From NCBI RefSeq assembly GCF_900108505.1, contig NZ_FNWU01000001.1, positions 558,001 to 622,000 on the forward strand: 64,000 nucleotides of DNA, read 5' to 3'. The DNA comes from Halopenitus malekzadehii (GTDB lineage Archaea > Halobacteriota > Halobacteria > Halobacteriales > Haloferacaceae). A model generated the notes under the pieces. The model had not been told where the DNA came from. It was given only the letters and a program-made list of their open reading frames with translations, and did no database searches. Numbering within the stretch: the stretch's first letter is position 1; every line of letters starts with the position of its first letter. A program made the position numbers and the translations under genes. Shown here in pieces: positions 1-64,000 of this stretch.

Positions 1-2
1 GC

Positions 3-542
3 GACGGGATCGAGGAGCGAATCGCGGAGTACGAGTCACAGAAGAAACGGACGTTTATGGACGCCTTCGAGTCGATCAACGACCACTTCGAGGACATCTT
101 CGAGCGCCTCTCCGCCGGGACCGGCGAACTCGTCTTAGAGAACCCCGAGGACCCCTTCGAGGAGGGACTCACGATGAAGGCCCAGCCGGCCGACAAGCCG
201 GTCCAGCGGCTCGACGCGATGTCCGGTGGCGAGAAGTCGCTGACCGCGCTGGCGTTCATCTTTGCCATCCAGCGGCACAACCCGGCACCCTTCTACGCGC
301 TCGACGAGGTCGACGCCTTCCTCGACGCGGTCAACGCCGAACGGGTCGGCGAGATGGTCCACGACCTGGCCGGCGAGGCGCAGTTCGTCGTGGTCTCACA
401 CCGCTCGGCGCTCCTCGAGCGCTCCGAGCGGGCGATCGGCGTGACGATGCAGGAGGACAACGTCTCCGCGGTGACGGGGATGCAGTTCGGCGCGGACGGC
501 GAGGAGGCCGACGGGGACGGGGAGGTGCCGGCCGATGACTGA
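3..542 (+). CDS. smc: Chromosome segregation ATPase SMC, C-terminal end (partial)
   Basis: C-terminal ATPase half of an SMC protein; the gene enters from outside the window, so only about 179 residues are visible. The ABC-type signature MSGGEKSLTALAF and the Walker B segment FYALDEVDAFLD, followed by a conserved VVSHR (His-loop) segment, identify the head domain that pairs with the N-terminal Walker A of the same chain. SMC compacts and segregates chromosomes with the kleisin ScpA, whose gene follows and overlaps by 8 bases (ATGACTGA). The C-terminal tail after the head is short and acidic, as in halophiles. Identification is secure; the hinge and coiled coils are off-window. Confidence 0.95.
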   Translation, partial: DGIEERIAEYESQKKRTFMDAFESINDHFEDIFERLSAGTGELVLENPEDPFEEGLTMKAQPADKPVQRLDAMSGGEKSLTALAFIFAIQRHNPAPFYALDEVDAFLDAVNAERVGEMVHDLAGEAQFVVVSHRSALLERSERAIGVTMQEDNVSAVTGMQFGADGEEADGDGEVPADD

Positions 543-1569
543 CGGCGAGGAGGAAACCGACGGCGGATACGTCCCCGAGATCGACCTCGCCGGCGAAGCC
601 GATGTTGACACGTCCGTGGCTGGAACGCCCACGGTCGGCGACGGGACGTCATCGGCCGGCGACGCCACGGCCGACGGCGACGCCACGGCCGACGGCGACG
701 CCACGGCCGACGGTGCCACGACCGACGACGCCACGGACGACGAGGTCGAACCGGTGGAGCTGCTCGTCCAACTGGCCGAGGAGGGCGAGATCGAGCCGTG
801 GGACATCGACATCGTGCAGGTGACGGACGCGTTCCTGGCCGAACTCGACGCCCGGGACCTGCGGACGACCGGACGGGCGCTGTTCTACGCGAGCGTCCTG
901 TTGCGGATGAAAAGCGACGCGATGCTCTCGGACGACGAGGAGGACGACGCCGACGAGCCGGAGTTGGAGCCCTGGGAGGCCGCGATGCGCGGCGAGGGAC
1001 GCCCGGGCGTCGGCGCCGGCGACGGGGACGGGGATCCGACCGACGGCGACGGGTTCGATCCGGTCGACCGCCTCGAGGCGGAGATGGACCGCCGGCTGGA
1101 TCGCAAGAACACCCGGGGGTCGCCCGAGACGCTCGACGAACTGGTCCGCGAGCTCCGGGAGGCCGAGCGCGGCTCGTGGTGGAAGCGATCGCGGGAGTAC
1201 GACACCTCGGAATCGCCACGGGGACACGACCGCGGGACGCAAACGCTCGACTACCGCGCCGCCGGCGACGTCCGCCGGGAGGGCGAGCCGACCGAGGGCG
1301 ACGTCACCGGCGGGACCCACGACGAGGACATCGAGGAGGTCATCGACGACGTCCGGACCGCAGTACGGACCCAGTACGACCAGGGCCGCACGGAGGTGCT
1401 GTTCGCGGAGATCGAGACGATCGGCGGGCGACCCTTTATGACCTACCTCGCGCTGTTGTTCCTCGCACACCGCGGCGGCGTCCGACTCCAGCAGGACGAC
1501 CTCTTCGGCGACCTGTGGATCCGGGACCCGACCGCAGCCACCGTCGAGGCGGAAGCGATCGCAGACTGA
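535..1569 (+). CDS. scpA: Segregation and condensation protein ScpA (kleisin)
   Basis: 344-residue kleisin that bridges the SMC heads. The N-terminal domain typical of ScpA starts near residue 70 (EPVELLVQLAEEGEIEPWDIDIVQVTD split by the usual helix), with LRMKSDAML shortly after. The C-terminal winged-helix part runs from about residue 265 to the end (TEVLFAEIETIGGRPFMTYLALLFLAHRG in pieces). Before the conserved region there is a haloarchaeal acidic extension containing four tandem copies of an 18-bp unit (about 655-718) that encodes GDATAD repeats. The gene overlaps the end of smc by 8 bases, so the two are almost certainly co-transcribed and translationally coupled. The start ATG at 535 is chosen for this coupling. 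Confidence 0.93.
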   Translation: MTDGEEETDGGYVPEIDLAGEADVDTSVAGTPTVGDGTSSAGDATADGDATADGDATADGATTDDATDDEVEPVELLVQLAEEGEIEPWDIDIVQVTDAFLAELDARDLRTTGRALFYASVLLRMKSDAMLSDDEEDDADEPELEPWEAAMRGEGRPGVGAGDGDGDPTDGDGFDPVDRLEAEMDRRLDRKNTRGSPETLDELVRELREAERGSWWKRSREYDTSESPRGHDRGTQTLDYRAAGDVRREGEPTEGDVTGGTHDEDIEEVIDDVRTAVRTQYDQGRTEVLFAEIETIGGRPFMTYLALLFLAHRGGVRLQQDDLFGDLWIRDPTAATVEAEAIAD

Positions 1570-1614
1570 CCGCGGCCATCGCTCCCCGTCGTCATCGGCA
1601 GCACGTCGGCGACG

Positions 1615-2382
1615 TCACGCCGGATCGTCGTGATCACGGGCGGCAACGTATCGATCGTGGATGCGGTCGAGATGGGAACGCCCCGTCTCCGTCGACACGC
1701 TTCGACGAGCCGTCACGAAGAACTCGTCGAGCGCGTCGTACTCGGCGAACGCGTCCGCCGTCGGAGCGCCCGACGCCGGATCGTCCGTCGTCGGATCGTC
1801 GGCCGATGAGTCGGCCTGGTCGTATCGATCCGCACGCTCGTAGACGAGCGCTTGGAGGCACATGTCCACCACGTCGAGATCCTTGACGACCCGCGCCTCG
1901 GGACGGTCCCGGCGTTCGTAAGTCTCCCAGTCCGCACGGAGTCGCTCGGCGGCGTCGAAGGGCGCAGTCAGGTCGGCAACCGCACCGCGTTCGGCGGCCG
2001 CCTGCTCGTCCGCGTCGGGAAGCGATTCGGCGGCTTCGGGATCGGCGCGGGTGGGGACGTCGCCGGTTTCGGCCTCGCCGAGGTCGTGGACCACCGCCAT
2101 CCGGAGGGCGGCATCGAGGTCCAGGTCGGGGAACTCGTCGGTGAACGTCTCGCCGATCGCGACGACGAGATAGGCGACCCCCCACGAGTGGGCAGCGACC
2201 GACTCCGGATCGTGGACGCCCCGAAGCGCCCAGCCCGTTCGCGTCTCGTCCTTCAGCGCGAGCGCGTCACACAGCGCCTCGATCGCCGATTCGCTGACCG
2301 TCGTCGCCCGAGAGTCATCGGCGTCGTCGTCGAAGTCGGTATCGGTGTCGAGGTCGCCATCGGCCGCGGGGTCATCCGTCAT
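1615..2382 (-). CDS. HD-domain phosphohydrolase (YfbR/HDDC2-like nucleotidase)
   Basis: 255-residue metal-dependent HD hydrolase. The histidine of AAHSWGVAYL, the HD pair in MAVVHDLGEAETGDVP and the later aspartate in VVKDLDVVDMCLQALVYE match the H...HD...D layout of the YfbR/HDDC2 5'-deoxynucleotidase group. An acidic, D/A-rich N-terminus of about 30 residues is a halophile extension. It lies 4 bases downstream of the phosphoribosyltransferase gene on the same strand, which suggests a small operon for nucleotide salvage or clean-up. The exact substrate (dNMP or another phosphomonoester) cannot be read from the sequence. Confidence 0.8.
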   Translation of the reverse strand: MTDDPAADGDLDTDTDFDDDADDSRATTVSESAIEALCDALALKDETRTGWALRGVHDPESVAAHSWGVAYLVVAIGETFTDEFPDLDLDAALRMAVVHDLGEAETGDVPTRADPEAAESLPDADEQAAAERGAVADLTAPFDAAERLRADWETYERRDRPEARVVKDLDVVDMCLQALVYERADRYDQADSSADDPTTDDPASGAPTADAFAEYDALDEFFVTARRSVSTETGRSHLDRIHDRYVAARDHDDPA

Positions 2383-2386
2383 CGGA

Positions 2387-3082
2387 TCACTGGACCAGCC
2401 GCCACTCGCCGTCGCCTGCCATCTCGATCACGTCCCGACGCTCCATCTCGGTGAGCACCTCCGCGAGACGGTCGGGTTGGGCGATCTCCATCTCGATGCG
2501 GTCGATCCCGTGGTACTCGGCGAGCACGGCGCGGACGTCGGCCTCGGAGAACGTCGTCTCCGGGGCACGCTCCATCGCGCCGGCGATCAGGTCGATTATG
2601 TCCTCGATGAAGTTCCACGGGTAGACGACCCACGTCCACTCCGCGAGGCGCTCGCCGACGAAGTCGGGATCGAACTCCGAGGTGCCGAGCAGCTGGAGGG
2701 TCGCCGTTCGGACGGTTCCGGCGTCGCGGTCGGTGACGTATTCCTCGGCACGCCGGATGGATCCGCCGGTGTCGGCGATGTCGTCGATGATCAGCACGTC
2801 CTTGTTCGCGACGCTACCCTCCGGCATCGGGTAGCGCACCTGGGGTTCGTCGGCCTTCTCGCCGGTGCCGACGTAATGTTCCATCTTCAGGCTGGTGAGG
2901 TCGTCGAGCCCGAGGAAATCGCAGGTACACCGGCCGGCGAACCAGCCGCCGCGGGCGAGCGCGACGACGACGTCCGGCTCGAAGGACGCGCGTTTGACCT
3001 GGTTCGAGACGGTCCGACAGAGCCCGTAGATGTACTCCCAGTTGGTGATCGTGCAGTCGAAATCGTCCGGGAGGTCGCTCAT
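2387..3082 (-). CDS. Purine-type phosphoribosyltransferase
   Basis: 231-residue type I phosphoribosyltransferase. The PRPP-binding loop VLIIDDIADTGGS (about residues 134-146) is diagnostic, and VVVALARGGWFAGR upstream fits the PRTase pyrophosphate loop. The C-terminal third is an extension that resembles a small winged-helix segment (residues 185-231). Known haloarchaeal relatives are annotated as hypoxanthine/guanine-type or generic PRTases; the base specificity is not evident here. It is the first gene of a probable two-gene unit with the HD hydrolase (4-base gap). Confidence 0.85.
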   Translation of the reverse strand: MSDLPDDFDCTITNWEYIYGLCRTVSNQVKRASFEPDVVVALARGGWFAGRCTCDFLGLDDLTSLKMEHYVGTGEKADEPQVRYPMPEGSVANKDVLIIDDIADTGGSIRRAEEYVTDRDAGTVRTATLQLLGTSEFDPDFVGERLAEWTWVVYPWNFIEDIIDLIAGAMERAPETTFSEADVRAVLAEYHGIDRIEMEIAQPDRLAEVLTEMERRDVIEMAGDGEWRLVQ

Positions 3083-3198
3083 TCGTGTGCGGAACTGGCG
3101 GGCCGGTCCTCATAAGCGTATCCGACGAGTCGTGGCAGTCGTCGATGGAGGATCCCACTCCCCGATCGCTTTTCGGGCGGGACCGCAAACGACGGCCG

Positions 3199-3687
3199 AT
3201 GACCGACGCACCCAAACTCGACACGGTCGATCACGAGACGCATCTCCGTCGGGCGATCGAGCTGGCCCGGGTGGCCGCCGACCGCGGCGACGAGCCGTTC
3301 GGATCGGTGCTCGTCCGCGACGACCGGATCGTCGCCGAGGCGTCGAACCGGGTCCACACTGCCGACGACGTCCGACGCCATCCCGAACTCGATCTCGCCG
3401 CGCGCGCCGTCCGCGACGCCACGCCGGCCGAACGCGCACGGACCGTGATGTACACGAGTACCGAACCCTGTCCGATGTGCTCGGGCGGGATCCGGTCGGC
3501 GGGGCTCGGTCGCGTCGTCTACGCCGTCGGGAGCGATGAGATCGCCGAGTTTCAGGGTGAACCGATGCCGCCAGTTCGGTCACGGGACGTGCTCGCAGGC
3601 GTCACCGAGGTCGTCGGACCGGTGTCGAACGCGGCCGGCCGCACCGTCCATACGGAATACGGGTGGGACGGCCGGCGTGACGACTAG
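3199..3687 (+). CDS. Cytidine/guanine-type nucleoside deaminase
   Basis: 162-residue zinc-dependent deaminase of the CDA fold. The zinc and proton-shuttle motif is H-P-E (in RRHPELDL), followed by the second motif EPCPMCSGGIR with both cysteines, so the active site is complete although the usual HAE is changed to HPE. The tail ...HTEYGW is typical of guanine deaminase or TadA-like family members; a nucleobase such as guanine or cytosine is the likely substrate, but the family is hard to split by eye. An in-frame upstream ATG exists at 3085, but 3199 starts the conserved domain directly and is preferred. It is divergent from the PRTase gene, consistent with purine salvage. Confidence 0.82.
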   Translation: MTDAPKLDTVDHETHLRRAIELARVAADRGDEPFGSVLVRDDRIVAEASNRVHTADDVRRHPELDLAARAVRDATPAERARTVMYTSTEPCPMCSGGIRSAGLGRVVYAVGSDEIAEFQGEPMPPVRSRDVLAGVTEVVGPVSNAAGRTVHTEYGWDGRRDD

Positions 3688-3767
3688 CGGGATGGCGGCT
3701 GATCGAAGGGAAAAAGACGGCTCGAAAACACGGGACCGCCGGAACGTGCGACCGCCGGGTCGCTGAA

Positions 3768-4052
3768 CTACTCGATGTGGCCTTCGCGGCGGAGCTGGTC
3801 GGCCGCCGAGTCGTCGTAGCGCCACTCGATGTTCGCCTTCTCGTCCTGGAAGCTCCAGGGCTCGGCGAGGACGACGTCGTCCCGGTTGATCCAGTTTCGG
3901 TACTTCATTCGACCCGGAATCCGTCCCATCCGCTCGACGCCGTCGGCGCATCGCAGCCGCACGCGGCTGTGGCCGAGCATCTCGGTCACAACGGCGAATA
4001 CCTGATCGTCGTTGGGCATTCGGAGGTCCCGACGCCCGCTTTGTTCGCTCAC
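3768..4052 (-). CDS. eif1A: Translation initiation factor aIF-1A
   Basis: 94-residue archaeal homologue of eIF1A, which binds the small-subunit A site and helps place the initiator tRNA. An S1-like OB fold is recognisable from [21 protein letters not shown] through [13 protein letters not shown] to [18 protein letters not shown]. Translation probably begins at a GTG (4052); an internal ATG at 4019 (MPNDDQ) would remove eleven residues that are usually present in haloarchaeal aIF-1A. A TATA-like element on the minus strand at 4074-4080 lies about 22-28 nt before the GTG, fitting a leaderless transcript. The initiator tRNA gene lies close by on the same strand. Confidence 0.95.
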
Positions 4053-4221
4053 ACACTTGATACGCTCCGGTCACGTATAAGGGGTTGGATCGTGAGACCG
4101 ACTGCCACGTGCTTCGTCGGGTGGATATTCGGGCCGAACACGGCGACCGCGAGAACCGACACGACGGTGACACGATCGGCTATTCCGGCGTAAAAACGCG
4201 ATCTCGAAAAACGATTGGGAG

Positions 4222-4296
4222 TAGCGGGAAGTGGATTTGAACCACCGATCTCCGGGTTATGAGCCCGGCGGAATCTCCTGGCTATCCCATCCCGCT
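4222..4296 (-). tRNA. Initiator tRNA-Met (CAT)
   Basis: 75-nt cloverleaf on the minus strand. The acceptor stem AGCGGGA pairs with TCCCGCT, giving an A1-U72 pair; the anticodon stem has three consecutive G-C pairs around the loop CTCATAA; the T-arm contains GGTTCAAATCC. The A1-U72 and GGG/CCC features are those of archaeal initiator tRNA rather than elongator tRNA-Met. The discriminator is A, and the terminal CCA is not encoded. No intron is visible. Confidence 0.96.
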
Positions 4297-4413
4297 ACTG
4301 GAACGAAAACGAGTCCAACGGTTAAGGGTTGTGATTCGACTGCCGTATGCGAGTTAACCGCGTGCGAAACGTTCCATCACTTATAAATGGTTCGTGCGGC
4401 TGAAACGGTCGTC

Positions 4414-4872
4414 TCACCGGGTAGCGGCCACGCGCCAGGTGAACAGGCTCTCGGTGACGTAGTTGACGACGAAGGAGACGCCGATGGCGATGGGCATCGT
4501 CACCACCGCCCAGACGTCGGTGCCGGCCACGAGCACTTCGACGTCGAGGCCGGTCAGCGACCACACGACGAGGAACTGCACGGCGAGTCCCCCGGATCGG
4601 ACGACGTTCGACCGGATCAGCCGGCGGATCTTCGCGGCGCGGCCGGGCGCGCCCTGGCCGTCGAAGGTCCAGGCGTCGTTTATCAGGAACATCACGATGA
4701 TCGCGCACTCGGTCCCGACCACCTTCGCCCACTGCGGCTCCAGCAGGGCCGTGAGGGTGAGCGCCGAGCTGATCGGCAGGTCGATCATCGCGCCGAGCGC
4801 GCCCACCGAGAGGAACCTCCCAAACCGAGCGCCGGTCGCGAGCTCGTCGAGGGTGTCCTCGAGGATACTCAC
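4414..4872 (-). CDS. GtrA-family membrane protein
   Basis: 152-residue protein with four predicted membrane segments (FGRFLSVGALGAMIDLPIS..., VVGTECAIIVMFLINDAWTF, GGLAVQFLVVWSLTGL, WAVVTMPIAIGVSFVVNYV). The N-terminal FGRFLSVGALG and the central NDAWTF are typical of GtrA proteins, which are thought to flip or hand over polyprenyl-linked sugars. The start is GTG at 4872, overlapping the stop of the upstream glycosyltransferase gene (GTGA). Pairing of GT2 and GtrA is common in archaeal and bacterial glycosylation loci, so the two probably act together on a lipid-linked sugar. Confidence 0.85.
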   Translation of the reverse strand: MSILEDTLDELATGARFGRFLSVGALGAMIDLPISSALTLTALLEPQWAKVVGTECAIIVMFLINDAWTFDGQGAPGRAAKIRRLIRSNVVRSGGLAVQFLVVWSLTGLDVEVLVAGTDVWAVVTMPIAIGVSFVVNYVTESLFTWRVAATR

Positions 4873-5675
4873 GTCGGCTCCCTCCGTCCATCGCGTCCGG
4901 CCGTCCCGTGCAGCCGATCCAACAGTGACGGTCCGGGGTCGATCGGGAGCAGTCGGTGGAGCCGGCTCCCGGAGACGACCGCGGACCGGTGGTGGGCCAC
5001 CGCGAGCCCGCGGAACATCCGGACGGTGTCACGGACCGGATCGACCGTCGATCCGGGCTGGTCCTCCCAGCTGATCGGGACCTCACGGATACGGGCGCCG
5101 TACGCGCCCGCAAGCGCGACGAGTTCGATGTCCCAGGCGAATCCCGGTTCGTAGACGTCGTCCCGCACCCGACGCCACGTCTCGGCGGTCATCGCCTTCG
5201 CGCCACACTGGTAGTCGTACAGCGACGGACCGAGAACGCGGCGGGCAAGCCACGCGAACCCGTCGCCGAGCGCGCGCCGGAGCACGGTCTGGTGGGACTG
5301 AACGACCGCCTCCGGGTGTCGCCTGGAGCCGACCGCGAGGTCGGCCGTGCCGTCGAGAACGGGATCGATGACGGCTGCGGCCGCGTCGGCGTCGGTCGCC
5401 CCGTCGGCGTCGAAAAAGGCGAGGACGTCGGTCTCGAGCGCCTCGAACCCCGCCGTTATCGCGGTGCCCTTTCCCCGGCGACGATCGACCGCGTTGACGT
5501 GGGCGGGAAGGTCGGATGCGTCCTGAAGCGCGTCGCGAACGGCCGGCTCGGGATCGTCGAGTTCGATCCGGATCGTCTCCGGGTCGAGCCCATCGTCGAG
5601 CGACCGGACGTACGCCATCAGTCGGTCGACGTCGGGGCGAAACGCGGGGACGACGATCCCGAGCGTCGCGGACAT
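4869..5675 (-). CDS. Family 2 glycosyltransferase (dolichyl-phosphate sugar synthase-like)
   Basis: 268-residue cytosolic GT-A glycosyltransferase. The N-terminal IVVPAF strand, the DRRRGKGTAI segment, the metal-binding AFFDADGATDAD and the LYDYQCGAKAM / FAWDIELV region follow the DPM1-like GT2 pattern that loads a nucleotide sugar onto polyprenyl or dolichyl phosphate. ATG at 5675 (MSATLGIVVPAF) is chosen because the upstream in-frame extension to 5729 has no family similarity. It is translationally coupled to the GtrA gene downstream. The donor sugar and acceptor are unknown. Confidence 0.85.
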   Translation of the reverse strand: MSATLGIVVPAFRPDVDRLMAYVRSLDDGLDPETIRIELDDPEPAVRDALQDASDLPAHVNAVDRRRGKGTAITAGFEALETDVLAFFDADGATDADAAAAVIDPVLDGTADLAVGSRRHPEAVVQSHQTVLRRALGDGFAWLARRVLGPSLYDYQCGAKAMTAETWRRVRDDVYEPGFAWDIELVALAGAYGARIREVPISWEDQPGSTVDPVRDTVRMFRGLAVAHHRSAVVSGSRLHRLLPIDPGPSLLDRLHGTAGRDGRREPT

Positions 5676-5824
5676 ACCGGTCGATACCCGGCCACCGCTA
5701 AAAAACGCCGTGACTCGCCACGCGGACACGCGACCACGCCGGCGGCGGTGAACCGTCGTGGGACCGCCGGTTCCACACCGGCCCGACCCGAAGGGATTAC
5801 ACCGTGGCCGGGTCTTCCGGGGAT

Positions 5825-8275
5825 ATGGAGGTCCTGCTGGTCGGACGGTGGCTTCTCACGGTCGCAGTCCTTGCGGCGCTTGCGATCCCGATCGCGGCGC
5901 GGCTGTTTCGGTGGACGCCCGGGCGCGGCATCGGGCTCGCGCCGATCCTCGCGGTCGCCATCCTCACGACCGTTGGCTATTGGGTCGGTCGCGTCAGCTT
6001 CGGCGTCGATGCCCTTGCCGCCGGACTCCTCGTCCTCGGCGTCGGCTCGCTGGCTGCGTCGATCGACCTCGAGGCGGCTCGGCGGGGATCGCTCGCGATC
6101 GCGGACGATGCGTTCCCGGCCGACCGGCGGACAGCCGGGTCCGCGGCCGTCGTGTTTCTCTGTGCGTTCGCGCTCGTCCTGGCTATCCGTGCTGCGGACC
6201 CGGCGATCGCCGCCGTCGGTGGGGAGAAGTTCCTTGACTACAGCCTGCTGCGGAGTCTGCTCAGGGCCGAAACGCTGCCGCCGCTCGACCCCTGGTTCGC
6301 CGGCGAGACGGTGAACTACTACTACGGCGGCCACCTCGCGGCCGCGCTGATGACGATCCTGTCGGGAGTCCCACCCGCGTACGCGTACAACCTCGCGCTG
6401 GCGACCGTCTACGCCTGTCTGATCGCCGCCGTCTTCGAACTCGCCCGCGGGATCGCCGCGGACCGGATCGACGCCGACCCGGAGACAGCCGATCGGAACG
6501 CCGACGACCCGGAGGCAACCGACCGGATCGCCACCGGTGCCGGTGTCGCCACGGCCGTGGCCGTCGGGCTGGCGAGCAATCTCGCCACGGTGCGGTCGCT
6601 GCTCGCACGCGTCGGCTCGGGAGCGACCGCCGAGGCGGAGCCGTTCCACTACTGGGACGCGAGCCGGGTCATCGAGGGAACGATAAACGAGTTCCCGTTC
6701 TTCGCGTTCCTCAACGGCGACCTTCACGCACATATGATGGGCGCACCGTTCCTCGTGCTCGGGGCGGCGCTCGCCTACGCCTATTGGCGGACCTCCGAAT
6801 CGGCGCTGCGCCGTCGCCGACTGCTCGTCTTCGGCGCGATCCCCGTCCTCGGCGGGACCATCGCGGTGGTTCACACCTGGGACCTGGCGACGCTTTTCGG
6901 GATCCTCTGGCTGGCCGTAGCGTTCGCGCCCGCCCGCCCGCTCACGCTGTTTCCGGTCGGCGACGTCCTGCCGACCGGCGACGGTCCCTCGATCGGCGAC
7001 GTCCCCCCGGATGACGGCGAATCCGGCGTCGGTGTTGGACCCCCTCGATCGGTTCTCCGGACCGAGGTCGAACGAACCGGCGGCGCGATCGCGGTGACCG
7101 TAGTCGCAGCCGGGATCGCCGGAGTCCTCGCGGCACCGTTCCTGCTCGGCGCGAGCAGCGGCCAGGAGCCGGCGCTCGTTCCCCCGGATCAGCGATCGGG
7201 ACTCGGGGGGCTACTCACGGTCCACGGCGCGTTCCTCGCGGCGTTTCTCGCGTTCCTCGCCGGCCGGCTCGTCGGGACCGGACCGCGAACGACCGGCGGT
7301 GACCGCTCGCCGTCGGCCGGGTGCGGCTCGCTCCTCGTCGGGGTCGCCGCGGTCGTGGCGAGCGGCCTCCTCGCCGGCGTCCCCGCGATCGCAGTCGTTG
7401 TCCCGCCGCTCGTTCTTGGCTGGGTCGCGCTGCGGGCAGACCGCGGGGCGAACTTCGAAACGGTCCTGATCGTCGGCGGCGCCGGACTGGTCGGGCTCGT
7501 GGAGATCGTCCACCTGGCCGAACAGGCCGGACCGGGCCGGCTCAACACCGTCTTCAAGACGTACTTTCAGGTCTGGACGTTGTGGGGGATCGCCGTCGGC
7601 GTCGTCCTCGCGGAGCTCTGGTCGAGAGGGTTCAGGGGCGTTACCGCCGGTCGGACGGCCCGCGTTCGGCGATCTGCGGCAACGGTCTTGCCGAAGGGGA
7701 GAACCCTCGCGCGCGCTCTCGTCGCCCTGCTCGTCGTCTCGACGCTTCCGTACGCCGCGCTCGCGCTCGACGCACACTTCGACCGGCACGACGTCGGGAC
7801 CCTCGACGCGACCGCCTTCGTCGCTATCGAACACCCAGAGGAAGCACCGGCGATCGCGTGGATCGATGAGCACGCGACACGCGAGGACGTGCTGTTGGAG
7901 GCACCCGGAACGACCCGGTCGCCCGAGGGGCTCGCGCGGGCGGCCGAGCCCGGGATGTACACCTGGCGGGCGAATCCGGCCTCCTCGCTGACCGGGATTC
8001 CGACCGTCGCGGGGTGGGACCACGAGGTCGGCTACCGCGGCGTCGAGCCCTACGAGCGCCGCGTTACGGCCGTCGACCGGGCGTATGCCGGGACGACGGT
8101 CGAGCGCGTCCGAACGCTCGACGCCTACGACGTGACCTACGTGTGGGTCGGGCCGACGGAGCGCGAGCGGTACGGGGAGGACGTCGCGTTCGACCACCTC
8201 GAGGGCGTGTCGGTCGCCACCGAGACCGATCGCGTGACGGTCTACCGGGTCGATCAGGACGCGTTACCGGGGTGA
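5825..8275 (+). CDS. DUF2298 (YYY-motif) polytopic membrane protein
   Basis: 816-residue membrane protein with around a dozen hydrophobic segments and a soluble C-terminal region of about 150 residues. The signature VNYYYGGHLAAAL and the later NEFPFFAFLNGDLHAHMM match the DUF2298 / Chlor_Arch_YYY family of archaea and chloroflexi, usually regarded as glycosyltransferase-like. The C-terminal part has alternating residues resembling the periplasmic domains of C-type oligosaccharyl or mannosyl transferases (inference). ATG 5825 is preferred over GTG 5804. It stands divergent from the GT2/GtrA pair, suggesting a shared role in cell-surface glycosylation. Confidence 0.82.
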   Translation: MEVLLVGRWLLTVAVLAALAIPIAARLFRWTPGRGIGLAPILAVAILTTVGYWVGRVSFGVDALAAGLLVLGVGSLAASIDLEAARRGSLAIADDAFPADRRTAGSAAVVFLCAFALVLAIRAADPAIAAVGGEKFLDYSLLRSLLRAETLPPLDPWFAGETVNYYYGGHLAAALMTILSGVPPAYAYNLALATVYACLIAAVFELARGIAADRIDADPETADRNADDPEATDRIATGAGVATAVAVGLASNLATVRSLLARVGSGATAEAEPFHYWDASRVIEGTINEFPFFAFLNGDLHAHMMGAPFLVLGAALAYAYWRTSESALRRRRLLVFGAIPVLGGTIAVVHTWDLATLFGILWLAVAFAPARPLTLFPVGDVLPTGDGPSIGDVPPDDGESGVGVGPPRSVLRTEVERTGGAIAVTVVAAGIAGVLAAPFLLGASSGQEPALVPPDQRSGLGGLLTVHGAFLAAFLAFLAGRLVGTGPRTTGGDRSPSAGCGSLLVGVAAVVASGLLAGVPAIAVVVPPLVLGWVALRADRGANFETVLIVGGAGLVGLVEIVHLAEQAGPGRLNTVFKTYFQVWTLWGIAVGVVLAELWSRGFRGVTAGRTARVRRSAATVLPKGRTLARALVALLVVSTLPYAALALDAHFDRHDVGTLDATAFVAIEHPEEAPAIAWIDEHATREDVLLEAPGTTRSPEGLARAAEPGMYTWRANPASSLTGIPTVAGWDHEVGYRGVEPYERRVTAVDRAYAGTTVERVRTLDAYDVTYVWVGPTERERYGEDVAFDHLEGVSVATETDRVTVYRVDQDALPG

Positions 8276-8376
8276 CCCAGCAAGCCGAGTCCGCGGGAGT
8301 GACGTGTTTCCACCGCACCGCGCCGGCGTGGATCGACTTCGAACCGTTCAACCCGTCGCGGCGGATCGGGATCGGT

Positions 8377-9063
8377 ATGGGAACCAGACGGGAGACGCGC
8401 GAGGCGCAGGCCCGCGAGGTGATCGACCGGCTCGAGGAGGAGTACCCCGACTCGACGATCTCGCTCCGGTATTCGAACCGGCTCGAGCTGTTGATCGCGG
8501 TCGTGTTGTCGGCACAGTGTACCGACGAGCGCGTCAACACGGTCTGTGCGGACCTCTTCGAGAAGTACGAGACGGCCGAGGACTACGCGGCCGCCGACCA
8601 GGAGAAACTGGCCGAGGACATCTCCTCGATCACCTACTACAACAACAAGGCGAAATACATCCGGTCGGCCGCACGGGACATCATCGAGGAGCACGACGGC
8701 GAGGTCCCCGACACGATGGACGAGCTGACGGAGCTGGCGGGCGTCGGACGCAAGACGGCCAACGTCGTCCTCCAACACGGTCACGACGTCGTCGAGGGTA
8801 TCGTCGTCGACACCCACGTTCAGCGCCTCTCCCGACGGCTCGGGCTGACCGAGGAGACGTCCCCGAAGCGGATCGAGGCGGACCTGACGGGGATCGTTCC
8901 GCAAGCGAAGTGGCAGGAGTTTACACACTTGTTCATCGACCACGGACGAGCGACCTGCACCGCGCGGAACCCGGACTGTGGGGACTGCGTGCTCGAGGAC
9001 GTCTGCCCGTCCTCGAAGGCGGATCACGACGTCGATCTGGCCAGCGGCGAGCCCTGGACGTAG
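8377..9063 (+). CDS. nth: Endonuclease III
   Basis: 228-residue base-excision repair DNA glycosylase/AP lyase. The helix-hairpin-helix ELAGVGRKTANVVL carries the catalytic lysine, VDTHVQRLSRRLGL carries the catalytic aspartate, and the C-terminal CTARNPDC...CVLEDVC gives the C-x6-C-x2-C-x5-C ligand set for the 4Fe-4S cluster. It removes oxidised pyrimidines such as thymine glycol. The upstream in-frame sequence belongs to another frame of the DUF2298 gene, so ATG 8377 is chosen; length and motifs are normal for the family. Confidence 0.95.
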   Translation: MGTRRETREAQAREVIDRLEEEYPDSTISLRYSNRLELLIAVVLSAQCTDERVNTVCADLFEKYETAEDYAAADQEKLAEDISSITYYNNKAKYIRSAARDIIEEHDGEVPDTMDELTELAGVGRKTANVVLQHGHDVVEGIVVDTHVQRLSRRLGLTEETSPKRIEADLTGIVPQAKWQEFTHLFIDHGRATCTARNPDCGDCVLEDVCPSSKADHDVDLASGEPWT

Positions 9064-9088
9064 CGGATCGGACGGGGACGTCCGCCGC

Positions 9089-9568
9089 TCACAGGAGGTG
9101 CAGGTTCAGCAACCGGTAGAGCCCGGTGAGCCACGCGAGGATCCACAGGATCGTGTAGCCGAACACGCCGACGCGAAGTCGCGTTCGCCAGTGGCCCATG
9201 TCCTCGTGGAGATCGTCGATATCGATGTCCTGTTCGGGGTCCTGATAGAGGTCGGCGTTCCGCTTCGCCCGAAGGATGTGGACGATGCCGGTGAGCGCGA
9301 AGGTCAACAGCGCGTACGCCTGCACGCCGAAGAAGGCGTGCATGACCGCGGTACCCGACAATTGGTCGAACAGGCGGGGGATCATCCACCCGACCATCGG
9401 AACCGTGGTCAACACGAGCCCCACGCCGACGAACTTCAGGTGGTAGACGAGGAGGTCCCACGTGACGATCTCGGCGTCGATCATCACCCACGCGCCGTAC
9501 AGGAAACACGGGAGACTCGCCGTGACCGTGACGGCGACCGCGATCGCCACGAGTGACTCCTCGACCAT
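9089..9568 (-). CDS. Conserved haloarchaeal membrane protein beside the bc-type cluster
   Basis: 159-residue protein with four hydrophobic segments (roughly residues 8-28, 40-60, 75-97 and 133-155) and an acidic loop containing DPEQDIDIDDLHEDMGHW. Several His and aromatic residues sit near membrane boundaries (H43, H72, H93), but no recognised haem motif is seen. It starts at ATG 9568 and is divergent from the gene at 9747. Small membrane proteins of this type recur next to cytochrome bc genes in haloarchaea (recollection), so a role in assembly or electron transfer is possible; no function is assigned. Confidence 0.7.
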   Translation of the reverse strand: MVEESLVAIAVAVTVTASLPCFLYGAWVMIDAEIVTWDLLVYHLKFVGVGLVLTTVPMVGWMIPRLFDQLSGTAVMHAFFGVQAYALLTFALTGIVHILRAKRNADLYQDPEQDIDIDDLHEDMGHWRTRLRVGVFGYTILWILAWLTGLYRLLNLHLL

Positions 9569-9746
9569 ACCGGTCGTTCGACGTACGGCGCGTAAAGGTT
9601 CCCGATCCGCCGACGGCGACCGCGTCGCGATCGATCCCCATCGTTGCCGCGATCGGAATTGACGACGTGGGTCCCGTCCGTTTCGAGGGGATGATCGACG
9701 GCCGGGACGAAAGCGGTAACATCCCCGGCGACCGTACCGATCGACG

Positions 9747-10652
9747 ATGACGGAGCCTGCCGGTCCGATCGACGAGGGAGCTGACGAGAACTCGTCCGCG
9801 GACCCGGAGACCCACGCGGACGGGACGACCCTCCGTGAGGAGGTCGAACGGAAGTACGACTTCGACAACTTCGGGCCGGCGGATATGGCGAAGATGACCG
9901 TCGAGGAGTGGGAGGCGGCCTTCGACCCCGAGACGTGGATCACCGGTAGCGAACTGCTCGACCGCGTCGAGGCCGAACTCAAGAACCGGATCGCGAGCCG
10001 CGACGTCTTCGCGACCTTCGAACGGGACGTCGCGGACGGATCCGAACGCCTCGTCGTCTACTCCGATGAGGGCTACGCGGTCGTCTCCGAATCCGGCGAC
10101 GTGCGGGGGCGGGGGACGGTCCTTCGCGACCTCGAGCCGATCGTCGCGCTCTGCTCGATGGACGACTATGACGTTCCTGAGCCGCCGGCGAACTGGGCGC
10201 TTCCGGACCCCGAGGACGTCTCGGAGGGTTCGAACGAGCTCGGGAACCTGATGATGCAGGTCGTTGCGGGTGTCCAGTTAGTCGCCGGATTCGCCCTGTT
10301 CGGCGCGTGGATATTCGCCGGCGTCGAAACGCTCGTGGCGCCCGCACTGGGAGTTCTCTTTCTGCTCGGATCGCTGTTCTTCTTCTCGACGGTCGCGAAC
10401 GCCCGACTCTCGGACCGGTTCCGGTCGGCGGAGTACCGTGATCGACTCCGCGCGCTTCAAGCGGCGCGAACCCGACCCGACGTGCCGCCGGACGCCGACG
10501 AGGTGGCGGCCGGCGACCCCGGGACCGACGAGGCCGTGGTCGACGACGCGTCGGCCGGCGACGCGTCGGCCGGCGACTCGATGACCACGAGTGGAACCGC
10601 CGCCGATACGAACGGGAGCGACGCCGCCGATCCGGGCGAGAACGCCCGATGA
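9747..10652 (+). CDS. Conserved haloarchaeal protein with two membrane segments, bc cluster
   Basis: 301-residue protein. The first 160 residues are soluble and acidic, with a conserved-looking part MAKMTVEEWEAAFDPETW and an internal segment GSERLVVYSDEGYAVVSESG. Two adjacent hydrophobic helices follow (about 171-191 and 194-216), then a disordered acidic tail with two ASAGD repeats encoded by a 15-bp tandem duplication. It lies directly upstream of the halocyanin gene, on the same strand, in the respiratory cluster. I do not recognise a catalytic motif; it may be an accessory subunit. Confidence 0.68.
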   Translation: MTEPAGPIDEGADENSSADPETHADGTTLREEVERKYDFDNFGPADMAKMTVEEWEAAFDPETWITGSELLDRVEAELKNRIASRDVFATFERDVADGSERLVVYSDEGYAVVSESGDVRGRGTVLRDLEPIVALCSMDDYDVPEPPANWALPDPEDVSEGSNELGNLMMQVVAGVQLVAGFALFGAWIFAGVETLVAPALGVLFLLGSLFFFSTVANARLSDRFRSAEYRDRLRALQAARTRPDVPPDADEVAAGDPGTDEAVVDDASAGDASAGDSMTTSGTAADTNGSDAADPGENAR

Positions 10653-10695
10653 ACCGCCGGACACGCGCTCCAGCCGATCGACGATAGTCGGTGGG

Positions 10696-10701
10696 TTTAA
10701 G
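10696..10701 (+). promoter_or_regulatory. TATA-like box of the halocyanin/bc operon
   Basis: TTTAAG lies 27-32 nt before the ATG at 10728, the spacing expected for a leaderless haloarchaeal transcript. It would allow the halocyanin-cytochrome b genes to be transcribed separately from the gene ending at 10652. Confidence 0.45.
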
Positions 10702-10727
10702 CGCGCGCCGATCCGACTCGGATCCGT

Positions 10728-11357
10728 ATGAAACGGCGGGAGTTTATGCGTACGGCCGGCGGGTCAGCGGCCGCGGTCGCCGCCACGAGCGCGGCGGCCG
10801 GCACGGCCGCGGCCCAGGAGGTGCGACCCGTGTGGCCCTCCGAGGTCGAGGGGAACGTGAACAGCTACACGGACGCCCGCGGACAGGACGAGGTAACGAT
10901 CTCGGTCGGCGCGGGCGACGGCCTCGCGTTCGACCCCACGAAGGTCTGGGTCGACCCCGGAACCACGATCGTCTGGGAGTGGACGGGTAACGGTGGCGAC
11001 CACAACGTCCACGCGGTCAACGGTCCCGCCTCCTTCGAAACCGAGATTACCGGCGAGGAAGGGTTCACCTTCGAGTACGAAACCTCCGAGGAGGACGCCG
11101 GCATCACCCACTACCAGTGTGACCCACACGCCCAGGTCGGTATGCACGGTGGCCTCGCGGTCGGCGAGGACATCGAAACCGAGGAAGTCGGTGGAGCGAA
11201 CACGGGCTGGCCGGAGAACGTCCACGATATCGGCGTGCCGCTGCACGCACACTGGGTCGGGCTGATCACCGCTGTCGGCATCACGTTGACGTGTATCTTC
11301 ACGTTCTACGTGCTCAAGTACGGTGAGTCTGCACACACGGGACACGGTGACCGATAA
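10728..11357 (+). CDS. Membrane-anchored halocyanin (blue copper protein)
   Basis: 209-residue cupredoxin. The N-terminus MKRREFMRTAGG is a twin-arginine signal followed by an Ala-rich h-region to about residue 30. The plastocyanin-like domain (about 40-145) shows the type-1 copper ligands: a His in GGDHNVHAVN, then C131, H134 and M139 in YQCDPHAQVGMHGG. A single C-terminal membrane helix (about 176-197) should anchor it with the copper domain outside. Its gene overlaps the next one (TAATG) and precedes the split cytochrome b genes, so it is a plausible direct electron acceptor of this bc-type complex. No Rieske protein is encoded nearby. Confidence 0.9.
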   Translation: MKRREFMRTAGGSAAAVAATSAAAGTAAAQEVRPVWPSEVEGNVNSYTDARGQDEVTISVGAGDGLAFDPTKVWVDPGTTIVWEWTGNGGDHNVHAVNGPASFETEITGEEGFTFEYETSEEDAGITHYQCDPHAQVGMHGGLAVGEDIETEEVGGANTGWPENVHDIGVPLHAHWVGLITAVGITLTCIFTFYVLKYGESAHTGHGDR

Positions 11358-11749
11358 TGAGCTCGAGTGAATCCTCCTACGGCGACATTCACCGATACGA
11401 ACCGGCACGCGAGAGCACCGCGGCCGCGATCGCGATCGTCCTCTTGACGATCATCGAGGTCGTGTTCGTGTTCCTGTTCGTCTACGGGTTGATGTTCGGC
11501 TGGGCGACGACCGAAACTGGGAACATGTTCCTCGGTGCCCTGCTTGCGCTGGTGTTCATCGACCTCGCGTTCATCCTCGCGCTGTATCGAAAGGAGTTCC
11601 TCCCGGACGTGATGGTCGTCAAGAAGCGCCGGCGGAAGTGGGAGGACCTGTACGTGCGTGAGGAGGATATGGAGGGCGAATCCTTCGCGGACCCGGAGGA
11701 CGCCTGGGAAACGGTAAAACGCGCCGTCTACCCCTACTACAAGCGGTAA
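11357..11749 (+). CDS. Small conserved membrane protein of the bc operon
   Basis: 130-residue protein with two membrane helices (about 22-48 and 55-76) followed by a basic-acidic cytosolic tail with VVKKRRRKWEDLYVREEDMEGE. It begins inside the halocyanin stop (TAATG) and ends 9 bases before cytochrome b, so it is surely part of the operon. The family appears restricted to haloarchaea; the likely role is a structural or assembly subunit of the quinol-oxidising complex. No redox motif is seen. Confidence 0.75.
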   Translation: MSSSESSYGDIHRYEPARESTAAAIAIVLLTIIEVVFVFLFVYGLMFGWATTETGNMFLGALLALVFIDLAFILALYRKEFLPDVMVVKKRRRKWEDLYVREEDMEGESFADPEDAWETVKRAVYPYYKR

Positions 11750-11758
11750 ATACGAACA

Positions 11759-12568
11759 ATGAGCCTCGAAAAGAAAGACGAATTCGACCACGACGCCTGG
11801 CTCAAACGGAAGGACCTGACTGCGGTTGAGACGGTCTTTCTGACCACGTTGATCTGGATCGACAAACGGCTCCGGATCGTGGATTATCTGGAGCTGCTGG
11901 AGACGCTGTATTACCGGATCAACCTCCAGATGCCGAAGAGCCACACCGAGCAGTACGACCTCGACAACAAGTTCTGGTACTGGTACCCCCTCTACTCGCT
12001 GGGGTCATTGTCCGTCATCGCGTACCTCGTGGCCGCAGTCTCGGGCGCGCTGTTGGGCTTTTATTACTCCCCATCGACCGCCGGCGCCGCAGCGACCGGC
12101 GATCCGACGGCCGCGTGGCTATCCATCGAGATGATCATCAAGGACCTCCAGTTCGGGTTTATGCTGCGGTCGATCCACCGCTGGGCGGCGCAGTTCATGA
12201 TGGCGGCCGTCTTCCTCCACATGCTCCGGGTCTACTTCACCGGGGCGTATAAGGAACCGCGCGAGGGCAACTGGATCCTCGGCGTCATCCTCATCCTGTT
12301 GACGCTGCTGTTCGGATACTCCGGATACGTCCTCCCCTGGAAGCAGCTGTCCTTCTGGGCGGCACAGATCGGCGTCGAGATGGCGCTTGCGACCCCGATC
12401 GTCGGAGAGTGGGCGGCACAGCTTATGTTCGGCGGGTTCACCCTCGGACAGGCGACGCTCGTTCGGATGTACATACTGCACGTGTTCCTGTTGCCCTTCG
12501 TGGTAACGGCGCTCATCGCCTTGCACATCGGCATCGTGTGGGTACAAGGCATCGCGGAACCACACTAG
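11759..12568 (+). CDS. petB: Cytochrome b, N-terminal (b6-like) subunit
   Basis: 269-residue haem-b subunit equivalent to cytochrome b6. Four helices follow an unusually long charged N-terminus of about 75 residues. Two His pairs for the two b haems are visible: IHRW and FLHML in one helix region, and ILHVFLL and ALHIGIVW in the other. The Q-site segment GYSGYVLPWKQLSFWA is conserved. It transfers electrons from menaquinol across the membrane. It is followed after 9 bases by the subunit-IV-like gene, as in split b6f-type complexes. Confidence 0.92.
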   Translation: MSLEKKDEFDHDAWLKRKDLTAVETVFLTTLIWIDKRLRIVDYLELLETLYYRINLQMPKSHTEQYDLDNKFWYWYPLYSLGSLSVIAYLVAAVSGALLGFYYSPSTAGAAATGDPTAAWLSIEMIIKDLQFGFMLRSIHRWAAQFMMAAVFLHMLRVYFTGAYKEPREGNWILGVILILLTLLFGYSGYVLPWKQLSFWAAQIGVEMALATPIVGEWAAQLMFGGFTLGQATLVRMYILHVFLLPFVVTALIALHIGIVWVQGIAEPH

Positions 12569-12577
12569 TCCAGACCA

Positions 12578-13399
12578 ATGACCACCCAGCACACATCCAC
12601 AGACCGAACCGACAACACCGATCGCGAACCGATGACCGACGGCGGCACCGACGATGCGGCACGAACCGACGGCGGCCCGCCGGCGACGATTCCGCCGGAC
12701 GACGAGACGCCGACGTGGAGCGAGCGGAAGGAACGGAGTCAGGGCCTCTCACGGCTGACCTACGAGTACTTCGAGCGGGCCCGCCGTGAGGATCAGGATC
12801 TCCGACAGGAGTCGACGTACGTCGAACGCGACGTGCTCGGGTTCCCGGCCTGGCCCCACGAAACGATCCGCAACCTGGCCATCACCAGCTTCTTCGTCGG
12901 GATCATCATCCTCATCTCGGCGACGATCCCGATGTACTTCGAGAACCCGGCCAACCCCAGTTCGACGCCGTCGATCATCCTCCCGGACTGGTACCTCTAC
13001 TGGTCGTTCGGCCTGCTGAAGCTCAACCCGATCAATCCGGAACTGTCGGTTCTGGGCGGCAACCTCGTGGTCTCCCACGAGTTCTACGGCGTGCTCGCAC
13101 ACGGCCTCATCATCGGGGTCGTCGCGCTCGTGCCGTTCCTCAACAAGGGGAACGCACGTCGCCCGGTCGAGCAGCCGTTCTGGTCCGCCGTCGGCGTGAT
13201 GGGTGTCCTGTTGTCCATCACGCTGGCCGCGCTGGCCATTCAGAACTTCTTCCCGTTCGAGCTCGAGCTGCTGTTCAGTATGTCGTTCATCCTGCCGGTG
13301 CTCGGGGGCGCGATCACCTACGCCGTCCTAAAGACGATGCGCGAGGGCTATATGTACGACCTGAACAAGCGGTACTACCGACTTCGGCCGCCGAAGTAA
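12578..13399 (+). CDS. petD: Cytochrome b C-terminal (subunit IV-like) subunit
   Basis: 273-residue protein matching the C-terminal half of cytochrome b. An acidic 100-residue N-terminal region precedes FPAWPHETIRN, the quinone-site-like ILPDWYLYWSFGLLKL (PDWY in place of PEWY) and three to four membrane helices. With petB it makes up the complete cytochrome b. The PDWY motif lies at the quinol-oxidation site in this family. It ends in a basic tail with TYAVLKTMREG. Operon position and spacing support co-assembly. Confidence 0.9.
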   Translation: MTTQHTSTDRTDNTDREPMTDGGTDDAARTDGGPPATIPPDDETPTWSERKERSQGLSRLTYEYFERARREDQDLRQESTYVERDVLGFPAWPHETIRNLAITSFFVGIIILISATIPMYFENPANPSSTPSIILPDWYLYWSFGLLKLNPINPELSVLGGNLVVSHEFYGVLAHGLIIGVVALVPFLNKGNARRPVEQPFWSAVGVMGVLLSITLAALAIQNFFPFELELLFSMSFILPVLGGAITYAVLKTMREGYMYDLNKRYYRLRPPK

Positions 13400-13510
13400 C
13401 TCGGCGAACGCGCCGGCGCGTGGTGACAGTTTCCGAACCGGTCCCACCGGATCCGAACCACCAACGGTGGCGGAGACCCGCCGTATCCGCACCCATCATC
13501 GATGATTGCT

Positions 13511-14014
13511 ATGACTCACGAACCCGCCGACGCGTCCGACGCCGGTCCACACGGCGATCGATACCGGACGGATGGCGGTGGTATCGACGACGAACGGCCC
13601 GATAGCGGCCGGAACGTGGATTCCACGGGCGACGCCGTCCCGAAAGCCGATCGAGAGGCGAACGCGGGCGCCGAACCGACCGGACCGACGGAGGGTCCCG
13701 GCGGCCGCGAGGTCGTCGTCCCGTTACGACTATACAAAACGGTCATCGTGTTCTCGACGCTGATCGCGATCGTTACGTTCGTCGGCGGGTTCGTCCTCAT
13801 CGACGCCGCGACCTTACAGGTGAGTCTGCTCCGATCGACGGTCGCGGGCGTCCTCGAAGGTCTCGGGATCACGCCGAATGCAGACGTACTCACCGTGGTC
13901 TTGGCGCTTGCCGGGTTGGCGTCGATCGTGTTCGGCTCGACCGTCTACGTCTATGGAACCCGGTTCCGGGCGCAGGGAATGGGAAAGTCTCAAGAGGACT
14001 CCGACGAAGGATGA
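13511..14014 (+). CDS. Small conserved membrane protein, bc cluster
   Basis: About 167 residues (an alternative ATG lies 9 bases upstream at 13502). The first 75 residues are hydrophilic and disordered. Two hydrophobic helices (about 78-100 and 120-148 of this start) follow, ending in YGTRFRAQGMGKSQ. The next gene starts 4 bases after the stop. I recognise it only as a haloarchaeal companion of cytochrome bc genes, without a known function. Confidence 0.65.
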   Translation: MTHEPADASDAGPHGDRYRTDGGGIDDERPDSGRNVDSTGDAVPKADREANAGAEPTGPTEGPGGREVVVPLRLYKTVIVFSTLIAIVTFVGGFVLIDAATLQVSLLRSTVAGVLEGLGITPNADVLTVVLALAGLASIVFGSTVYVYGTRFRAQGMGKSQEDSDEG

Positions 14015-14018
14015 ACCA

Positions 14019-14288
14019 ATGGCCGACGAGTTCATCAAAGGACTGGCTCTGTCGATGGTCGGCGCCCTCGGGTGGTTCATTTTCGGCGGCTGGTATCGAA
14101 CCCCCGGCTACTACGTCATCGAACAGTTGACCGCGGCAGCACCCGAACCGAGCAACGTCTATCACGCGGTCGGCATCTTTGCCGGCGACGTCTCCTACTG
14201 GTTGATGCTGCTTGGCCCCTTCGTGTACTGGGTCGTGATCCCCGCATTGCGGGAGCTCGGTCGAAGCGCCACCGCATCAGCCAACTGA
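14019..14288 (+). CDS. Small conserved membrane protein closing the bc cluster
   Basis: 89 residues with two membrane helices (about 5-25 and 55-78) separated by a loop containing WYRTPGYYVIEQLTAAAPEPSN. It starts 4 bases after the preceding gene and is the last plus-strand gene of the respiratory cluster. It has no haem or metal motif. It probably packs against the cytochrome b subunits or aids their assembly; this is inference from position only. Confidence 0.65.
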   Translation: MADEFIKGLALSMVGALGWFIFGGWYRTPGYYVIEQLTAAAPEPSNVYHAVGIFAGDVSYWLMLLGPFVYWVVIPALRELGRSATASAN

Positions 14289-14661
14289 CGCATCTGCGCC
14301 CTCGTTTTCGCTGGATCGATACGTCGATCCGCTCGTCCGTACCGAGAGCGATGATGCCGTCGGGTGCAGACCGGAGACGTCGGACCGCCAGCCAGGGCTG
14401 GACGCGTGACGATCGTGTGCACCCTTCTGGTTCCGGGACTCACGAACCGAGAGCGGGTCCGATCGAGGGACCGGGAATGTCGGCGTTGTGGTTCGATCGT
14501 TCCCGAACCGGGACGGGGACGCAGAAAGCGACTGGAGACGACACGTTCTCCCGGCGGTGGGAGGGAGGGACGGCCGTGAGCGATCGATCGGGACGGCACG
14601 GCGGCCGGGTAACTCGGTTAAACGAGCGACCGAGATGGGTTAAACGAGCGACCGATACGGC
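14289..14661. other. Intergenic region between convergent genes, no gene seen
   Basis: 373 bases between the end of the bc cluster and a minus-strand membrane protein gene. Short frames on both strands are Arg/Ser-rich shadows without family features. The only structure I see is an 18-bp direct repeat at its right end (listed separately). Confidence 0.6.
14616..14655. repeat. 18-bp direct repeat, 22-bp period
   Basis: The 18-mer that begins GGTTAAACGAG and ends GACCGA occurs at 14616-14633 and again, exactly, at 14638-14655, separated by 4 bases. It lies just past the 3' end of the minus-strand gene at 14662. It may be a local slippage duplication or a protein-binding pair; no stem-loop is formed. 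Confidence 0.85.
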
Positions 14662-15102
14662 TCAGGCGAGGAGCCCGGACCAGAACGTCGCATTGAGCGC
14701 GACCAGCGAGTAATACAGCGCAAAGACGATGACGATCGGAACGATCGCGATCGAACTCTTCGGCCGTTCGATCTCGAGTTCGTTACGCGCCTCGACGTTA
14801 CGTGCCTCGAACTCGAAGGCGTCGGTGAGAAGCACCGTCGCAGCAACCATCGAGATGATCGCGCCGCCGGTCGGCTGGACGAGGGTAAACAGGAAGCTCA
14901 CCAACACGAGGCCGATCGTCGTGAAGACGTGTGGGAAATACCGGTCGACGCTGTCGCCGTCGGCCGCCTGTTCGACGTGTTTGGTGTGCGCTCGACGGCG
15001 CGTCGCGACGTTGGCCAGTGACAACACGAGGATGGCGAACGGAAGCGCCGGTCCCACGACGGCGAGCCAGTCCAGGGGAACGAGGAACTGCAGTGGGTCC
15101 AT
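14662..15102 (-). CDS. Conserved haloarchaeal membrane protein
   Basis: 146-residue protein with four membrane segments (about 8-30, 57-73, 77-93 and 117-137) and a charged loop RRRAHTKHVEQAADGDSVDRYFPHV. ATG at 15102 (MDPLQFLV) is preferred over 15120. It converges on the bc cluster and resembles the other small membrane proteins around it in style, but has no identifiable catalytic motif. Confidence 0.65.
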   Translation of the reverse strand: MDPLQFLVPLDWLAVVGPALPFAILVLSLANVATRRRAHTKHVEQAADGDSVDRYFPHVFTTIGLVLVSFLFTLVQPTGGAIISMVAATVLLTDAFEFEARNVEARNELEIERPKSSIAIVPIVIVFALYYSLVALNATFWSGLLA

Positions 15103-15210
15103 ACACGTACCTGGGAACACGACTCATTAGAGTTTTTCCAATCGGGCGCGGTTTCGACGTCGTTTCGAGGCCGAGGAGCCGGTGGGTTCGACGTCACGTC
15201 GGGGTCGGCG

Positions 15211-15993
15211 TCACTTCGGGGCCGACGATCGACGGTGAAGTGGTGACACGACCGACGCGTGGTCGACGACCGAGATCTCGATCGGCGCGTGTGCCGGAAC
15301 GGGCCCCCGGTCGATCCCGTCGACGACGATCGAGACAGGTTCATCGTCGCGTTCAACGGAGAGCGTCACCGAGCCGGGAAGGACCACGGTGTCTGTGTGG
15401 GTGGTAAACGGCGCGATCGGAACGACGACCAGACCGGTGCCCGGGCGCACGACCGGGCCGCCGGCAGCGCGAGCGTATCCGGTACTCCCAGCCGGCGTCG
15501 CGACCGTGACGGCGTCCGCACGAAACGTTTGCAGCGTTTCGCCGCCGTGTGTGACCCCGTACTCGGAGATCCGTGCCGGTTCACTCGTGAGGAGGGTGAC
15601 GTCCAGCAGGGCCAGGTCGCGCCGGTCGCCGTCCACCGTCACCGCGACGATCGGATGATCGATGACGCGCGAGCGGTCGATGTGGGCAGGGTGGTCGGCG
15701 TCGGACGAGGTATCGACGGGCGACGGTCGATCGGTTTCGGGTGCGGAGAGAAGGGCCTGAATCGCCACCTCGGCGTCCTCGAACGCGACGGCATAGTACG
15801 CGTCGGGGACACCGACGACGAGTATGGGGACCGTCGAGTCCCCCCGGGCGGCGTCCCGAAAGGCGTCCTCGCCGACGGCGACGACGAGGTCGGCCGCGGC
15901 GGGTTCGACGACCGATCCGCCGAGCCGGCGGACGGTTTCAGGCAACCCCCGATCCGCCCCGACGATCGCCACCTCTCGACCCGTTCGGCTCAT
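15211..15993 (-). CDS. NAD-kinase-fold protein with a degenerate GGDG motif
   Basis: 260-residue protein of the ATP-NAD kinase fold. The C-terminal beta-sandwich half is clear: FRADAVTVATPAGSTGYARAAGGPVV (the GSTxY substrate motif in pieces), VVPIAPFTTHTDTVVLP and IVVDGIDRGPVP. In the N-terminal half, however, the catalytic GGDGT loop is replaced by VGEDAF (about residues 40-45, in LVVAVGEDAFRDAA). ATG at 15993 is chosen because upstream frame sequence is unrelated. Genuine NADKs need the GGDG Asp, so this paralogue may be inactive, regulatory or altered in substrate. A normal NADK is presumably elsewhere in the genome. Confidence 0.78.
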   Translation of the reverse strand: MSRTGREVAIVGADRGLPETVRRLGGSVVEPAAADLVVAVGEDAFRDAARGDSTVPILVVGVPDAYYAVAFEDAEVAIQALLSAPETDRPSPVDTSSDADHPAHIDRSRVIDHPIVAVTVDGDRRDLALLDVTLLTSEPARISEYGVTHGGETLQTFRADAVTVATPAGSTGYARAAGGPVVRPGTGLVVVPIAPFTTHTDTVVLPGSVTLSVERDDEPVSIVVDGIDRGPVPAHAPIEISVVDHASVVSPLHRRSSAPK

Positions 15994-16129
15994 ACCACCG
16001 GTTGGGAGAGGCGGCGGCAAAAACCCCCCGACACGGTCGGGCGGCTCGACGTGCTTGCGGGGAGGGAGCGCCGGCAGCCCCGTCCGGGATACGATCGCTT
16101 TTCCCGGTCGCGGCAAACCGTGTGTTCGA

Positions 16130-16585
16130 ATGTCGACGCTGTATTTCGAGGACCTCGAGAACGGGGCCGAACGCGATCTGGGAACGTACACGGTCCCCCG
16201 ATCGGAGATGGTCGAGTTCGCACGGCAGTACGACCCACAGCCGATTCACGTCGACGAGGCCGTCGCCGAGGAGACGATCTACGACGGGCTGATCGCCAGC
16301 GGCTGGTACACTGCCGGCGTCTGTATGCGACTGCTCGTCGACGGGTTCCTGAACGAGACCGCGAGCATCGGGTCGTTCGGACTCGAGGAGCTCCGCTGGC
16401 GAACGCCCGTCCGCGCCGGCGACACGATCCACGCGTACCACCGGATCGTCGAGAAGACCCCCTCGAGCTCGCGGGACGATCGCGGCTACATCGAGAACGA
16501 GGTCCGGGCGGAAAACGACGACGGCGAGGAGATCGTCTTCTGGCAGGCAACGAACATCTTCGCGCGGAAACCGTCGGACGACTAG
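16130..16585 (+). CDS. MaoC-like (R)-hydratase/dehydratase
   Basis: 151-residue single hot-dog domain. The hydratase motif is YDPQPIHVDEAVA (Asp and His of the MaoC active site), followed by GLIASGWYTAGVCMRL and a C-terminal sheet ending FWQATNIFARK. Such proteins hydrate or dehydrate enoyl-CoA or related thioesters in fatty acid, polyhydroxyalkanoate or mesaconyl-CoA type pathways; the substrate cannot be inferred. It is a monocistronic gene with its ATG (16130) shortly after a short AT-containing leader, divergent from the NADK-like gene. Confidence 0.85.
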   Translation: MSTLYFEDLENGAERDLGTYTVPRSEMVEFARQYDPQPIHVDEAVAEETIYDGLIASGWYTAGVCMRLLVDGFLNETASIGSFGLEELRWRTPVRAGDTIHAYHRIVEKTPSSSRDDRGYIENEVRAENDDGEEIVFWQATNIFARKPSDD

Positions 16586-16620
16586 CGGCGATCCGACCGA
16601 CGGCGGTCGACCCGTGTCCG

Positions 16621-17208
16621 TCAGTACGTATACGAATAGACGTGGTTCAACAGGAGGTACGTGATGACTCCAAGCACCAGCGAGAGGAGCCACGATCCGG
16701 CGGCGATCCGACCGACGCGGGCGTGTGGGGTCTCGCTGCGGAGCTCACGCTCGGAGTGTGTGAGCCCCAACACGATGGCGTAGAGGACGATCGGAACCGC
16801 GAGTATCGATAGCAGGATATGGACCGCAAGCATCACGAAGTAGGCATAGGTAACGAGCTCGGGGCCCTCGAAATGCTTCGTGCCGCCGCCGGCGACCCGG
16901 GGGACGTAGATCCCGAGGAACGTCACGATCAGGACGAAGGAGGTCCCCATCGCCGCTCGGTGTTTCTCGACGTCGCCGGTTCGGATGAAGTACCACCCGA
17001 GCGCCAGCGTCACGATCGTGACCGAGTTCACCACGGCGATCGCGTGGGTGAGGAGGTCGATCGTCGACCGTGAGAGGTCCGGGAACAGTGCCTGAAACGA
17101 CGGGACGAGAAAGACTCCGAGGACGACGCCGTACCCGACGACGGAGAGGATCCCGGTGAGGGCTGCCGGGTGGCGCTTCGCCCACTGACGGAGACCGTCG
17201 GCTACCAT
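16621..17208 (-). CDS. DUF420 membrane protein (CtaM/YozB-like)
   Basis: 195-residue protein with five membrane segments (about 17-38, 50-73, 88-107, 122-146 and 170-189). The central WYFIRTGDVEKHRAAMGTSF and the loop GGGTKHFEGP match the DUF420 family, whose bacterial members YozB/CtaM support haem-copper oxidase maturation. In haloarchaea the gene is often near respiratory genes, and here it is within 2.5 kb of the bc cluster. ATG 17208 is chosen over GTG 17226. A role in terminal oxidase assembly is an inference from the family. Confidence 0.8.
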   Translation of the reverse strand: MVADGLRQWAKRHPAALTGILSVVGYGVVLGVFLVPSFQALFPDLSRSTIDLLTHAIAVVNSVTIVTLALGWYFIRTGDVEKHRAAMGTSFVLIVTFLGIYVPRVAGGGTKHFEGPELVTYAYFVMLAVHILLSILAVPIVLYAIVLGLTHSERELRSETPHARVGRIAAGSWLLSLVLGVITYLLLNHVYSYTY

Positions 17209-17343
17209 ACGTGGTGGTTGGGACACGCGCGTAATGCGTCCTTTGGTTCCCAGCTCGCGGGGGATTTGGTTCCCGGCCGGTGGGAGGGGTCGTCGACGTC
17301 GAGGATTCGCGCGCGTGAGTTGTGTCCGCCGTTCGCGTCCGGA

Positions 17344-18390
17344 CTAGATCACGTCGGTCGCGGTCGCGACCTCGATCGCCGCCGCCTCGGTAATTCCCCC
17401 GGCGAGGATCGTGTAGCGGTCGCGGATCTCGTGGGCGGTGGTGAGCGCCCGGATCAGCTCCCCGTCGTCGATGCCGAGCCCGGCCGCCGTCGTCGGCGCG
17501 TCGATGCTCGCGAGCGCGTCGCGGATGGACCGCCATTCCCCGTCCTCGCCGCTGTGGAGATACTCAGTCAGGATCGAGCCGACGCCGACCTGGTGGCCGT
17601 GGAGCGCCTTGTCGGGGGCGATCCGGTCGAGCTGGTGGGAGATGAGGTGTTCGGCGCCCGAGGCCGGCCGGGAGGACCCGGCGATCGACATCGCGACGCC
17701 CGAGGAGACGAGCGCCTTCGCGACGAGCCAGGAGGACTCCTCGAGACCGGGTTTGATAGAGTCGGCGCTCGCGACGAGCAGCTCGGCGGTCATCTCCGAG
17801 AGCGCGCCCGCGTATTCGGAGTATTCGACGTTCCGCAGCCGGCGCGCGAGCCGCCAGTCCTTGACCGCGGTGTAGTTGGAGATGATGTCCGCACAGCCGG
17901 CGGTGGTCAACTCCCACGGCGCGTCGGCGAGGAGCTCGGTGTCGGCCACGACCGCGAGCGGCGGGTCGGCCGCCACCGAGTGGCGCGTGTCGCCCTCCGG
18001 GATCGACGACCGACCGGAAACGATCCCGTCGTGGGAGGCGGCGGTCGGCACCGAGACGAATCCGACGCCGAGCCGATGGGCAGCCATCTTCGCGGTGTCG
18101 ATCGGCTTGCCGCCGCCGAGCGCGACGAGATAGCCCGGATCAACCGCCTCGGCGACGTCGACGACCTCCTCGACGGCCGAGAAGGAGGCGTCGTCAACGA
18201 CTGCGGTCTCGGGATCGGTCAGCTGCGCTCGGACGCGGTCGCCGGCCAACTCGTTCGGCGTCGGACTCGTGACGACGAGCGGCCGACCGGTGAGATACAG
18301 GTCGTCGAGGGCCGCGCCGAGGTCCGCGAGGACGCCGTGACCGAGCAACACGTTCCGCGGAAGCGTGATCCACGTCGACTTCTCGAACAT
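17344..18390 (-). CDS. egsA: sn-Glycerol-1-phosphate dehydrogenase
   Basis: 348-residue NAD(P)-dependent enzyme that makes the sn-glycerol-1-phosphate backbone of archaeal ether lipids. Family marks are LVALGGGKPIDTAKMAA (nucleotide loop), VSVPTAASHDGIVSGRSSI, the zinc-ligand regions CADIISNYTAVKDW, GAEHLISHQLDR and ALHGHQVGVGSI. Length is normal. Start at ATG 18390 (MFEKSTWITLP) fits the family; the longer in-frame upstream sequence is antisense to the LysE-type gene. It is an archaeal hallmark gene. Confidence 0.95.
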   Translation of the reverse strand: MFEKSTWITLPRNVLLGHGVLADLGAALDDLYLTGRPLVVTSPTPNELAGDRVRAQLTDPETAVVDDASFSAVEEVVDVAEAVDPGYLVALGGGKPIDTAKMAAHRLGVGFVSVPTAASHDGIVSGRSSIPEGDTRHSVAADPPLAVVADTELLADAPWELTTAGCADIISNYTAVKDWRLARRLRNVEYSEYAGALSEMTAELLVASADSIKPGLEESSWLVAKALVSSGVAMSIAGSSRPASGAEHLISHQLDRIAPDKALHGHQVGVGSILTEYLHSGEDGEWRSIRDALASIDAPTTAAGLGIDDGELIRALTTAHEIRDRYTILAGGITEAAAIEVATATDVI

Positions 18391-18484
18391 ATCGGACGTC
18401 TCACGGCCGAGTCCAAAGGCGTTGCCGCTTCGGTGTGGGTCGGCGACGACGGAAGGCGGTCGACGGAACGGCCCTACGCGAGGC

Positions 18485-19183
18485 TCACGCGATCGCCGCG
18501 TACACGAACGATCCGGCGTCGTACAGGAAATAGACCCCGAAGCCGGCCAGCACGACCGCCGAAAGGGCGGCGATGACCGGAGCGAACCTCTCGATCCGGC
18601 GCTCCGCGAGGACGATCGACGCGGGAAAACCGGCGATCCAGACGCCGATCCCGGCAAAGAAGCCGACGATGAGCGCCGGCGAGCCGGTGGCCACGACGAA
18701 CGTGCCCGCCAGGTCGGCGCCGACGAGCGGGAGCCACGAGAGGACATCGAGGGTGCCCGGACGCAGCAGCCCGACGCCGACGGTGAGCCAGAAGAGGACC
18801 TGATAGGGGTTCGTCAACGCGAGCACGAACGCCTTGCGGAATCCCTTGCTTTTCTCGGCGACGGCACGCGATCCGCCGCCCGGCCGGAAGGACGCTCGAA
18901 CGCCGTTCGCCGCGCCGTAGGCGAAGTAGAGCATCAGGACGCCGCCGAGTCCCACCATCGTGGCCCGCAGCGCGGGTCGCGACTCGACCATCGAGACGGC
19001 GCCGAGGTACGCGAGGACGAAGAAGACGGCGTCGGCGCTCGCCGCACCCAGTCCCGCGACGAGCCCCGCGAGCCAGCCGCGCCAGGCGGCCTCCTCGGCG
19101 ATGATCGCGTTCATCGGGCCGGGCGGCGCCGCAAGCGCCAGCCCGAACACCACGCCCGCCAGGAGACTCACGAGACCGTTCAC
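18485..19183 (-). CDS. LysE-family exporter
   Basis: 232-residue, six-helix membrane protein. The N-terminal helix with LALAAPPGPMNAIIAEEA is the LysE/RhtB signature, and FVLALTNPYQVLFWLTVG carries the family NP motif in the middle. Members export amino acids or related compounds. Translation probably starts at GTG 19183. It lies upstream of egsA on the same strand, 94 bases away, so co-transcription is possible but not compelling. Confidence 0.85.
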   Translation of the reverse strand: MNGLVSLLAGVVFGLALAAPPGPMNAIIAEEAAWRGWLAGLVAGLGAASADAVFFVLAYLGAVSMVESRPALRATMVGLGGVLMLYFAYGAANGVRASFRPGGGSRAVAEKSKGFRKAFVLALTNPYQVLFWLTVGVGLLRPGTLDVLSWLPLVGADLAGTFVVATGSPALIVGFFAGIGVWIAGFPASIVLAERRIERFAPVIAALSAVVLAGFGVYFLYDAGSFVYAAIA

Positions 19184-19315
19184 GGCGAATGGGACGCCGG
19201 CTGCCGTGAAAAGTTCGACGATGGCGGCCGGTCAGCCGCGCGCCAGCCGCCGACGGTGACCGCTGTCGAGCGATGAACCGTCACGTCTTATTGGGCCCGT
19301 CTCGTCGATCCGGCA

Positions 19316-20305
19316 ATGACCGTTCCCTGCGTCGGCGTGGATCGCGAGCGCGGCGAGGCCGTTCGCCGCCGATTGGCGGAGGCGGACGCGCTCGCGGGCG
19401 AGTACGACATCGACGTCGAGGACGGCACGATCTACCTGCCGGTGACCGACCGAGACGCCGTTCCGGAGTCGCTGCGTGAGTCGGTCGTGGATCGGGACCC
19501 GGAGCCGCGGGAGACGCCGACGACGCCGGCGGACCTGCTCGGGTATGACCCCTCGATCGAGCGGCTCGGCGACGTGGTCATCGTCGACGAGGCGGACGCC
19601 GACCGCGCCGCCGAGATCGCCGAGGCGGTGATGAACTCGGACGTTCCCTGTGCAACCGTCGTGAACCGTGCCTCGCCGATCGAGGGCGAACTCCGGATCC
19701 GCCGGTGGGACGTCCTCACCGGGGACGGGACCGAGACGGTCCACCGGGAGTACGGCCACGAGTTCCTGTTGGATATCGCCGAGGTCTACTTCTCCCCGCG
19801 GCTGGCGACCGAACGGCACCGCGTCGTCGAGCAGGTGGAGCCGGATGAACACGCGTTCGATATGTTCGCCGGCGTCGGGCCCTACGCGGTCCCGATGGCC
19901 GATGCCGGCGCCGGGGTCGTCGCCTGCGACCTGAACGAACGCGCGATCGAGTATCTCCGGGAAAATGCGCGACGAAACGGCGTCGACGACCGGATCACCG
20001 CCATCCACGGCGACGTCCGCGAGGTCGGGGACGACTGGGCCGGTTGGGCCGATCGGATCGTGATGAACCTCCCGCACTCGGCCGACGAGTTCCTCGAGAC
20101 GGCGGTGGCGATCGCCGGCGACGACTGCGTGATCCACTACTACGACATTCAACACGAGGACGACCCCTTCGGCCCCGGTCGGACCGCGATCGAGCGTGCG
20201 GCCGGCGACGCCTACGACGCGACCGTCGAGACGGAGCGAGTCGTTCGATCGTACGCGCCCCACGAACTGAACGTCTGTCTCGACGTCCGGCTCACGAGCC
20301 GGTGA
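19316..20305 (+). CDS. trm5: tRNA (guanine37-N1)-methyltransferase Trm5
   Basis: 329-residue class I methyltransferase that forms m1G37 and prevents frameshifting. The N-terminal domain is followed by the RNA-binding HREYGHEFLLDIAEVYFSPRL, the SAM motif DMFAGVGPYAVPMA, the acidic loop ACDLNERAI and the catalytic NLPHSADEFL (NPPx-type motif IV variant NLPH). The C-terminal segment ELNVCLDVRL is typical. A single gene with its own short leader, divergent from the exporter. Confidence 0.95.
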   Translation: MTVPCVGVDRERGEAVRRRLAEADALAGEYDIDVEDGTIYLPVTDRDAVPESLRESVVDRDPEPRETPTTPADLLGYDPSIERLGDVVIVDEADADRAAEIAEAVMNSDVPCATVVNRASPIEGELRIRRWDVLTGDGTETVHREYGHEFLLDIAEVYFSPRLATERHRVVEQVEPDEHAFDMFAGVGPYAVPMADAGAGVVACDLNERAIEYLRENARRNGVDDRITAIHGDVREVGDDWAGWADRIVMNLPHSADEFLETAVAIAGDDCVIHYYDIQHEDDPFGPGRTAIERAAGDAYDATVETERVVRSYAPHELNVCLDVRLTSR

Positions 20306-20412
20306 GCCGGAGCATCGTTGCAGCCACGGCGTGTGGGACGTGCTCTCTCGCGCCGTCGTGGTGCGGTTTCGGAAGTCTTATTTTCTTCATCCGGGTAGAG
20401 GGGAGTACACGC

Positions 20413-20485
20413 GCCGGAGTAGCTCAGCTGGCAGAGCGATTCCTTCGTAAGGAATAGGTCGAGGGTTCAAATCCCTCCTCCGGCT
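20413..20485 (+). tRNA. tRNA-Thr (CGT)
   Basis: 73-nt cloverleaf: acceptor GCCGGAG with CTCCGGC, D-arm with CTCAGCTGGCAGAG, anticodon loop TTCGTAA (anticodon CGT, codon ACG), T-arm GAGGG-TTCAAAT-CCCTC, discriminator T as in archaeal tRNA-Thr. No intron and no encoded CCA. Its 3' 13 bases recur exactly at 24989-25001, so this gene is the likely integration target of the element that follows. Confidence 0.96.
20458..20485 (+). repeat. attL: tRNA-Thr 3' end
   Basis: T-arm and acceptor end of the tRNA. The 9-mer GTCGAGGGT (20458-20466) and the 13-mer CCCTCCTCCGGCT (20473-20485) both recur in the same order and orientation at 24972-24980 and 24989-25001. The middle part differs. Confidence 0.7.
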
Positions 20486-21101
20486 TAAGGTCGGCTACGC
20501 CTCCCTTGGGAACGATAACAGTCCTTAGAGAGGCTAACACTTCAATATTCGCTTTGTGACACCTTCTCCGAGACACATTTGTTTAGGTTCACCTACCCGC
20601 TCTTGCCGGCTTCATTTGCATAGGTGACCTATGTCGGGCCGACCCGTCTTGCGATTACGAAAAAGGAGTCCGGTTGCGGCGAGAAGGCGCGCGTCGGCTT
20701 GTCCCTCGTGGCTCCCGGTTCGGGGCGGGTTTTGACACCACTCGATCGGCGGCTCGCCATACAGCGTTACCCGGCTCGCAAATTTTTGGGTGATTCTCGC
20801 GCCCGCGAAGGTGATGATAGTACCGTTCAGATCACCCGTTCCCAACCGATCGTAACGGTAGCAATCAACTGGTGGGTACTGCTGACTGAACCTCAATTAT
20901 ACTTTTATTGTCATTTCGCCCGTTCAAATAGGCTGATGTAGAAGATCTATTAGAATGATAGACCTCAAAAGGCGTCTTACTGATATTCTCTCCGTCTTCG
21001 ATCCACAGAGGCGTTGGATAGAACGTGTCACTATGTATTTATCTCCTTACACGTCGTCTACACATTCGGCACTTTATGCCGGATCCGGAATGGCTCCAAT
21101 T
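20486..21101. other. Left end of the island, no convincing gene
   Basis: About 600 bases after the tRNA. Two short overlapping frames exist (plus 20624-20941, minus 20612-20896), but neither has a recognisable domain or halophile-like composition. Two related palindromes, TAGGT-TC-ACCTA (20584-20595) and TAGGT-G-ACCTA (20621-20631), lie near the left end. The right part is AT-rich and probably carries the promoter of the CPBP gene. Confidence 0.5.
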
Positions 21102-21860
21102 ATGAAACATCCCCAACCGACGACCGAGACGCCGACCGGATATGAGTCTGTACGAACCTTTCTCACGGCTGTCGCGCTGCTCGCGATTTCGTCCTTCGGT
21201 GGATTGCTAATTATTGACGGGTTCAGTAGACTTCAGCCACTGGTGGGACTCGGCGACAGTTTCGCGTTGACCTTCCTCGTCGGAGGGGGACTTGCGACGC
21301 TCTGGTTCGCCGCCGTCGGCGTCGCCTACCTGCGGTTCCGACCGGTGACGATTCACTACGACCTCCGGTGGCCGACGCTTCGGGATGGCGGCTGGATCCT
21401 TGGCGGACTGGCCGGAATTATCGTTGTTTCACTCCTGGCAGAAGTCGTAGTGAACCTGTTCGGATCCGGATCGGCGACGAATATTTCGACCGCGGCGGCG
21501 ATTGAGAATCCCGTGTTCATCTATTCCGTGTTCCTTGTCGGGAATCTCCTGTTCATCGCCCCGATCGAAGAGTTCCTCTTCCGCGGTGTCATCCAGGGCC
21601 GCCTCCGTGAATCGTTTGGGACAATCACCGCGATCACTATTACTTCAGTTGGGTTCGGCCTCACACACATCCCGAGTTACTGGTTCGGTGGGTCTGACCT
21701 CCTCTCCGTTGGCGTCTGGGGGGCCGTGGTGAGCATCGCAGCGACCGGCTTCATCCTCGGCTACCTCTACGAACGAACGAACAGCCTGCTGACGGTGAGT
21801 ATCATCCACGGGCTCGTTAACACCGTTGGGATCGGACTCGCTCTGCTCGCAGTCCTCTAA
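21102..21860 (+). CDS. CPBP-family intramembrane glutamic protease
   Basis: 252-residue membrane protein with about seven helices. The catalytic motifs of the CAAX/Abi (CPBP) family are present: EEFLFRGVIQGRL (EExxxR), FGLTHIP (FxxxH) and the later IIHGLVNTVG (HxxxN). Members cleave within membranes or confer bacteriocin self-immunity; the archaeal targets are unknown. ATG 21102 (MKHPQPT) is chosen just before the hydrophobic core; upstream in-frame ATGs at 20955 and 21090 give a positively charged extension with no family match. It is the largest gene of the island and more AT-rich than the flanking chromosome. Confidence 0.82.
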   Translation: MKHPQPTTETPTGYESVRTFLTAVALLAISSFGGLLIIDGFSRLQPLVGLGDSFALTFLVGGGLATLWFAAVGVAYLRFRPVTIHYDLRWPTLRDGGWILGGLAGIIVVSLLAEVVVNLFGSGSATNISTAAAIENPVFIYSVFLVGNLLFIAPIEEFLFRGVIQGRLRESFGTITAITITSVGFGLTHIPSYWFGGSDLLSVGVWGAVVSIAATGFILGYLYERTNSLLTVSIIHGLVNTVGIGLALLAVL

Positions 21861-22201
21861 ACGCAGCGACCACCTTCCACTCCGAGGAGACTCAAAGGAT
21901 GGTTCTATGATTTCTATCCCGGTCTAAGCAGACCTGTCTGTAAGGGGCCTTCTGAGTAGCCAATCCACAGACGGCGCGCAGATACAGTTAATACCAGTAC
22001 GCGCTAATCCCTGAATCGTTGCACACGCATTTTCTCTGAAACATAGTCCTGTCATATTTTACTGACTTTACAGGATTTCCGTTGCTTTCTGTTGGACTTA
22101 ACTCAACTCTGACACTGTTTATCCGCCCGTGATCTCATCCGGAAGCTTGTTCATATTCTCCCCAGAAACTGGCTATTCAGACCCGTGCGGTGCAGAATGG
22201 G
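21861..22201. other. AT-rich non-coding stretch in the island
   Basis: 341 bases with no supported gene; stops are frequent in all frames. Near its right end a half-site GGTGCA (about 22190) resembles the operator halves found on the other side of the winged-helix gene. Confidence 0.5.
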
Positions 22202-22435
22202 CTACGCGGGGATCCAAAAGGTGACACGATTCTCAGCGTGCTTCTTCTTCGAGATCTCGCCGTTGTCTTCGAGGGTTTCGAGGCGGCGTTGAATAGTCCA
22301 CCTCGATGCATCGTCAAAAATATCGACTAGCTCACCGACTGTGTAGGGCTCGCAGACAGACATCTCTGCGAGCACCTGCTCCGGCGTCGGTTCTTCCGGC
22401 TGTCGCGGCACACTTTCTGGTTCAGATCCGGCCAT
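22202..22435 (-). CDS. Small winged-helix protein, probable autoregulator
   Basis: 77-residue protein made almost entirely of a winged helix: PEQVLAEMSVCEPYTVGELVDIF (helices 1-2), DDASRWTIQRRLETLEDNG (recognition helix) and ISKKKHAENRVTFWIP (wing). ATG 22435 begins a sensible short acidic leader; the longer upstream frame would translate the palindrome array and is rejected. It is divergent from the HNH gene, and the intervening 112 bases are filled with four related 16-bp palindromes, so it probably binds them and controls both genes. No ligand domain is present. Confidence 0.65.
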   Translation of the reverse strand: MAGSEPESVPRQPEEPTPEQVLAEMSVCEPYTVGELVDIFDDASRWTIQRRLETLEDNGEISKKKHAENRVTFWIPA

Positions 22436-22444
22436 CCTTATAGA

Positions 22445-22544
22445 TGCCCCATATGGGGCAACATACTTTATTTTCCCCCACACGGTGCAGAATGTACTGC
22501 ACCACCCGGTGCAAAGTATTAAGTTTACTGCACCACTTGGGGCA
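22445..22544. promoter_or_regulatory. Four-copy palindromic operator array
   Basis: Four 16-bp dyads of form TGCMCC-N4-GGKGCA lie between the divergent genes: 22445-22460 (perfect palindrome with ATAT centre), 22474-22489 (first half degenerate, TCCCCC), 22498-22513 (ACCC centre) and 22529-22544 (ACTT centre). Starts are 29, 24 and 31 bp apart. The last ends 3 bp before the HNH ATG, and the first begins 10 bp before the winged-helix ATG. Both promoters must overlap the array, so occupancy should repress both genes. Confidence 0.75.
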
Positions 22545-22547
22545 GAT

Positions 22548-23066
22548 ATGGATTCCAAGTGGAAGCGGCGTTCCCGGAAGATTGCCCGTGAAATGTATTG
22601 GGAGAAGCACGAACGAGGGGCGTACGAATGCCCAGACTGTGGGCGACAAGAGGAGCAGCTTCTGAATACGTTCGAGGTTCATCACAAGGACGGGCAGCCA
22701 ATGGACAACCGGCCAGAGAACCATATTGCTCTCTGCCGTCCGTGTCATAACCTCAGAGAGGGGAAGAAACCGAGCATCGAGGAGATTCAGAATATTCGGG
22801 ATTCATTGGACGAAGAAGAAGATGAAGGAGACAACGACATTCTGAATGGTGTGAATCGGATCTACACTGCGGGTTCGATGCACTACCACAACGATGAAGA
22901 TTCAACATGGAGAGCATCAGTTCAAGGTCGTGAATCTACTTCCGCGGAGATTGTGAGTCCAAAGGACGTGAACTATGACCACGGCGGCGATCTCTTCCTT
23001 TGCACGTTCCAAGTCGTTGTTGTTCATCGGTTCCTGTTTCCGTGCCATCGTTCAAATCTCTGTTGA
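22548..23066 (+). CDS. HNH endonuclease-like protein
   Basis: 172-residue protein. An N-terminal basic part is followed by a zinc-knuckle CPDCGRQ, the HNH core FEVHHKDGQPMDNRPENHIALCRPCHNLREG (about residues 45-75; His-His, Asn and His present, and a second CxxC), then an acidic helix. The last 50 residues are rich in aromatic and Cys residues and do not look like the rest, so the true C-terminus may be altered by decay. HNH proteins of mobile elements nick DNA or serve in restriction. ATG 22548 immediately follows operator 4. Confidence 0.7.
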   Translation: MDSKWKRRSRKIAREMYWEKHERGAYECPDCGRQEEQLLNTFEVHHKDGQPMDNRPENHIALCRPCHNLREGKKPSIEEIQNIRDSLDEEEDEGDNDILNGVNRIYTAGSMHYHNDEDSTWRASVQGRESTSAEIVSPKDVNYDHGGDLFLCTFQVVVVHRFLFPCHRSNLC

Positions 23067-23083
23067 AGCATTTCGATTCAGCG

Positions 23084-23410
23084 TTACGTCGTCAAGTACG
23101 TATTTAATTCACGCCGTGTGTCATCGACGGTCTTGTCGGTCGCCTGTGCTGGTTGCTTGCTAATCATCTGATCTTTGAGTGTCGTGACGGACCACGGCGA
23201 GACGAAGGATTGCCGCGGAAGGCTCCCACGATCAATTCGTGCTGGCGTCAGCTCGATCGCTTTATTCCTCGGGGTCGTCGTGATCACCGCGGCGACGTAC
23301 TCCTGTCCGTGGAATGGATGGGAACTGTTCGACACAATCAGATACGGGCGTTTCGGGGCGCTCCCGAACGGGTCGGTCGCTAAGACGATCGCTCCCTGTG
23401 AGTACGCCAT
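23084..23410 (-). CDS. MazF/PemK-family toxin
   Basis: 108-residue PemK-like mRNA interferase fold. Typical elements are an N-terminal QGAIVLATDPFGS strand, RPYLIVSNSSHPFHGQEYVAAVITT and SFVSPWSVTTLKDQMI. Family members cleave RNA and arrest growth. It starts 4 bases after the upstream winged-helix gene, on the same strand, an arrangement expected for an antitoxin-toxin pair. Whether it is toxic is not known from sequence. Confidence 0.78.
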   Translation of the reverse strand: MAYSQGAIVLATDPFGSAPKRPYLIVSNSSHPFHGQEYVAAVITTTPRNKAIELTPARIDRGSLPRQSFVSPWSVTTLKDQMISKQPAQATDKTVDDTRRELNTYLTT

Positions 23411-23414
23411 CCGA

Positions 23415-23780
23415 TCACGCCTCGTTACTCAGGTCCGGGAGATCGTCTTCCCAGCCTTCGTTGGTCGCGTACCAATCATCGCTGAACCGGGACGCAGTGG
23501 TCTCTATACCGATGATTGCTGCCGCCGCGGCAGCGAGGCGATCATCTTCAGCCGCCGCCCAGTATGGCTCTTTGTGTCGGACGAGGCCGGCGTCTTCGAG
23601 ACGCTGGAGCGTTGGACCGACGCTTCCCCTCGGGATCTCCGTCGCTTCGGCTAACTCCGCGGGTGTGAACCCAACACCACGGTTTTCAAGTAAGTATTTG
23701 AGTATCTCTCCGGCGTTCGACCCTTCCGAGAGGTCTAACCGTGACCCGCCAGGCGTATGCGTCTCAAAGTCTACCGGCAT
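23415..23780 (-). CDS. Winged-helix protein, probable antitoxin of the PemK module
   Basis: 121-residue protein. Residues 20-75 form a winged helix: NAGEILKYLLENRGVGFTPAELAEATEIPRGSVGPTLQRLEDAGLV (in pieces), then an Ala-rich helix and an acidic C-terminal tail (SDDWYATNEGWEDDLPDLSNEA) that could plug the toxin's RNA groove. It replaces the usual MazE/AbrB-type antitoxin. On the minus strand two 9-bp direct repeats AATACATTT, 11 bp apart (about 23790-23810), lie upstream and may be its operator. Confidence 0.65.
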   Translation of the reverse strand: MPVDFETHTPGGSRLDLSEGSNAGEILKYLLENRGVGFTPAELAEATEIPRGSVGPTLQRLEDAGLVRHKEPYWAAAEDDRLAAAAAAIIGIETTASRFSDDWYATNEGWEDDLPDLSNEA

Positions 23781-23830
23781 ATTACGAGAAATGTATTCAA
23801 AATGTATTAGCCTTCCGGTGGAGATGGTGG

Positions 23831-24525
23831 GTCGTGTTTAGTTTGTAGCATTGTGCCAGACGGCGAAGGTGTGTAACCACGTTTCAGCTGTGCTTGGATC
23901 AACGTGGCTAAAACAGTTTGAGAATGAAGAGGTACGTCGTTTTATCTCACGAAAGATACGTTCGACGCTGTTCCGATTTCCGTGGCGTTCGTATCTAAAA
24001 TCGAGGCCGTGTCGTTGCAGCGCAGTTTGGAGCCAATCCGCATCATCAACGAGAAACAGCGCGTCGTCGACATCGTGTTTCTCACGAAGCTCTCGGAGAA
24101 AGATCTCAGTGAGTGCAGTCGTATACGAGGAAAAGAGCCGAATATGAAGGAAGTGATTTGTAGCTGGATCGACGGCCGCGTACAGCCAATACTGCTGGTC
24201 ATTGATCCGGATCACGCTCTCATCAACCGCAACGTGCTCCGGAGTGGCACCTCCGTCAAGTTGGAGATCGGCTTTCTGTACCCAATCGTGAACGGCTTTT
24301 CGACTCCGTTCAACACCCAACGTATCAAGAATAGAGATGGTATTCGAAAGTGAGAGACCAGCAACGTGGAGTTGAATACCGAGCTTCATCGCCGATCGGG
24401 GTGTCCGCTCGCGCTCCACAAAATCCAAATCGATCCAGTCGCAACCACCGCTGAGGCGTGTGATTTCGGGCATAGAGCACTCAGAAATCATCACGCCTCA
24501 CTTTTCACCCTTAACTAAACACGAC
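23831..24525 (-). mobile_element. IS6-type insertion sequence, 695 bp
   Basis: Terminal inverted repeats GTCGTGTTTAGTT are exact at 23831-23843 and, inverted, at 24513-24525. A single transposase gene fills the element. The flanking 8 bases (GATGGTGG left, GGCTTCTT right) are not a duplication, although IS6 elements normally make an 8-bp target duplication. This points to an adjacent deletion or recombination after insertion. The right end lies inside the integrase gene. Confidence 0.85.
23838..24473 (-). CDS. IS6-family transposase (ISH15-like group)
   Basis: 211-residue DDE transposase. A short N-terminal HTH-like region (LSLSNTISILDTLGVERSRKAVHDWV) precedes the catalytic core with AVDESVIRI (D), LVDDADWLQTAL (D) and NSVERIFREIKRRT (E). 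The length is normal for the haloarchaeal IS6 branch, and no frameshift or stop interrupts it, so the enzyme may be active. Its stop codon TAA lies inside the left terminal repeat. ATG 24473 (MPEITRLSGG) is chosen over 24494 by family similarity. Confidence 0.88.
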   Translation of the reverse strand: MPEITRLSGGCDWIDLDFVERERTPRSAMKLGIQLHVAGLSLSNTISILDTLGVERSRKAVHDWVQKADLQLDGGATPEHVAVDESVIRINDQQYWLYAAVDPATNHFLHIRLFSSYTTALTEIFLRELREKHDVDDALFLVDDADWLQTALQRHGLDFRYERHGNRNSVERIFREIKRRTSSFSNCFSHVDPSTAETWLHTFAVWHNATN

Positions 24526-24906
24526 GGCTTCTTGCCGTGTGAGTATGTCGTCGCAGATTTCTTCGTCTTCACTGACTTTGGTGGGGATGACGAGTTCGTG
24601 GAGTCCGGCGGGAACGGCCTGTATGGTTTCGCAGAAGTGGATGAAGTTTTTGATGGTCCGCATATCGTTCCGGCAGGTGATCGGTTTCACGCTGTCGAGT
24701 CGCCAGGATTCGAACCGGACTATTTCGTCGCTGTCGACGTCCCTCATATCGTCTATGTTCCGTTCGTCAAGGAATTCTAAGAGCCGTTTGAGGGTCGTGT
24801 TGTAGTTGTAGTATGTTTTGTCGGTGACGTGTGCTTGTTTCTTTTTGAGGTATCGGTGCGTGGCGTCGTGCGAGGGTGTGGCTTTGAGTTCCATTGCTCT
24901 GGACAC
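24526..24906 (-). pseudogene. Integrase (tyrosine recombinase) N-terminal fragment
   Basis: About 127 residues of a phage/XerC-like integrase core-binding domain: TYYNYNTTLKRLLEFLDERN, DSDEIVRFESWR and ITCRNDMRTIKNFIHFCETI. The frame runs into the right terminal repeat of the IS and stops after four IS-encoded residues (24513-24525). The catalytic domain with the R...H-x-x-R...Y residues is absent, and it is not found on the other side of the IS, so it was deleted. The gene starts about 65 bases from the distal att copy, as expected for the element's own integrase. Confidence 0.78.
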
Positions 24907-24971
24907 GTTCCCGCAGAGAATCGTCCGCGTATGGACCAGCGGTAGCGGCGAGGGACAGCGTGCCTCGTCGC

Positions 24972-25001
24972 GTCGAGGGTGAACAATCCCCTCCTCCGGC
25001 T
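24972..25001 (+). repeat. attR: imperfect copy of the tRNA-Thr 3' end
   Basis: Carries GTCGAGGGT (24972-24980) and CCCTCCTCCGGCT (24989-25001) in the same order as the tRNA. The middle is changed and 2 bases longer than in attL. It is not a functional tRNA, because the 5' half is absent. Confidence 0.7.
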
Positions 25002-25319
25002 CTTCTGCCGATCGAAGTGAGGCTGAAAGCCGCGGGAAGAATTTGAATCAGGGAGTGTAGCGAGCCTCGCGAGCGGACCGACCGTGGTTCATGTGTGGTT
25101 CCGGATCGTTCGAGTGACGGGGGCTCGCTGTCTCGTGAGTGAGGCTGGTCTCCCGGGCCCGACGATGGGCGTGGGTGAACCCACGAGTTCCGCGGTCGCG
25201 ACGACGTTCCGGGAGCGTGACTGCACCTCCACGGGCATCGTCGCCGAGGTGGCCGTCGGCGACGCCGTCCGGACGCAGCACGGTAGGTTTATACACCGTA
25301 ACGTGGTACCAGTACACAT
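25002..25319. other. Chromosomal sequence after the island, no gene seen
   Basis: 318 bases with no supported gene. Frames read on the minus strand are His/Arg/Pro-rich shadows. The right end holds the promoter of the next gene. Confidence 0.55.
25288..25293 (+). promoter_or_regulatory. TATA-like box of the glutaredoxin-DinB gene
   Basis: TTTATA lies 27-32 nt before the ATG at 25320, the spacing of a leaderless haloarchaeal promoter. A GGTACC palindrome sits between the box and the start. Confidence 0.6.
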
Positions 25320-26138
25320 ATGTCGACGACCGATGTCCACCTGTACTGGGCGACCGGCTGTACCAGCTGTCTGCGGGCCAAGGAGTTTCTGGAGCGAAAC
25401 GACGTCCCGTTCGTCTCCCACAACGTGGTGCAAAGCGACGAGTCGAACGCGGACCCCGCCGATCCAGGTCGGATCGGGGTGCAGGGTGCGGATCCGGCGA
25501 TGATCGACGAGATGGCCGAGTTGGGACTTCCGGATCACGTGCCCATCGTGCGGGTCGACGACGACCACGCCGACGCGAAGGACCTGCAGGCGGTCGCGGA
25601 CCTCGTGGGAATCGACCACGCGGCCGACCCGCTTCCGGTCGAGGAGCTGTACGACCGGCTGGGGACCATTCTCGAGGCGACTCAGGAGTACCTACAGCTG
25701 ATCCCGGAGTCGGAACTCGACACCGACATCCCGAACCGGCCGCGGAGTTACGCGGAACTCGTTCGACACGTCTTCGCGCTGCCGGACGTCTTTTTGATGC
25801 GTGAAGCCGGGACGCCGATGGATAGCGTGCCGCGGATGGAACACGACTGGGACCCGAACTCGACGGTCGCGCTCGCGACGTACGGCGCCTCCGTGCAGGG
25901 GCGATTCGACGATTGGTTCGCGGCGGCTGCGGACACGACGGACTGGTCGGCGACGGTCTCCGTCTTCTGGGGACAGCCCACGAGACACGAGTTCTTCGAG
26001 CGAACGGTCTGGCACGCCGGCCAGCACACGCGACAGCTCGAGTGGATCCTCGAACACGAACTCGGCGAGGACATCGATCCGATCGACTCCGCCGTGTGGG
26101 AGGGCCTGCCGATGCCCGAAAAGGTCTGGAACGAGTGA
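25320..26138 (+). CDS. Glutaredoxin-DinB domain fusion protein
   Basis: 272-residue two-domain protein. Residues 1-90 form a glutaredoxin-like domain with the dithiol site ATGCTSCLRAKEFLE (C14, C17) and a cis-Pro region HVPIVRVDDD. Residues 105-265 form a DinB/YfiT-type four-helix bundle with the metal-binding histidines in ELVRHVFALPD and TVWHAGQHTRQLEWIL (H-x3-H). DinB domains often bind metal and transfer bacillithiol or mycothiol-like thiols; the fusion to a thiol-redox domain suggests a thiol-dependent detoxification or transfer role in the cytosol (inference). It is transcribed alone. Confidence 0.75.
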   Translation: MSTTDVHLYWATGCTSCLRAKEFLERNDVPFVSHNVVQSDESNADPADPGRIGVQGADPAMIDEMAELGLPDHVPIVRVDDDHADAKDLQAVADLVGIDHAADPLPVEELYDRLGTILEATQEYLQLIPESELDTDIPNRPRSYAELVRHVFALPDVFLMREAGTPMDSVPRMEHDWDPNSTVALATYGASVQGRFDDWFAAAADTTDWSATVSVFWGQPTRHEFFERTVWHAGQHTRQLEWILEHELGEDIDPIDSAVWEGLPMPEKVWNE

Positions 26139-26192
26139 ACTACCCACCTACTCCACGGGGGGCAATGGCCCCGATCGCTCGTTGAGGATGTC

Positions 26193-26242
26193 GTCAGAAC
26201 GCATCGCGTTCTGACTGCGAACCAGAAATCATCGATTTCTGG
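26193..26242. repeat. Twin hairpins of a decayed IS200/IS605-type end
   Basis: Two perfect stem-loops lie 6 bases apart: GTCAGAACG-N5-CGTTCTGAC (26193-26215) and CCAGAAATC-ATC-GATTTCTGG (26222-26242). They fall within the 3' part of a TnpB-like fragment, where IS605-family elements carry their right-end structures. Confidence 0.7.
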
Positions 26243-26286
26243 GGACGGCGGAGATACTGTAAGCCGATGTTGTTTGCTGCGTTGTA
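26194..26286 (-). pseudogene. TnpB (IS200/IS605-type) C-terminal remnant
   Basis: On the minus strand an open 30-codon stretch reads YNAANNIGLQYLRR followed by a short Ser/Gln-rich tail and a stop at 26194. This matches the conserved C-terminal NAA-x-NIG-x-x-YL end of haloarchaeal TnpB. No zinc-finger or RuvC core remains upstream, where the next gene begins. It is a decayed element end. Confidence 0.6.
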
Positions 26287-26294
26287 GGAAACCG

Positions 26295-27764
26295 TCACCC
26301 AAACGTGTAGGAGTCACACGACGTGCCGTCGATCGTCGCGCCGGGGGCGCACTCGATCGTCACCGTCGAGGGGTCGTCGGCCTCGAGCTCGCCGGTGATG
26401 GCCGAGTTCGGACCCATGGTCAGCGTGGCGTTCGAGCCGATCGAGACGTCGCCGTCAACCCGTGCGTTCTCGCCGAGATCGAGGTCGCCGCCGGCAGTGA
26501 GATCGTCTTTGATCTGGGCGTTCTCGCCGAGCGAAACGTCCCCGCCCGCGTCCACGGCTCCCTTGATCTGGGCGTCGTCGCCCAGAGAGACGTCATCAGC
26601 CGCGCTGACATCGCCGTCGATGTCGGCCGTCCGACCCAGGGAGACGCTGCCGCCGTCCGCGGTCGCATCCCCTTTGATCTGGGCCTTCTCGTCGACGGAG
26701 ACGTCGCCGGCGGCGTCCGCGGACCCCTTGATCTGCGCTCCGGTACCGAGTGAGATACTCCCGCCGGCATCGGCATCGCCCTTGAGTTGAGCGTCATCGC
26801 CGGCCGTGATGTCGCCGCTGGCGGTCGTATCGCCCTCGATCTGGACCTTCTCGCTGGCGGAGACGTCGCCACCGGCGTCCGCGGACCCTTTGATCTGGGC
26901 GTTCGAGTCGAGGTTCACGGTACCGCCGGCATCGGTGTCTCCCTTGATCTGGGCCTTCTCGCCGACGGAGACGTCGCCACCGGCGGTCGTGTCACCCCCG
27001 ATCTGTGACTTCACGCCGACGGAAACGCCACCCTCCGTATCGACGTCACCCTTGGCTTGGGCCTTGTCACCGAGGGTGACGTCGCTGCCCGCATCGATGG
27101 CACCTTTGATTTGAGCGTTCGAGCCGAGTTGGACCTTCGCGCCAGCCGATACGTCGCCGCCGATCTGTCCCTTGTCCTTGACGATCACGCACTCGGCGGC
27201 GTCCACGTCCCCGTTTACTCTCACGTTCGACGAGAGCACGACGGACCCGTTATCGACGTCGACGTCACCGTTGACGTTCCGATCGAACACGTGCCGCGGG
27301 CCGGTACAGACGCCGACGTCGATCTCCTCGACGGTCGTCGAACGCGTCAGGGACACGCTGATGCCATCTCCCCCTTGGCTGACGGCGTTGAGATCAAATT
27401 CGATCGTTTCCGGCTGCCGTGCGGGGTTGACGTTGACCGAGAACGTCGTGCTCTCACCGGGGACGATCGTCGCTTCCTGCATACCGGCTGGGATACTGAC
27501 GCCCGGATCGGTGTTCGAGGTGAGCGAGAGTCCGACCACGAGAGGCTCTTCAGCGTTGTTCGTGACTGTAACAAGCGTGCTCCCGCCACGTGCCTCCACG
27601 GGTTGTTCGATATCGATGCCGAGCAGGGCGGACTCGTCGCTCGCCGCGTCGATCTCGCCGATCCGGTCGGCGGTCACGGCGGAGAAGGCGCCGGTTCCGA
27701 ACACGATGGCCGAGAGGCTGGTGACGATCACCAGGAGACTCAGCCATTTGACCAGTGTTGGCAT
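26295..27764 (-). CDS. Exported beta-solenoid repeat protein (bactofilin-like repeats)
   Basis: 489-residue protein. An N-terminal hydrophobic leader (about 5-27) with VFGTGAFSAVTADR resembles the leaders of SipW-processed haloarchaeal surface proteins. Residues 50-150 form a beta-rich domain with an LVTVTNNAEEPLVV segment and Cys153. Residues 164-455 are sixteen near-perfect repeats of about 18 residues, pattern I-K-G-D-x-x-A-G-G-D-V-S-L-G-E-x-A-Q, expected to stack as a right-handed beta-helix like bactofilins and DUF583 proteins. Three Cys residues lie in the C-terminal cap or repeats. It probably forms a rod or filament outside the membrane. A SipW-like peptidase gene lies 0.75 kb away. 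Confidence 0.72.
   Translation of the reverse strand: MPTLVKWLSLLVIVTSLSAIVFGTGAFSAVTADRIGEIDAASDESALLGIDIEQPVEARGGSTLVTVTNNAEEPLVVGLSLTSNTDPGVSIPAGMQEATIVPGESTTFSVNVNPARQPETIEFDLNAVSQGGDGISVSLTRSTTVEEIDVGVCTGPRHVFDRNVNGDVDVDNGSVVLSSNVRVNGDVDAAECVIVKDKGQIGGDVSAGAKVQLGSNAQIKGAIDAGSDVTLGDKAQAKGDVDTEGGVSVGVKSQIGGDTTAGGDVSVGEKAQIKGDTDAGGTVNLDSNAQIKGSADAGGDVSASEKVQIEGDTTASGDITAGDDAQLKGDADAGGSISLGTGAQIKGSADAAGDVSVDEKAQIKGDATADGGSVSLGRTADIDGDVSAADDVSLGDDAQIKGAVDAGGDVSLGENAQIKDDLTAGGDLDLGENARVDGDVSIGSNATLTMGPNSAITGELEADDPSTVTIECAPGATIDGTSCDSYTFG
26400..27275 (-). repeat. Tandem 54-bp coding repeat, 16 copies
   Basis: The DNA repeats with a 54-bp period (two copies are 57 bp and one is 60 bp), encoding the 18-residue solenoid unit. 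Copies have diverged, mostly in the D/T/S positions, so the array is old enough to be under selection rather than a recent expansion. It is not a CRISPR array: there are no unrelated spacers and the whole is one open frame. Confidence 0.9.
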
Positions 27765-27945
27765 TGGTTGAACTTTTTCGGGGATCGCCCGAAATTATGT
27801 AACCCCGTTTACACTACACGATCATACAAACGGCCCCGATCGGCTTGAGCGTATCGGTCGGAACGACACGTGGCTGTAGCGCCCGACGATCGGGACGAAA
27901 CGGTCAAGACACGACGCACGAGGATCGACGTGGAGGGACGGACGC

Positions 27946-28356
27946 TCAGAGGACCCCGATCGCGATGATCCAGAGGTTCCAGATCGTCACGAGAACACCC
28001 AGTGTGCAGAGCCCGAGGGGAATCCCGGTGTTGTGGGGTCGCGGGACGCAGACCCACAGGGCGAAAAAGTACGCGATCAGAAGCACCTTGATCGGGGCGA
28101 TCGACCACAACCCGAGGGACCGAACGATTCGAACCCCGACGGGGCTCGCCTCGACCACGGTGGGGAGATACAACCCGATCAACGTCGTGAGGACGTCCCC
28201 GGCCCCGAAGAAGGCGAGCGCGCCGCCCCACCACCACGGCGTCATCCCGGTGAGAACGTCGATCGATCTCGGCGACGCGGTCGTTCGGGGCGTCGGCGTC
28301 GCTTCCGACAGCCGATCGTCGGTCCGTGTTCGGGGACCCGAAGCATCCCCCGTCAT
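27946..28356 (-). CDS. Small DUF5658-like membrane protein
   Basis: 136 residues with a hydrophilic N-terminus of about 40 residues followed by three hydrophobic segments (about 43-63, 86-104 and 111-134). The GALAFFGAGDVLTTLIGL segment matches the DUF5658 style of archaeal membrane proteins. It lies between the solenoid protein and the signal peptidase. A strongly AT-rich promoter region (28360-28395, with TATATA and TAATTAATTAATT) separates it from the peptidase gene. Function unknown; the location suggests the export cassette. Confidence 0.6.
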   Translation of the reverse strand: MTGDASGPRTRTDDRLSEATPTPRTTASPRSIDVLTGMTPWWWGGALAFFGAGDVLTTLIGLYLPTVVEASPVGVRIVRSLGLWSIAPIKVLLIAYFFALWVCVPRPHNTGIPLGLCTLGVLVTIWNLWIIAIGVL

Positions 28357-28509
28357 ACGCGAACATATATATTGTAGCTATAATTAATTAATTGAAGTAT
28401 TCGGAGGGGTTACAGGTAAACGGTGCGACGGGACACGCCAGCAGTTCGGGGGAACACCTTCATCCGCGACGAACGCGTATCGAACACCGAAACGCCGCCC
28501 GTGAGATAG
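28357..28509. promoter_or_regulatory. Divergent AT-rich promoter region of the export cassette
   Basis: Between the two divergent genes, 28363-28395 is very rich in A and T (ATATATATTG, TATAATTAATTAATTG) in an otherwise GC-rich region. It holds at least one archaeal TATA element for the minus-strand gene. Confidence 0.5.
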
Positions 28510-29664
28510 ATGAACCCGACACGCCTCCTGACCGGTCTCCTCACGATCATTGCCGTGCTCATCGCCGTCTCGATACTGGCGGGTGCGGTCCTCGGGCAGC
28601 CGATCGGCATCAGTTACGTGGAAACCGGCAGTATGTCGCCGACGCTGGATCCCGGGGACGGGTTCATCGCCGTTCCGACGGCGGTGGCGGGGCCGATCGA
28701 ACCCGGCGACGTGATCGTCTTCGACGCGGTCAACATCCACGACGGGGGGCTCGTGACACACCGGGTGGTCGGCGAGACCGAGTCGGGATACATCACCCGC
28801 GGCGACGCGAACCCGGTCACCGACCAGGACGGAGAGGAACCGCCGGTCGACCCGGGACGGGTCGAAGCGACGGCACTTCAGGTCGGCGGCGACGTCGTCG
28901 TGATCCCGGGCTTCGGCACCGTGGTGACGGGGGCAAGCGGACTGATCGAGTCCCTGCAGCAGTTCCTGGCGTCCACGCTGGGAACGCGAGCGCTCCTGGG
29001 TACCCAGGGCGCGGCCTATCTCGTGTTCGGCTTCGGCGTGGTCACCTACGTGCTCGCCTCGCTGGCGGAGACGGCCGGGTCACGGCGCCGCGATCGACGG
29101 ACCTCACGGTGGTCCGGGTACGTCACTCCACAGGCCGTCATCGGGACGATGGCGATCGTGTTGATTCTCGCGGTGACCGCCAGTATGGTCGTTCCCGCCG
29201 GCGTCCACACCTTCCAGTTCGTGAGCTCCGAGGTCGAATCCGAAAATCCGAGCGTCATCCAGCAGGGAACGACGTCGAACGTCACCTACGTCGTGCCATC
29301 AAACGGACCGATCCCGGTCGTGGGGGTGATCGAGCCGGCAAGTAGCGGAGTGTCGGTGTCCCCGCAAACCGTCACCGTTCCCGGCGGCGAGACGGCGAAC
29401 GTCACCGTCACGATCCAGGCGCCGCCCGAAACCGGCGTGTACACCGAATCCATTCGTGAACACCGATACCTCGCGCTGCTCCCGACCGGCGTCATTCTGA
29501 CGCTGTACGCCGTTCACCCCTGGCTCCCGATCGTGGTCACCGACGTCCTCCTCGGGGTCGGATTCATCGTGGTCGCGGTCGCGCTGATCGGGATCGACCC
29601 GATCCGACTCGACCGACGACGGCGAGCCCCGCTCCGTGTCCGGATCCGCCGCTGGTTCAAGTGA
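28510..29664 (+). CDS. SipW-like type I signal peptidase with extended C-terminus
   Basis: 384-residue membrane protease. After one membrane helix the catalytic Ser is in YVETGSMSPTLDPGDG, and the partner His is in LVTHRVVGETESGYITRGDAN; the Ser-His dyad (instead of Ser-Lys) marks the archaeal/ER and SipW group. The C-terminal half adds two more membrane helices (about 166-186 and 211-230), an external beta domain (about 235-315; NVTYVVPSNGP, VTVPGGETANVTVTI) and two final helices. It cleaves signal peptides at the outer face. Its neighbours, a solenoid protein and a DUF5305-like protein, make a plausible dedicated export and assembly cassette. Confidence 0.85.
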   Translation: MNPTRLLTGLLTIIAVLIAVSILAGAVLGQPIGISYVETGSMSPTLDPGDGFIAVPTAVAGPIEPGDVIVFDAVNIHDGGLVTHRVVGETESGYITRGDANPVTDQDGEEPPVDPGRVEATALQVGGDVVVIPGFGTVVTGASGLIESLQQFLASTLGTRALLGTQGAAYLVFGFGVVTYVLASLAETAGSRRRDRRTSRWSGYVTPQAVIGTMAIVLILAVTASMVVPAGVHTFQFVSSEVESENPSVIQQGTTSNVTYVVPSNGPIPVVGVIEPASSGVSVSPQTVTVPGGETANVTVTIQAPPETGVYTESIREHRYLALLPTGVILTLYAVHPWLPIVVTDVLLGVGFIVVAVALIGIDPIRLDRRRRAPLRVRIRRWFK

Positions 29665-29675
29665 GCGGGGGCATC

Positions 29676-29790
29676 ACCGACGGGAGTCCTACCGACGGGA
29701 GACTATCGACCGGAGACTATCGACCGGAGTCCCACCGACGGGAGTACCGACCGGAGTCCCGTCGGTCGGAGTCCCACCGGTGGTCCGACC
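29676..29790. repeat. Tandem repeat of about 15 bp between convergent genes
   Basis: About eight imperfect copies of ACCGACGGGAGTCCC, with units of 12-15 bp, fill the gap between the signal peptidase and DUF5305-like genes. It contains inverted GGAGTCCC-like pieces and may act as a terminator or be a slippage product. Confidence 0.7.
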
Positions 29791-29800
29791 GCCGTCGCCA

Positions 29801-30859
29801 TCACTGACTCCCCGAGAGCCCGACCCAGGAGTCGATCTGTGTGGGATCGGCGGCGTGATAGTAAATCAGGTCGTCGTCGACGACGCTGTAGGTCTCCAGG
29901 TCGGGATCGTAGATGACGCGTTTGTTCGTGTCGATCGCGACGTCGACGAGATCCTCGAGGGTCGTGATGTAGATGTACTGCTTGTCGGAGTCCGCCGGGA
30001 ACTCCCCGGTCGAGATCCACTCGTCGTACTTCGATCGGACGATCTCCATCTCCAGCTCGTGCACGTCCTGTCCCCGGACGTTCCAGACGATGAGTCCCGT
30101 CCCCACCAGGATGAGGACGACCCCGATCCCGAGACCGCCGTAGACCGTCGTCATATCGGGTGATAGCTGGCGCGTTCCTCGCTGTCTCGTTCGACTCTCG
30201 GTCGTCGTCGCCGAGAGGTCGCCGTCGAGCCAGTAGGCGTCGTTGCCGACCTCGAAGGGAACCGTCCCGGAGAGCGATCCCTCGTAGGTTTCCCCGCCCT
30301 GGGCCGGGGCGGCGTAGGTCGTCTCCAGCCGAAGCTCCGTCGAGACGCTGCCCACGCCGGCCATCGCGCTCTCGTAGGCGTTCACCCGCTCGACGACGTC
30401 GGGAACGTCGACCGATGCCGTCGTCTCGTGTGTGCCGTCGGATATCGACGCCTCCTCGGCGATCACCGTCTCCTCGCGTTCCCACACCACGTCGTCGTTG
30501 AACGTTCCTCGATGAACGAGGACGAGCCGGTGGGTGAGGCCGACGGTGCGATCGTCCGGTACGTCCGTCTCGACTGTGAGGTCGAGTTCCGGCGTCGAGT
30601 TGGTGAAGTACACCGGCTTGTTCTCGATCGTCTCACCCTCCGCGTACAGCGGCGTCTCTCCGGTGACCGTCGCGGCGTGGGTAACCGTCACGCCGAACTC
30701 CTGTACGTCGTACTCCTCGGGCGGAAGGTCCTCGACCGGCGGGTTGGTGTAGGCGTATCCCGCGCCGCCGACGGCGAGCAGTCCGGCAAGGACGAGCGCG
30801 ATACCGAGTATCCCGCCGTATATCGCGAGCTCACGTTTGATCCGGGCGGTCGTGGACAT
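29801..30859 (-). CDS. DUF5305-like membrane protein of the SipW cassette
   Basis: 352 residues. An N-terminal membrane helix (about 13-36), a large external beta-rich region (about 50-230), a second helix (about 239-260) and a cytosolic tail with DKQYIYITTLEDLVDVAIDTNKRVIYD. The layout and the last segment match DUF5305 proteins, which are repeatedly found next to SipW-like peptidases in haloarchaea (recollection). The external domain could guide the solenoid protein or its export; the cytosolic domain's role is unknown. Confidence 0.72.
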   Translation of the reverse strand: MSTTARIKRELAIYGGILGIALVLAGLLAVGGAGYAYTNPPVEDLPPEEYDVQEFGVTVTHAATVTGETPLYAEGETIENKPVYFTNSTPELDLTVETDVPDDRTVGLTHRLVLVHRGTFNDDVVWEREETVIAEEASISDGTHETTASVDVPDVVERVNAYESAMAGVGSVSTELRLETTYAAPAQGGETYEGSLSGTVPFEVGNDAYWLDGDLSATTTESRTRQRGTRQLSPDMTTVYGGLGIGVVLILVGTGLIVWNVRGQDVHELEMEIVRSKYDEWISTGEFPADSDKQYIYITTLEDLVDVAIDTNKRVIYDPDLETYSVVDDDLIYYHAADPTQIDSWVGLSGSQ

Positions 30860-31167
30860 CGTTAGGTGCCGTCGCGGGTGAGCGGTCGGCCGGTGGCGGT
30901 CGACGTGTCGGGTACCCCGAACCGTCCCTCGATCGCCGTGGGTGATCCCACGAGGCGTCGATCAGCGGTTCGATTCGAACGACCGATGGCCATCCGCATC
31001 ACTGTTCAGGCGGTGGCTCGCGAGTCTCTTAACAGTTTGTGGTGCCGGCTCGTCCCGATCCGGTGACCGAAAGCAACACCGTCGTCGACCGATATCGGCC
31101 GTTCCATCCCGGCGAGGCGTTTCGCCCACCGATCAGCTTATGGTTCTGCCTCGTAACCTCTCGGCCG
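30860..31167. other. Intergenic region before the ECF transporter, no gene seen
   Basis: 308 bases between divergent units. No frame has a family match. A TATA-like GCTTATGG (about 31136-31143) lies 25-32 nt before the start of the S-component gene. Confidence 0.5.
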
Positions 31168-31974
31168 ATGCGCGAAATACTCACGATGTGGCGTGACACG
31201 CGGATGATTATGCTCGTCGCCGTGGTCGCGGCGGTGTACGCGGCGGTGCTCATCCCGTTCCAAACTTTTCAGATCATTCCCGGCATCACCAGCATTCGGC
31301 CGGCGAACGTCTTCCCGGTCATCTTCGGGATCATGTTCGGCCCCGCGGCGGCGTGGGGATCGGCGATCGGCAACCTGATCGGCGACATCTTTGGCGGCAC
31401 CTTCGGACCCGGGAGCGTCGGCGGGTTCGTCGGAAACTTCACGTTCGGCCTGGTGGGCTACAAGCTGTGGGGGAACCTCACCCCGCTGTCCTCGCGAGTC
31501 GAACCCGACTTCCGCGAGAACGCCGGCGTCCAGCTGGGCGAGTACGCCATCATCGCGGTGGCCGCCTCCGCGGCGTGTGCGGTCATCATCGCGTGGGTCG
31601 TCGACCTCCTGGGGCTGGTTCCCTTCGCCGTCCTGGGTCCGACCATCCTGATCAACAACTCGATCGCGGCGGTCGTGCTCGGCCCGCCGCTGCTGTACCT
31701 GACGTACCCGCGGCTCAAGGAGATGGGACTGCTCTACCCCGATCTGCTCCGCGCTGAGGACCTCTCGAGCGCCGGTTCGAACCTGAACCCCATCGCTGCA
31801 TGGGGGCTGGTCGTCGTTCCGTTGGTCTGGCTCGGTGTCGGGTTCTTCCTCAGCACGGGCGCCGGCGCCGGCCTCACGAGCGTCACCGCGCTCGGCGCGG
31901 TCGGCATCGTGGTTCTTGCAGCCTGTACGGTCATCGTGGGCGAGCGGCTCTCGACGATCGTCGGCCGAGCCTGA
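31168..31974 (+). CDS. ECF transporter substrate-binding (S) component
   Basis: 268-residue protein with about seven membrane helices. The segment RPANVFPVIFGIMFGPAAAWGSAIGNLIGDIFGG, with alternating small residues and Gly-Asn-Asp, resembles QueT-like and related S components that bind a vitamin or precursor. It heads a three-gene operon with fused ATPases and a T protein. ATG 31168 starts just before the first helix, and the upstream in-frame extension is rejected. The substrate is unknown; queuosine or archaeosine precursors, thiamine precursors or another vitamin are possible. Cobalt is less likely, since CbtAB is present and no CbiM/CbiN motif is seen. Confidence 0.75.
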   Translation: MREILTMWRDTRMIMLVAVVAAVYAAVLIPFQTFQIIPGITSIRPANVFPVIFGIMFGPAAAWGSAIGNLIGDIFGGTFGPGSVGGFVGNFTFGLVGYKLWGNLTPLSSRVEPDFRENAGVQLGEYAIIAVAASAACAVIIAWVVDLLGLVPFAVLGPTILINNSIAAVVLGPPLLYLTYPRLKEMGLLYPDLLRAEDLSSAGSNLNPIAAWGLVVVPLVWLGVGFFLSTGAGAGLTSVTALGAVGIVVLAACTVIVGERLSTIVGRA

Positions 31975-32050
31975 CTCCGACGCCATCGACCAGCCGATCG
32001 CCACGAGTCGAAACAGCTACCCGGGCGGCCTCGTTTTGGACAGATATCCA

Positions 32051-34090
32051 ATGACGGACGAGGAAGACGGTATCGCGGCCCGACTCCGAAACGTCGTCTT
32101 CTCCTACGACCGGGACGAGACGCTGCCCGACCCCGAGACTCTCGGGACCACCGACGTGGATCCCGACGATCGCGAGGGTCCCGTCCTCCGGGGTGTCGAT
32201 CTCGATGTCCCAGCCGGCTCCTTCACCGTCGTGATGGGCGCCTCCGGCGGTGGTAAGTCGACGCTGCTCCGGACGCTCAACGCGATCATTCCGGACTTCA
32301 TCACCGGCTCCTTCGACGGCGACGTCGACGTGCTCGAGCGCGACGTCACCGCCACGCGCGTGAGCGAGATGGCGACCGATGTCGGGATGCTCCTCCAGGA
32401 CTACGAGTCCCAGCTGTTCGGCACCAGCGTCGCCGCCGAGGTGGCCTTCGGTCCCGAGAACCTCGCGGTCCCCCCCACGGCGATCGGCGACCGGATCGAC
32501 GACACGCTCCGGCTTGCCGGCCTCGAGTCGCTCGACCGCCGACGGGAGCCATCCGGCCTCTCAGGCGGCCAGAAACAGCGGCTCGTCTTCGCGGGCGTGG
32601 CGGCGATGCACCCCCGACTGCTCGTTCTCGACGAGCCGACGAGCGACCTCGACCCCTCCGGCACCCGCGAGCTGCTCTCGGCGATCGGATCGCTGGCCGG
32701 CGCAAACCTCGACCGGAGCCCCGGTGCCTCCGAGACGGCCGTCGCCGCCGAGGCGGACTGGGACGGTCCCGAGACGATCGTGATGGTGACCCACAAGATC
32801 GAGGAGGCGCTGCTTGCCGACCACGCGGTCCTCCTCCAGGGCGGCACCGTCTATCGGGAAGGGCCGGCGCGCGAGGTGTTCACCGACGTCGAGTCGCTGC
32901 GTGCCTCACGGGTGGCGATCCCCCCACTCGTGGAGGCGTTCGACCGCCTCGGCGTGCCGAACGAGGGCCTCCCGCTGGTCCCCGAGGAGGTCCCCGCGGC
33001 CGCCGACGAGCACGGCTTGCGGTGGACGCCGCCGGGGCGGGTCGATACGGAGCAATCCGAATCCGGTAGTCCGGGAGCCCCGGCCGACACGGGAACCGAC
33101 CTCGGCGACCCCGTCTTCGAGCTCGAGGACGTGGTGTACGAGTACGACACCGACCGGGGGCCGGTCCGCGCCGTCGACGGGATCTCGCTGACGGTCCGGG
33201 AGGGTGAGGTGCTCGCGCTCGTGGGCCACAACGGCTCGGGGAAGACGACGCTGGCGAAACACCTCAACGGGCTCCACGAGCCCGATGCCGGCAGCGTCCG
33301 GTACGACGGCCGGGAGGTCGCGGACTACTCGATGTCCGGGATCGGCCGCGACGTCGGCTACGTCTTCCAGAACCCCGACCACCAGATCTTCGCGGACACG
33401 GTGCGCGAGGAGGTCGCCTTCGGCCCGGAGAACTTCGGGCTCGAGGGCGAGGAGCTCGACCGGCGCGTTCGCGAGGCGCTCGAGACCGTCGAGCTCGACG
33501 GGCTCGAGGACGCCGACCCGTTCGCGTTCTCGAAGGGCCAGCGCCAGCGGGTCGCGCTCGCGGGAATCCTCGCGACCGACCCCGAGGTGATCGTCTTCGA
33601 CGAGCCGACGACCGGCCTCGACGCGACCCAGCAGGAGCGATTTATGCAGCTCGTCGCGACACTCAACCGCGAGGAGTCGGTCACCGTCGTGATGGTCACC
33701 CACTCGATGGACACGGTCGCGCGGTACGCGCCGCGCACCGCGGTCCTCAAGAACGGGCAGGTCGTCTTCGACGGGAGCACGCGCGAGCTGTTCGCCGACG
33801 CCGACCTGCTGGCCGACAACGACCTCCAGCCGCCCCACGTCGTTGAAGCGTCCCACGAACTGGCGGCCGCGGCCGGGATGGACGACGCGCTGCCCGCCCT
33901 GTCGATCGACGAGCTCGTGGCCGGGTTGGGCGCCGAGGCGGATATGGGACCGGAGGCGGATATGGGACCGGAGGCGGATGTGGGTTCGGGAGCGGATGCG
34001 GACTCGGAGAGGGATACGGACTTGGGGGCGGATGCGGATCCGGGGGCAGATGCGGATATGGATGTCGACGACGCGGAGGTGGACCGATGA
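32051..34090 (+). CDS. ECF transporter fused ATPase (A-A')
   Basis: 679-residue protein with two complete ABC domains. Domain 1 has Walker A GASGGGKSTLLR (about 63), LLQDYESQLFG, the signature LSGGQKQRLVFAG and LLVLDEPTSDLDP. Domain 2 (from about 355) has GHNGSGKTTLAKHLNGL, VFQNPDHQIFADTVREEVAFG, FSKGQRQRVALAG (a variant signature) and VIVFDEPTTGLDA. ECF systems usually use two separate ATPases; here they are fused. The C-terminus ends in an Asp/Ala/Gly-rich tail of about 50 residues built from degenerate six-residue repeats (MGPEAD). The stop overlaps the T gene start (ATGA). Confidence 0.92.
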   Translation: MTDEEDGIAARLRNVVFSYDRDETLPDPETLGTTDVDPDDREGPVLRGVDLDVPAGSFTVVMGASGGGKSTLLRTLNAIIPDFITGSFDGDVDVLERDVTATRVSEMATDVGMLLQDYESQLFGTSVAAEVAFGPENLAVPPTAIGDRIDDTLRLAGLESLDRRREPSGLSGGQKQRLVFAGVAAMHPRLLVLDEPTSDLDPSGTRELLSAIGSLAGANLDRSPGASETAVAAEADWDGPETIVMVTHKIEEALLADHAVLLQGGTVYREGPAREVFTDVESLRASRVAIPPLVEAFDRLGVPNEGLPLVPEEVPAAADEHGLRWTPPGRVDTEQSESGSPGAPADTGTDLGDPVFELEDVVYEYDTDRGPVRAVDGISLTVREGEVLALVGHNGSGKTTLAKHLNGLHEPDAGSVRYDGREVADYSMSGIGRDVGYVFQNPDHQIFADTVREEVAFGPENFGLEGEELDRRVREALETVELDGLEDADPFAFSKGQRQRVALAGILATDPEVIVFDEPTTGLDATQQERFMQLVATLNREESVTVVMVTHSMDTVARYAPRTAVLKNGQVVFDGSTRELFADADLLADNDLQPPHVVEASHELAAAAGMDDALPALSIDELVAGLGAEADMGPEADMGPEADVGSGADADSERDTDLGADADPGADADMDVDDAEVDR

Positions 34091-34869
34091 GCGCGACCTC
34101 GCTGTACGTCGACCGCGGGACGTGGATCCACCGCCTTGACGCGCGCAGCACCCTCGCGTTCGTGCTGGCGATCTTCGTTTCGGGGTACATCTTCGACGAC
34201 CCGCGATTTGCCGCGGTTCCGCTCGTCGTCGCCTTCGTCTCCCTGCTCGCCGTCGGCGGGTGGCCCAACTTCAAGCGGCTCTCGCCGATCGTCGCCGCGC
34301 TGTTCGTCGTCGGACTGATCGTCTGGCCGCTGTTCACCGGGCCGGGCGGTCCGACCGTGATCGACGTCGGTCCGCTCGTGCTCTCCGAGCGCGAGCTGCT
34401 GTTCGCGCTCGGGCGTTCCGAGCGCATCGCCGTCTTCATCGTCGGCGGGCTGCTGTTCGTGACGACGACGTCGAACGAGGAGATCGTCAGCGGGATGCGC
34501 CAGATCGGGATCCCGTTTGCGTTCTGTTTCGCGGTCGGGACCGCACTCCGGCTGTTCCCGACGTTCATCGACGCCGCCGGGACGGTCAAACAGGCTCAGG
34601 AGGCGCGCGGCCTGGACCTCTCGGACGGCAACCTGATCGAACGGCTTCGCAGCTTCGTCCCCCTGCTCGTGCCGGTCTTTATGACCGCCTTCCGAAACGT
34701 CAACACCCAGTCGATGGCGCTCGAGGCCCGTGGCTTCGACACCCGCCGCGACCGGACCTTCTACGGCGCCAGCTCGATGGGCGGCGTCGACTGGGTCGTC
34801 ACGGTTGCCTCCCTGGTCGTGATCGTCGGCGTCGTCGGGCTACGGCTCGCCGGCTACGGTACCTTATAA
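34087..34869 (+). CDS. ECF transporter transmembrane (T) component
   Basis: 260-residue EcfT. It has about five helices, an N-terminal HRLDARSTLAFVLAIF and the coupling helices marked by AQEARGLDLSDG and MALEARGFDTRRDRTFY (the A-R-G motifs that grip the two ATPases). It completes a S-A/A'-T uptake system. The four-base overlap with the ATPase gene indicates coupled translation. Confidence 0.92.
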   Translation: MSATSLYVDRGTWIHRLDARSTLAFVLAIFVSGYIFDDPRFAAVPLVVAFVSLLAVGGWPNFKRLSPIVAALFVVGLIVWPLFTGPGGPTVIDVGPLVLSERELLFALGRSERIAVFIVGGLLFVTTTSNEEIVSGMRQIGIPFAFCFAVGTALRLFPTFIDAAGTVKQAQEARGLDLSDGNLIERLRSFVPLLVPVFMTAFRNVNTQSMALEARGFDTRRDRTFYGASSMGGVDWVVTVASLVVIVGVVGLRLAGYGTL

Positions 34870-34870
34870 A

Positions 34871-35158
34871 TCACGTAAATCCGTCATCCTCAGCTTCTCC
34901 ATCCTCAGCTTCTCCGGCTTCCTCTTCTCCTTCGGCTTCTTCGTCTTCCCCCTCAGTCGACGATTCTCTGGGGAGCTCACGCCGTCGCGAGAGGTACACG
35001 GGGATCACGATCAGGCCGCCGGTCGGGATCAGGATACCCAGCCAGTAGATCTCCGGGTTCTCCAGTCCGAGTCGACGGGCATCGAGGTAGACGATCGCGG
35101 CGATCGGGATCTGCACGACTAGGAGGGCGAGGAGGACGAGGACCACGAGTTCGGGCAT
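34871..35158 (-). CDS. Small membrane protein with acidic tail
   Basis: 95 residues: one or two helices (about 3-24 and 38-56, in YWLGILIPTGGLIVIPVY), a short basic RRRELP stretch and a 30-residue Glu-rich C-terminal tail. It is convergent with EcfT, with only 1 base between stops. No known function; small proteins of this type are common in haloarchaea. Confidence 0.65.
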   Translation of the reverse strand: MPELVVLVLLALLVVQIPIAAIVYLDARRLGLENPEIYWLGILIPTGGLIVIPVYLSRRRELPRESSTEGEDEEAEGEEEAGEAEDGEAEDDGFT

Positions 35159-35240
35159 TTCACGTCGGATGACGGCTCCCGGCGCAAAAACGGTGGCTCC
35201 CCGGATTTATAAGGAATGCCGTCTATCCGAACGCCGGTAT

Positions 35241-36482
35241 TTAAAAGCTGCTGCCCTCGTGGCGCCAATCGGTGGCGTATTCGCGCTGGGACTCGATCAT
35301 CTCGTCGATCGTGACGTCGAGGGTCTCGAGTTTACGCTCGGCGACCTCCCGATCGAGGCGGTCCGGGATCGCGTAGGCGCCGGGCGTGAGGTCGCGGTTC
35401 TCGACGATCAGGTCGTAGGCGGCGACGAACATCATCGAGTGGGTCGTGTCGATCACCTCGGCGGGGTGGCCCTGGCTGTAGGGGCCGGTGAGGTTCACGA
35501 GCCGGCCGTCGGCGAGCAGGTTGATGTCGCGGCCGTCGGGCATGTGGTACCGGGTGACGCCTTCCTTCGGGGTCGAGGTATCGCTCGCGAGACTTTCGAG
35601 CGCGTCGACGTCGATCTCGACGTCGAAGTGGCCGGCGTTGGCGAGCTGGACGCCGTTGGTCATCGCCTCGAAGTGCTCCTTCCGGATGACGTCGCGGTTG
35701 CCGGTCGTGGTGATGAACAGGTCCCCCACCGCGGCGGCCTCGGTCATCGACATCACGCGGTGGCCGTCCATGTGCGCCTCGAGGGCCTTCCGGGGGTCGA
35801 CCTCGGTGACGATCGTCTGTGCGCCCATCCCGCGCGCCTTGCGCGCGATCCCGCGGCCGCAGTAGCCGTAGCCGGCGACGACGACGTCCTTGCCCGAGAT
35901 GATCGTGTTCGAGGTGATGGCGATGTTTGTGAGCGCGGACTCGCCGGTCCCGTGGACGTTGTCGAAGAAGTGCTTCATCGGCGTGTCGTTCACGGTATAG
36001 ACCGGGAACTGTAACACGCCCTCCTCTTCCATCGCTTCGACGCGGGTGATGCCGGCGGTCGTCTGCTCGCCGCCGCCGATCACGTCCACCGCGACGTCGG
36101 AATGGTCGGCGTGGGCCTTCGAGATGAGCTCACAGCCGTCGTCGAGGATGAAGTCGGGCTCGTTCTCGAGCAGCTCGTGTTGTTGGGCGTCGAACTCCTC
36201 GTCGCTCATTCCCTCCCAGGCGAAGGCGGTGACGCCGTCGATCGCGTCGAGTGCATCCACGACGTCGCCGTGGGTCGACTGGGGCTCGCTGGGTGCAAAG
36301 AGCACGTCCGCGCCCGCTTCGTGCAGCGTCTCGATCAGGATCCCGCTTTTCGCCTCGAGGTGCGTCGCGACGGCCACGGTGTGGCCCGCGAGGGGCTCGT
36401 CGTCGCCGTACTCGGCCTGAAACGATCGAAGGATCGGACAGTAATCGCGTGCCCACGTCAGGGGGTCGGTCTCCTGGCTCAT
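35241..36482 (-). CDS. ahcY: S-adenosylhomocysteine hydrolase (or S-inosyl variant)
   Basis: 413-residue NAD-dependent enzyme that splits S-adenosylhomocysteine (or S-inosylhomocysteine in some archaea) and keeps methyltransferases, including the many cobalamin ones in this window, free of product inhibition. Marks are DDGCELISKAH, TVNDTPMKHFFDNVHGTGES, VVAGYGYCGRGIARKARGMGA (NAD fold) and VTNGVQLANAGHFDVEID. ATG at 36482 (MSQETDPL) is chosen; an upstream in-frame ATG at 36521 adds 13 residues of no interest. The Glu-rich loops are halophilic. Confidence 0.94.
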   Translation of the reverse strand: MSQETDPLTWARDYCPILRSFQAEYGDDEPLAGHTVAVATHLEAKSGILIETLHEAGADVLFAPSEPQSTHGDVVDALDAIDGVTAFAWEGMSDEEFDAQQHELLENEPDFILDDGCELISKAHADHSDVAVDVIGGGEQTTAGITRVEAMEEEGVLQFPVYTVNDTPMKHFFDNVHGTGESALTNIAITSNTIISGKDVVVAGYGYCGRGIARKARGMGAQTIVTEVDPRKALEAHMDGHRVMSMTEAAAVGDLFITTTGNRDVIRKEHFEAMTNGVQLANAGHFDVEIDVDALESLASDTSTPKEGVTRYHMPDGRDINLLADGRLVNLTGPYSQGHPAEVIDTTHSMMFVAAYDLIVENRDLTPGAYAIPDRLDREVAERKLETLDVTIDEMIESQREYATDWRHEGSSF

Positions 36483-36570
36483 ACCCGAGCCATTCGCGCC
36501 GGCGGTCAAATAGCTGGCCACTTTCAGCGGCAGGTCGATCCTCGCCGTGGGATCGCTTCTCGTCGCGGGA

Positions 36571-37401
36571 TCACTCCTGGCCAGCCCATTCCTCGGCGGC
36601 GTCGACGACCTCGTAGCTCACGTTGCTCTTGCGGAGCTCGTCCGTGTGTGCCGACAGACGCGGGGCCGTGGCCACGAGCAGTACGTCGAGGCCCTTGGTG
36701 GCGGCCTCCCGGACCGCCGCCGTGCTCCCGAACTTGACGTCGGGATCGAGATTCGCGTCGGTCGCGGCGACGAACGCCTCCACGCCGGCGACGGCGAGCA
36801 GGTCGTGGTCGGCGGCGATCCGCCGAAGCCGGTCGGAGTCGACCGCCCGACTCCCGCCGTCGCGGACGTGCGGGACCGAGACGGCGGTGACGGTGCCCAG
36901 ATCGTACTCCACGACCCCCTGGAAGTTCGTGATCCCGACGTCGCTGCCGGCCTCGGCGTCGGTCACCGCGACCGCCGTCGCGCCGCCGGTGTCGCCGGCC
37001 ATCGCCCGGAGCACGCCCTCCCGCATCGTCAACGAAACCGTCTCGCCCTCCGCGATGGCGGTGGTCGCGAGGGCCGTCTCCACCTCGACCTGTCCGATCA
37101 CGTCCTCGGAGACGTGCGTGATGATCCCACGGAGTTCCTCGGTTCGCGAGATCAACCAGTCGACGCCCTCCTTGGTGACCTCATAGCGTCCCCGACCGTG
37201 CTTCTCGACGTAGCCCTGCTCGATCAGGTCCCGGAGGTAGTCGCTGACCGCCTGCGCGGTGACGCCGATCGCGTCCGCGATCTCCCGCTGGTTGACCGCC
37301 GGCTGGCGCTCGGCGATCTCCACCAGGATCTGATACCGGGTGGCGTCGCGCTTGCTCCGGAGGACGCCGAACGCCTCGGACTCGTCCGCGTTTCCCGCCA
37401 T
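36571..37401 (-). CDS. Winged-helix regulator with ligand-like C-terminal domain
   Basis: 276-residue protein. Residues 15-85 are a MarR/ArsR-like winged helix (KRDATRYQILVEIAERQPAVNQREIADAIGVTAQAVSDYLRDLIEQGYVEKHGRGRYEVTKEG in pieces). Residues 95-276 are an uncharacterised alpha/beta domain with AEGETVSLTMREGVLRAM, ATAVAVTDAEAGSDVG and VGTVTAVSVPHV-like segments, which could bind a metabolite. It is divergent from cbiT; 148 bases of shared promoter contain operator site A. Because a related dyad precedes other cobalamin units, this is the best local candidate for the cobalamin or cobalt regulator. ATG 37401 is chosen over an upstream ATG at 37482. Confidence 0.72.
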   Translation of the reverse strand: MAGNADESEAFGVLRSKRDATRYQILVEIAERQPAVNQREIADAIGVTAQAVSDYLRDLIEQGYVEKHGRGRYEVTKEGVDWLISRTEELRGIITHVSEDVIGQVEVETALATTAIAEGETVSLTMREGVLRAMAGDTGGATAVAVTDAEAGSDVGITNFQGVVEYDLGTVTAVSVPHVRDGGSRAVDSDRLRRIAADHDLLAVAGVEAFVAATDANLDPDVKFGSTAAVREAATKGLDVLLVATAPRLSAHTDELRKSNVSYEVVDAAEEWAGQE

Positions 37402-37501
37402 TACCGAACCTGTGACCGTGCAACTCAAATACCTTTGGCTTACTCCGCCGTGAGTTGTGCTATCTCGGCGGAAACGCGACATTTAGACAATTCAATTAGC
37501 A

Positions 37502-37525
37502 CTAATTCAACCAAAATTGTTTTAG
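37502..37525. promoter_or_regulatory. Cobalamin operator dyad, site A (cbiT)
   Basis: 24-bp dyad CTAA-N2-CAA-N6-TTG-N2-TTAG. It ends 24 nt before the cbiT ATG (37550), covering the position where a leaderless TATA box would lie. A partial AATTAG-CA-CTAATT palindrome overlaps its left side. Nearly the same sequence stands before cobN, and a looser one before the second cbiX. Confidence 0.72.
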
Positions 37526-37549
37526 GTCCTACGCGAGTTGTTCACCTCG

Positions 37550-38260
37550 ATGGCGAACGTCTCGCTTCCCCACGACGCGAAGGCCGGGCCGACGAAACCC
37601 GAGGTTCGGGCCGTCCTGTTGTCGAAACTCGACCTCGACCGGTCCGATCACTTCGTGGAGGTCGGATCTTGTACCGGCGCGGTCACGATCGAGGCGGCCT
37701 GCCGGGCCGGTCGCGTGACCGCGATCGAACGGAAACCCGATCGACTGACCGTGACCGAGCGCAACCTCGCGGCCAACGGGATCGGCGTCGACGACGGTTC
37801 CGGGCTCGCAGCGGCGGATCCGACGGATTCAGTGGATCCGGCGTCTCCGGTGGCCCCGGCGGATCCGGGGAGTTCCACGGACGGCGGTCGTGGCTCGGCC
37901 ACGGTCACCCTCCGGGAGGCTGAAGCGCCCGCGGGGCTCCCCGACGATGCCGACGCGCTGTTCCTCGGCGGGAGCCGCAACTACGAGGCGGTGCTCGACC
38001 ACGCCGCCGCGACCGGCGTCGATCGCGTGGTGATGAACGTCTCCCGACTGGAGGTCGCCGGCGCCGCGACCGAGGCGTTCCGCGATCGCGATCTCCTCGA
38101 GGACGTCGTGCAGTTCCAGGTCAGCCACGGCTACGAGCTGGCCGGCGCGACGAGCTTCGACTCGGACAATCCGGTGTATATGCTCGTCGGCGGCGTCGAC
38201 GAGGAGGACGACGATACGGCGTCCGTCGAGGATGCTGACCGCGCGGAGGCTGCCCGATGA
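37550..38260 (+). CDS. cbiT: Cobalt-precorrin-6B C15-methyltransferase (decarboxylating)
   Basis: 236-residue SAM methyltransferase that methylates C15 and removes the acetate at C12. The SAM site is FVEVGSCTGAVTIEAA, with AIERKP after it; GSRNYEAVLDHA and VVMNVSRLE follow. Between Rossmann strands 3 and 4 there is a low-complexity Pro/Asp/Ser insert of about 45 residues (AAADPTDSVDPASPVAPADP and beyond) that is absent from typical CbiT, so the protein is longer than the usual 190 residues. ATG 37550 is chosen because it lies 24 nt after operator A. The stop overlaps cbiL (ATGA). Confidence 0.9.
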   Translation: MANVSLPHDAKAGPTKPEVRAVLLSKLDLDRSDHFVEVGSCTGAVTIEAACRAGRVTAIERKPDRLTVTERNLAANGIGVDDGSGLAAADPTDSVDPASPVAPADPGSSTDGGRGSATVTLREAEAPAGLPDDADALFLGGSRNYEAVLDHAAATGVDRVVMNVSRLEVAGAATEAFRDRDLLEDVVQFQVSHGYELAGATSFDSDNPVYMLVGGVDEEDDDTASVEDADRAEAAR

Positions 38261-39156
38261 CCCTCTACGGCGTCGGACTCGGTCCGGGCGAGGCCGACCT
38301 CGTGACCGTCCGCGGGCGGAAGGTCCTCGAGACCGCGGACGTGGTCTACTCGCCGGGCCGGCTCTCGCGGTCGGTCGCGACCGAGCACGTCCCGGACTCG
38401 CGGATCGGCGACCTCGACTTCCCGATGACCCGAGACGAGGACGAACTCCGGGACGCCTGGCGGGACGCGGCCGCCGAGATCGCCCCACGAGCTCGCGATG
38501 GAACGGCCGCGTTCGTCACGCTTGGCGATCCCAACGTCTACTCGACGTTCGGACACCTCCGGCGGACATTCGCGGCGTTCCATCCCGACGTCGACCTCGA
38601 GGTGGTACCCGGCGTGAGCGCCGTCACCGCCTTCACGACCGCGCTCGGGGTCGAGGTGGCCGCGGGATCGAGCCTGGCGCTTCGGGAAGCCGCCCGCGGC
38701 GCAGCCCCGACCGGCCCCGGCCGGATGGTGCTGTTCAAGGTCACCGACGTCGAGGCGACCCACAATAAACTGGTCGATGCGGGCTACGACGTCGTCTACG
38801 GTCGGCGCCTCTTTATGGAACAGGGCGAGACCGTCGTCACCGACGACCCTGCGGAACTCGCCGACCGGGACTACTACACGCTCGCGTACGCGGAACGACG
38901 CGACGCCGACTTCGACCGGCCGGCGACCGCGGCTTTCGAGTCGACGCCCGACTCCCTCCACGTGGACGGGACGGCGACCGACGGTGGCGTCGAGGCCCTC
39001 GCACACACCGAACTGGCGGAGGGTGAAGCGTGCGGCGACCGCCCGGTGGATGCGTCCGGGTCCGGCCGAGAGGGCGGTTCGGTCGACGTCCCCGGGGGAA
39101 CCGGGCGGACCGGAGAGGCCGGGCGGACTGGAGAAACTGGAGGGAGCCGTCGATGA
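38257..39156 (+). CDS. cbiL: Cobalt-factor II C20-methyltransferase
   Basis: 299-residue tetrapyrrole methylase. The first glycine loop YGVGLGPGEADLVTVRG, the LGDPNVYSTFGHL motif, VEVVPGVSAVTAF-like segment and the Lys/Asp region ALREAARGA are those of CbiL/CobI, which adds the C20 methyl. A Gly/Asp-rich C-terminal extension of about 60 residues follows the enzyme. It lies between cbiT and cbiF with ATGA overlaps on both sides. Confidence 0.9.
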   Translation: MTLYGVGLGPGEADLVTVRGRKVLETADVVYSPGRLSRSVATEHVPDSRIGDLDFPMTRDEDELRDAWRDAAAEIAPRARDGTAAFVTLGDPNVYSTFGHLRRTFAAFHPDVDLEVVPGVSAVTAFTTALGVEVAAGSSLALREAARGAAPTGPGRMVLFKVTDVEATHNKLVDAGYDVVYGRRLFMEQGETVVTDDPAELADRDYYTLAYAERRDADFDRPATAAFESTPDSLHVDGTATDGGVEALAHTELAEGEACGDRPVDASGSGREGGSVDVPGGTGRTGEAGRTGETGGSRR

Positions 39157-40082
39157 CCGACCCGCAGGCGGAGACTGGCCCACGGAGCGAGACTGACCCC
39201 CAGGACGCGATCGACGCGGCGGCGGACGCGGCGGGGACCGATCGTGACCTCCGCATTCACGAGCGGACAGCCGGTGAGGTCCCCGATCCCGGCGACGCCA
39301 TCCCCTTCATCGGAGCCGGTCCGGGTGATCCGGGACTGCTCACGGTAACCGGTCGCGAGCTCGTCGAGGCCGCCGACCTCGTCGTCCACGCGGGGTCGCT
39401 CGTCAACAGCGAGCTGCTCGAGGCGTACTGCGCCGACGCCGAACGGGTCTCGAGCGTGGGCAAGGACCTCGAGGAGCTGATCCCGCTGATGCGGGACGCC
39501 CACGAGGCGGGCCGGAACGTGGTCCGGCTCCACAGCGGCGATCCGGCGATCTACGGCGCGGCGCTCGAACAGATGGACGCGCTCGAACACGAGGGCGTTC
39601 CCACCACCATCGTGCCGGGCGTCACGTCGGCGTTCGCCGCCAGCGCGACTCTTCGGACACAGCTGACACTCAACGGCGTGGCCAATCACGTGGCGTTCAC
39701 ACGCCCGCAGGGAACGACCCTCGATCCCGAGGACGACCACATCGGCGAGTTCGTCGGAATGGGCGACGTGACGACCTGCATCTACCTCGGGACGCACGCG
39801 ATCCCCGAGACGATGGACCGACTGCTCGAGGACGGACACGACCCCGAAACGCCCGTGACGGTCGTCTACCACGCCTCCTGGCCCGACGAGGACGTGATCG
39901 AGGCCACGATCGCGACGATCGGCGAGGCGGTCACGGACGCGGGCTACCGGGCCTCGGCGCTCGTGGTCATCGGCGACGCGGCCAGAAAGACCGGATACGA
40001 GCGGTCCTACCTCTACGGCGACTGGGCGAACCGCGGCTCGGCTGCGACCGACGGAACCGACGCCGGCGAGGCGGACGACTAG
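39153..40082 (+). CDS. cbiF: Cobalt-precorrin-4 C11-methyltransferase
   Basis: 309 residues. The start ATG 39153 overlaps the cbiL stop and gives a 45-residue acidic leader. The methylase core begins FIGAGPGDPGLLTVTGRELV, with AGSLVNSELL, LHSGDPAIYGA, VPGVTSAFAASATL, HVAFTRPQG and VVYHASWPDED. These are the CbiF/CobM hallmarks for methylation at C11. The active-site loop SGDPAIY is intact. The stop is 25 bases before cbiG. Confidence 0.92.
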   Translation: MTDPQAETGPRSETDPQDAIDAAADAAGTDRDLRIHERTAGEVPDPGDAIPFIGAGPGDPGLLTVTGRELVEAADLVVHAGSLVNSELLEAYCADAERVSSVGKDLEELIPLMRDAHEAGRNVVRLHSGDPAIYGAALEQMDALEHEGVPTTIVPGVTSAFAASATLRTQLTLNGVANHVAFTRPQGTTLDPEDDHIGEFVGMGDVTTCIYLGTHAIPETMDRLLEDGHDPETPVTVVYHASWPDEDVIEATIATIGEAVTDAGYRASALVVIGDAARKTGYERSYLYGDWANRGSAATDGTDAGEADD

Positions 40083-40107
40083 TTCGACTGATTCGACTGA
40101 CCCACTG

Positions 40108-41184
40108 ATGAGCACCGACACCGACGCCACACCGGACGACGCATCGACCGGCACGAACACCGACGCATCGACTGACGCAAACACCGACACGAACACCGAC
40201 GCAGCGACCGATTCCGGCGGCCACTGCTCGACCCCCGATTCGGACGGCGAGGTCGCCGAGGAGATCGCGATCGTGAGCTTCGAGCGGAAGCTCGATACCG
40301 CCGAGGAGATCGTCGCGGAGCTCGCGGCCGACTACGAGTGCATCGATGTCCTCGAGTACCACGGCGACGTCTTCGCCGAGCACTGGGGTGAGTACGACTG
40401 CTTCCTGGGGCTGATGGCCTCGGGGATTGCGATGCGCAAGACCGCCCCCCTGCTCGACGACAAGTGGGACGACCCCGCGATCGTCGTCGTCGACGAGGCG
40501 CTCACCTGGGCGATCCCGATCACGGGGGGCCACCACGGCGCGAACCAGGTCGCCCACGACCTCTCGCGGCTGGGCGCGGTCCCGGCGATGACCACCGCCA
40601 GCGAGGCCGCCGGCAAGCAGGGCGTCGAGAGCAAGGCGAAGGCGCTCGACAGCCACGTCGTCAACGGAGACTCGACGGTGGCGACCAACCTGGCCGTCCT
40701 GAACGACGAGCTGGGACCGGTCGCCCGACTCGACGGTCCCCGAGCGGTTCTCGTCGACGATGACGTGACCGTCCTCAAGCGGAACGGCGGTGACGACTCC
40801 GACGCGAACGAGTCGACCGATCGCGTCGTCCTCGGCACCGGAACCGTCTCGGGCGTCCGGTCGGAGCAGGTCCTCGAGGCCTGGGAGACCGCCCTCGACG
40901 ACCTCGATCTGACGGTCGACGACGTCGACTTCGTCGCGACCGGCACCCGGAAGGAGGGCGAGGAGGGCCTCTACGAGGCCGCGAAGGCGATCGACGCCGG
41001 CGTCGTCCTCTTCGAGAAGGAGACGCTCCTGGAGTTCGAGGGCCCCTCGCCGTCCCGCTCGAAGGAGCTGATCGGCTGGCCAGGGATCGCGGAGGCGTCC
41101 GCGATCGCCGGCGGCCGCGAGCACGAGCTCGCCCGCGAGAAGGAACGGTTCGACGACGCCGTGACCGTGGCGGTGGGGCGGTAG
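40108..41184 (+). CDS. cbiG: Cobalt-precorrin-5A hydrolase
   Basis: 358 residues. After an acidic repetitive leader ([11 protein letters not shown]-like, about 45 residues) the CbiG core begins [67 protein letters not shown] and the C-terminal [16 protein letters not shown] / [27 protein letters not shown] segments match CbiG, which opens the delta-lactone and releases acetaldehyde. Length minus the leader is normal. The gene ends one base before the next. Confidence 0.9.
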
Positions 41185-41185
41185 G

Positions 41186-42295
41186 ATGGCGGGTGCTCAC
41201 TCCGGATCTGCGTCGAATTCGGGATCCGAGACGTCCGACTCCGAGATGTCCGACACCAAGACGTCCGACACCGAGACGGCCGGCACCGAGACGGCGGAGT
41301 ACGGAACCCTCTACGTCGTCGGGATCGGTCCCGGGCTTCCACACGCGATGACCCAGCGGGCCCGGGACGTGATCGCCACCGCCGACTGTGTGATCGCCTC
41401 GAACCTGTATCAGGAGTTCCTGCGGCGCGACGGTACTCTGCCGCCCGAGAGTGCGGCGGTCGAGGATACGGAGGCCGGGACGGAGAGGGGAGCGGAGACC
41501 GGGACGGAGAGGGGAGCGGAGGCCGAGACGGAGACGGGAACGGGGACCGAGACGGAGACGGGAACGGGGACCGGGACGGAGGCGGCGGACTCAACGGTCA
41601 CCGACGGCGGCGCCGCGACCGAGGACACCGGAACCCTTCTGGAGCGCCCGAACGGGAGCCGACAGACGCTCGTCCGGTCCTCGATGGGCCGACAGGTCGA
41701 GCTGGCTCGTGAGGCCTTCGAGCGCGTCCGCGCCGGCCAGGACGTCGCGCACGTCTCCGGCGGCGACCCCAACGTCTACGGGAAAAGCGACCTCCTGTAC
41801 ACGATGGCCGACGCTGACGACGCCCGCGACGTGCCGATCGAGATCGTCCCCGGCGTGACCGCGGCGCTCGGCTGTGCGGCCAACCTCGGAGCGCCCCTCT
41901 CGAACGACTTCTGTACGATCTCTCTGTCCGACAAGTGGCGCGGGTGGGACGAGATCGCGGAGAAGCTCCGGGCGGCCGCGATCAGCGGCTTCGTGATCGT
42001 CTTATACAACTGTTGGCGGGATTACGAGCGCGCGATCGAGGTGATCCGCAAGGAGCGGTCCGACGACGTCCCGGTCGGCATCGTCAACGACGCCGGCCGC
42101 GGCGACGCGGGGCGCAATCTCGAGGACGAGACGCACACGATCACCACCCTCGGCGAGGCGACCGACCACGACGAGGAGGTCGGCGGGATGGGGACCTCCA
42201 TCCTCGTCGGCACACACGAGACGACCGTCTGGGAGAACGACCAGGGCGCCCACCTCGTCACCCCGCGCGGCGGGCGTGACGTCGACGACTTCTAA
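41186..42295 (+). CDS. cbiH: Precorrin-3B C17-methyltransferase paralogue 1
   Basis: 369 residues. The methylase core starts VVGIGPGLPHAMTQRARDVI and continues with RSSMGRQVELAREAF, HVSGGDPNVYGKSDLLY, VPGVTAALGCAANLGAPLSNDFCTISLSD and FVIVLYNCWRDYERAI, as in CbiH/CobJ, the ring-contracting C17 enzyme. Between the first and second conserved blocks a 55-residue Glu/Thr/Gly insert (about 92-148; TETGTGTETETGTGTG) is encoded by short tandem repeats at about 41470-41585. The insert is not seen in typical family members. It is immediately followed by a second cbiH. Confidence 0.88.
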   Translation: MAGAHSGSASNSGSETSDSEMSDTKTSDTETAGTETAEYGTLYVVGIGPGLPHAMTQRARDVIATADCVIASNLYQEFLRRDGTLPPESAAVEDTEAGTERGAETGTERGAEAETETGTGTETETGTGTGTEAADSTVTDGGAATEDTGTLLERPNGSRQTLVRSSMGRQVELAREAFERVRAGQDVAHVSGGDPNVYGKSDLLYTMADADDARDVPIEIVPGVTAALGCAANLGAPLSNDFCTISLSDKWRGWDEIAEKLRAAAISGFVIVLYNCWRDYERAIEVIRKERSDDVPVGIVNDAGRGDAGRNLEDETHTITTLGEATDHDEEVGGMGTSILVGTHETTVWENDQGAHLVTPRGGRDVDDF

Positions 42296-42303
42296 CCACA
42301 CCA

Positions 42304-43413
42304 ATGAGCACGAACGACACCACCGAGACGACGGAATCGAACGCGACGACCACCGAGACGAACGCTGCCGCCGAAACGACCGACGCGGCCGACGCGAACG
42401 CCGTCACCACCGACTCGGCCGAATCGGACGCTGCTGAGGCGACCGACGAAAACACCATCACCACCGACACGACGGCGTCCGCGTCGAGTTCCGCCTGCGG
42501 CGCCGGAGGGTCGACGGACGACTCGGCGACAGATGGGAGTTCGGCTCGCAGCTGTGGCGGCTCCGAAACGGACGCCGCGGCGGCCAAGAAGGCCGCGACC
42601 GACGAGCAGGTCGGATCGACCGCCGCCGACTTCGCGGCCGACCCCGGCCGCCTCGTCGCGGTCGGGCTCGGGCCGGGTCAACCGGACGGGATGACCGCGC
42701 GCGCTCGCGCGGCCCTCGCCGACGTCGATCACATCGTGGGGTACACGACCTACGTCGAGCTGCTGCCCGAGGAGATCACCGACTCGACCGAGGAAATCTA
42801 CGACACGCCGATGTGCGGGGAGGTCTCCCGCACCGAGGAGGCGATCGACCGGGCGCTGGCGGGCAACGACGTCGCGATCATCGGCAGCGGCGATCCGAAC
42901 GTCTACGCGCTCTCGGGGCTGGCGCTGGAGATCCTCGAGTCGAAGGATGCGACCGCCGAGGCCGTCGATTTCGAGGTCGTTCCCGGAGTGCCCGCCGCCC
43001 AGTCCTGTGGCGCCCGTCTGGGCGCGCCGCTCGTCAACGACACCGTCAGCGTCTCCCTCTCGGACCACCTCACACCGATGGACGAGATCGAGTCCCGACT
43101 CCACGCGGTCGCACCCGAGGGGTTCACGATCGCGATCTACAACCCCTGGAGCCGCAAGCGCCGCGAGAACTTCGAAACGTGTTGTGAGATCCTGCTCGAG
43201 CACCGCGCTCCCGAGACGCCGGTCGGGATCGTCCACGCGGCGGGTCGGGAGGACGAACGCGTCGAGATCGTCGATCTCGGCGAGCTTGCGGACCTCGGCG
43301 AGACCGACCTGATAGACATGACGACCACGATCCTGGTCGGCAACGAGGAGACATACGTCTGGGACGACCGGATGGTGACGCCGCGGGGGTACGAGTCCAA
43401 GTATGACTACTGA
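42304..43413 (+). CDS. cbiH: Precorrin-3B C17-methyltransferase paralogue 2
   Basis: 369 residues. A long acidic N-terminal extension (about 115 residues), rich in Thr/Ala/Glu, includes a small Cys/Ser cluster (SSSACGAGGSTDDS and SARSCGGSE). The core then shows AVGLGPGQPDGMTARARAAL, GYTTYVELLPEEI, CGEVSRTEEAIDRAL, IGSGDPNVYALSGLALE, VPGVPAAQSCGARLGAPL and IAIYNPWSRKRRENFETCC. The last segment (YNPxSKxR) is the CobJ/CbiH hallmark. Haloarchaea commonly carry two cbiH genes (recollection), and they may have split the C17 and ring-contraction roles. The stop overlaps the ferredoxin gene by 11 bases. Confidence 0.9.
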   Translation: MSTNDTTETTESNATTTETNAAAETTDAADANAVTTDSAESDAAEATDENTITTDTTASASSSACGAGGSTDDSATDGSSARSCGGSETDAAAAKKAATDEQVGSTAADFAADPGRLVAVGLGPGQPDGMTARARAALADVDHIVGYTTYVELLPEEITDSTEEIYDTPMCGEVSRTEEAIDRALAGNDVAIIGSGDPNVYALSGLALEILESKDATAEAVDFEVVPGVPAAQSCGARLGAPLVNDTVSVSLSDHLTPMDEIESRLHAVAPEGFTIAIYNPWSRKRRENFETCCEILLEHRAPETPVGIVHAAGREDERVEIVDLGELADLGETDLIDMTTTILVGNEETYVWDDRMVTPRGYESKYDY

Positions 43414-43705
43414 CTCCGCCCACGGTGACGGGGCCTACCGGGTGACCCTCGACCGGGACGCCTGTGAGGGCGTCTTCGCCTGCCTCGTTCGCGACGAGCG
43501 GTTTCGGGAGGCCGCGGATGGACTGGCGACGATCGACGATGGAGGGGCTGACCACGCTGGCGCGCCATCGGCGGGAGGATCCGGTGATTCAGACACCCTC
43601 GTCGCCCGGTTCGACGACGACCGGATCGCGGAGGCGCAGCAGGCGGCCGCGGCCTGTCCGGTGGACGCGATCGCGATCGATCTGGAGGTGGCTCCCGATG
43701 AGTGA
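43403..43705 (+). CDS. Small ferredoxin of the cbi operon
   Basis: 100 residues. The motif DACEGVFACLVRDERF gives C-x5-C near residue 21, and ACPVDAIAID gives the CP motif near residue 84, as in single-cluster 3Fe-4S or 4Fe-4S ferredoxins with a reduced cysteine set. A Gly/Ser/Asp-rich loop separates the two halves. It overlaps cbiH2 and the next gene, so it is tightly coupled. It may deliver electrons to CbiH or another step of cobalamin synthesis (inference). Confidence 0.8.
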   Translation: MTTDSAHGDGAYRVTLDRDACEGVFACLVRDERFREAADGLATIDDGGADHAGAPSAGGSGDSDTLVARFDDDRIAEAQQAAAACPVDAIAIDLEVAPDE

Positions 43706-44420
43706 TGCGGCCCCGAACCACGAGACCGGGATCGAGCCCGCGGCCGACCTGCTCGATGCGACCCCGGAAACGGCGTACTTCTGGGGCCGCGTGGCGGGCG
43801 ACGGCGAGGTGACGGCGGACGGCGTCACGACCCGTGCCGGCGACGAGACGGCCGCCGAGGCGCTCGCGGCGATCGCGGGCACGAGCCGGACCGGGACCGA
43901 CCACCGGGTCGAAGCCCGCGAGTCGGCACACGACGCCTCGATCGTCCGGTTCGAGGACGAGTACGAGATCCAGGTGATCGGCGCGCCGGCCGAGCGCGCG
44001 AGCGCGGCCTTCGGCCTCCCGATCGACGGCCAGCCGGGGGGCTACCGGTTCGACGCGTTTTCGGACCACCGCGCACGACTGATCCGGGGGCTGCTCGAGG
44101 CCTGCGGGACGGTCTGCTTCCGGGAGTCGGCCGGCTCCGTCGGCGTCTCGTTCGTCCACGAGGACCGTGCGCTGCTCGACACGATCCGCTCGCAGCTGTC
44201 TGCGGCCACGCCCCACGTTCCGACCGACGACCTCGCCGAGACGTCGTCGGGCGGCTACTGGTTCGGGCTCGCGGACGACGCCGACGTTGCCACGTTCGCC
44301 GAGTGGGTCTACGCCGGCAGCGCGGCGTCCGGCCTCTACGCGGACGACCGCCGGGCGAAGCTCCGGCGGAGCGTCGAGCGAGCGACCGGCGCCGACGTGG
44401 GCACGCTGGAGGGCGAGTGA
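43698..44420 (+). CDS. LAGLIDADG-fold protein embedded in the cbi operon
   Basis: 240 residues. Two half-domains each carry a LAGLIDADG-like motif: FWGRVAGDG (residues 28-36) and IRGLLEACG (129-137), followed by the family's C-terminal SGLYADDRRAKLRRSV, which resembles the end of homing endonucleases. In motif 1 the catalytic Asp (D35) is kept; in motif 2 it is Cys (C136). It starts inside the ferredoxin stop and its own stop overlaps the cbiX ATG, so it is a free-standing, translationally coupled gene and not an intein or intron. A domesticated role (regulation or DNA binding) seems more likely than homing. Confidence 0.72.
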   Translation: MSDAAPNHETGIEPAADLLDATPETAYFWGRVAGDGEVTADGVTTRAGDETAAEALAAIAGTSRTGTDHRVEARESAHDASIVRFEDEYEIQVIGAPAERASAAFGLPIDGQPGGYRFDAFSDHRARLIRGLLEACGTVCFRESAGSVGVSFVHEDRALLDTIRSQLSAATPHVPTDDLAETSSGGYWFGLADDADVATFAEWVYAGSAASGLYADDRRAKLRRSVERATGADVGTLEGE

Positions 44421-45685
44421 TGGCGGGAGCGGAACCGCCGGTGACGGCGGACGCGGAATCGCCGGCGAGGGCGGACGCGGTTCCGACCACGCTTGACGAC
44501 GAGGCGGTGCTGTTGGTCGGCCACGGCTCCCGCCGTGAGCGGTCGAACGAGCAGGTTCGCGAGCTGGCGGCCGGGCTCGAGGACCGCCTCGGGATCCCGG
44601 TCGACGCCGGGTTCATCGAGCTGGCGTCACCCTCGATCGACGAGGCGATCGCCGGGCTCGCGACGTCGGTCTCGCGGGTCACCGTCGTCCAGCTCTCGCT
44701 GTTTGCCGCCAGCCACGTGAAGGCGGACGTCCCGCTCGCGGTTCAAGAGGCTCGGTCGGTACACCCCGAGCTCACGATCCACAACGGCTCGCATCTGGGG
44801 ATCCATCCGGCCATCATCGACCTGCTCGAGGACCGGGCGGCGGCCGTCGAGGCCGAGTTGGACGTTGACCGGGAGGCGGGCGACGTCGCCGTCGTGCTCT
44901 GTGCCCGGGGGTCGAGCGACCCGGACGCCAACGGCGACGTCCACAAGCTCGCCCGGCTGCTCCACGAGGGGCGCGCGTTCGACCGCGTCGCGGCGTCGTT
45001 CATCGGCGTTACGGAGCCGCGGCTCGCGGAGACGCTCCACCGGATCGCCACCGACCGGCCGGACGCCGTGGTCGTGCTCCCGTATATGCTCGGCGACGGC
45101 GTCCTGACGGAACGGATCCGCGAGGGAGCCGCGACCTTCGATGCGGAGTACCCCTACGTCGACGCCGCGGCGGGGGATCCGCTCGGAACCGACGACCGAC
45201 TGCTCGACGTCCTCGGTGATCGCTGGCAGGAGGCCCGGACCGACAGCGTCGAGATGTCCTGTGACACCTGCACGTACAAGGTCGAACTGGACGGCTACGA
45301 GGAGGACGTCGGCGGAGCCAGGGCGATGTTGCGCGCGCTCACCCACCGCGAGTCGCACGCCGACCGCGACGACGTCGACGACGAGCCCCATACTCACGAC
45401 GCGCCGGCCCACCACGTGGCCGTCTGCACGAATCGGACCTGCGCGGCGGACGGTTCCGCGACAGTTCTCGAGCGGCTGCGGCAGGCCGCCCGGGACTCCG
45501 AGGCCTGCGACGCGCGCATCACGCGATCGTCGTGTCTCGGTCGCTGTGGCGACGGGCCGATGGTGGCCGTCTCCCCCGACGGCGTCTGGTACGGCGACGT
45601 CGACGAGGCCGACGCCGAACGCATCGTCTCGTCCCATCTCGACCGCGGCCGGATCGTCTCCGACCTCGTCGACGTCACGCTGTGA
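44420..45685 (+). CDS. cbiX: Sirohydrochlorin cobaltochelatase CbiX with 2Fe-2S domain
   Basis: 421 residues. Two CbiX half-domains: LLVGHGSRRERSNEQVRELA with the first His, IELASPSIDEAI, and a second block ending LPYMLGDGVLTERIREG (about 20-260). A Cys pair MSCDTCTYK follows, then an acidic His-rich linker (DDEPHTHDAPAHH) and a C-terminal thioredoxin-like 2Fe-2S ferredoxin domain: VCTNRTCAADGS, SCLGRCGDGPMVAV (about 345-420). The fusion suggests metal sensing or redox control of the chelatase. It inserts Co into sirohydrochlorin at the start of the anaerobic pathway. Start at ATG 44420 overlaps the previous stop. Confidence 0.9.
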   Translation: MAGAEPPVTADAESPARADAVPTTLDDEAVLLVGHGSRRERSNEQVRELAAGLEDRLGIPVDAGFIELASPSIDEAIAGLATSVSRVTVVQLSLFAASHVKADVPLAVQEARSVHPELTIHNGSHLGIHPAIIDLLEDRAAAVEAELDVDREAGDVAVVLCARGSSDPDANGDVHKLARLLHEGRAFDRVAASFIGVTEPRLAETLHRIATDRPDAVVVLPYMLGDGVLTERIREGAATFDAEYPYVDAAAGDPLGTDDRLLDVLGDRWQEARTDSVEMSCDTCTYKVELDGYEEDVGGARAMLRALTHRESHADRDDVDDEPHTHDAPAHHVAVCTNRTCAADGSATVLERLRQAARDSEACDARITRSSCLGRCGDGPMVAVSPDGVWYGDVDEADAERIVSSHLDRGRIVSDLVDVTL

Positions 45686-45801
45686 TCCCACTGGTGACTG
45701 GCCGATCATCGGTCGACCCGACTCGAACCGCTCGACCCGAACCGACTCGAATCGAACCGAACCAGACACACCCGAACGATACCCAAAACACACGATCCAC
45801 G

Positions 45802-46173
45802 ATGAGCTGCCACGAACTCGAAGCGCTCCGACTCGCGCTGTTGAACGTCCTCGGAACCGGGGATCGAACCGCCCGCGAACACGCCGAGGCCGAACTCGAG
45901 GGTCACCTCGAGGGGCCGATCGAGGCGCTCGCGAACGCCGAGACGCTCGACGCGATCGAGCGTCACCTCGACGCCGCGCTCGTCGACCTGGAGGCCGAGG
46001 TCGCCGCGACCGATCCGGACGACCCCGAATACGACTACCTCCGCGGTCGTCTGGTCGCCGTCCGCGACGCCGAACGCGCGGTGCATCGCCTGACCGCGCA
46101 GGGCGAGAGCGTCCTCGACGGGCTCGCGGACGCCCACGACGTGCTCCACGAGACGTTCCCGGTCGAGGAGTGA
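45802..46173 (+). CDS. DUF3209 protein of the cobalamin cluster
   Basis: 123 residues, almost all helical, beginning MSCHELEALRLALLN and continuing with a repetitive Glu/Ala helix pair and an ending DVLHETFPVEE. This is DUF3209, known from haloarchaeal cobalamin loci. The CH pair at its start could bind a metal. It follows cbiX after 116 bases and is likely the last gene of the operon or has its own promoter. Its function is unknown. Confidence 0.82.
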   Translation: MSCHELEALRLALLNVLGTGDRTAREHAEAELEGHLEGPIEALANAETLDAIERHLDAALVDLEAEVAATDPDDPEYDYLRGRLVAVRDAERAVHRLTAQGESVLDGLADAHDVLHETFPVEE

Positions 46174-46244
46174 TCGCTGGAAAGCCTCGTGGTACCACAC
46201 CACGGGATAGGTAGACTTTTGTCCCGCATCCCGTCTGTACGAAC

Positions 46245-47687
46245 GTGACAGATATCCACACGCACTCGGCGACCCGGATCGCGCGGGAGATCCGCGCCGG
46301 TGACCGGTCGCCGGTCGATGTCGTCGACGCGACGCTCGACCGCATCGAGGAGCGAAACGACCGCACGAACGCCTTCGTGACCGTCACCGGCGATGCCGCC
46401 CGCGAGGCCGCCCGCGAGGCCGAGCGCGCCGTCAAACGGGGCGACGACCTCGGTCCGCTGCACGGCGTCCCCGTCGCGATCAAGGACCTCGACGACGTCG
46501 CGGGCGTCAAAACGACCTTTGGGTCGAAGCTGTTCGCGGACAACGTCGCCGACGCCGACGACGAGTTCGTCCGCCGGCTCAAAGCCGCCGGCGCCATCGT
46601 GGTCGGCAAGACGAACACGCCGGAGTTCGGCCTCGGGTGTACCACGGACAACCGCGTCGTCGGTCCGACCGGGACGCCGTTCGATCCGGACCGGATCTCC
46701 GGCGGCTCCTCGGGCGGCGCCGGCGCCGCGCTTGGGGACCGGCTCGTGCCGATCGCGCAGGGCTCGGATACGGGCGGATCGATCCGGACCCCCTCCTCGT
46801 GTTGTCACGTGTTCGGGCTCAAGCCCTCATTCGGACGCGTTCCGCGCGTTGATCGCCCGAACGCCTTCTCGGACCAGACGCCGTTCTCCCACACCGGCCC
46901 GATGGCCCGCACCGTCGCGGACGCGGCGTTGATGTTCGAGGTGATGGCGGGACCGGACCCGGGCGATCCCTTCAGCCTCCCGGCCGACGACACGGACTAC
47001 CTGGCGGCGACCGACCGGCCCGTGGACGACCTCCGGGTCGCCTATAGTCCCGACCTGGACACCTATCCCGTCGAGCCGACCGTCCGGGCGGTCGTCGACG
47101 ACGCGGTCGGCGCCTTCGAGGACGCCGGCGCGACGGTCGAGCGTGCCGATCCCGATCTCGGTCACGACCAGGGTGAGATCCTGGATGCGTACTACACGAT
47201 GGCCAAGATCCTCTGGGAGTCCCTCTTCGACGGTCTCGAGCGCGATCACGGGCTCGACCCGCGCGGGGCAGACCGCGACCGACTCCGGCCCGTCACGGTT
47301 GAGACGATCCTCGAGGCCGCCGACGTGTCAACGCGGGAGTACACGCGGGCACAGATGGTCCGGAGCGACGTCTACGACGGGATCGTCGACCTCCTGGCGG
47401 AGTACGACGTTCTCGTGACCCCGACGCTGGGCGTCACCCCGTTCGAACACGGTGAGCATCCCGAATCGGTCGACGGAACGCCGGTCGACCGGCTGCGCGG
47501 CTGGCTGCTCACGCAGCCGTTCAACTTCTCGGGCCATCCCGTCGGGGCGGTCCCTGCCGGCCTCACCGATGAGGGGCTTCCGGTCGGGATGCAGGTGGTC
47601 GGACGGCGCCACGCCGACGACGTCGTGCTGGCCGCCAGCGCCGCGGTCGAACGGGAGCGACCGTGGCACGACGCGTATCCCGCCTGA
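46245..47687 (+). CDS. Amidase-signature family hydrolase
   Basis: 480 residues, GTG start at 46245. The Lys of the Ser-cisSer-Lys triad is in VAIKDLDDVAGVKTT; the cis-Ser and nucleophile Ser lie in SGGSSGGAGAALG and GSDTGGSIRTPSSCC. The C-terminal segment FNFSGHPVGAVPAGL completes the fold. GatA is possible, but haloarchaeal GatA forms a complex with other genes not present here. A stand-alone amidase for small amides or acylamino acids is more likely. Confidence 0.88.
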   Translation: MTDIHTHSATRIAREIRAGDRSPVDVVDATLDRIEERNDRTNAFVTVTGDAAREAAREAERAVKRGDDLGPLHGVPVAIKDLDDVAGVKTTFGSKLFADNVADADDEFVRRLKAAGAIVVGKTNTPEFGLGCTTDNRVVGPTGTPFDPDRISGGSSGGAGAALGDRLVPIAQGSDTGGSIRTPSSCCHVFGLKPSFGRVPRVDRPNAFSDQTPFSHTGPMARTVADAALMFEVMAGPDPGDPFSLPADDTDYLAATDRPVDDLRVAYSPDLDTYPVEPTVRAVVDDAVGAFEDAGATVERADPDLGHDQGEILDAYYTMAKILWESLFDGLERDHGLDPRGADRDRLRPVTVETILEAADVSTREYTRAQMVRSDVYDGIVDLLAEYDVLVTPTLGVTPFEHGEHPESVDGTPVDRLRGWLLTQPFNFSGHPVGAVPAGLTDEGLPVGMQVVGRRHADDVVLAASAAVERERPWHDAYPA

Positions 47688-47854
47688 CGGCGTCGGCCCG
47701 GAGTCCGATACGGTTGGAGCGACGGTCGACTCCCGCCGGCGACGCCGCCATATGTGGTTCACTATTAAACCGGCAGCGTCTAGGGTGTATACTACTAACC
47801 CCCGCTATTCGGTCCGATCCCCGTCGTGGCGGGACGATCACGCCGTTGCCACCT

Positions 47855-50809
47855 ATGACACCCACTACAGCATCCCTCGATTCGTCTCACGTCGTGGTCG
47901 CCGGCGACACCGCGGCGATCGACGACTACGCCGACGCGCTGGCCGCCGCGGGCGCCGACGTGCGGCGTCCCGAGACCGCGGCCGCGGCCCTCGAAACGGT
48001 CCGAACGGATCCGATCGACTGTCTCGTGACCGAGGCCGCTCTCCCGGACGCGACCGCCGTCGAGATCCTTGAGGCGACTCGGGAGGAGTCGTCGACGCTG
48101 CCCGTGATCGCCGCCACCGCCGATGGCGACGAGACGGTCGCGAGCGAGTTGATCGGTGCCGGGGTCACGGACTACCTGGCGCTTCGTGATCCGGATTCGG
48201 AGCCGGAAGCCCCTGACGCGGAGTCGGCACACCCGGTCGAACGGTCCGGCGAGGAGCTACTCACCCGAACCGAGCGCGCCATCAGGACGGCGCAGCGAGC
48301 CGAGACGCGTCGCGAACGAGCCCGGCGGTTCGACGCCGTCCTCGAGGACACGCGAACGGCAACGTGGGTGCTCGACGCCGACGGCACCCTCGAGCGCGCC
48401 AACCGGACGGCACGGGACCTGGTCGACGCCGACGTCGACGCGCTCGTCGGCGATCCCTTCTGGACGCTCCCCTGGTGGTCGGCCGCCGAGGGGACGATGG
48501 CCGACGTACGCCGACTCGTGGAGATGGCGCAGTCGGGGTCGTTCGGCAACGCGGTCGTCTCGCGATCGGCGTCGCTGGCGAATCCCGACGTCATCGACCT
48601 GTCGGTCCGACCCGTCCGGGACGACGGCGGGACGGTCACCTCGATCGTCGTCGAGGGGGTCGACATCACCGACCGTGTCTCACTTGAGCGCGACCTCCGT
48701 CGGTCCGAGGAGCTGCATCGGGTCACGCTCAACAACATGACCGACACCGTCCTCATCACGAACGAGGCGGGCGAGTACACCTACGTCTGCCCGAACGTCC
48801 ACTTCATCTTCGGGTACACCGCCGCGGAGATCGAGGACCTGGGGACGATCGACGACCTCCTCGGCGCCGACCTCTTCGACCGCGAGGAGCTGGCCGAGAA
48901 CGGCGTCCTCAAGAACCTCGAGTGCACCGCGACCGACAAGGCGGGGCGGGAACACACCCTGCTCGTCAACGTCCGCGAGGTCGCGATCCAGGACGGAACG
49001 CTGCTGTACAGTTGCCGGGACGTCACGAAGCGGAAACAGCGCGAGGAGGCGCTGGCGACCCTGCAGGAGACCGCGCGTGATTTCCTCTACGCGGAGACCC
49101 ACGAGGAGATCGCGAGCCACGTCGTCGACGACACGCCGAGCGTGCTCGATCTGGACGCGAGCGCGGTCTACCTGTTCGACGACGACGCCACCGAGCTGCG
49201 CCCCGCTGCGCGTTCACGGGGGATGCGGGATCGACACGGACCGCTGCCGTCCGTCGGCGCCGACGACACGACGCTCGTGGGTCACAGCTTCGTCGCGGAC
49301 GACGCGCTGTTCCTCGACGACGCCCACGACGACGACCGGCTCGGAAACCGGGCGAGCGACCTCCGAAGCGTGGCGGCCATTCCGCTCGGATCACACGGCG
49401 TCTTCCTCATCGGGTCCACGTCGGTCGGCGCCTTCGACGACGTCACGCGTGAGCTCGCCGACCTGCTCGCGGCGACCGCCGAGGCGGCGCTCGACCGCGT
49501 CACCCGTGAGTCCCGGCTTCGTGAACAGGAGCGGACGCTCCAGCGTCGCAACGAGGAGTTGACCGGACTGAACCGGGTCAACGAGACCATTCGGGCGATC
49601 GACCGGGCCGTCGTCCGCGCCGAGACGGGCGCGGAGATCGACCACTCCGTCTGTGAGCATCTCACCGATGACGACCGGTTCCGGTTCGCGTGGATCGGAA
49701 CGGTCGACGAACGATCCGGCACGGTCGAACCGCGGGCGTGGGCGGGTGAGGCGGACGGCTACCTGGACGCACGACCGTTCACGATCGGCGCCGACGAGGG
49801 CGATCCGGCCGGCCGAGCCGCGGCGACCGGCGAGACCACCGTCGTCGAGAACGTCGCCGAGAGGGTCCGCGAGGAGTCCTGGCGCCGGGACGCCCTCTCA
49901 CGGGAGTACCGATCGGTGGTGAGCATCCCGCTCGTGTACAACGACCTCTCTCACGGGATCCTCACGGTGTATGCGACCACCCGGAACGCTGTCGACGACA
50001 CGACGCGGGCGGTTCTCGGCGAACTGGGGGAGACGATCGCCGCCGGGTTCAGCGCGAACGAGCGCAAGAAGGCGTTGCTCACGACCTCGCTGACCCGCGT
50101 CGAGTTCGCGGTCGACGACCCCACGTTCGTCCTGTCGCGGCTCGCCCGCCGGGCGGATTGTACGATCGCCTACCACGGCGGCGTTCGACAGACCGATGAG
50201 GGACGATACGTGTTCGTCACCGTTCAGGACGCGCCGCTCGATGCGGTGGCGGACGCGGCCGCCGACCTCGTCGCGATCGACGACGTCCGCCGGATCAACG
50301 GGGGACGCGCGAACGACGCCGGAGCTTCCGGTGATGCCGACGATGCTGGCGGGACGGGCGGCGTGTTGCGGCTCCGTCTCACCAGTCCCTTCCTCGCGCT
50401 GGACCTCGCCGATCACGGCGCCGTCGTTCGAGAGGCGACCGCCGATCCCGACTCGGCGACGCTCGTGGTGGCGGTTCCCGACGGGATCGGCCTCCGGCGG
50501 GTCACGGAACTCGTGCGGGAGACCTTTTCGGACGTCGAACTCCGGTCCAAACGGACCCTGGATCGATCGCTCGACCACGATCGGTCCGCGCGCGTGCTTG
50601 CGGACGTGACAGACCGCCAGCTGGAGGTCGTGCAGACGGCCTACTACAGCGGCTTCTTCGAGTCGCCCCGGGAACACACCGGGGAGGAGGTCGCGGACAC
50701 GCTCGATATCTCCCCGCCGGCGTTCTACCGACACGTCCGGACGGTTCAACGGAAGGTGTTCACGGCGCTCTTCGAGGAGGGAACCGTCCCGCTCGCGGCT
50801 CGCGAGTAG
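47855..50809 (+). CDS. Multi-sensor bacterio-opsin-activator type regulator
   Basis: 984 residues. Residues 1-115 resemble a response-regulator receiver fold without a clear phospho-Asp pocket. Two PAS-like domains follow (about 150-275, ATWVLDADGTLERANRTA; and about 280-395, HRVTLNNMTDTVLITNEAGEY). Two GAF-like domains come next (about 405-550 and 570-720), then the bacterio-opsin-activator domain, and the C-terminal HTH_10 (about 930-984; LTDRQLEVVQTAYYSGFF-like segment and EVADTLDISPPAFYRHVRTVQRKVF). It senses redox, light or small molecules and binds DNA. It is monocistronic with its start at ATG 47855. Confidence 0.86.
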   Translation: MTPTTASLDSSHVVVAGDTAAIDDYADALAAAGADVRRPETAAAALETVRTDPIDCLVTEAALPDATAVEILEATREESSTLPVIAATADGDETVASELIGAGVTDYLALRDPDSEPEAPDAESAHPVERSGEELLTRTERAIRTAQRAETRRERARRFDAVLEDTRTATWVLDADGTLERANRTARDLVDADVDALVGDPFWTLPWWSAAEGTMADVRRLVEMAQSGSFGNAVVSRSASLANPDVIDLSVRPVRDDGGTVTSIVVEGVDITDRVSLERDLRRSEELHRVTLNNMTDTVLITNEAGEYTYVCPNVHFIFGYTAAEIEDLGTIDDLLGADLFDREELAENGVLKNLECTATDKAGREHTLLVNVREVAIQDGTLLYSCRDVTKRKQREEALATLQETARDFLYAETHEEIASHVVDDTPSVLDLDASAVYLFDDDATELRPAARSRGMRDRHGPLPSVGADDTTLVGHSFVADDALFLDDAHDDDRLGNRASDLRSVAAIPLGSHGVFLIGSTSVGAFDDVTRELADLLAATAEAALDRVTRESRLREQERTLQRRNEELTGLNRVNETIRAIDRAVVRAETGAEIDHSVCEHLTDDDRFRFAWIGTVDERSGTVEPRAWAGEADGYLDARPFTIGADEGDPAGRAAATGETTVVENVAERVREESWRRDALSREYRSVVSIPLVYNDLSHGILTVYATTRNAVDDTTRAVLGELGETIAAGFSANERKKALLTTSLTRVEFAVDDPTFVLSRLARRADCTIAYHGGVRQTDEGRYVFVTVQDAPLDAVADAAADLVAIDDVRRINGGRANDAGASGDADDAGGTGGVLRLRLTSPFLALDLADHGAVVREATADPDSATLVVAVPDGIGLRRVTELVRETFSDVELRSKRTLDRSLDHDRSARVLADVTDRQLEVVQTAYYSGFFESPREHTGEEVADTLDISPPAFYRHVRTVQRKVFTALFEEGTVPLAARE

Positions 50810-50970
50810 GGGTTCGTGCTCGACGACGCCGGGTAGCAGCCGTCCGCCCCGGTGGTGGTTATATAACGAACACCTCTTCTGAATCCGTGTTCACTACTTA
50901 ACGATCACCCATTCCCTTATACGCCTATTATCTCCTGATAGAGCGTGCTGCGGACGACGCTCACGAACCC

Positions 50971-51114
50971 ATGAAGGACGCACCCCTATCCACCGAGGAC
51001 CGAACGCAGTACGAGTGTTTCGAGTGCGGAATGACCGTGTTGGCCGCCGATCCGCCGGGAGAATGTTCCGAGTGTGGCGGCGAGCTCCGGAACCGCGGGA
51101 CGCCGATCGAATAA
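50971..51114 (+). CDS. 47-residue zinc-ribbon (rubrerythrin-like domain) protein
   Basis: Small protein [20 protein letters not shown]... with two CxxC knuckles (YECFECG and GECSECG), enough to bind one Zn or Fe. Proteins of this form are annotated as rubrerythrin-like in haloarchaea (recollection). Its stop TAA overlaps the glutamate dehydrogenase ATG (TAATG), so the genes are coupled. A TATA-like CTTATACG at about 50915 supports an upstream promoter. Its function is unknown; it may regulate or assist the dehydrogenase. Confidence 0.78.
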
Positions 51115-52469
51115 TGGCGGCGGGATCGAGAGCGGACCACGTCGTCGACGCCGCCGATACCGACGACGCCGACGACGCCGCCGATGCCGCTGACGCCGCC
51201 ACTGCTGACGGCGATGCCGACGCGGAACCCGAATCCGCCCTGGAGACGGCGCGTCGCCAGCTGCAGCACGCCGCCGATCGGCTCGACATCGACCCGAACA
51301 TCGTCGAGCGACTCGCCCATCCCAAGGCGGTCCACGAGGTGACGGTTCCGGTCGAGCGTGACGACGGGAGCGTCGAGGTGTTCACCGGCTACCGCGCCCA
51401 GCACGACAGCGTCCGCGGACCGTACAAGGGCGGTCTGCGGTACCATCCTGAGGTCACCCGCGACGAGTGCGTCGGGCTCGGGATGTGGATGACCTGGAAG
51501 TGCGCCGTGATGGACCTGCCCTTCGGCGGGGCCAAGGGCGGCGTCGCGGTGAACCCCAAGGACCTGAGCGAGACCGAGACGGAGCGGCTGACCCGCCGGT
51601 TCGCCGGGGAGATCCGCGACGAGATCGGCCCGACGATCGACATTCCGGCCCCCGATATGGGGACCGACCCGCAGACGATGGCGTGGCTGATGGACGCCTA
51701 CTCGATGCAGGAGGGCGAGACGGTCCCCGGCGTGGTCACCGGCAAGCCGCCCGTGATCGGTGGGAGCAAGGGCCGTGCCGAGGCTCCCGGTCGCAGCGTC
51801 GCGATCATCGCCAGGGAGGCGATCGACTACTACGGGAAGCCGATCGACGAGACGTCGATCGCGATCCAGGGGTACGGCAGCGTCGGCGCGAACGCCGCCC
51901 GACTGCTCGACGACTGGGGCGCCAACGTGGTCGCGGTCAGCGACGTCAACGGCGCCGTCTACGACGTGAACGGCCTCGACACGCACGCGATCCCCGCCCA
52001 CGAGGAGGAGCCCGAGGCCGTGATGGACCACGCCGCCCCCGAGACGCTCACGAACGACGAGCTGCTCGAGCTCGACGTCGACGTCTTGATCCCCGCCGCG
52101 CTCGGGAACGTGCTCACCGCTGAGAACGCCGGGCGCGTCTCGGCGGATATGGTCGTCGAGGGCGCAAACGGCCCGACGACGAGCGCCGCCGACCGGATCC
52201 TCGCGGACCGGGACGTTCCCGTCATCCCCGACATCCTCGCGAACGCCGGCGGCGTCACCGTCTCCTACTTCGAGTGGCTCCAGGACATCAACCGCCGGGC
52301 GTGGTCGCTCGAACGGGTTCGCGGGGAACTCGAGGATGAGATGCTCGAAGCCTGGAACGCCGTCCGAGGCGAACACGAGTCGCGCGGAGTGACCTGGCGG
52401 GATGCCGCCTACGTCGTCGCCCTCTCCCGGGTCGCCGAGGCCCACGACGCCCGCGGGCTCTGGCCGTAG
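51114..52469 (+). CDS. gdhB: Glutamate dehydrogenase (NAD(P)-dependent)
   Basis: 451 residues. A halophilic 40-residue acidic leader precedes the Glu/Leu/Phe dehydrogenase fold: [11 protein letters not shown], the catalytic Lys in [20 protein letters not shown] fold [16 protein letters not shown] and the C-terminal [23 protein letters not shown] 51114 overlaps the zinc-ribbon gene stop. It links carbon and nitrogen metabolism. NAD versus NADP use is not clear from the GxGxxG context alone. Confidence 0.94.
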
Positions 52470-52558
52470 TTCGGGTGGTTGACCCTCGGCGCGATCGGGA
52501 ACGCGTTCCTGCTCGGTGCCTCGAACCGTGCGAGTGAGATTGCCCTCCAGCTGGCGGC

Positions 52559-52885
52559 TCACTCCTCGTCGATCGTTCGTGTACCGAACTCCCGAGTCAG
52601 CAGTTCGGGAACGTCCTCGGACGTCACGTCCGCGTACCAGTGCCCGCGTGGATGGATCGCGACTGCCGCCCCGTCCGTGCTGCAGAGCCCGAGACAGCTC
52701 GTCTCGGCGACGGCGACGCCGGACCAGAACAGGTCACGATCCCGGAGCCACGTCCGGACCGCGTCCAGAACCGCCTCGCCGCCCGCACCGGCGCAACAGG
52801 CGTATTCCGAATCGCGATCGTGTGTACAGACGAGCACGTGGTCCGTGACGCCGCGATCGCGGACCGCCTCGGTTCGGTCGCGCAT
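52559..52885 (-). CDS. Thioredoxin-like 2Fe-2S ferredoxin of the cobalt-transport operon
   Basis: 108 residues. VCTHDRDSEYACC, then ETSCLGLCSTDGAAVAIHPRGHWYADV gives the four-cysteine pattern of thioredoxin-fold 2Fe-2S ferredoxins. It closely parallels the C-terminal domain of the first CbiX in this window. Its start overlaps the cbtA stop (ATGA), so it is in one operon with the cobalt transporter. It may buffer or sense metal or feed electrons to a chelatase. Confidence 0.82.
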   Translation of the reverse strand: MRDRTEAVRDRGVTDHVLVCTHDRDSEYACCAGAGGEAVLDAVRTWLRDRDLFWSGVAVAETSCLGLCSTDGAAVAIHPRGHWYADVTSEDVPELLTREFGTRTIDEE

Positions 52886-53850
52886 CAGTCCGCGCTCCGC
52901 GGGCGACTCGATCCTGTCCCCGGATCGTCATCGGGGGTGCGTCCGGCGTCAGACTCGCTGTTGACCGCGTCGATGGGCCGACCGGTTCCGCGTCGCCGAC
53001 GCACCAGCCACGCGTGTGCACCGGCCAGGGTCGCCCACAGCAGGAGCTGCCCGAAGACGGTCATCCCGACCAGCCCGGCCGAGAGGCTCGCGGGGAGTGT
53101 GCTCTCGACCGTGGTGGTCGGGGCGAGGAACGCCGCGATGACGAGGAGCCCGAACGGCGCCAGCGCGCCGGCCGCGGCCAGCGCCGGCGAGCGACCGTGT
53201 CCGTCACGTCCGTCGGCATCGACACGCCCGTCGACATCGGCGCGTGCGGCGACGTCGGCACGCTCGGCGGGACGAAGCCGGTCGAACGTCCACAGCGCGA
53301 GCAGTCCACTGATCGCACCCAGGACCATCATCCCGCCGTACAGCCACAGACGCGTCGAGATGGTCAGCGACGCTTCGACGCCCGGCGACCGTGGCGGCAG
53401 CACGAGCCAGGGCGCACCCGAGACGGTGATGAACCCGATCCCGGCCAGGACCGCCTGTTTGACGCCCGACCCTGGCGCGCCGGGGAGCAGCGGCTCGAGC
53501 AGGTAGAACCCGGCCCCGAAGACGACGGCGCCGAGAAGCACCCCCCAGAGCGCGCTCGAAGCGATGCTCACCACGGTCGTGACCGGTCCGGAGACGGCGG
53601 CGTCGTGAGCGTGGCCGCCCTCCTCAGCGTGATCGTGGCCACCATCATCCCCGTGGGCGTGGCCACCCTCCTCGTGAGTGTGATCGGCCGTCGTTGCGTC
53701 CGTGCCACCTGCCTCGATCGCGGCGTCGTCGTGGCCGAGTTCGTCGGCGAACGCCACGGTCGGCGCCGCGACGAGCGCGACGAACAGGCCGAACACGAGG
53801 CCCGCGACGGCGCCGGCCTTCACGCCGCGAGTGAGATACTCGGCAAGCAT
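52885..53850 (-). CDS. cbtA: Cobalt transporter subunit CbtA
   Basis: 321 residues with five predicted helices. A His/Asp/Glu-rich external loop after helix 1 (residues about 57-82: HTHEEGGHAHGDDGGHDHA and more) is a probable Co-binding stretch. GVLLGAVVFGAGFYLLEPLLPG and GIGFITVSGAPWLVLPP are CbtA marks. CbtA and CbtB form a small predicted cobalt uptake system typical of cobalamin regulons. The hydrophilic tail is longer than usual. Confidence 0.88.
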   Translation of the reverse strand: MLAEYLTRGVKAGAVAGLVFGLFVALVAAPTVAFADELGHDDAAIEAGGTDATTADHTHEEGGHAHGDDGGHDHAEEGGHAHDAAVSGPVTTVVSIASSALWGVLLGAVVFGAGFYLLEPLLPGAPGSGVKQAVLAGIGFITVSGAPWLVLPPRSPGVEASLTISTRLWLYGGMMVLGAISGLLALWTFDRLRPAERADVAARADVDGRVDADGRDGHGRSPALAAAGALAPFGLLVIAAFLAPTTTVESTLPASLSAGLVGMTVFGQLLLWATLAGAHAWLVRRRRGTGRPIDAVNSESDAGRTPDDDPGTGSSRPRSAD

Positions 53851-53852
53851 CC

Positions 53853-54089
53853 TCAGTGGCAGGTGACGCCGGCGGCGTGTCGGAAGTGGTGTAGCGAGTC
53901 ATGGACCATCGGTTCCTGCACGAACAGCAGCGCGAACCCGAGCGCGGCGACGAGCGCGAACGCGGTCGCGATCTGCGTCGGAGTCGCCTCCCGTCGTGCG
54001 ATCTCGAGTCGTCCCTGTACGGTGTCCCCCGCGTTCCCGGTCGGGATCGTCGGTGCACCATCGGCCGTGACGTCGGTGGTCGGCGCCAT
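53853..54089 (-). CDS. cbtB: Cobalt transporter subunit CbtB
   Basis: 78 residues with one membrane helix (about 42-62) and the CbtB C-terminal signature EPMVHDSLHHFRHAAGVTCH, rich in His and ending in Cys-His; these residues are likely to bind cobalt. It lies 2 bases before cbtA. ATG 54089 (MAPTTDV) is chosen over an upstream in-frame start, since the longer form reads through the promoter. Confidence 0.88.
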   Translation of the reverse strand: MAPTTDVTADGAPTIPTGNAGDTVQGRLEIARREATPTQIATAFALVAALGFALLFVQEPMVHDSLHHFRHAAGVTCH

Positions 54090-54095
54090 TGTAAA

Positions 54096-54124
54096 TACAA
54101 GTTGTATAAAATCAAGTTTAGTTG
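54096..54124. promoter_or_regulatory. Possible operator before cbtB, site D
   Basis: CAA-GTTTAG-TTG (54113-54124) has the CAA-N6-TTG core of the cobalamin dyad, without its outer CTAA/TTAG arms. Next to it is TACAA-G-TTGTA (54096-54106), 7 bases before the cbtB start codon. The site D core lies closer to the start codon than in the other three promoters, so the assignment is weaker. Confidence 0.42.
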
Positions 54125-54296
54125 TAAAGCTTACGGGTGGGATCGAACCAGTCGGTTCAGTCGACCCGATCGACCCGATCAAGTCGGATCGGTTGCGATA
54201 TATAAATCCCGACGGACACCGGCCGCTAGAGCTTATAAACTATAGGGCAGAGCCATCGTGACTCCTTATAATACGACGTGACGCCGGTGACGACTG

Positions 54297-56762
54297 TCAG
54301 TCCCGATCGACCCGTGCGACCTGCCCGTCGATCCGCTCCGCCGACAGCGCCGACAGCGGGACCCGCTCGCCGCCGGTCGCCTCGAGAAGGGGACCGATGA
54401 GGCTCGACCGGTCCCGGTTCGATCGGCGGTCCCGGTTCGATCGGCGGTCCCCGCCGGCGTCTCTGTGCTCGCTGCCGGCATCCACCACTACCACGTGTGC
54501 GCCCGTCCCGGCGAGTTCCCGGGCCGCGGCGCGCGTCTCCGCGCTCGGACTCCCGTCGGCGACGTTCGCGCGCCCGTCGGTGACGACCACGACGACGCCG
54601 GCCGCGGGGTCGGCTCGCCGAACGACCGTCGCCGCCGTCCGCAGGCCGGCGGGCAGCGGCGTCCGGTCGCCCGTCGGGAGGTCCTTCAAGTGTCGGGCCG
54701 CCATCCCGACGCTGTCCGTCGGCGGGAGCAGCACGTCGGCGTCCGTGCCGGCGAAGGCGACGAACGCCACCTCCTCCCGTCCCTCGTAGGCGTCCCGCAG
54801 CAGCTCCAGCACGACCCCCTTGGCCGTCCGCATCGCCGGCCGCATCGAGGCGCTGGCGTCGACGACGAAGGTCACGAGCGTGTCGGCGTCCCCGCGCCGC
54901 ACTGACTGCCTGAGGTCCCGGGATTCGATCGACGATGCCCCCCGACGTGTCGCCGCGCGGAGGGACGCGCCGACGTCGACGTCCGCGCTCGCCGCGGTCG
55001 CGTCGGCTCGCTCCGATCGGACGCGGGGCCCGGCGACGTCGCCCTCCGCGGACGGCCGCGTCCCGGATCCGGACCGGAGGTCGGCTGCGTCGTGTGCGTC
55101 CGGACCGGCGTCCCCAGCGTCCGGGTCCGAGATCTCGGGCGCACGTCCCTGGCCGACGGACGCGCGTGACTGGCCGGGCACGATGGGTGTTCGATCCTCC
55201 CGATCGCCGCCATTTGTGTCTCCATCGATCGTGTCCCCATCGATCGCGTCCTCGTCGGTCGCGTCGTCTCCGTTCGCATCCCCCTCGTTCGCCCCACCTT
55301 CGTTCATCGCTCCCTCGTTCGCGTCGTCCTCGTCCGTGTCACCCTCGGCGTCCGCGTGCTCGCCAGCCGGTTCCGGATCGCCGCCGCGATCGGGTGTATC
55401 GGGATCGATCTCGGACCCGGTTTCGGTGTTTGCGTCGCGTTCGGCGTCGTCCGCGGGCTCCGCGTCCGCGCCGTCGGCGCCCTCCGGATCGCCGGCCGTG
55501 GCGTTCGGCGTCGCGCCCCCGTTGCGCCGACCGTCCTCATCCGCTGTCGCGTCTTCCGTGTCCTCCGGAGCGCCCTCATCGCCGTTGGACTCGAAATGGT
55601 CGTCGATGCGCTCCTCCGGATCGGGGTCCGAGTCGAACGGGTCGGACCGCAGCCGGTGAGGAAGTGCGAACGTCGCCGCCTCGCGGACGTCGGACTCGAG
55701 CACGCGCCCGCGGTCCGCGAGCGCGGCGAAGGTACGCGCGGCGCGGGCGGTCGCGATGTCACCGCGGTGGCCCTCCACGCCGGCGTCGCGGCACAGTTCC
55801 GCGATCTCCTCGCGGAACGACCGCGGCAGCGTGACGTCCGGGAGTCGACGGCGGGCCCGCCGAAGGCGCTCGCGGTACGCATCCGTGTCGAGTGCGTCCG
55901 CGTCCGTGTCGGGGTCGTTCGCGTTCGCTTCCCCCTGTCCGTCCTCCCGCCCCCGCTCCTCCCCGTCATCACCGAGCGCGCGATCGATGATCGCCACGCG
56001 GTCGTCGATCGAGTCACAGCCCGTCACGGTCGTTTGGAGGGCGAACCGGTCGCGCAGCTGTGGTCGAAGGTCGCCCTCCTCCGGGTTCATCGTCCCGACG
56101 AGGGTGAACGACGCCGGGTGAGTGACGCTGACGCCGTCGCGCTCGACCCGGTTGACGCCGCTTGCGGCGGCGTCCAACAGCGTGTCGACCAGGTGGTCCC
56201 CGAGGAGGTTCACCTCGTCGACGTAGAGGATCCCCCGGTTGGCCCGCGCAAGCACGCCGGGATCGAACTCGAACTCGCCAGCCAGCGCGTCGGCCACCGA
56301 GAGCGTTCCGACCACGCGCTCGCGGGTCGCGCTCAGCGGGAGCGTGACCACCGGCACCGACCGTTCGGTCGTCTCAATCTCCGCCGACGAACGCGACCGA
56401 CAGTCCGCACACTGTCGACCGGGGTCGTCCGGCGGACAGCCGTACGGACACCCCTCGACCACGGTCTGGGTCGGCAGCAGGCCGGCGAGGCCACGCACCG
56501 CCGTGGACTTCGCCGTCCCCTTCGCACCGCGTATCAGGAGCCCGTCGAGGTCGTCGTTGGCCGCGACGGCGAGGAGCCCCCGTTTGAGGTCATCCTGGCC
56601 GACGATCGCCCCGAACGGGAGCGATCCGTCCCGCTCGCGTCCACGAGCTACCTCCCGGTCGCGTTCCCGAGCGTCCCCCCGGTCGCGTTCCTGCTCCGCT
56701 CTCCGAGATCGCTCCGCCCCTCGATCGTGCGAAGCCTTTTTGTCCGATCCTAATTCAACCAT
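54297..56762 (-). CDS. chlID: ChlI/ChlD-type AAA+ and VWA chelatase motor subunit
   Basis: 821 residues. After a basic-acidic leader, the AAA+ part shows Walker A GAKGTAKST (about 79-87), a four-Cys insertion CPYGCPPDDPGRQCADC, Walker B LYVDEVNLL and the VWA-linking Arg finger region LRPQLRDRFAL. A long acidic, low-complexity linker follows (about 390-620). The C-terminal VWA domain has the MIDAS VVDASASM (about 634) and VVVTDGRANV. Such ChlI-ChlD fusions power the CobN-type cobaltochelatase in place of CobS/CobT. It is divergent from cobN, and its ATG at 56762 falls inside operator site B. Confidence 0.86.
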   Translation of the reverse strand: MVELGSDKKASHDRGAERSRRAEQERDRGDARERDREVARGRERDGSLPFGAIVGQDDLKRGLLAVAANDDLDGLLIRGAKGTAKSTAVRGLAGLLPTQTVVEGCPYGCPPDDPGRQCADCRSRSSAEIETTERSVPVVTLPLSATRERVVGTLSVADALAGEFEFDPGVLARANRGILYVDEVNLLGDHLVDTLLDAAASGVNRVERDGVSVTHPASFTLVGTMNPEEGDLRPQLRDRFALQTTVTGCDSIDDRVAIIDRALGDDGEERGREDGQGEANANDPDTDADALDTDAYRERLRRARRRLPDVTLPRSFREEIAELCRDAGVEGHRGDIATARAARTFAALADRGRVLESDVREAATFALPHRLRSDPFDSDPDPEERIDDHFESNGDEGAPEDTEDATADEDGRRNGGATPNATAGDPEGADGADAEPADDAERDANTETGSEIDPDTPDRGGDPEPAGEHADAEGDTDEDDANEGAMNEGGANEGDANGDDATDEDAIDGDTIDGDTNGGDREDRTPIVPGQSRASVGQGRAPEISDPDAGDAGPDAHDAADLRSGSGTRPSAEGDVAGPRVRSERADATAASADVDVGASLRAATRRGASSIESRDLRQSVRRGDADTLVTFVVDASASMRPAMRTAKGVVLELLRDAYEGREEVAFVAFAGTDADVLLPPTDSVGMAARHLKDLPTGDRTPLPAGLRTAATVVRRADPAAGVVVVVTDGRANVADGSPSAETRAAARELAGTGAHVVVVDAGSEHRDAGGDRRSNRDRRSNRDRSSLIGPLLEATGGERVPLSALSAERIDGQVARVDRD

Positions 56763-56773
56763 ACTTGTCTTAG
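56750..56773. promoter_or_regulatory. Cobalamin operator dyad, site B (cobN/chlID)
   Basis: 24-bp dyad CTAA-N2-CAA-N6-TTG-N2-TTAG, differing from site A at only three or four of the 24 positions. It ends 23 nt before the cobN ATG (56797), the same spacing as at cbiT and the second cbiX. On the other strand it spans the start codon (56762) of the ChlID-like gene. TTAAATC near 56785-56790 is a TATA candidate for that divergent gene. Confidence 0.72.
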
Positions 56774-56796
56774 ACACAAGGAGATTTAACAACCTT

Positions 56797-59700
56797 ATGC
56801 CAACCATCGGGATCTACACCGCGACCGAGAACGAACTGGGGGCGATCCAACGCGCGGCGGCCGACGTCGACGCCGAGCTAGTCGTCCGGTCCGCGAGCGA
56901 CCTCGACGACGAGGCCGACGCCGCCGCGTTCGTCGACGAGCTGACCGACGTGACCGCCGTGATCTGCTGGCTGCACGGTTCCGAGGCGAGTATGCCGGGC
57001 TACGAACGGTCGATCGACCGGCTGACCGAGGCGGGCGTTCCGCTGGTGGTCAAATCGACCGGCGACGCCTACGCGATCGAGGACACGACCGTCGACGCCG
57101 CCGTCCGCGATCGCGTCTACGAGTACCTCGATCGGGGCGGCACCGTCAACGTGGCCAACTGCCTCCGCTTCCTCGCGCACGAATACGGCGGCACGAATGG
57201 AGGGGAAGAGTCGCCGGACGAGGGCTTACCCTACGACGACCCCGTCGACTTGCCGACCGAGGGCGTCTACCACCCGGACCATCCGGGCGCGAGTTACGAG
57301 GAACTGCTTGCGACACTCGATGCCGACGCGCCGACGGTCGCCGTCTGGTTCTACGAATCCCACTGGACCCACGAGAACCTCCGGTACGTCGACGCGCAGG
57401 TTCGGGCGATCGAGGCCCAGGGGGCGAACGCGCTGCCCGTCTTCTGCAACCCGGCCTCCGAAGAGGACGGGGGCTGGGACGCCGAGCGCGTCACCGACGA
57501 GTGGCTCACCGACGTGTCGGGGGAGCCGATCGTCGACGCCGTCTGCTCGTCGTTCATGTTCTCCCTCTCGATGGACGAGCGGGGCCGCGAGGCCAGCGAC
57601 GAGGGCGATTCAGTCGAGGACGTCTTCCTCGACCGCCTCGGCGTCCCCGTCATCCAGACCGTCACCACGATGCGCTCGCGGTCGCGGTACGCCGCCAGCG
57701 ACACGGGCGTGATGGGCTTCGAACTCGCCCTCTCGGTCGCGCTCCCGGAGTTCGACGGCAACGTGATCTCCCACCCGATAAGCGGCAAGGAGCGGACGGA
57801 CGACGACGCCGACATCGGCACCGCGCCCAAGCAGCACTTCCCGATCGACGACCGCATCGACCACGCCGCCCGGCTCGCGGTCAACTGGGCCCGGCTCCGA
57901 CACACCCCTAATCCCGACACGCGCGTCGCGGTCGTCCTGCACAACTACCCGCCGAGCGACGACGGGATCGGGACCGCCTTCGGACTCGACACGCCCGCGA
58001 GCACCGTCAACCTCCTGGAGGAGCTGGCCGAGCGCGGCTACGACCTCGGTACCGACGTGGGGGTCGAGAACGAATCGGCCAGTGTCGGCCCGCCCGTCGA
58101 CGGCGCCGACCTCATCGACCGGCTGACGAGCCAGCTGACGCTCGACGACCGGTGGGTCGCACCCGAGGACGTCCGCGAGGCGAGCGTCGACGTCATCGGC
58201 CCCGGCCGGTATCGCGAGTGGTTCGATGCGCTCGACGACGACCTCGGCGAGGCCGTGCGTGAGGAGTGGGGCGACCCACCGGACCGCCCGTTTGCGATCC
58301 CCGGCGTTGAGTTCGGGAACGTCCTCGTCACCGTCCAGCCGCCCCGCGGGTTCGGGATGGATCCCTCGAAGGTGTATCACGACTCCGATCTCCAGCCACC
58401 ACACGACTACGTGGCCTTCTACGCCTGGCTGCGAAACGCCTTCGAGGCGGATGCAGTCGTTCACCTCGGCACCCACGGGAGCCTCGAGTGGCTCCCCGGG
58501 AAGACGGTCGGACTCGACGGGTCGAGCGCGCCGGACGGGCTGGTGGATGACCTCCCGAACGTCTATCCATACGTCATCAACAATCCCGGCGAGGGGACGC
58601 AGGCGAAGCGTCGCTCGTACGCGGCGATCGTCGACCACCTCACGCCCGTGATGGGAACCGCCGGCACCTACGACGAGCTCGCCGAGCTGGAGGAGATCGC
58701 CGACCGCTACCGCGAGGCCGGAGTGGCGGACGCCCGGACCGACGACGGCGAGCGCCTCGAGCGCCTCCTGCGCGAGACGGTCGACGACCTCGATCTGGCG
58801 GTCGAACTCGGGATCGAGGGCACGATCGACGAGCGCGCCGACGTTCGCGGCCCCGAGGCGGCGGGGTCCACGCTGGCCGAGGGCGACGTCGAGGGCGACG
58901 CCGTCGACGTCGACGAGCTGGTCGAGCGCGTTCACGAGTACCTCACCGACGTGAAGACGACGCAGATCCGGTACGGGCTGCACACGATGGGCGAGCCGCC
59001 GGCCGACGACCGGCTCGTGCAGTACCTCGTTGCGCTCACGCGCCTCGAGAATCCCGGCGGACCGAGCCTCAGGGAGAGCGTCGCCGGCGTGCTCGGCGTC
59101 GACCACGACCGGATGGTGAACGAGCCCGGCGTCTACGACGAGAACCTCGGGATGACGCTGTCGGCGGCGGCCGACGTCGTCCACGAGACGAGCCTGGAGC
59201 TCGTCACCGCCCTCGCCGAGCACGACTTCGACGTGCCGGCGTCAGAACTCGCCGACCCCGACAGCGAGGTGAACATGAACCTCCTCGTGGTCGACCTCGA
59301 CCCGATCGGCGACGCACGCGTGCAACCGGGCGCTCACGAGGACCTGCGGGAGGCGCTCGCGTTCGTCTGCGAGGAGGCTGCGCCCCGCGTCCGGGGCGCC
59401 AGCGAGGAGATCCCGCGGACCGCGGACGCGCTGGCGGGCGAGTACGTCCCGCCGGGCGGCAGCGGCGCGCCCACGCGCGGCGGCGTCGACCTGCTGCCGA
59501 CCGGGCGCAACTTCTACACGCTCGATCCCCGGAAGGTGCCGGCCAGGAGCGCCTGGTCGGTCGGTCGGGAGGTCGCGGCGGGCGTCGCCGAACGCCACCG
59601 TGACGAGCACGGCGAGTATCCCGAGGAGATCGGCGTCGTTGCCTGGGGGACCCCGACGGTCCGCACCCGCGGGGAGACCATCGCGCAGGTACTCGCGCTG

Positions 59701-60759
59701 ATGGGCGTCGAGCCGGAGTGGACCGACGCCGGCCGGGTCGACGGCGTGGAGCCGGTCCCGCTCGAGGAGCTCGGTCGGCCCCGGATCGACGTGACGACGC
59801 GCGTCTCGGGACTCTTCCGCGACGCGTTCCCGCAGGCGGCCGGCGTGATCCACGACGCGGTCGAGGCGGTCGTCGCGCTCGACGAGCCGCACGACCGGAA
59901 CTACGTGAAGAAACACGTCGAGGCGGAGACCGACCGCCTCCGCGAGGCCGGCATCGAGGATCCCGAGGCGGCCGCGACCCATCGCGTGTTCACGACGAAA
60001 CCCGGCGGCTACGGTGCGGGAACGAACAAGGCCGTCGACGAGGGGAACTGGGAGGACCGTTCGGATCTCGCCGACGTCTACACCCAGTGGGGCGGCTACG
60101 CGCTGGGGTCGCGGGGCCGGGTGACCGAGGCCCGCGAGGCCTTCGAGCGCCGGCTCGGGAACGTCGAGGCGACCGTGAAGATCGAGGACACCGCCGAGCA
60201 GGACGAGTTCGACAGCTCCGACTGGTACGCCTTCCACGGCGGGTTCATCACCGCCGTCACGGAGATCGCGGGCGAGGAGCCGGCGTCCTACGTCGGCGAC
60301 TCGAGCGATCCGGACGCGGTCTCGGTGTACACGAACGAGCAGAAGGTCCGGAAGGCGATGCGCGCCCGCGTTCTCAACCCCGAATGGATCGACAGCATGA
60401 CCGAGCACGGCTACAAGGGTGCCGGCGACCTCTCCACCACGGTCGACGTCGTTCTCGGGTGGGACGCGACGACCGGCGTCGTGAGCGACGCCCTCTGGAG
60501 CGAGGTCGCCGGGAAGTACGCCCTCGATGCGGACCGTCGTGAGTGGCTTCGCGAGGTGAACCCCTGGGCGCTCGAAAGCATCGCCGACACCCTGCTCGAG
60601 GCGATCGACCGCGGCCTGTGGGACGCCGACGCCGCCGTCGAGGACCGACTTCGCGACGTTCTCCTGCAGGCCGACGGCGACCTGGAGGCCCGGGCCGGCG
60701 ACTCGGAGACACGTGCCGGCGACGAGCCGGTTCCGGAGGTGTCGAGCGATGACGACTGA
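56797..60759 (+). CDS. cobN: Cobaltochelatase large subunit CobN
   Basis: 1320 residues, the normal size for CobN/BchH-type chelatase subunits. Marks are DAVCSSFMFSLSMDERGR, VAVVLHNYPPSDDGIGTAFGLDTP, HLGTHGSLEWLPGKTVGL, VINNPGEGTQAKRRS and YALGSRGRVTEAREAFERRL. In aerobic organisms it inserts Co into hydrogenobyrinate a,c-diamide with ATP-driven partners. ATG 56797 is chosen just after operator B. It is co-transcribed with cbiC, whose start overlaps its end by 11 bases. Its presence next to CbiX in one cluster is typical of haloarchaea, but functionally puzzling. Confidence 0.93.
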   Translation: MPTIGIYTATENELGAIQRAAADVDAELVVRSASDLDDEADAAAFVDELTDVTAVICWLHGSEASMPGYERSIDRLTEAGVPLVVKSTGDAYAIEDTTVDAAVRDRVYEYLDRGGTVNVANCLRFLAHEYGGTNGGEESPDEGLPYDDPVDLPTEGVYHPDHPGASYEELLATLDADAPTVAVWFYESHWTHENLRYVDAQVRAIEAQGANALPVFCNPASEEDGGWDAERVTDEWLTDVSGEPIVDAVCSSFMFSLSMDERGREASDEGDSVEDVFLDRLGVPVIQTVTTMRSRSRYAASDTGVMGFELALSVALPEFDGNVISHPISGKERTDDDADIGTAPKQHFPIDDRIDHAARLAVNWARLRHTPNPDTRVAVVLHNYPPSDDGIGTAFGLDTPASTVNLLEELAERGYDLGTDVGVENESASVGPPVDGADLIDRLTSQLTLDDRWVAPEDVREASVDVIGPGRYREWFDALDDDLGEAVREEWGDPPDRPFAIPGVEFGNVLVTVQPPRGFGMDPSKVYHDSDLQPPHDYVAFYAWLRNAFEADAVVHLGTHGSLEWLPGKTVGLDGSSAPDGLVDDLPNVYPYVINNPGEGTQAKRRSYAAIVDHLTPVMGTAGTYDELAELEEIADRYREAGVADARTDDGERLERLLRETVDDLDLAVELGIEGTIDERADVRGPEAAGSTLAEGDVEGDAVDVDELVERVHEYLTDVKTTQIRYGLHTMGEPPADDRLVQYLVALTRLENPGGPSLRESVAGVLGVDHDRMVNEPGVYDENLGMTLSAAADVVHETSLELVTALAEHDFDVPASELADPDSEVNMNLLVVDLDPIGDARVQPGAHEDLREALAFVCEEAAPRVRGASEEIPRTADALAGEYVPPGGSGAPTRGGVDLLPTGRNFYTLDPRKVPARSAWSVGREVAAGVAERHRDEHGEYPEEIGVVAWGTPTVRTRGETIAQVLALMGVEPEWTDAGRVDGVEPVPLEELGRPRIDVTTRVSGLFRDAFPQAAGVIHDAVEAVVALDEPHDRNYVKKHVEAETDRLREAGIEDPEAAATHRVFTTKPGGYGAGTNKAVDEGNWEDRSDLADVYTQWGGYALGSRGRVTEAREAFERRLGNVEATVKIEDTAEQDEFDSSDWYAFHGGFITAVTEIAGEEPASYVGDSSDPDAVSVYTNEQKVRKAMRARVLNPEWIDSMTEHGYKGAGDLSTTVDVVLGWDATTGVVSDALWSEVAGKYALDADRREWLREVNPWALESIADTLLEAIDRGLWDADAAVEDRLRDVLLQADGDLEARAGDSETRAGDEPVPEVSSDDD

Positions 60760-61543
60760 GAACGCAGCCGGTACTGGCGGTCCGGACCGGGAATACGCCG
60801 ACCTCGGCGCGACCACCGAGAACGCGATGGCGATCGCCGAGACGAGTATGGACCGGGTCCGGGAGATCGTCCCCCACGAGACGCTCGCCGACCGGATCCG
60901 GGGGAAGTCGGTTCACGCCACCGGCGATCCGGAGTTTCAACACCTGATCCGGTTTACGGGCGCAACTGATGACGACGAGCTGGCCGCCGATGCGGCGATC
61001 GCCGACGGCGGGCCGGCCGACGCGGACGACCAGCCGGTCCGCGCCGGCGCGCGGGCGGTCCTCGACTCGCGACCGATCGTGACCGACATCACGATGGTGA
61101 AGGCCGGGATCACCGGCCGCGGCCACGACTGTCCGGTCCGGAAGGCGATCGGGAACGGGACCGAACTGGCCGAGCGAACCGGGATGACCCGCACCGCGGC
61201 CTCGGTCCTCGAGCTCGACCGGGATGGCGTCTACGACGACGCGATCGCGGTCGTGGGGAACGCGCCGACCGCCGCGCTCGCGCTCGCCGACTGCATTGAA
61301 GACGGGACTCGCCCTGCGGTCGTCGTCGCCACGCCGGTCGGGTTCGTCAAGGCCGCCGAGAGTCGGGCCCGCCTGCGGGAGGTCGCGGCCGCACACGGCG
61401 TCCCGACCATCACGAACGTCGGGCGCCGCGGCGGCAGCGGGCTCGCTGCCGGCCTCACGAACGAGCTGATCCACGTCGCCAGCGACGTCCGACAGGGGGC
61501 GATCGACGCCGCGTGGGTGCCGGAGTCGCCGGAGACATCGTGA
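60749..61543 (+). CDS. cbiC: Cobalt-precorrin-8 methylmutase
   Basis: 264 residues. The methyl migration enzyme of the pathway: AETSMDRVREIVPHETL, VHATGDPEFQHLIRF, RPIVTDITMVKAGI and VVGNAPTAALALADCIEDG, with VATPVGFVKAAESR at the C-terminal side. The His in HATGD is the proposed catalytic residue. A short Asp/Ala-rich insert near residue 75 is halophilic. ATG 60749 overlaps the cobN end; the cbiE GTG overlaps its stop. Confidence 0.92.
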   Translation: MTTENAAGTGGPDREYADLGATTENAMAIAETSMDRVREIVPHETLADRIRGKSVHATGDPEFQHLIRFTGATDDDELAADAAIADGGPADADDQPVRAGARAVLDSRPIVTDITMVKAGITGRGHDCPVRKAIGNGTELAERTGMTRTAASVLELDRDGVYDDAIAVVGNAPTAALALADCIEDGTRPAVVVATPVGFVKAAESRARLREVAAAHGVPTITNVGRRGGSGLAAGLTNELIHVASDVRQGAIDAAWVPESPETS

Positions 61544-62397
61544 GCGATCCGTACGACCTCGAGACCGGTCCGGACCCGGCGACGCTGGCGGCCGCCGAAC
61601 CGGAACCCGACGGCACTCCCGAAGCCGACGGAGCCGTCTCGGACGAATCGGCGACCGGCCCGACGGACCCCGGCGTTCCTCCGGTCTACGCGGTCGGGAT
61701 CGGTCCGGGAAACCCGGAATACCTGACCCCCCGTGCGCGCCGAGCGGTCCGGGAGGCGGACGTCGTGGTCGGCTTCGAAACCGTCCGTTCGTTCCTGACC
61801 GACGCGATGTCGGTCGACGCCGAGGTCCTGTCCTGCGGCTACCGCGACGAAGCCGACACGCTGGCCGCGTTCGCCGACCGCGTCGCCGACGGCGCGGCCG
61901 GAACCGCCGTCCTGATGGGTGATCCGAACCACTCCGGCTACCAGTTCGTCGGGAAGGTCCAGTCGGCCGTCGATCGACCGGTGCGAGTGATACCCGGAAT
62001 CTCCTCGTTACAGATCGCGGCGAGCCGGGCACGGACGCCGATGGAGGCGACGACGTTCGTAACGCTGCACAAGAGCGGCGACGTCGACGAGGACCTCGCG
62101 CGGTTGCGGGATGACGTCGGTGACCGACATCTGCTGGTGCTTCCCCGCCCGTTCGATCTGATGCCCGAAGACGTCGCGGCGGACCTCCTTGAGACGGCCG
62201 ACGCCGATCCGTCGCTCGAGGCCCTCGTTCTCGAGCGGCTCACTCATCCGGACGAGCAGATCACCCGAACGACGCTCGGCGAACTCGCCGCCGCCCGAAC
62301 CGATGGAAGCGCAGCGAGTGAAACCGGGGAGGAGGGAAGTGCCACCTCTACGTTCTCCGATCTCTCCGTCCTCGTGGTCCGGGCGCCGATCGGGTGA
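61540..62397 (+). CDS. cbiE: Cobalt-precorrin-7 C5-methyltransferase
   Basis: 285 residues from GTG 61540, which overlaps the cbiC stop (GTGA). An acidic leader of about 45 residues precedes the methylase core: AVGIGPGNPEYLTPRARRAV, ADVVVGFETV, VLMGDPNHSGYQFVGKV, IPGISSLQIAASRA and VTLHKSG. It methylates C5; CbiT, encoded in the other unit, does C15. The C-terminus has a DUF-like tail ending VVRAPIG. It ends the cobN-cbiC-cbiE operon. Confidence 0.88.
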   Translation: MSDPYDLETGPDPATLAAAEPEPDGTPEADGAVSDESATGPTDPGVPPVYAVGIGPGNPEYLTPRARRAVREADVVVGFETVRSFLTDAMSVDAEVLSCGYRDEADTLAAFADRVADGAAGTAVLMGDPNHSGYQFVGKVQSAVDRPVRVIPGISSLQIAASRARTPMEATTFVTLHKSGDVDEDLARLRDDVGDRHLLVLPRPFDLMPEDVAADLLETADADPSLEALVLERLTHPDEQITRTTLGELAAARTDGSAASETGEEGSATSTFSDLSVLVVRAPIG

Positions 62398-62422
62398 GGG
62401 CCTCCTTCGAGCGTGGACCGTC

Positions 62423-62500
62423 GTCCGGTTGATCCGTCCGGTTGATCCGTCCGGTCGACCCGTCCGGCTGACCGGTCCGGTCAACCTGCCCGGCGCGACC
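62423..62500. repeat. 13-bp tandem repeat, six copies
   Basis: Units of GTCCGGTTGATCC type (13 bp) run from 62423 to 62500, the first two identical and later ones diverging. They lie between the cbiE stop and operator site C. They could form alternative structures or be slippage products; no frame is open across them in a meaningful way. Confidence 0.82.
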
Positions 62501-62529
62501 ACAACCTATTTGGGGTCCGTGACCCTCGC

Positions 62530-62553
62530 CTTTAGCAAGTTGAATTGGTGTAG
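62530..62553. promoter_or_regulatory. Cobalamin operator dyad, site C (second cbiX)
   Basis: 24-bp dyad CTTT-N2-CAA-N6-TTG-N2-GTAG. The CAA-N6-TTG core and the length match sites A and B, with relaxed outer arms. It ends 23 nt before the cbiX ATG (62577), the same distance as at cobN. Confidence 0.6.
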
Positions 62554-62576
62554 ATAAAGTTAATTTGTAGAAACCA

Positions 62577-63545
62577 ATGAGATCTGAAACACTTCTGCTC
62601 ATCGGTCGTGACACGCGCGGTGCCCGCGAAACCTTCCGCGTACACGCCGATCGGCTCGCCGATCGCACCGGTATCGACGTCGAGATCGCCCGTTACGCCG
62701 AGGAACCCGGGCGGGAACTCCGCGATCGGTTCCGTAACATCGACGCCGACGTGACGTACGCGGTCCCGATGTGTGCCGCTCATGGCTACGACACCGTCGA
62801 CGCCATCCCGGCGGCGCTGTCCGCGATCCCCGGCGACGTCAGGTACTGTGACCCCGTCGGAACGAGCCCGGCAACGACGGACGTGATCGCGGCGCGCGCC
62901 GACGCGGCACGATCGCGGGCGGGGGCATCGACCGCTGCAGGTCGCGGTTCCACGGACGCGCATTCGGACGCGGCTGCGGACCCGGACGTCTCGCTGGTGC
63001 TCGTGGCGTTCGGCAGCAGCTCGAAGCCACACGGACGCCGGATGGCGGAGTATCACGCGAACCGACTTCGCTCCCGATCGGCGTACGCCGAGGTCGTCCC
63101 CTGTTACCTCCTGCAGAATCCCGCCGTCGAGTGCGTGCGGTACGCCGTGACCGGCGATCACATCGTCGCCGTTCCGCTGTTCGTGAGCCGGTCGGCGGCG
63201 ACGGAGGACCGGATCCCGGCCGAGCTCGAACTCGATCGCGGCGGGATCGCCTACGGAGACCCCTTCGGCGACCATTCCCGATTCACCGACGCGATCTACG
63301 CCGAGGTCGAGAGACAGCGCGCGCTCACGGCACAGGATTCGGAGGATGCATCCACCGATCAACCCACCGATCAACCCACCGATCAACCCACCGATCAACC
63401 CACCGACGAGCCCAACCGATCGTCGATGCTCAGATCCTCGACGACGAAACCGCCGATCGTCACCGACGGTGAGGGCACGCGGGACTCCCGAACGCCCCCC
63501 GACTCCGAGGACCCATCGCGTTTCGGACCGGTCGATCGACGATAG
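62577..63545 (+). CDS. cbiX: CbiX-type cobaltochelatase, second paralogue
   Basis: 322 residues. Two CbiX halves: LLLIGRDTRGARETFRVHADRLA (Gly-Arg-Asp in place of the usual Gly-His-Gly at the first site), VPMCAAHGYDTVDAIP, and a second block LVLVAFGSSSKPHGRRMAEYHANRLR, VPLFVSRSAATEDRIP. The metal-binding His of the first half (GHGS) is changed to R-D, so its chemistry may differ. A low-complexity tail contains TDQP repeated four times (12-bp repeats at about 63355-63405). It follows operator C and is monocistronic. Confidence 0.82.
   Translation: MRSETLLLIGRDTRGARETFRVHADRLADRTGIDVEIARYAEEPGRELRDRFRNIDADVTYAVPMCAAHGYDTVDAIPAALSAIPGDVRYCDPVGTSPATTDVIAARADAARSRAGASTAAGRGSTDAHSDAAADPDVSLVLVAFGSSSKPHGRRMAEYHANRLRSRSAYAEVVPCYLLQNPAVECVRYAVTGDHIVAVPLFVSRSAATEDRIPAELELDRGGIAYGDPFGDHSRFTDAIYAEVERQRALTAQDSEDASTDQPTDQPTDQPTDQPTDEPNRSSMLRSSTTKPPIVTDGEGTRDSRTPPDSEDPSRFGPVDRR
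63359..63410 (+). repeat. 12-bp tandem coding repeat in the second cbiX
   Basis: ACCGATCAACCC-type units in tandem encode Thr-Asp-Gln-Pro repeats near the C-terminus. It is in frame and probably a linker; no spacers separate the units. Confidence 0.85.
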
Positions 63546-63553
63546 CGGTCCGT

Positions 63554-63607
63554 GTGGTCGTCGCGGTCGTTGTGGTCGTCGCGGTCGTTGCGGTCGTCGC
63601 GGTCGTG
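63554..63607. repeat. 18-bp tandem repeat, three copies
   Basis: GTGGTCGTCGCGGTCGTT units at 63554-63607, two identical and the third with two changes, between convergent genes. Confidence 0.85.
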
Positions 63608-63691
63608 ATCGACGGACCGTCCATAACGAGGATCGAGTCCCGGGTTCTCCACGGGCAAGACGATCTCTTCGTCGGATGTCCCCTCAGGCAT
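63554..63691 (-). CDS. Small acidic ORF after the MFS gene (doubtful)
   Basis: A minus-strand frame begins at ATG 63691, overlapping the stop of the transporter gene by 8 bases, which is a plausible coupling. It starts MPEGTSDEEIVLPVENPGLDPRYGR, but then runs into the 18-bp tandem repeat at 63554-63607 (DDHNDRDDH-like) and through the end of cbiX to 63395. Only the first part looks natural, so I stop the entry at the repeat. It may be spurious. Confidence 0.3.
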
Positions 63692-64000
63692 ACGCCTCGA
63701 ACTCCTCGCCGAAGACGAGGAAGTAACCGGTGCCGACCACTCCGATCGCGGCCGCGATCGTGAACGCGACCTCCGGGCTGACGAACTCCCAGAGAGTGCC
63801 CCCGAGCGCGGCGCTCGGGATCACGATCGTGTTCCGCAGGAGGTAGTACGTCCCGGTGACGCGCCCGCCGGAGCCCTGCTCGGCGGGACCGACGATCAGC
63901 GCCTTGTGCGAGGGCAAGCCCGCGAACCGAAGCCCGGAGAACGCGAAGACAAGCACCATTGCCCACTGGAGCGGGACGAGGGGTGCGAGCACCCCGGGCG
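63684..64000 (-). CDS. Major facilitator superfamily transporter, C-terminal part (partial)
   Basis: About 105 residues visible, the 3' end of a gene that continues beyond the window. Membrane helices include WAMVLVFAFSGLRFAGL, TYYLLRNTIVIPSAALGGTLWEF and VAFTIAAAIGVVGTGYFLVFG, with the G-G-R-V-T-G-T-Y-Y-L-x-R-N segment typical of the last helices of MFS drug or sugar efflux proteins. The substrate cannot be told. Confidence 0.75.
   Translation of the reverse strand, partial: PGVLAPLVPLQWAMVLVFAFSGLRFAGLPSHKALIVGPAEQGSGGRVTGTYYLLRNTIVIPSAALGGTLWEFVSPEVAFTIAAAIGVVGTGYFLVFGEEFEAYA

Follow-up and report, generated by a model that had tools for sequence, protein, structure and literature searches.

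A LAGLIDADG-fold protein fixed within the haloarchaeal cobalt-early cobalamin operon, with a possible role in cobalt handling beside CbiX

The known roles of LAGLIDADG proteins are those of selfish nuclease, maturase and, in rare cases, DNA-binding regulator. The window analyzed here, a stretch of 64,000 nucleotides from Halopenitus malekzadehii, carries the gene of a free-standing member within a cobalamin operon; we call it LAGcob (LAGLIDADG-fold cobalamin-cluster protein), and the operon order is cbiT-cbiL-cbiF-cbiG-cbiH1-cbiH2-ferredoxin-LAGcob-cbiX-DUF3209. The features of the locus are as follows.

37550 to 38260, plus strand: cbiT, from tblastn relationships; order as annotated in locus L196
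38257 to 39156, plus strand: cbiL, from tblastn relationships; order as annotated in L196
39153 to 40082, plus strand: cbiF, from tblastn relationships; order as annotated in L196
40108 to 41184, plus strand: cbiG, from the CbiG profile; order as annotated in L196
41186 to 42295, plus strand: cbiH1, a CbiH paralogue, from tblastn relationships; order as in L196 (PMC8305020)
42304 to 43413, plus strand: cbiH2, from tblastn relationships and locus synteny; order as in L196
43403 to 43705, plus strand: ferredoxin, Pfam Fer4_15 (4Fe-4S single cluster domain); slot as HVO_B0056
43698 to 44420, plus strand: LAGcob, 240 aa; slot as Haloferax volcanii HVO_B0055
43779 to 43805, plus strand: first LAGLIDADG-like motif, FWGRVAGDG, residues 28-36; the catalytic-Asp position D35 varies across the family
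44082 to 44108, plus strand: second LAGLIDADG-like motif, IRGLLEACG, residues 129-137; C136 at the catalytic-acid position
44115 to 44117, plus strand: C140 codon of LAGcob, Cys in 133 of 133 sequences
44420 to 45685, plus strand: cbiX, long form, a CbiX cobaltochelatase with an MSCDTC motif and a C-terminal thioredoxin-like [2Fe-2S] domain, without a His-rich tail
45802 to 46173, plus strand: DUF3209 protein, helical; slot as HVO_B0053; predicted fold matches Thermus TTHB059 (2ehw)

The frame is as the preliminary description had it, with both motifs present and both junctions overlapping: the ferredoxin stop and the LAGcob ATG share 8 nt (ATGAGTGA, 43698-43705), and the LAGcob TGA (44418-44420) overlaps the cbiX ATG (44420). 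A Haladaptatus halobius plasmid is annotated with an operon order identical to that of the window, and an annotated Halorubrum lacusprofundi plasmid carries the second half of the same order. The LAGcob frame exceeds chance, as its relatives, its CbiG-linked distribution and its AlphaFold2 LAGLIDADG model attest. In the same operon, CbiH2 bears a Ser/Asp/Cys-rich N-terminal extension (window 42304-43413; L062:11354-12430), which contains repeated CGASSSDDSSASN units in L062.

Pfam and NCBIfam scans of the window's LAGcob protein alone returned nothing useful, and DBP5 matches from a sequence-profile search of solved structures were attributable to chance. The AlphaFold2 model, built with 29 homologues, reached a pLDDT of 83.5 and a pTM of 0.84, and displays two copies of an alpha-beta-beta-alpha-beta-beta-alpha unit in a single chain, complete with the LAGLIDADG helices. 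Its top Foldseek matches were all LAGLIDADG proteins, namely I-Tsp061I (E 8.5e-6), I-DmoI, the TliVMA intein and WhiA, and VIA-align superposed the model (residues 21-233) on I-Tsp061I with a Z of 13.7 over 180 residues at 3.3 A, on I-DmoI with a Z of 13.6 and on WhiA with a Z of 11.6. Weaker sequence-level matches agree with these full-length structural ones: PF14528 matches 8 of the 29 members, at best with an E of 7.4e-4, which lies under the curated cut-off, and hhalign pairs LAGcob with LAGLIDADG repeats of related haloarchaea (P 4.5e-4, probability 33%), placing C136 on the catalytic Asp column. We thus predict with good confidence that LAGcob adopts a full two-lobed LAGLIDADG fold, which bears out the fold first proposed from the motifs. 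Seven LAGLIDADG_3 matches occur in the window's genome, and those listed (C20 and C27, outside the cbi cluster) lie inside very long frames and are inteins by appearance.

We surveyed the distribution of the family among 292 genomes of the class and a 393-genome sample of the phylum. The LAGcob profile matched 145 of the 292 and CbiG_N matched 150 of the same genomes; all 145 carriers possess CbiG, so that LAGcob occurs in 145 of 150 CbiG genomes and in none of the 142 without CbiG. The phylum sample yielded 40 matches, all within the same order and none elsewhere, and 28 relatives on named contigs share 52-88% identity over the alignment. The exact order cbiH2, ferredoxin, LAGcob, cbiX, DUF3209 was recovered in 132 of 152 loci, and the LAGcob core begins directly after the ferredoxin stop in 138 of 139. 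The window's genome has a single copy, searches of phages and of viral contigs found no relatives, and the synteny is fixed rather than scattered over varied loci. Collectively, these observations strongly support LAGcob as a dedicated and fixed component of the cobalt-early B12 cluster in haloarchaea, and its fixation inside the cbi operon, with no mobile copies found, was upheld. Two arrangements stand apart in detail. The most divergent member (31% identity) comes from a metagenome-assembled genome (G021; L066, L067), where it lies on a contig other than that of the cbi cluster, whose other genes include ferredoxin; in G014 (L068, L069), cbi genes occupy two chromosomal places, and a second, diverged CbiG-like match stands beside the LAGcob cluster.

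Among 133 distinct LAGcob sequences, R130, G131, E134, G137, C140, G149, S151, F189, Y205, R218 and K221 are invariant, and H78 is kept in 132. At the base of the second LAGLIDADG helix, C136 and C140 are spaced as a CX3C pair. D35 and C136, the two positions singled out in the preliminary description, differ in conservation: C136 is near-invariant (Cys in 131 of 133), and residue 35 is not, with D in 67, S in 43, N, A and G in 7 each and E in one. The catalytic acid that a homing endonuclease carries in each motif is therefore not maintained, and because Asp stands at position 35 in only 67 of 133 sequences and Cys at position 136 in 131, the alignment strongly supports a nuclease-dead state throughout the family, in line with the earlier view that homing-type cleavage was unlikely. 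C136 is replaced by Ala or Thr in two genomes (C136A in L051 of G065, C136T in L194 of G173), and H154 by Ala in ten. The gene is broken into two frames in L192 (G183); in G016 (L065), the tblastn alignment runs uninterrupted despite a 'TGA inside' flag. LAGcob resembles the single-chain archaeal homing endonucleases I-Tsp061I and I-DmoI in its two-lobe fold, free-standing form and similar size, but differs from them in that its catalytic acids are lost or not conserved, its operon position is fixed and no mobile copies were found.

The family is not entirely without record. HVO_B0052, B0053, B0055 and B0056 of Haloferax volcanii have no assigned function in an earlier listing of cobalamin-cluster genes, which puts them forward for the CbiD and CbiJ gaps (PMC8305020). 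HVO_B0055 and its relatives occupy the slot between ferredoxin and cbiX; LAGcob lies in that slot and co-occurs with the pathway, and the two presumably belong to the same orthologous family, matched by gene order. NCBI names some LAGcob members 'cobalamin biosynthesis protein'. The earlier remark that a cobalamin role for such a protein appeared undescribed thus holds in part: the family presumably stands on record as HVO_B0055 (PMC8305020), and we found no report in the open-access literature of its fold or of a LAGLIDADG protein in B12 synthesis. Compared with the HVO_B0055 record, which gives neither fold nor mechanism, the present analysis adds the fold, the conserved residues and an exchange with His-tailed CbiX.

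This exchange emerged from the five CbiG genomes without LAGcob (G001, G007, G128, G268 and G052). Four of them (G001, G007, G128 and G268) have what we call type-B clusters, in which cbiH2 is followed by cbiX and the ferredoxin, LAGcob, DUF3209 and the CbiX Fe-S domain are all missing; their loci (L060, L061, L063 and L064) contain divergent genes and a short His-tailed CbiX, and L060 also has an ABC transporter ATPase, possibly for cobalt (CbiO-like), beside cbiT. The fifth, G052 (L062), reads cbiH2, ferredoxin, short CbiX, long CbiX, DUF3209, with the His-tailed second CbiX in the exact slot of LAGcob. All five LAGcob-less clusters encode a His-rich CbiX tail with 10-12 His per 30 residues, compared with none of 141 LAGcob clusters, where CbiX has at most 7 His per 30 residues; the Fisher p of 2e-9 for this exchange exaggerates the strength of the evidence, since the rows are related and some loci belong to the same species. 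A His-rich signal in some ferredoxin frames was discarded as out-of-gene translation. In the CbiH2 tree, G001, G007 and G268 group together as a clade, G128 sits on a long branch and G052 is nested inside the LAGcob clade. From this topology, the exchange appears to comprise only two or three independent events, since it offers one type-B clade, the long-branch G128 and the nested G052, and the nested position of G052 makes its lack of LAGcob a secondary loss. G052 is also the cleanest case: only LAGcob is missing there, and no other cluster isolates it, because the type-B clusters additionally lack ferredoxin, the CbiX Fe-S domain and DUF3209.

As the few clusters without LAGcob encode a CbiX extended by a long metal-binding tail, cobalt supply is the likeliest function of LAGcob, and we tentatively regard the protein as a cobalt-handling partner of CbiX. 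It would perform the job of the His-rich CbiX tail found in clusters without it, either by holding Co(II) and presenting the metal to CbiX or by keeping CbiX in a metal-accepting form. We infer metal binding at a putative C136/C140/H78 site, and transfer from it to CbiX. Located at the base of the two LAGLIDADG helices, the site would occupy the place of the ancestral catalytic Mg; with the catalytic acid replaced by Cys (C136), the invariant C140 added and H78 kept, its preference may have shifted from hard to borderline metals. The fuller version, in which a homing-endonuclease fold turned cobalt metallochaperone, its catalytic Mg site converted into a thiol Co(II) site that loads the class II chelatase CbiX, is possible but doubtful. 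Two comparisons bear on such supply: for the class I chelatase, CobW has been named as the cobalt chaperone, and CbiX-L of B. megaterium combines an Fe-S centre with a His-rich region for which metal storage and delivery were proposed (PMC7689651). Both resemble LAGcob in their proposed cobalt supply to a B12 chelatase through thiol or His ligands; unlike CobW, LAGcob has a different fold and no GTPase, and its metal binding is putative.

Several points count against the cobalt reading. The main counterpoint is Thermus: T. thermophilus pairs a long CbiX with DUF3209 but has no LAGcob and no His tail. Deletion of the B. megaterium CbiX tail left cobalt insertion unaffected (PMC7689651). The exchange events are few, as noted above, only G052 isolates LAGcob, and two of the conserved positions vary, C136 to Ala or Thr in two genomes and H154 to Ala in ten. 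If the metallochaperone version is true, we know of no earlier protein dedicated to cobalt delivery in the cobalt-early B12 pathway, and the LAGLIDADG fold would gain a role outside nucleic acids. A member locked into a metabolic operon and exchanged for a metal-binding tail would carry the fold into metal handling and provide this pathway with a supply protein comparable to CobW. Haloferax volcanii is a genetic model, and the cobalt claim is directly testable in it.

The preliminary description had instead pointed to WhiA, and by that analogy the LAGLIDADG saddle would still bind DNA and control cbi expression, the Cys pair possibly serving as a redox or cobalt sensor. WhiA (DUF199) is likewise a nuclease-dead LAGLIDADG fold that its host retains at one fixed locus; LAGcob shares its fold (Z 11.6) and that of DNA-binding homing endonucleases, is encoded inside the very operon that a regulator would control, and has conserved Cys that could sense redox or metal. 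However, it lacks the C-terminal HTH of WhiA, with the LAGLIDADG domain filling the protein (15-238) and no Pfam HTH match, and it has paired Cys in place of a basic recognition surface. Its K+R content is 8.9%, compared with 11.7% in haloarchaeal intein LAGLIDADG repeats, a crude measure, and the second-lobe strand invariants, placed by homology, are small or Cys (T138, C140, G149, S151), with no basic set. A regulator would also leave the exchange with His-tailed CbiX, which points to cobalt handling, unexplained, and the hint of a WhiA-like regulator is accordingly not sustained; we consider it unlikely.

Protection against oxygen or redox stress was weighed as another explanation, in which LAGcob, ferredoxin, the CbiX [2Fe-2S] domain and DUF3209 would together allow the oxygen-sensitive cobalt-early pathway to run in aerobes. 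Heme-copper oxidase is missing in only four of the 292 genomes (G001, G007, G093 and G128), of which all but G128 keep cytochrome bd; these oxidase-less genomes presumably resemble anaerobic sulfur-respiring haloarchaea. The three among them with CbiG (G001, G007 and G128) all lack LAGcob and DUF3209, the latter genome-wide, compared with 2 of 147 oxidase-bearing CbiG genomes without LAGcob, and aerobic Thermus also has the long CbiX with DUF3209. Yet those two genomes, G268 and G052, do have the oxidase; the oxidase-less genomes represent one genus and one other lineage and may reflect a single history; and the signal follows the module as a whole, with no particular tie to LAGcob. An oxygen link was rejected as the main explanation on account of these two genomes and this lack of specificity, and we hold it to be quite unlikely. 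In G268, DUF3209 gave one sub-threshold match.

A structural subunit or substrate-channelling scaffold, joining CbiX to CbiH2 and ferredoxin with no metal binding, would suit the strict adjacency of LAGcob, the overlap of its reading frame with both neighbors and the strong conservation of its non-catalytic residues. It explains neither the His-rich tail exchange nor the invariant Cys, and the interaction itself is putative; this reading is very unlikely.

That LAGcob is an enzyme standing in for CbiD (C1 methylation) or CbiJ (reduction) in haloarchaea is highly improbable. In favor of this reading, neither CbiD nor CbiJ was found above cut-off in the 292 genomes, and LAGcob is a near-obligate cluster member. 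Against it, the five genomes without LAGcob are among those 292, and type-B clusters thus lack it along with CbiD and CbiJ, their fetched loci additionally lacking the ferredoxin, DUF3209 and beta-propeller genes. To our knowledge, the LAGLIDADG fold also offers no site for SAM or NAD(P)H. PF01888 and PF02571 have no match in LAGcob and none in the window's own genome. For the unassigned cluster genes, four in number, such gap-filling had been proposed in general terms (PMC8305020); because clusters exist without those genes and without CbiD or CbiJ, the four probably do not encode the missing enzymes, unless type B closes the gaps by another route, and this published open question is narrowed. 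DUF3209 adjoins the long CbiX both in haloarchaea (window 45802-46173) and on Thermus pTT27 (L197:6102-6464), and its conserved residues are Cys3, His27, His55, His112 and His116.
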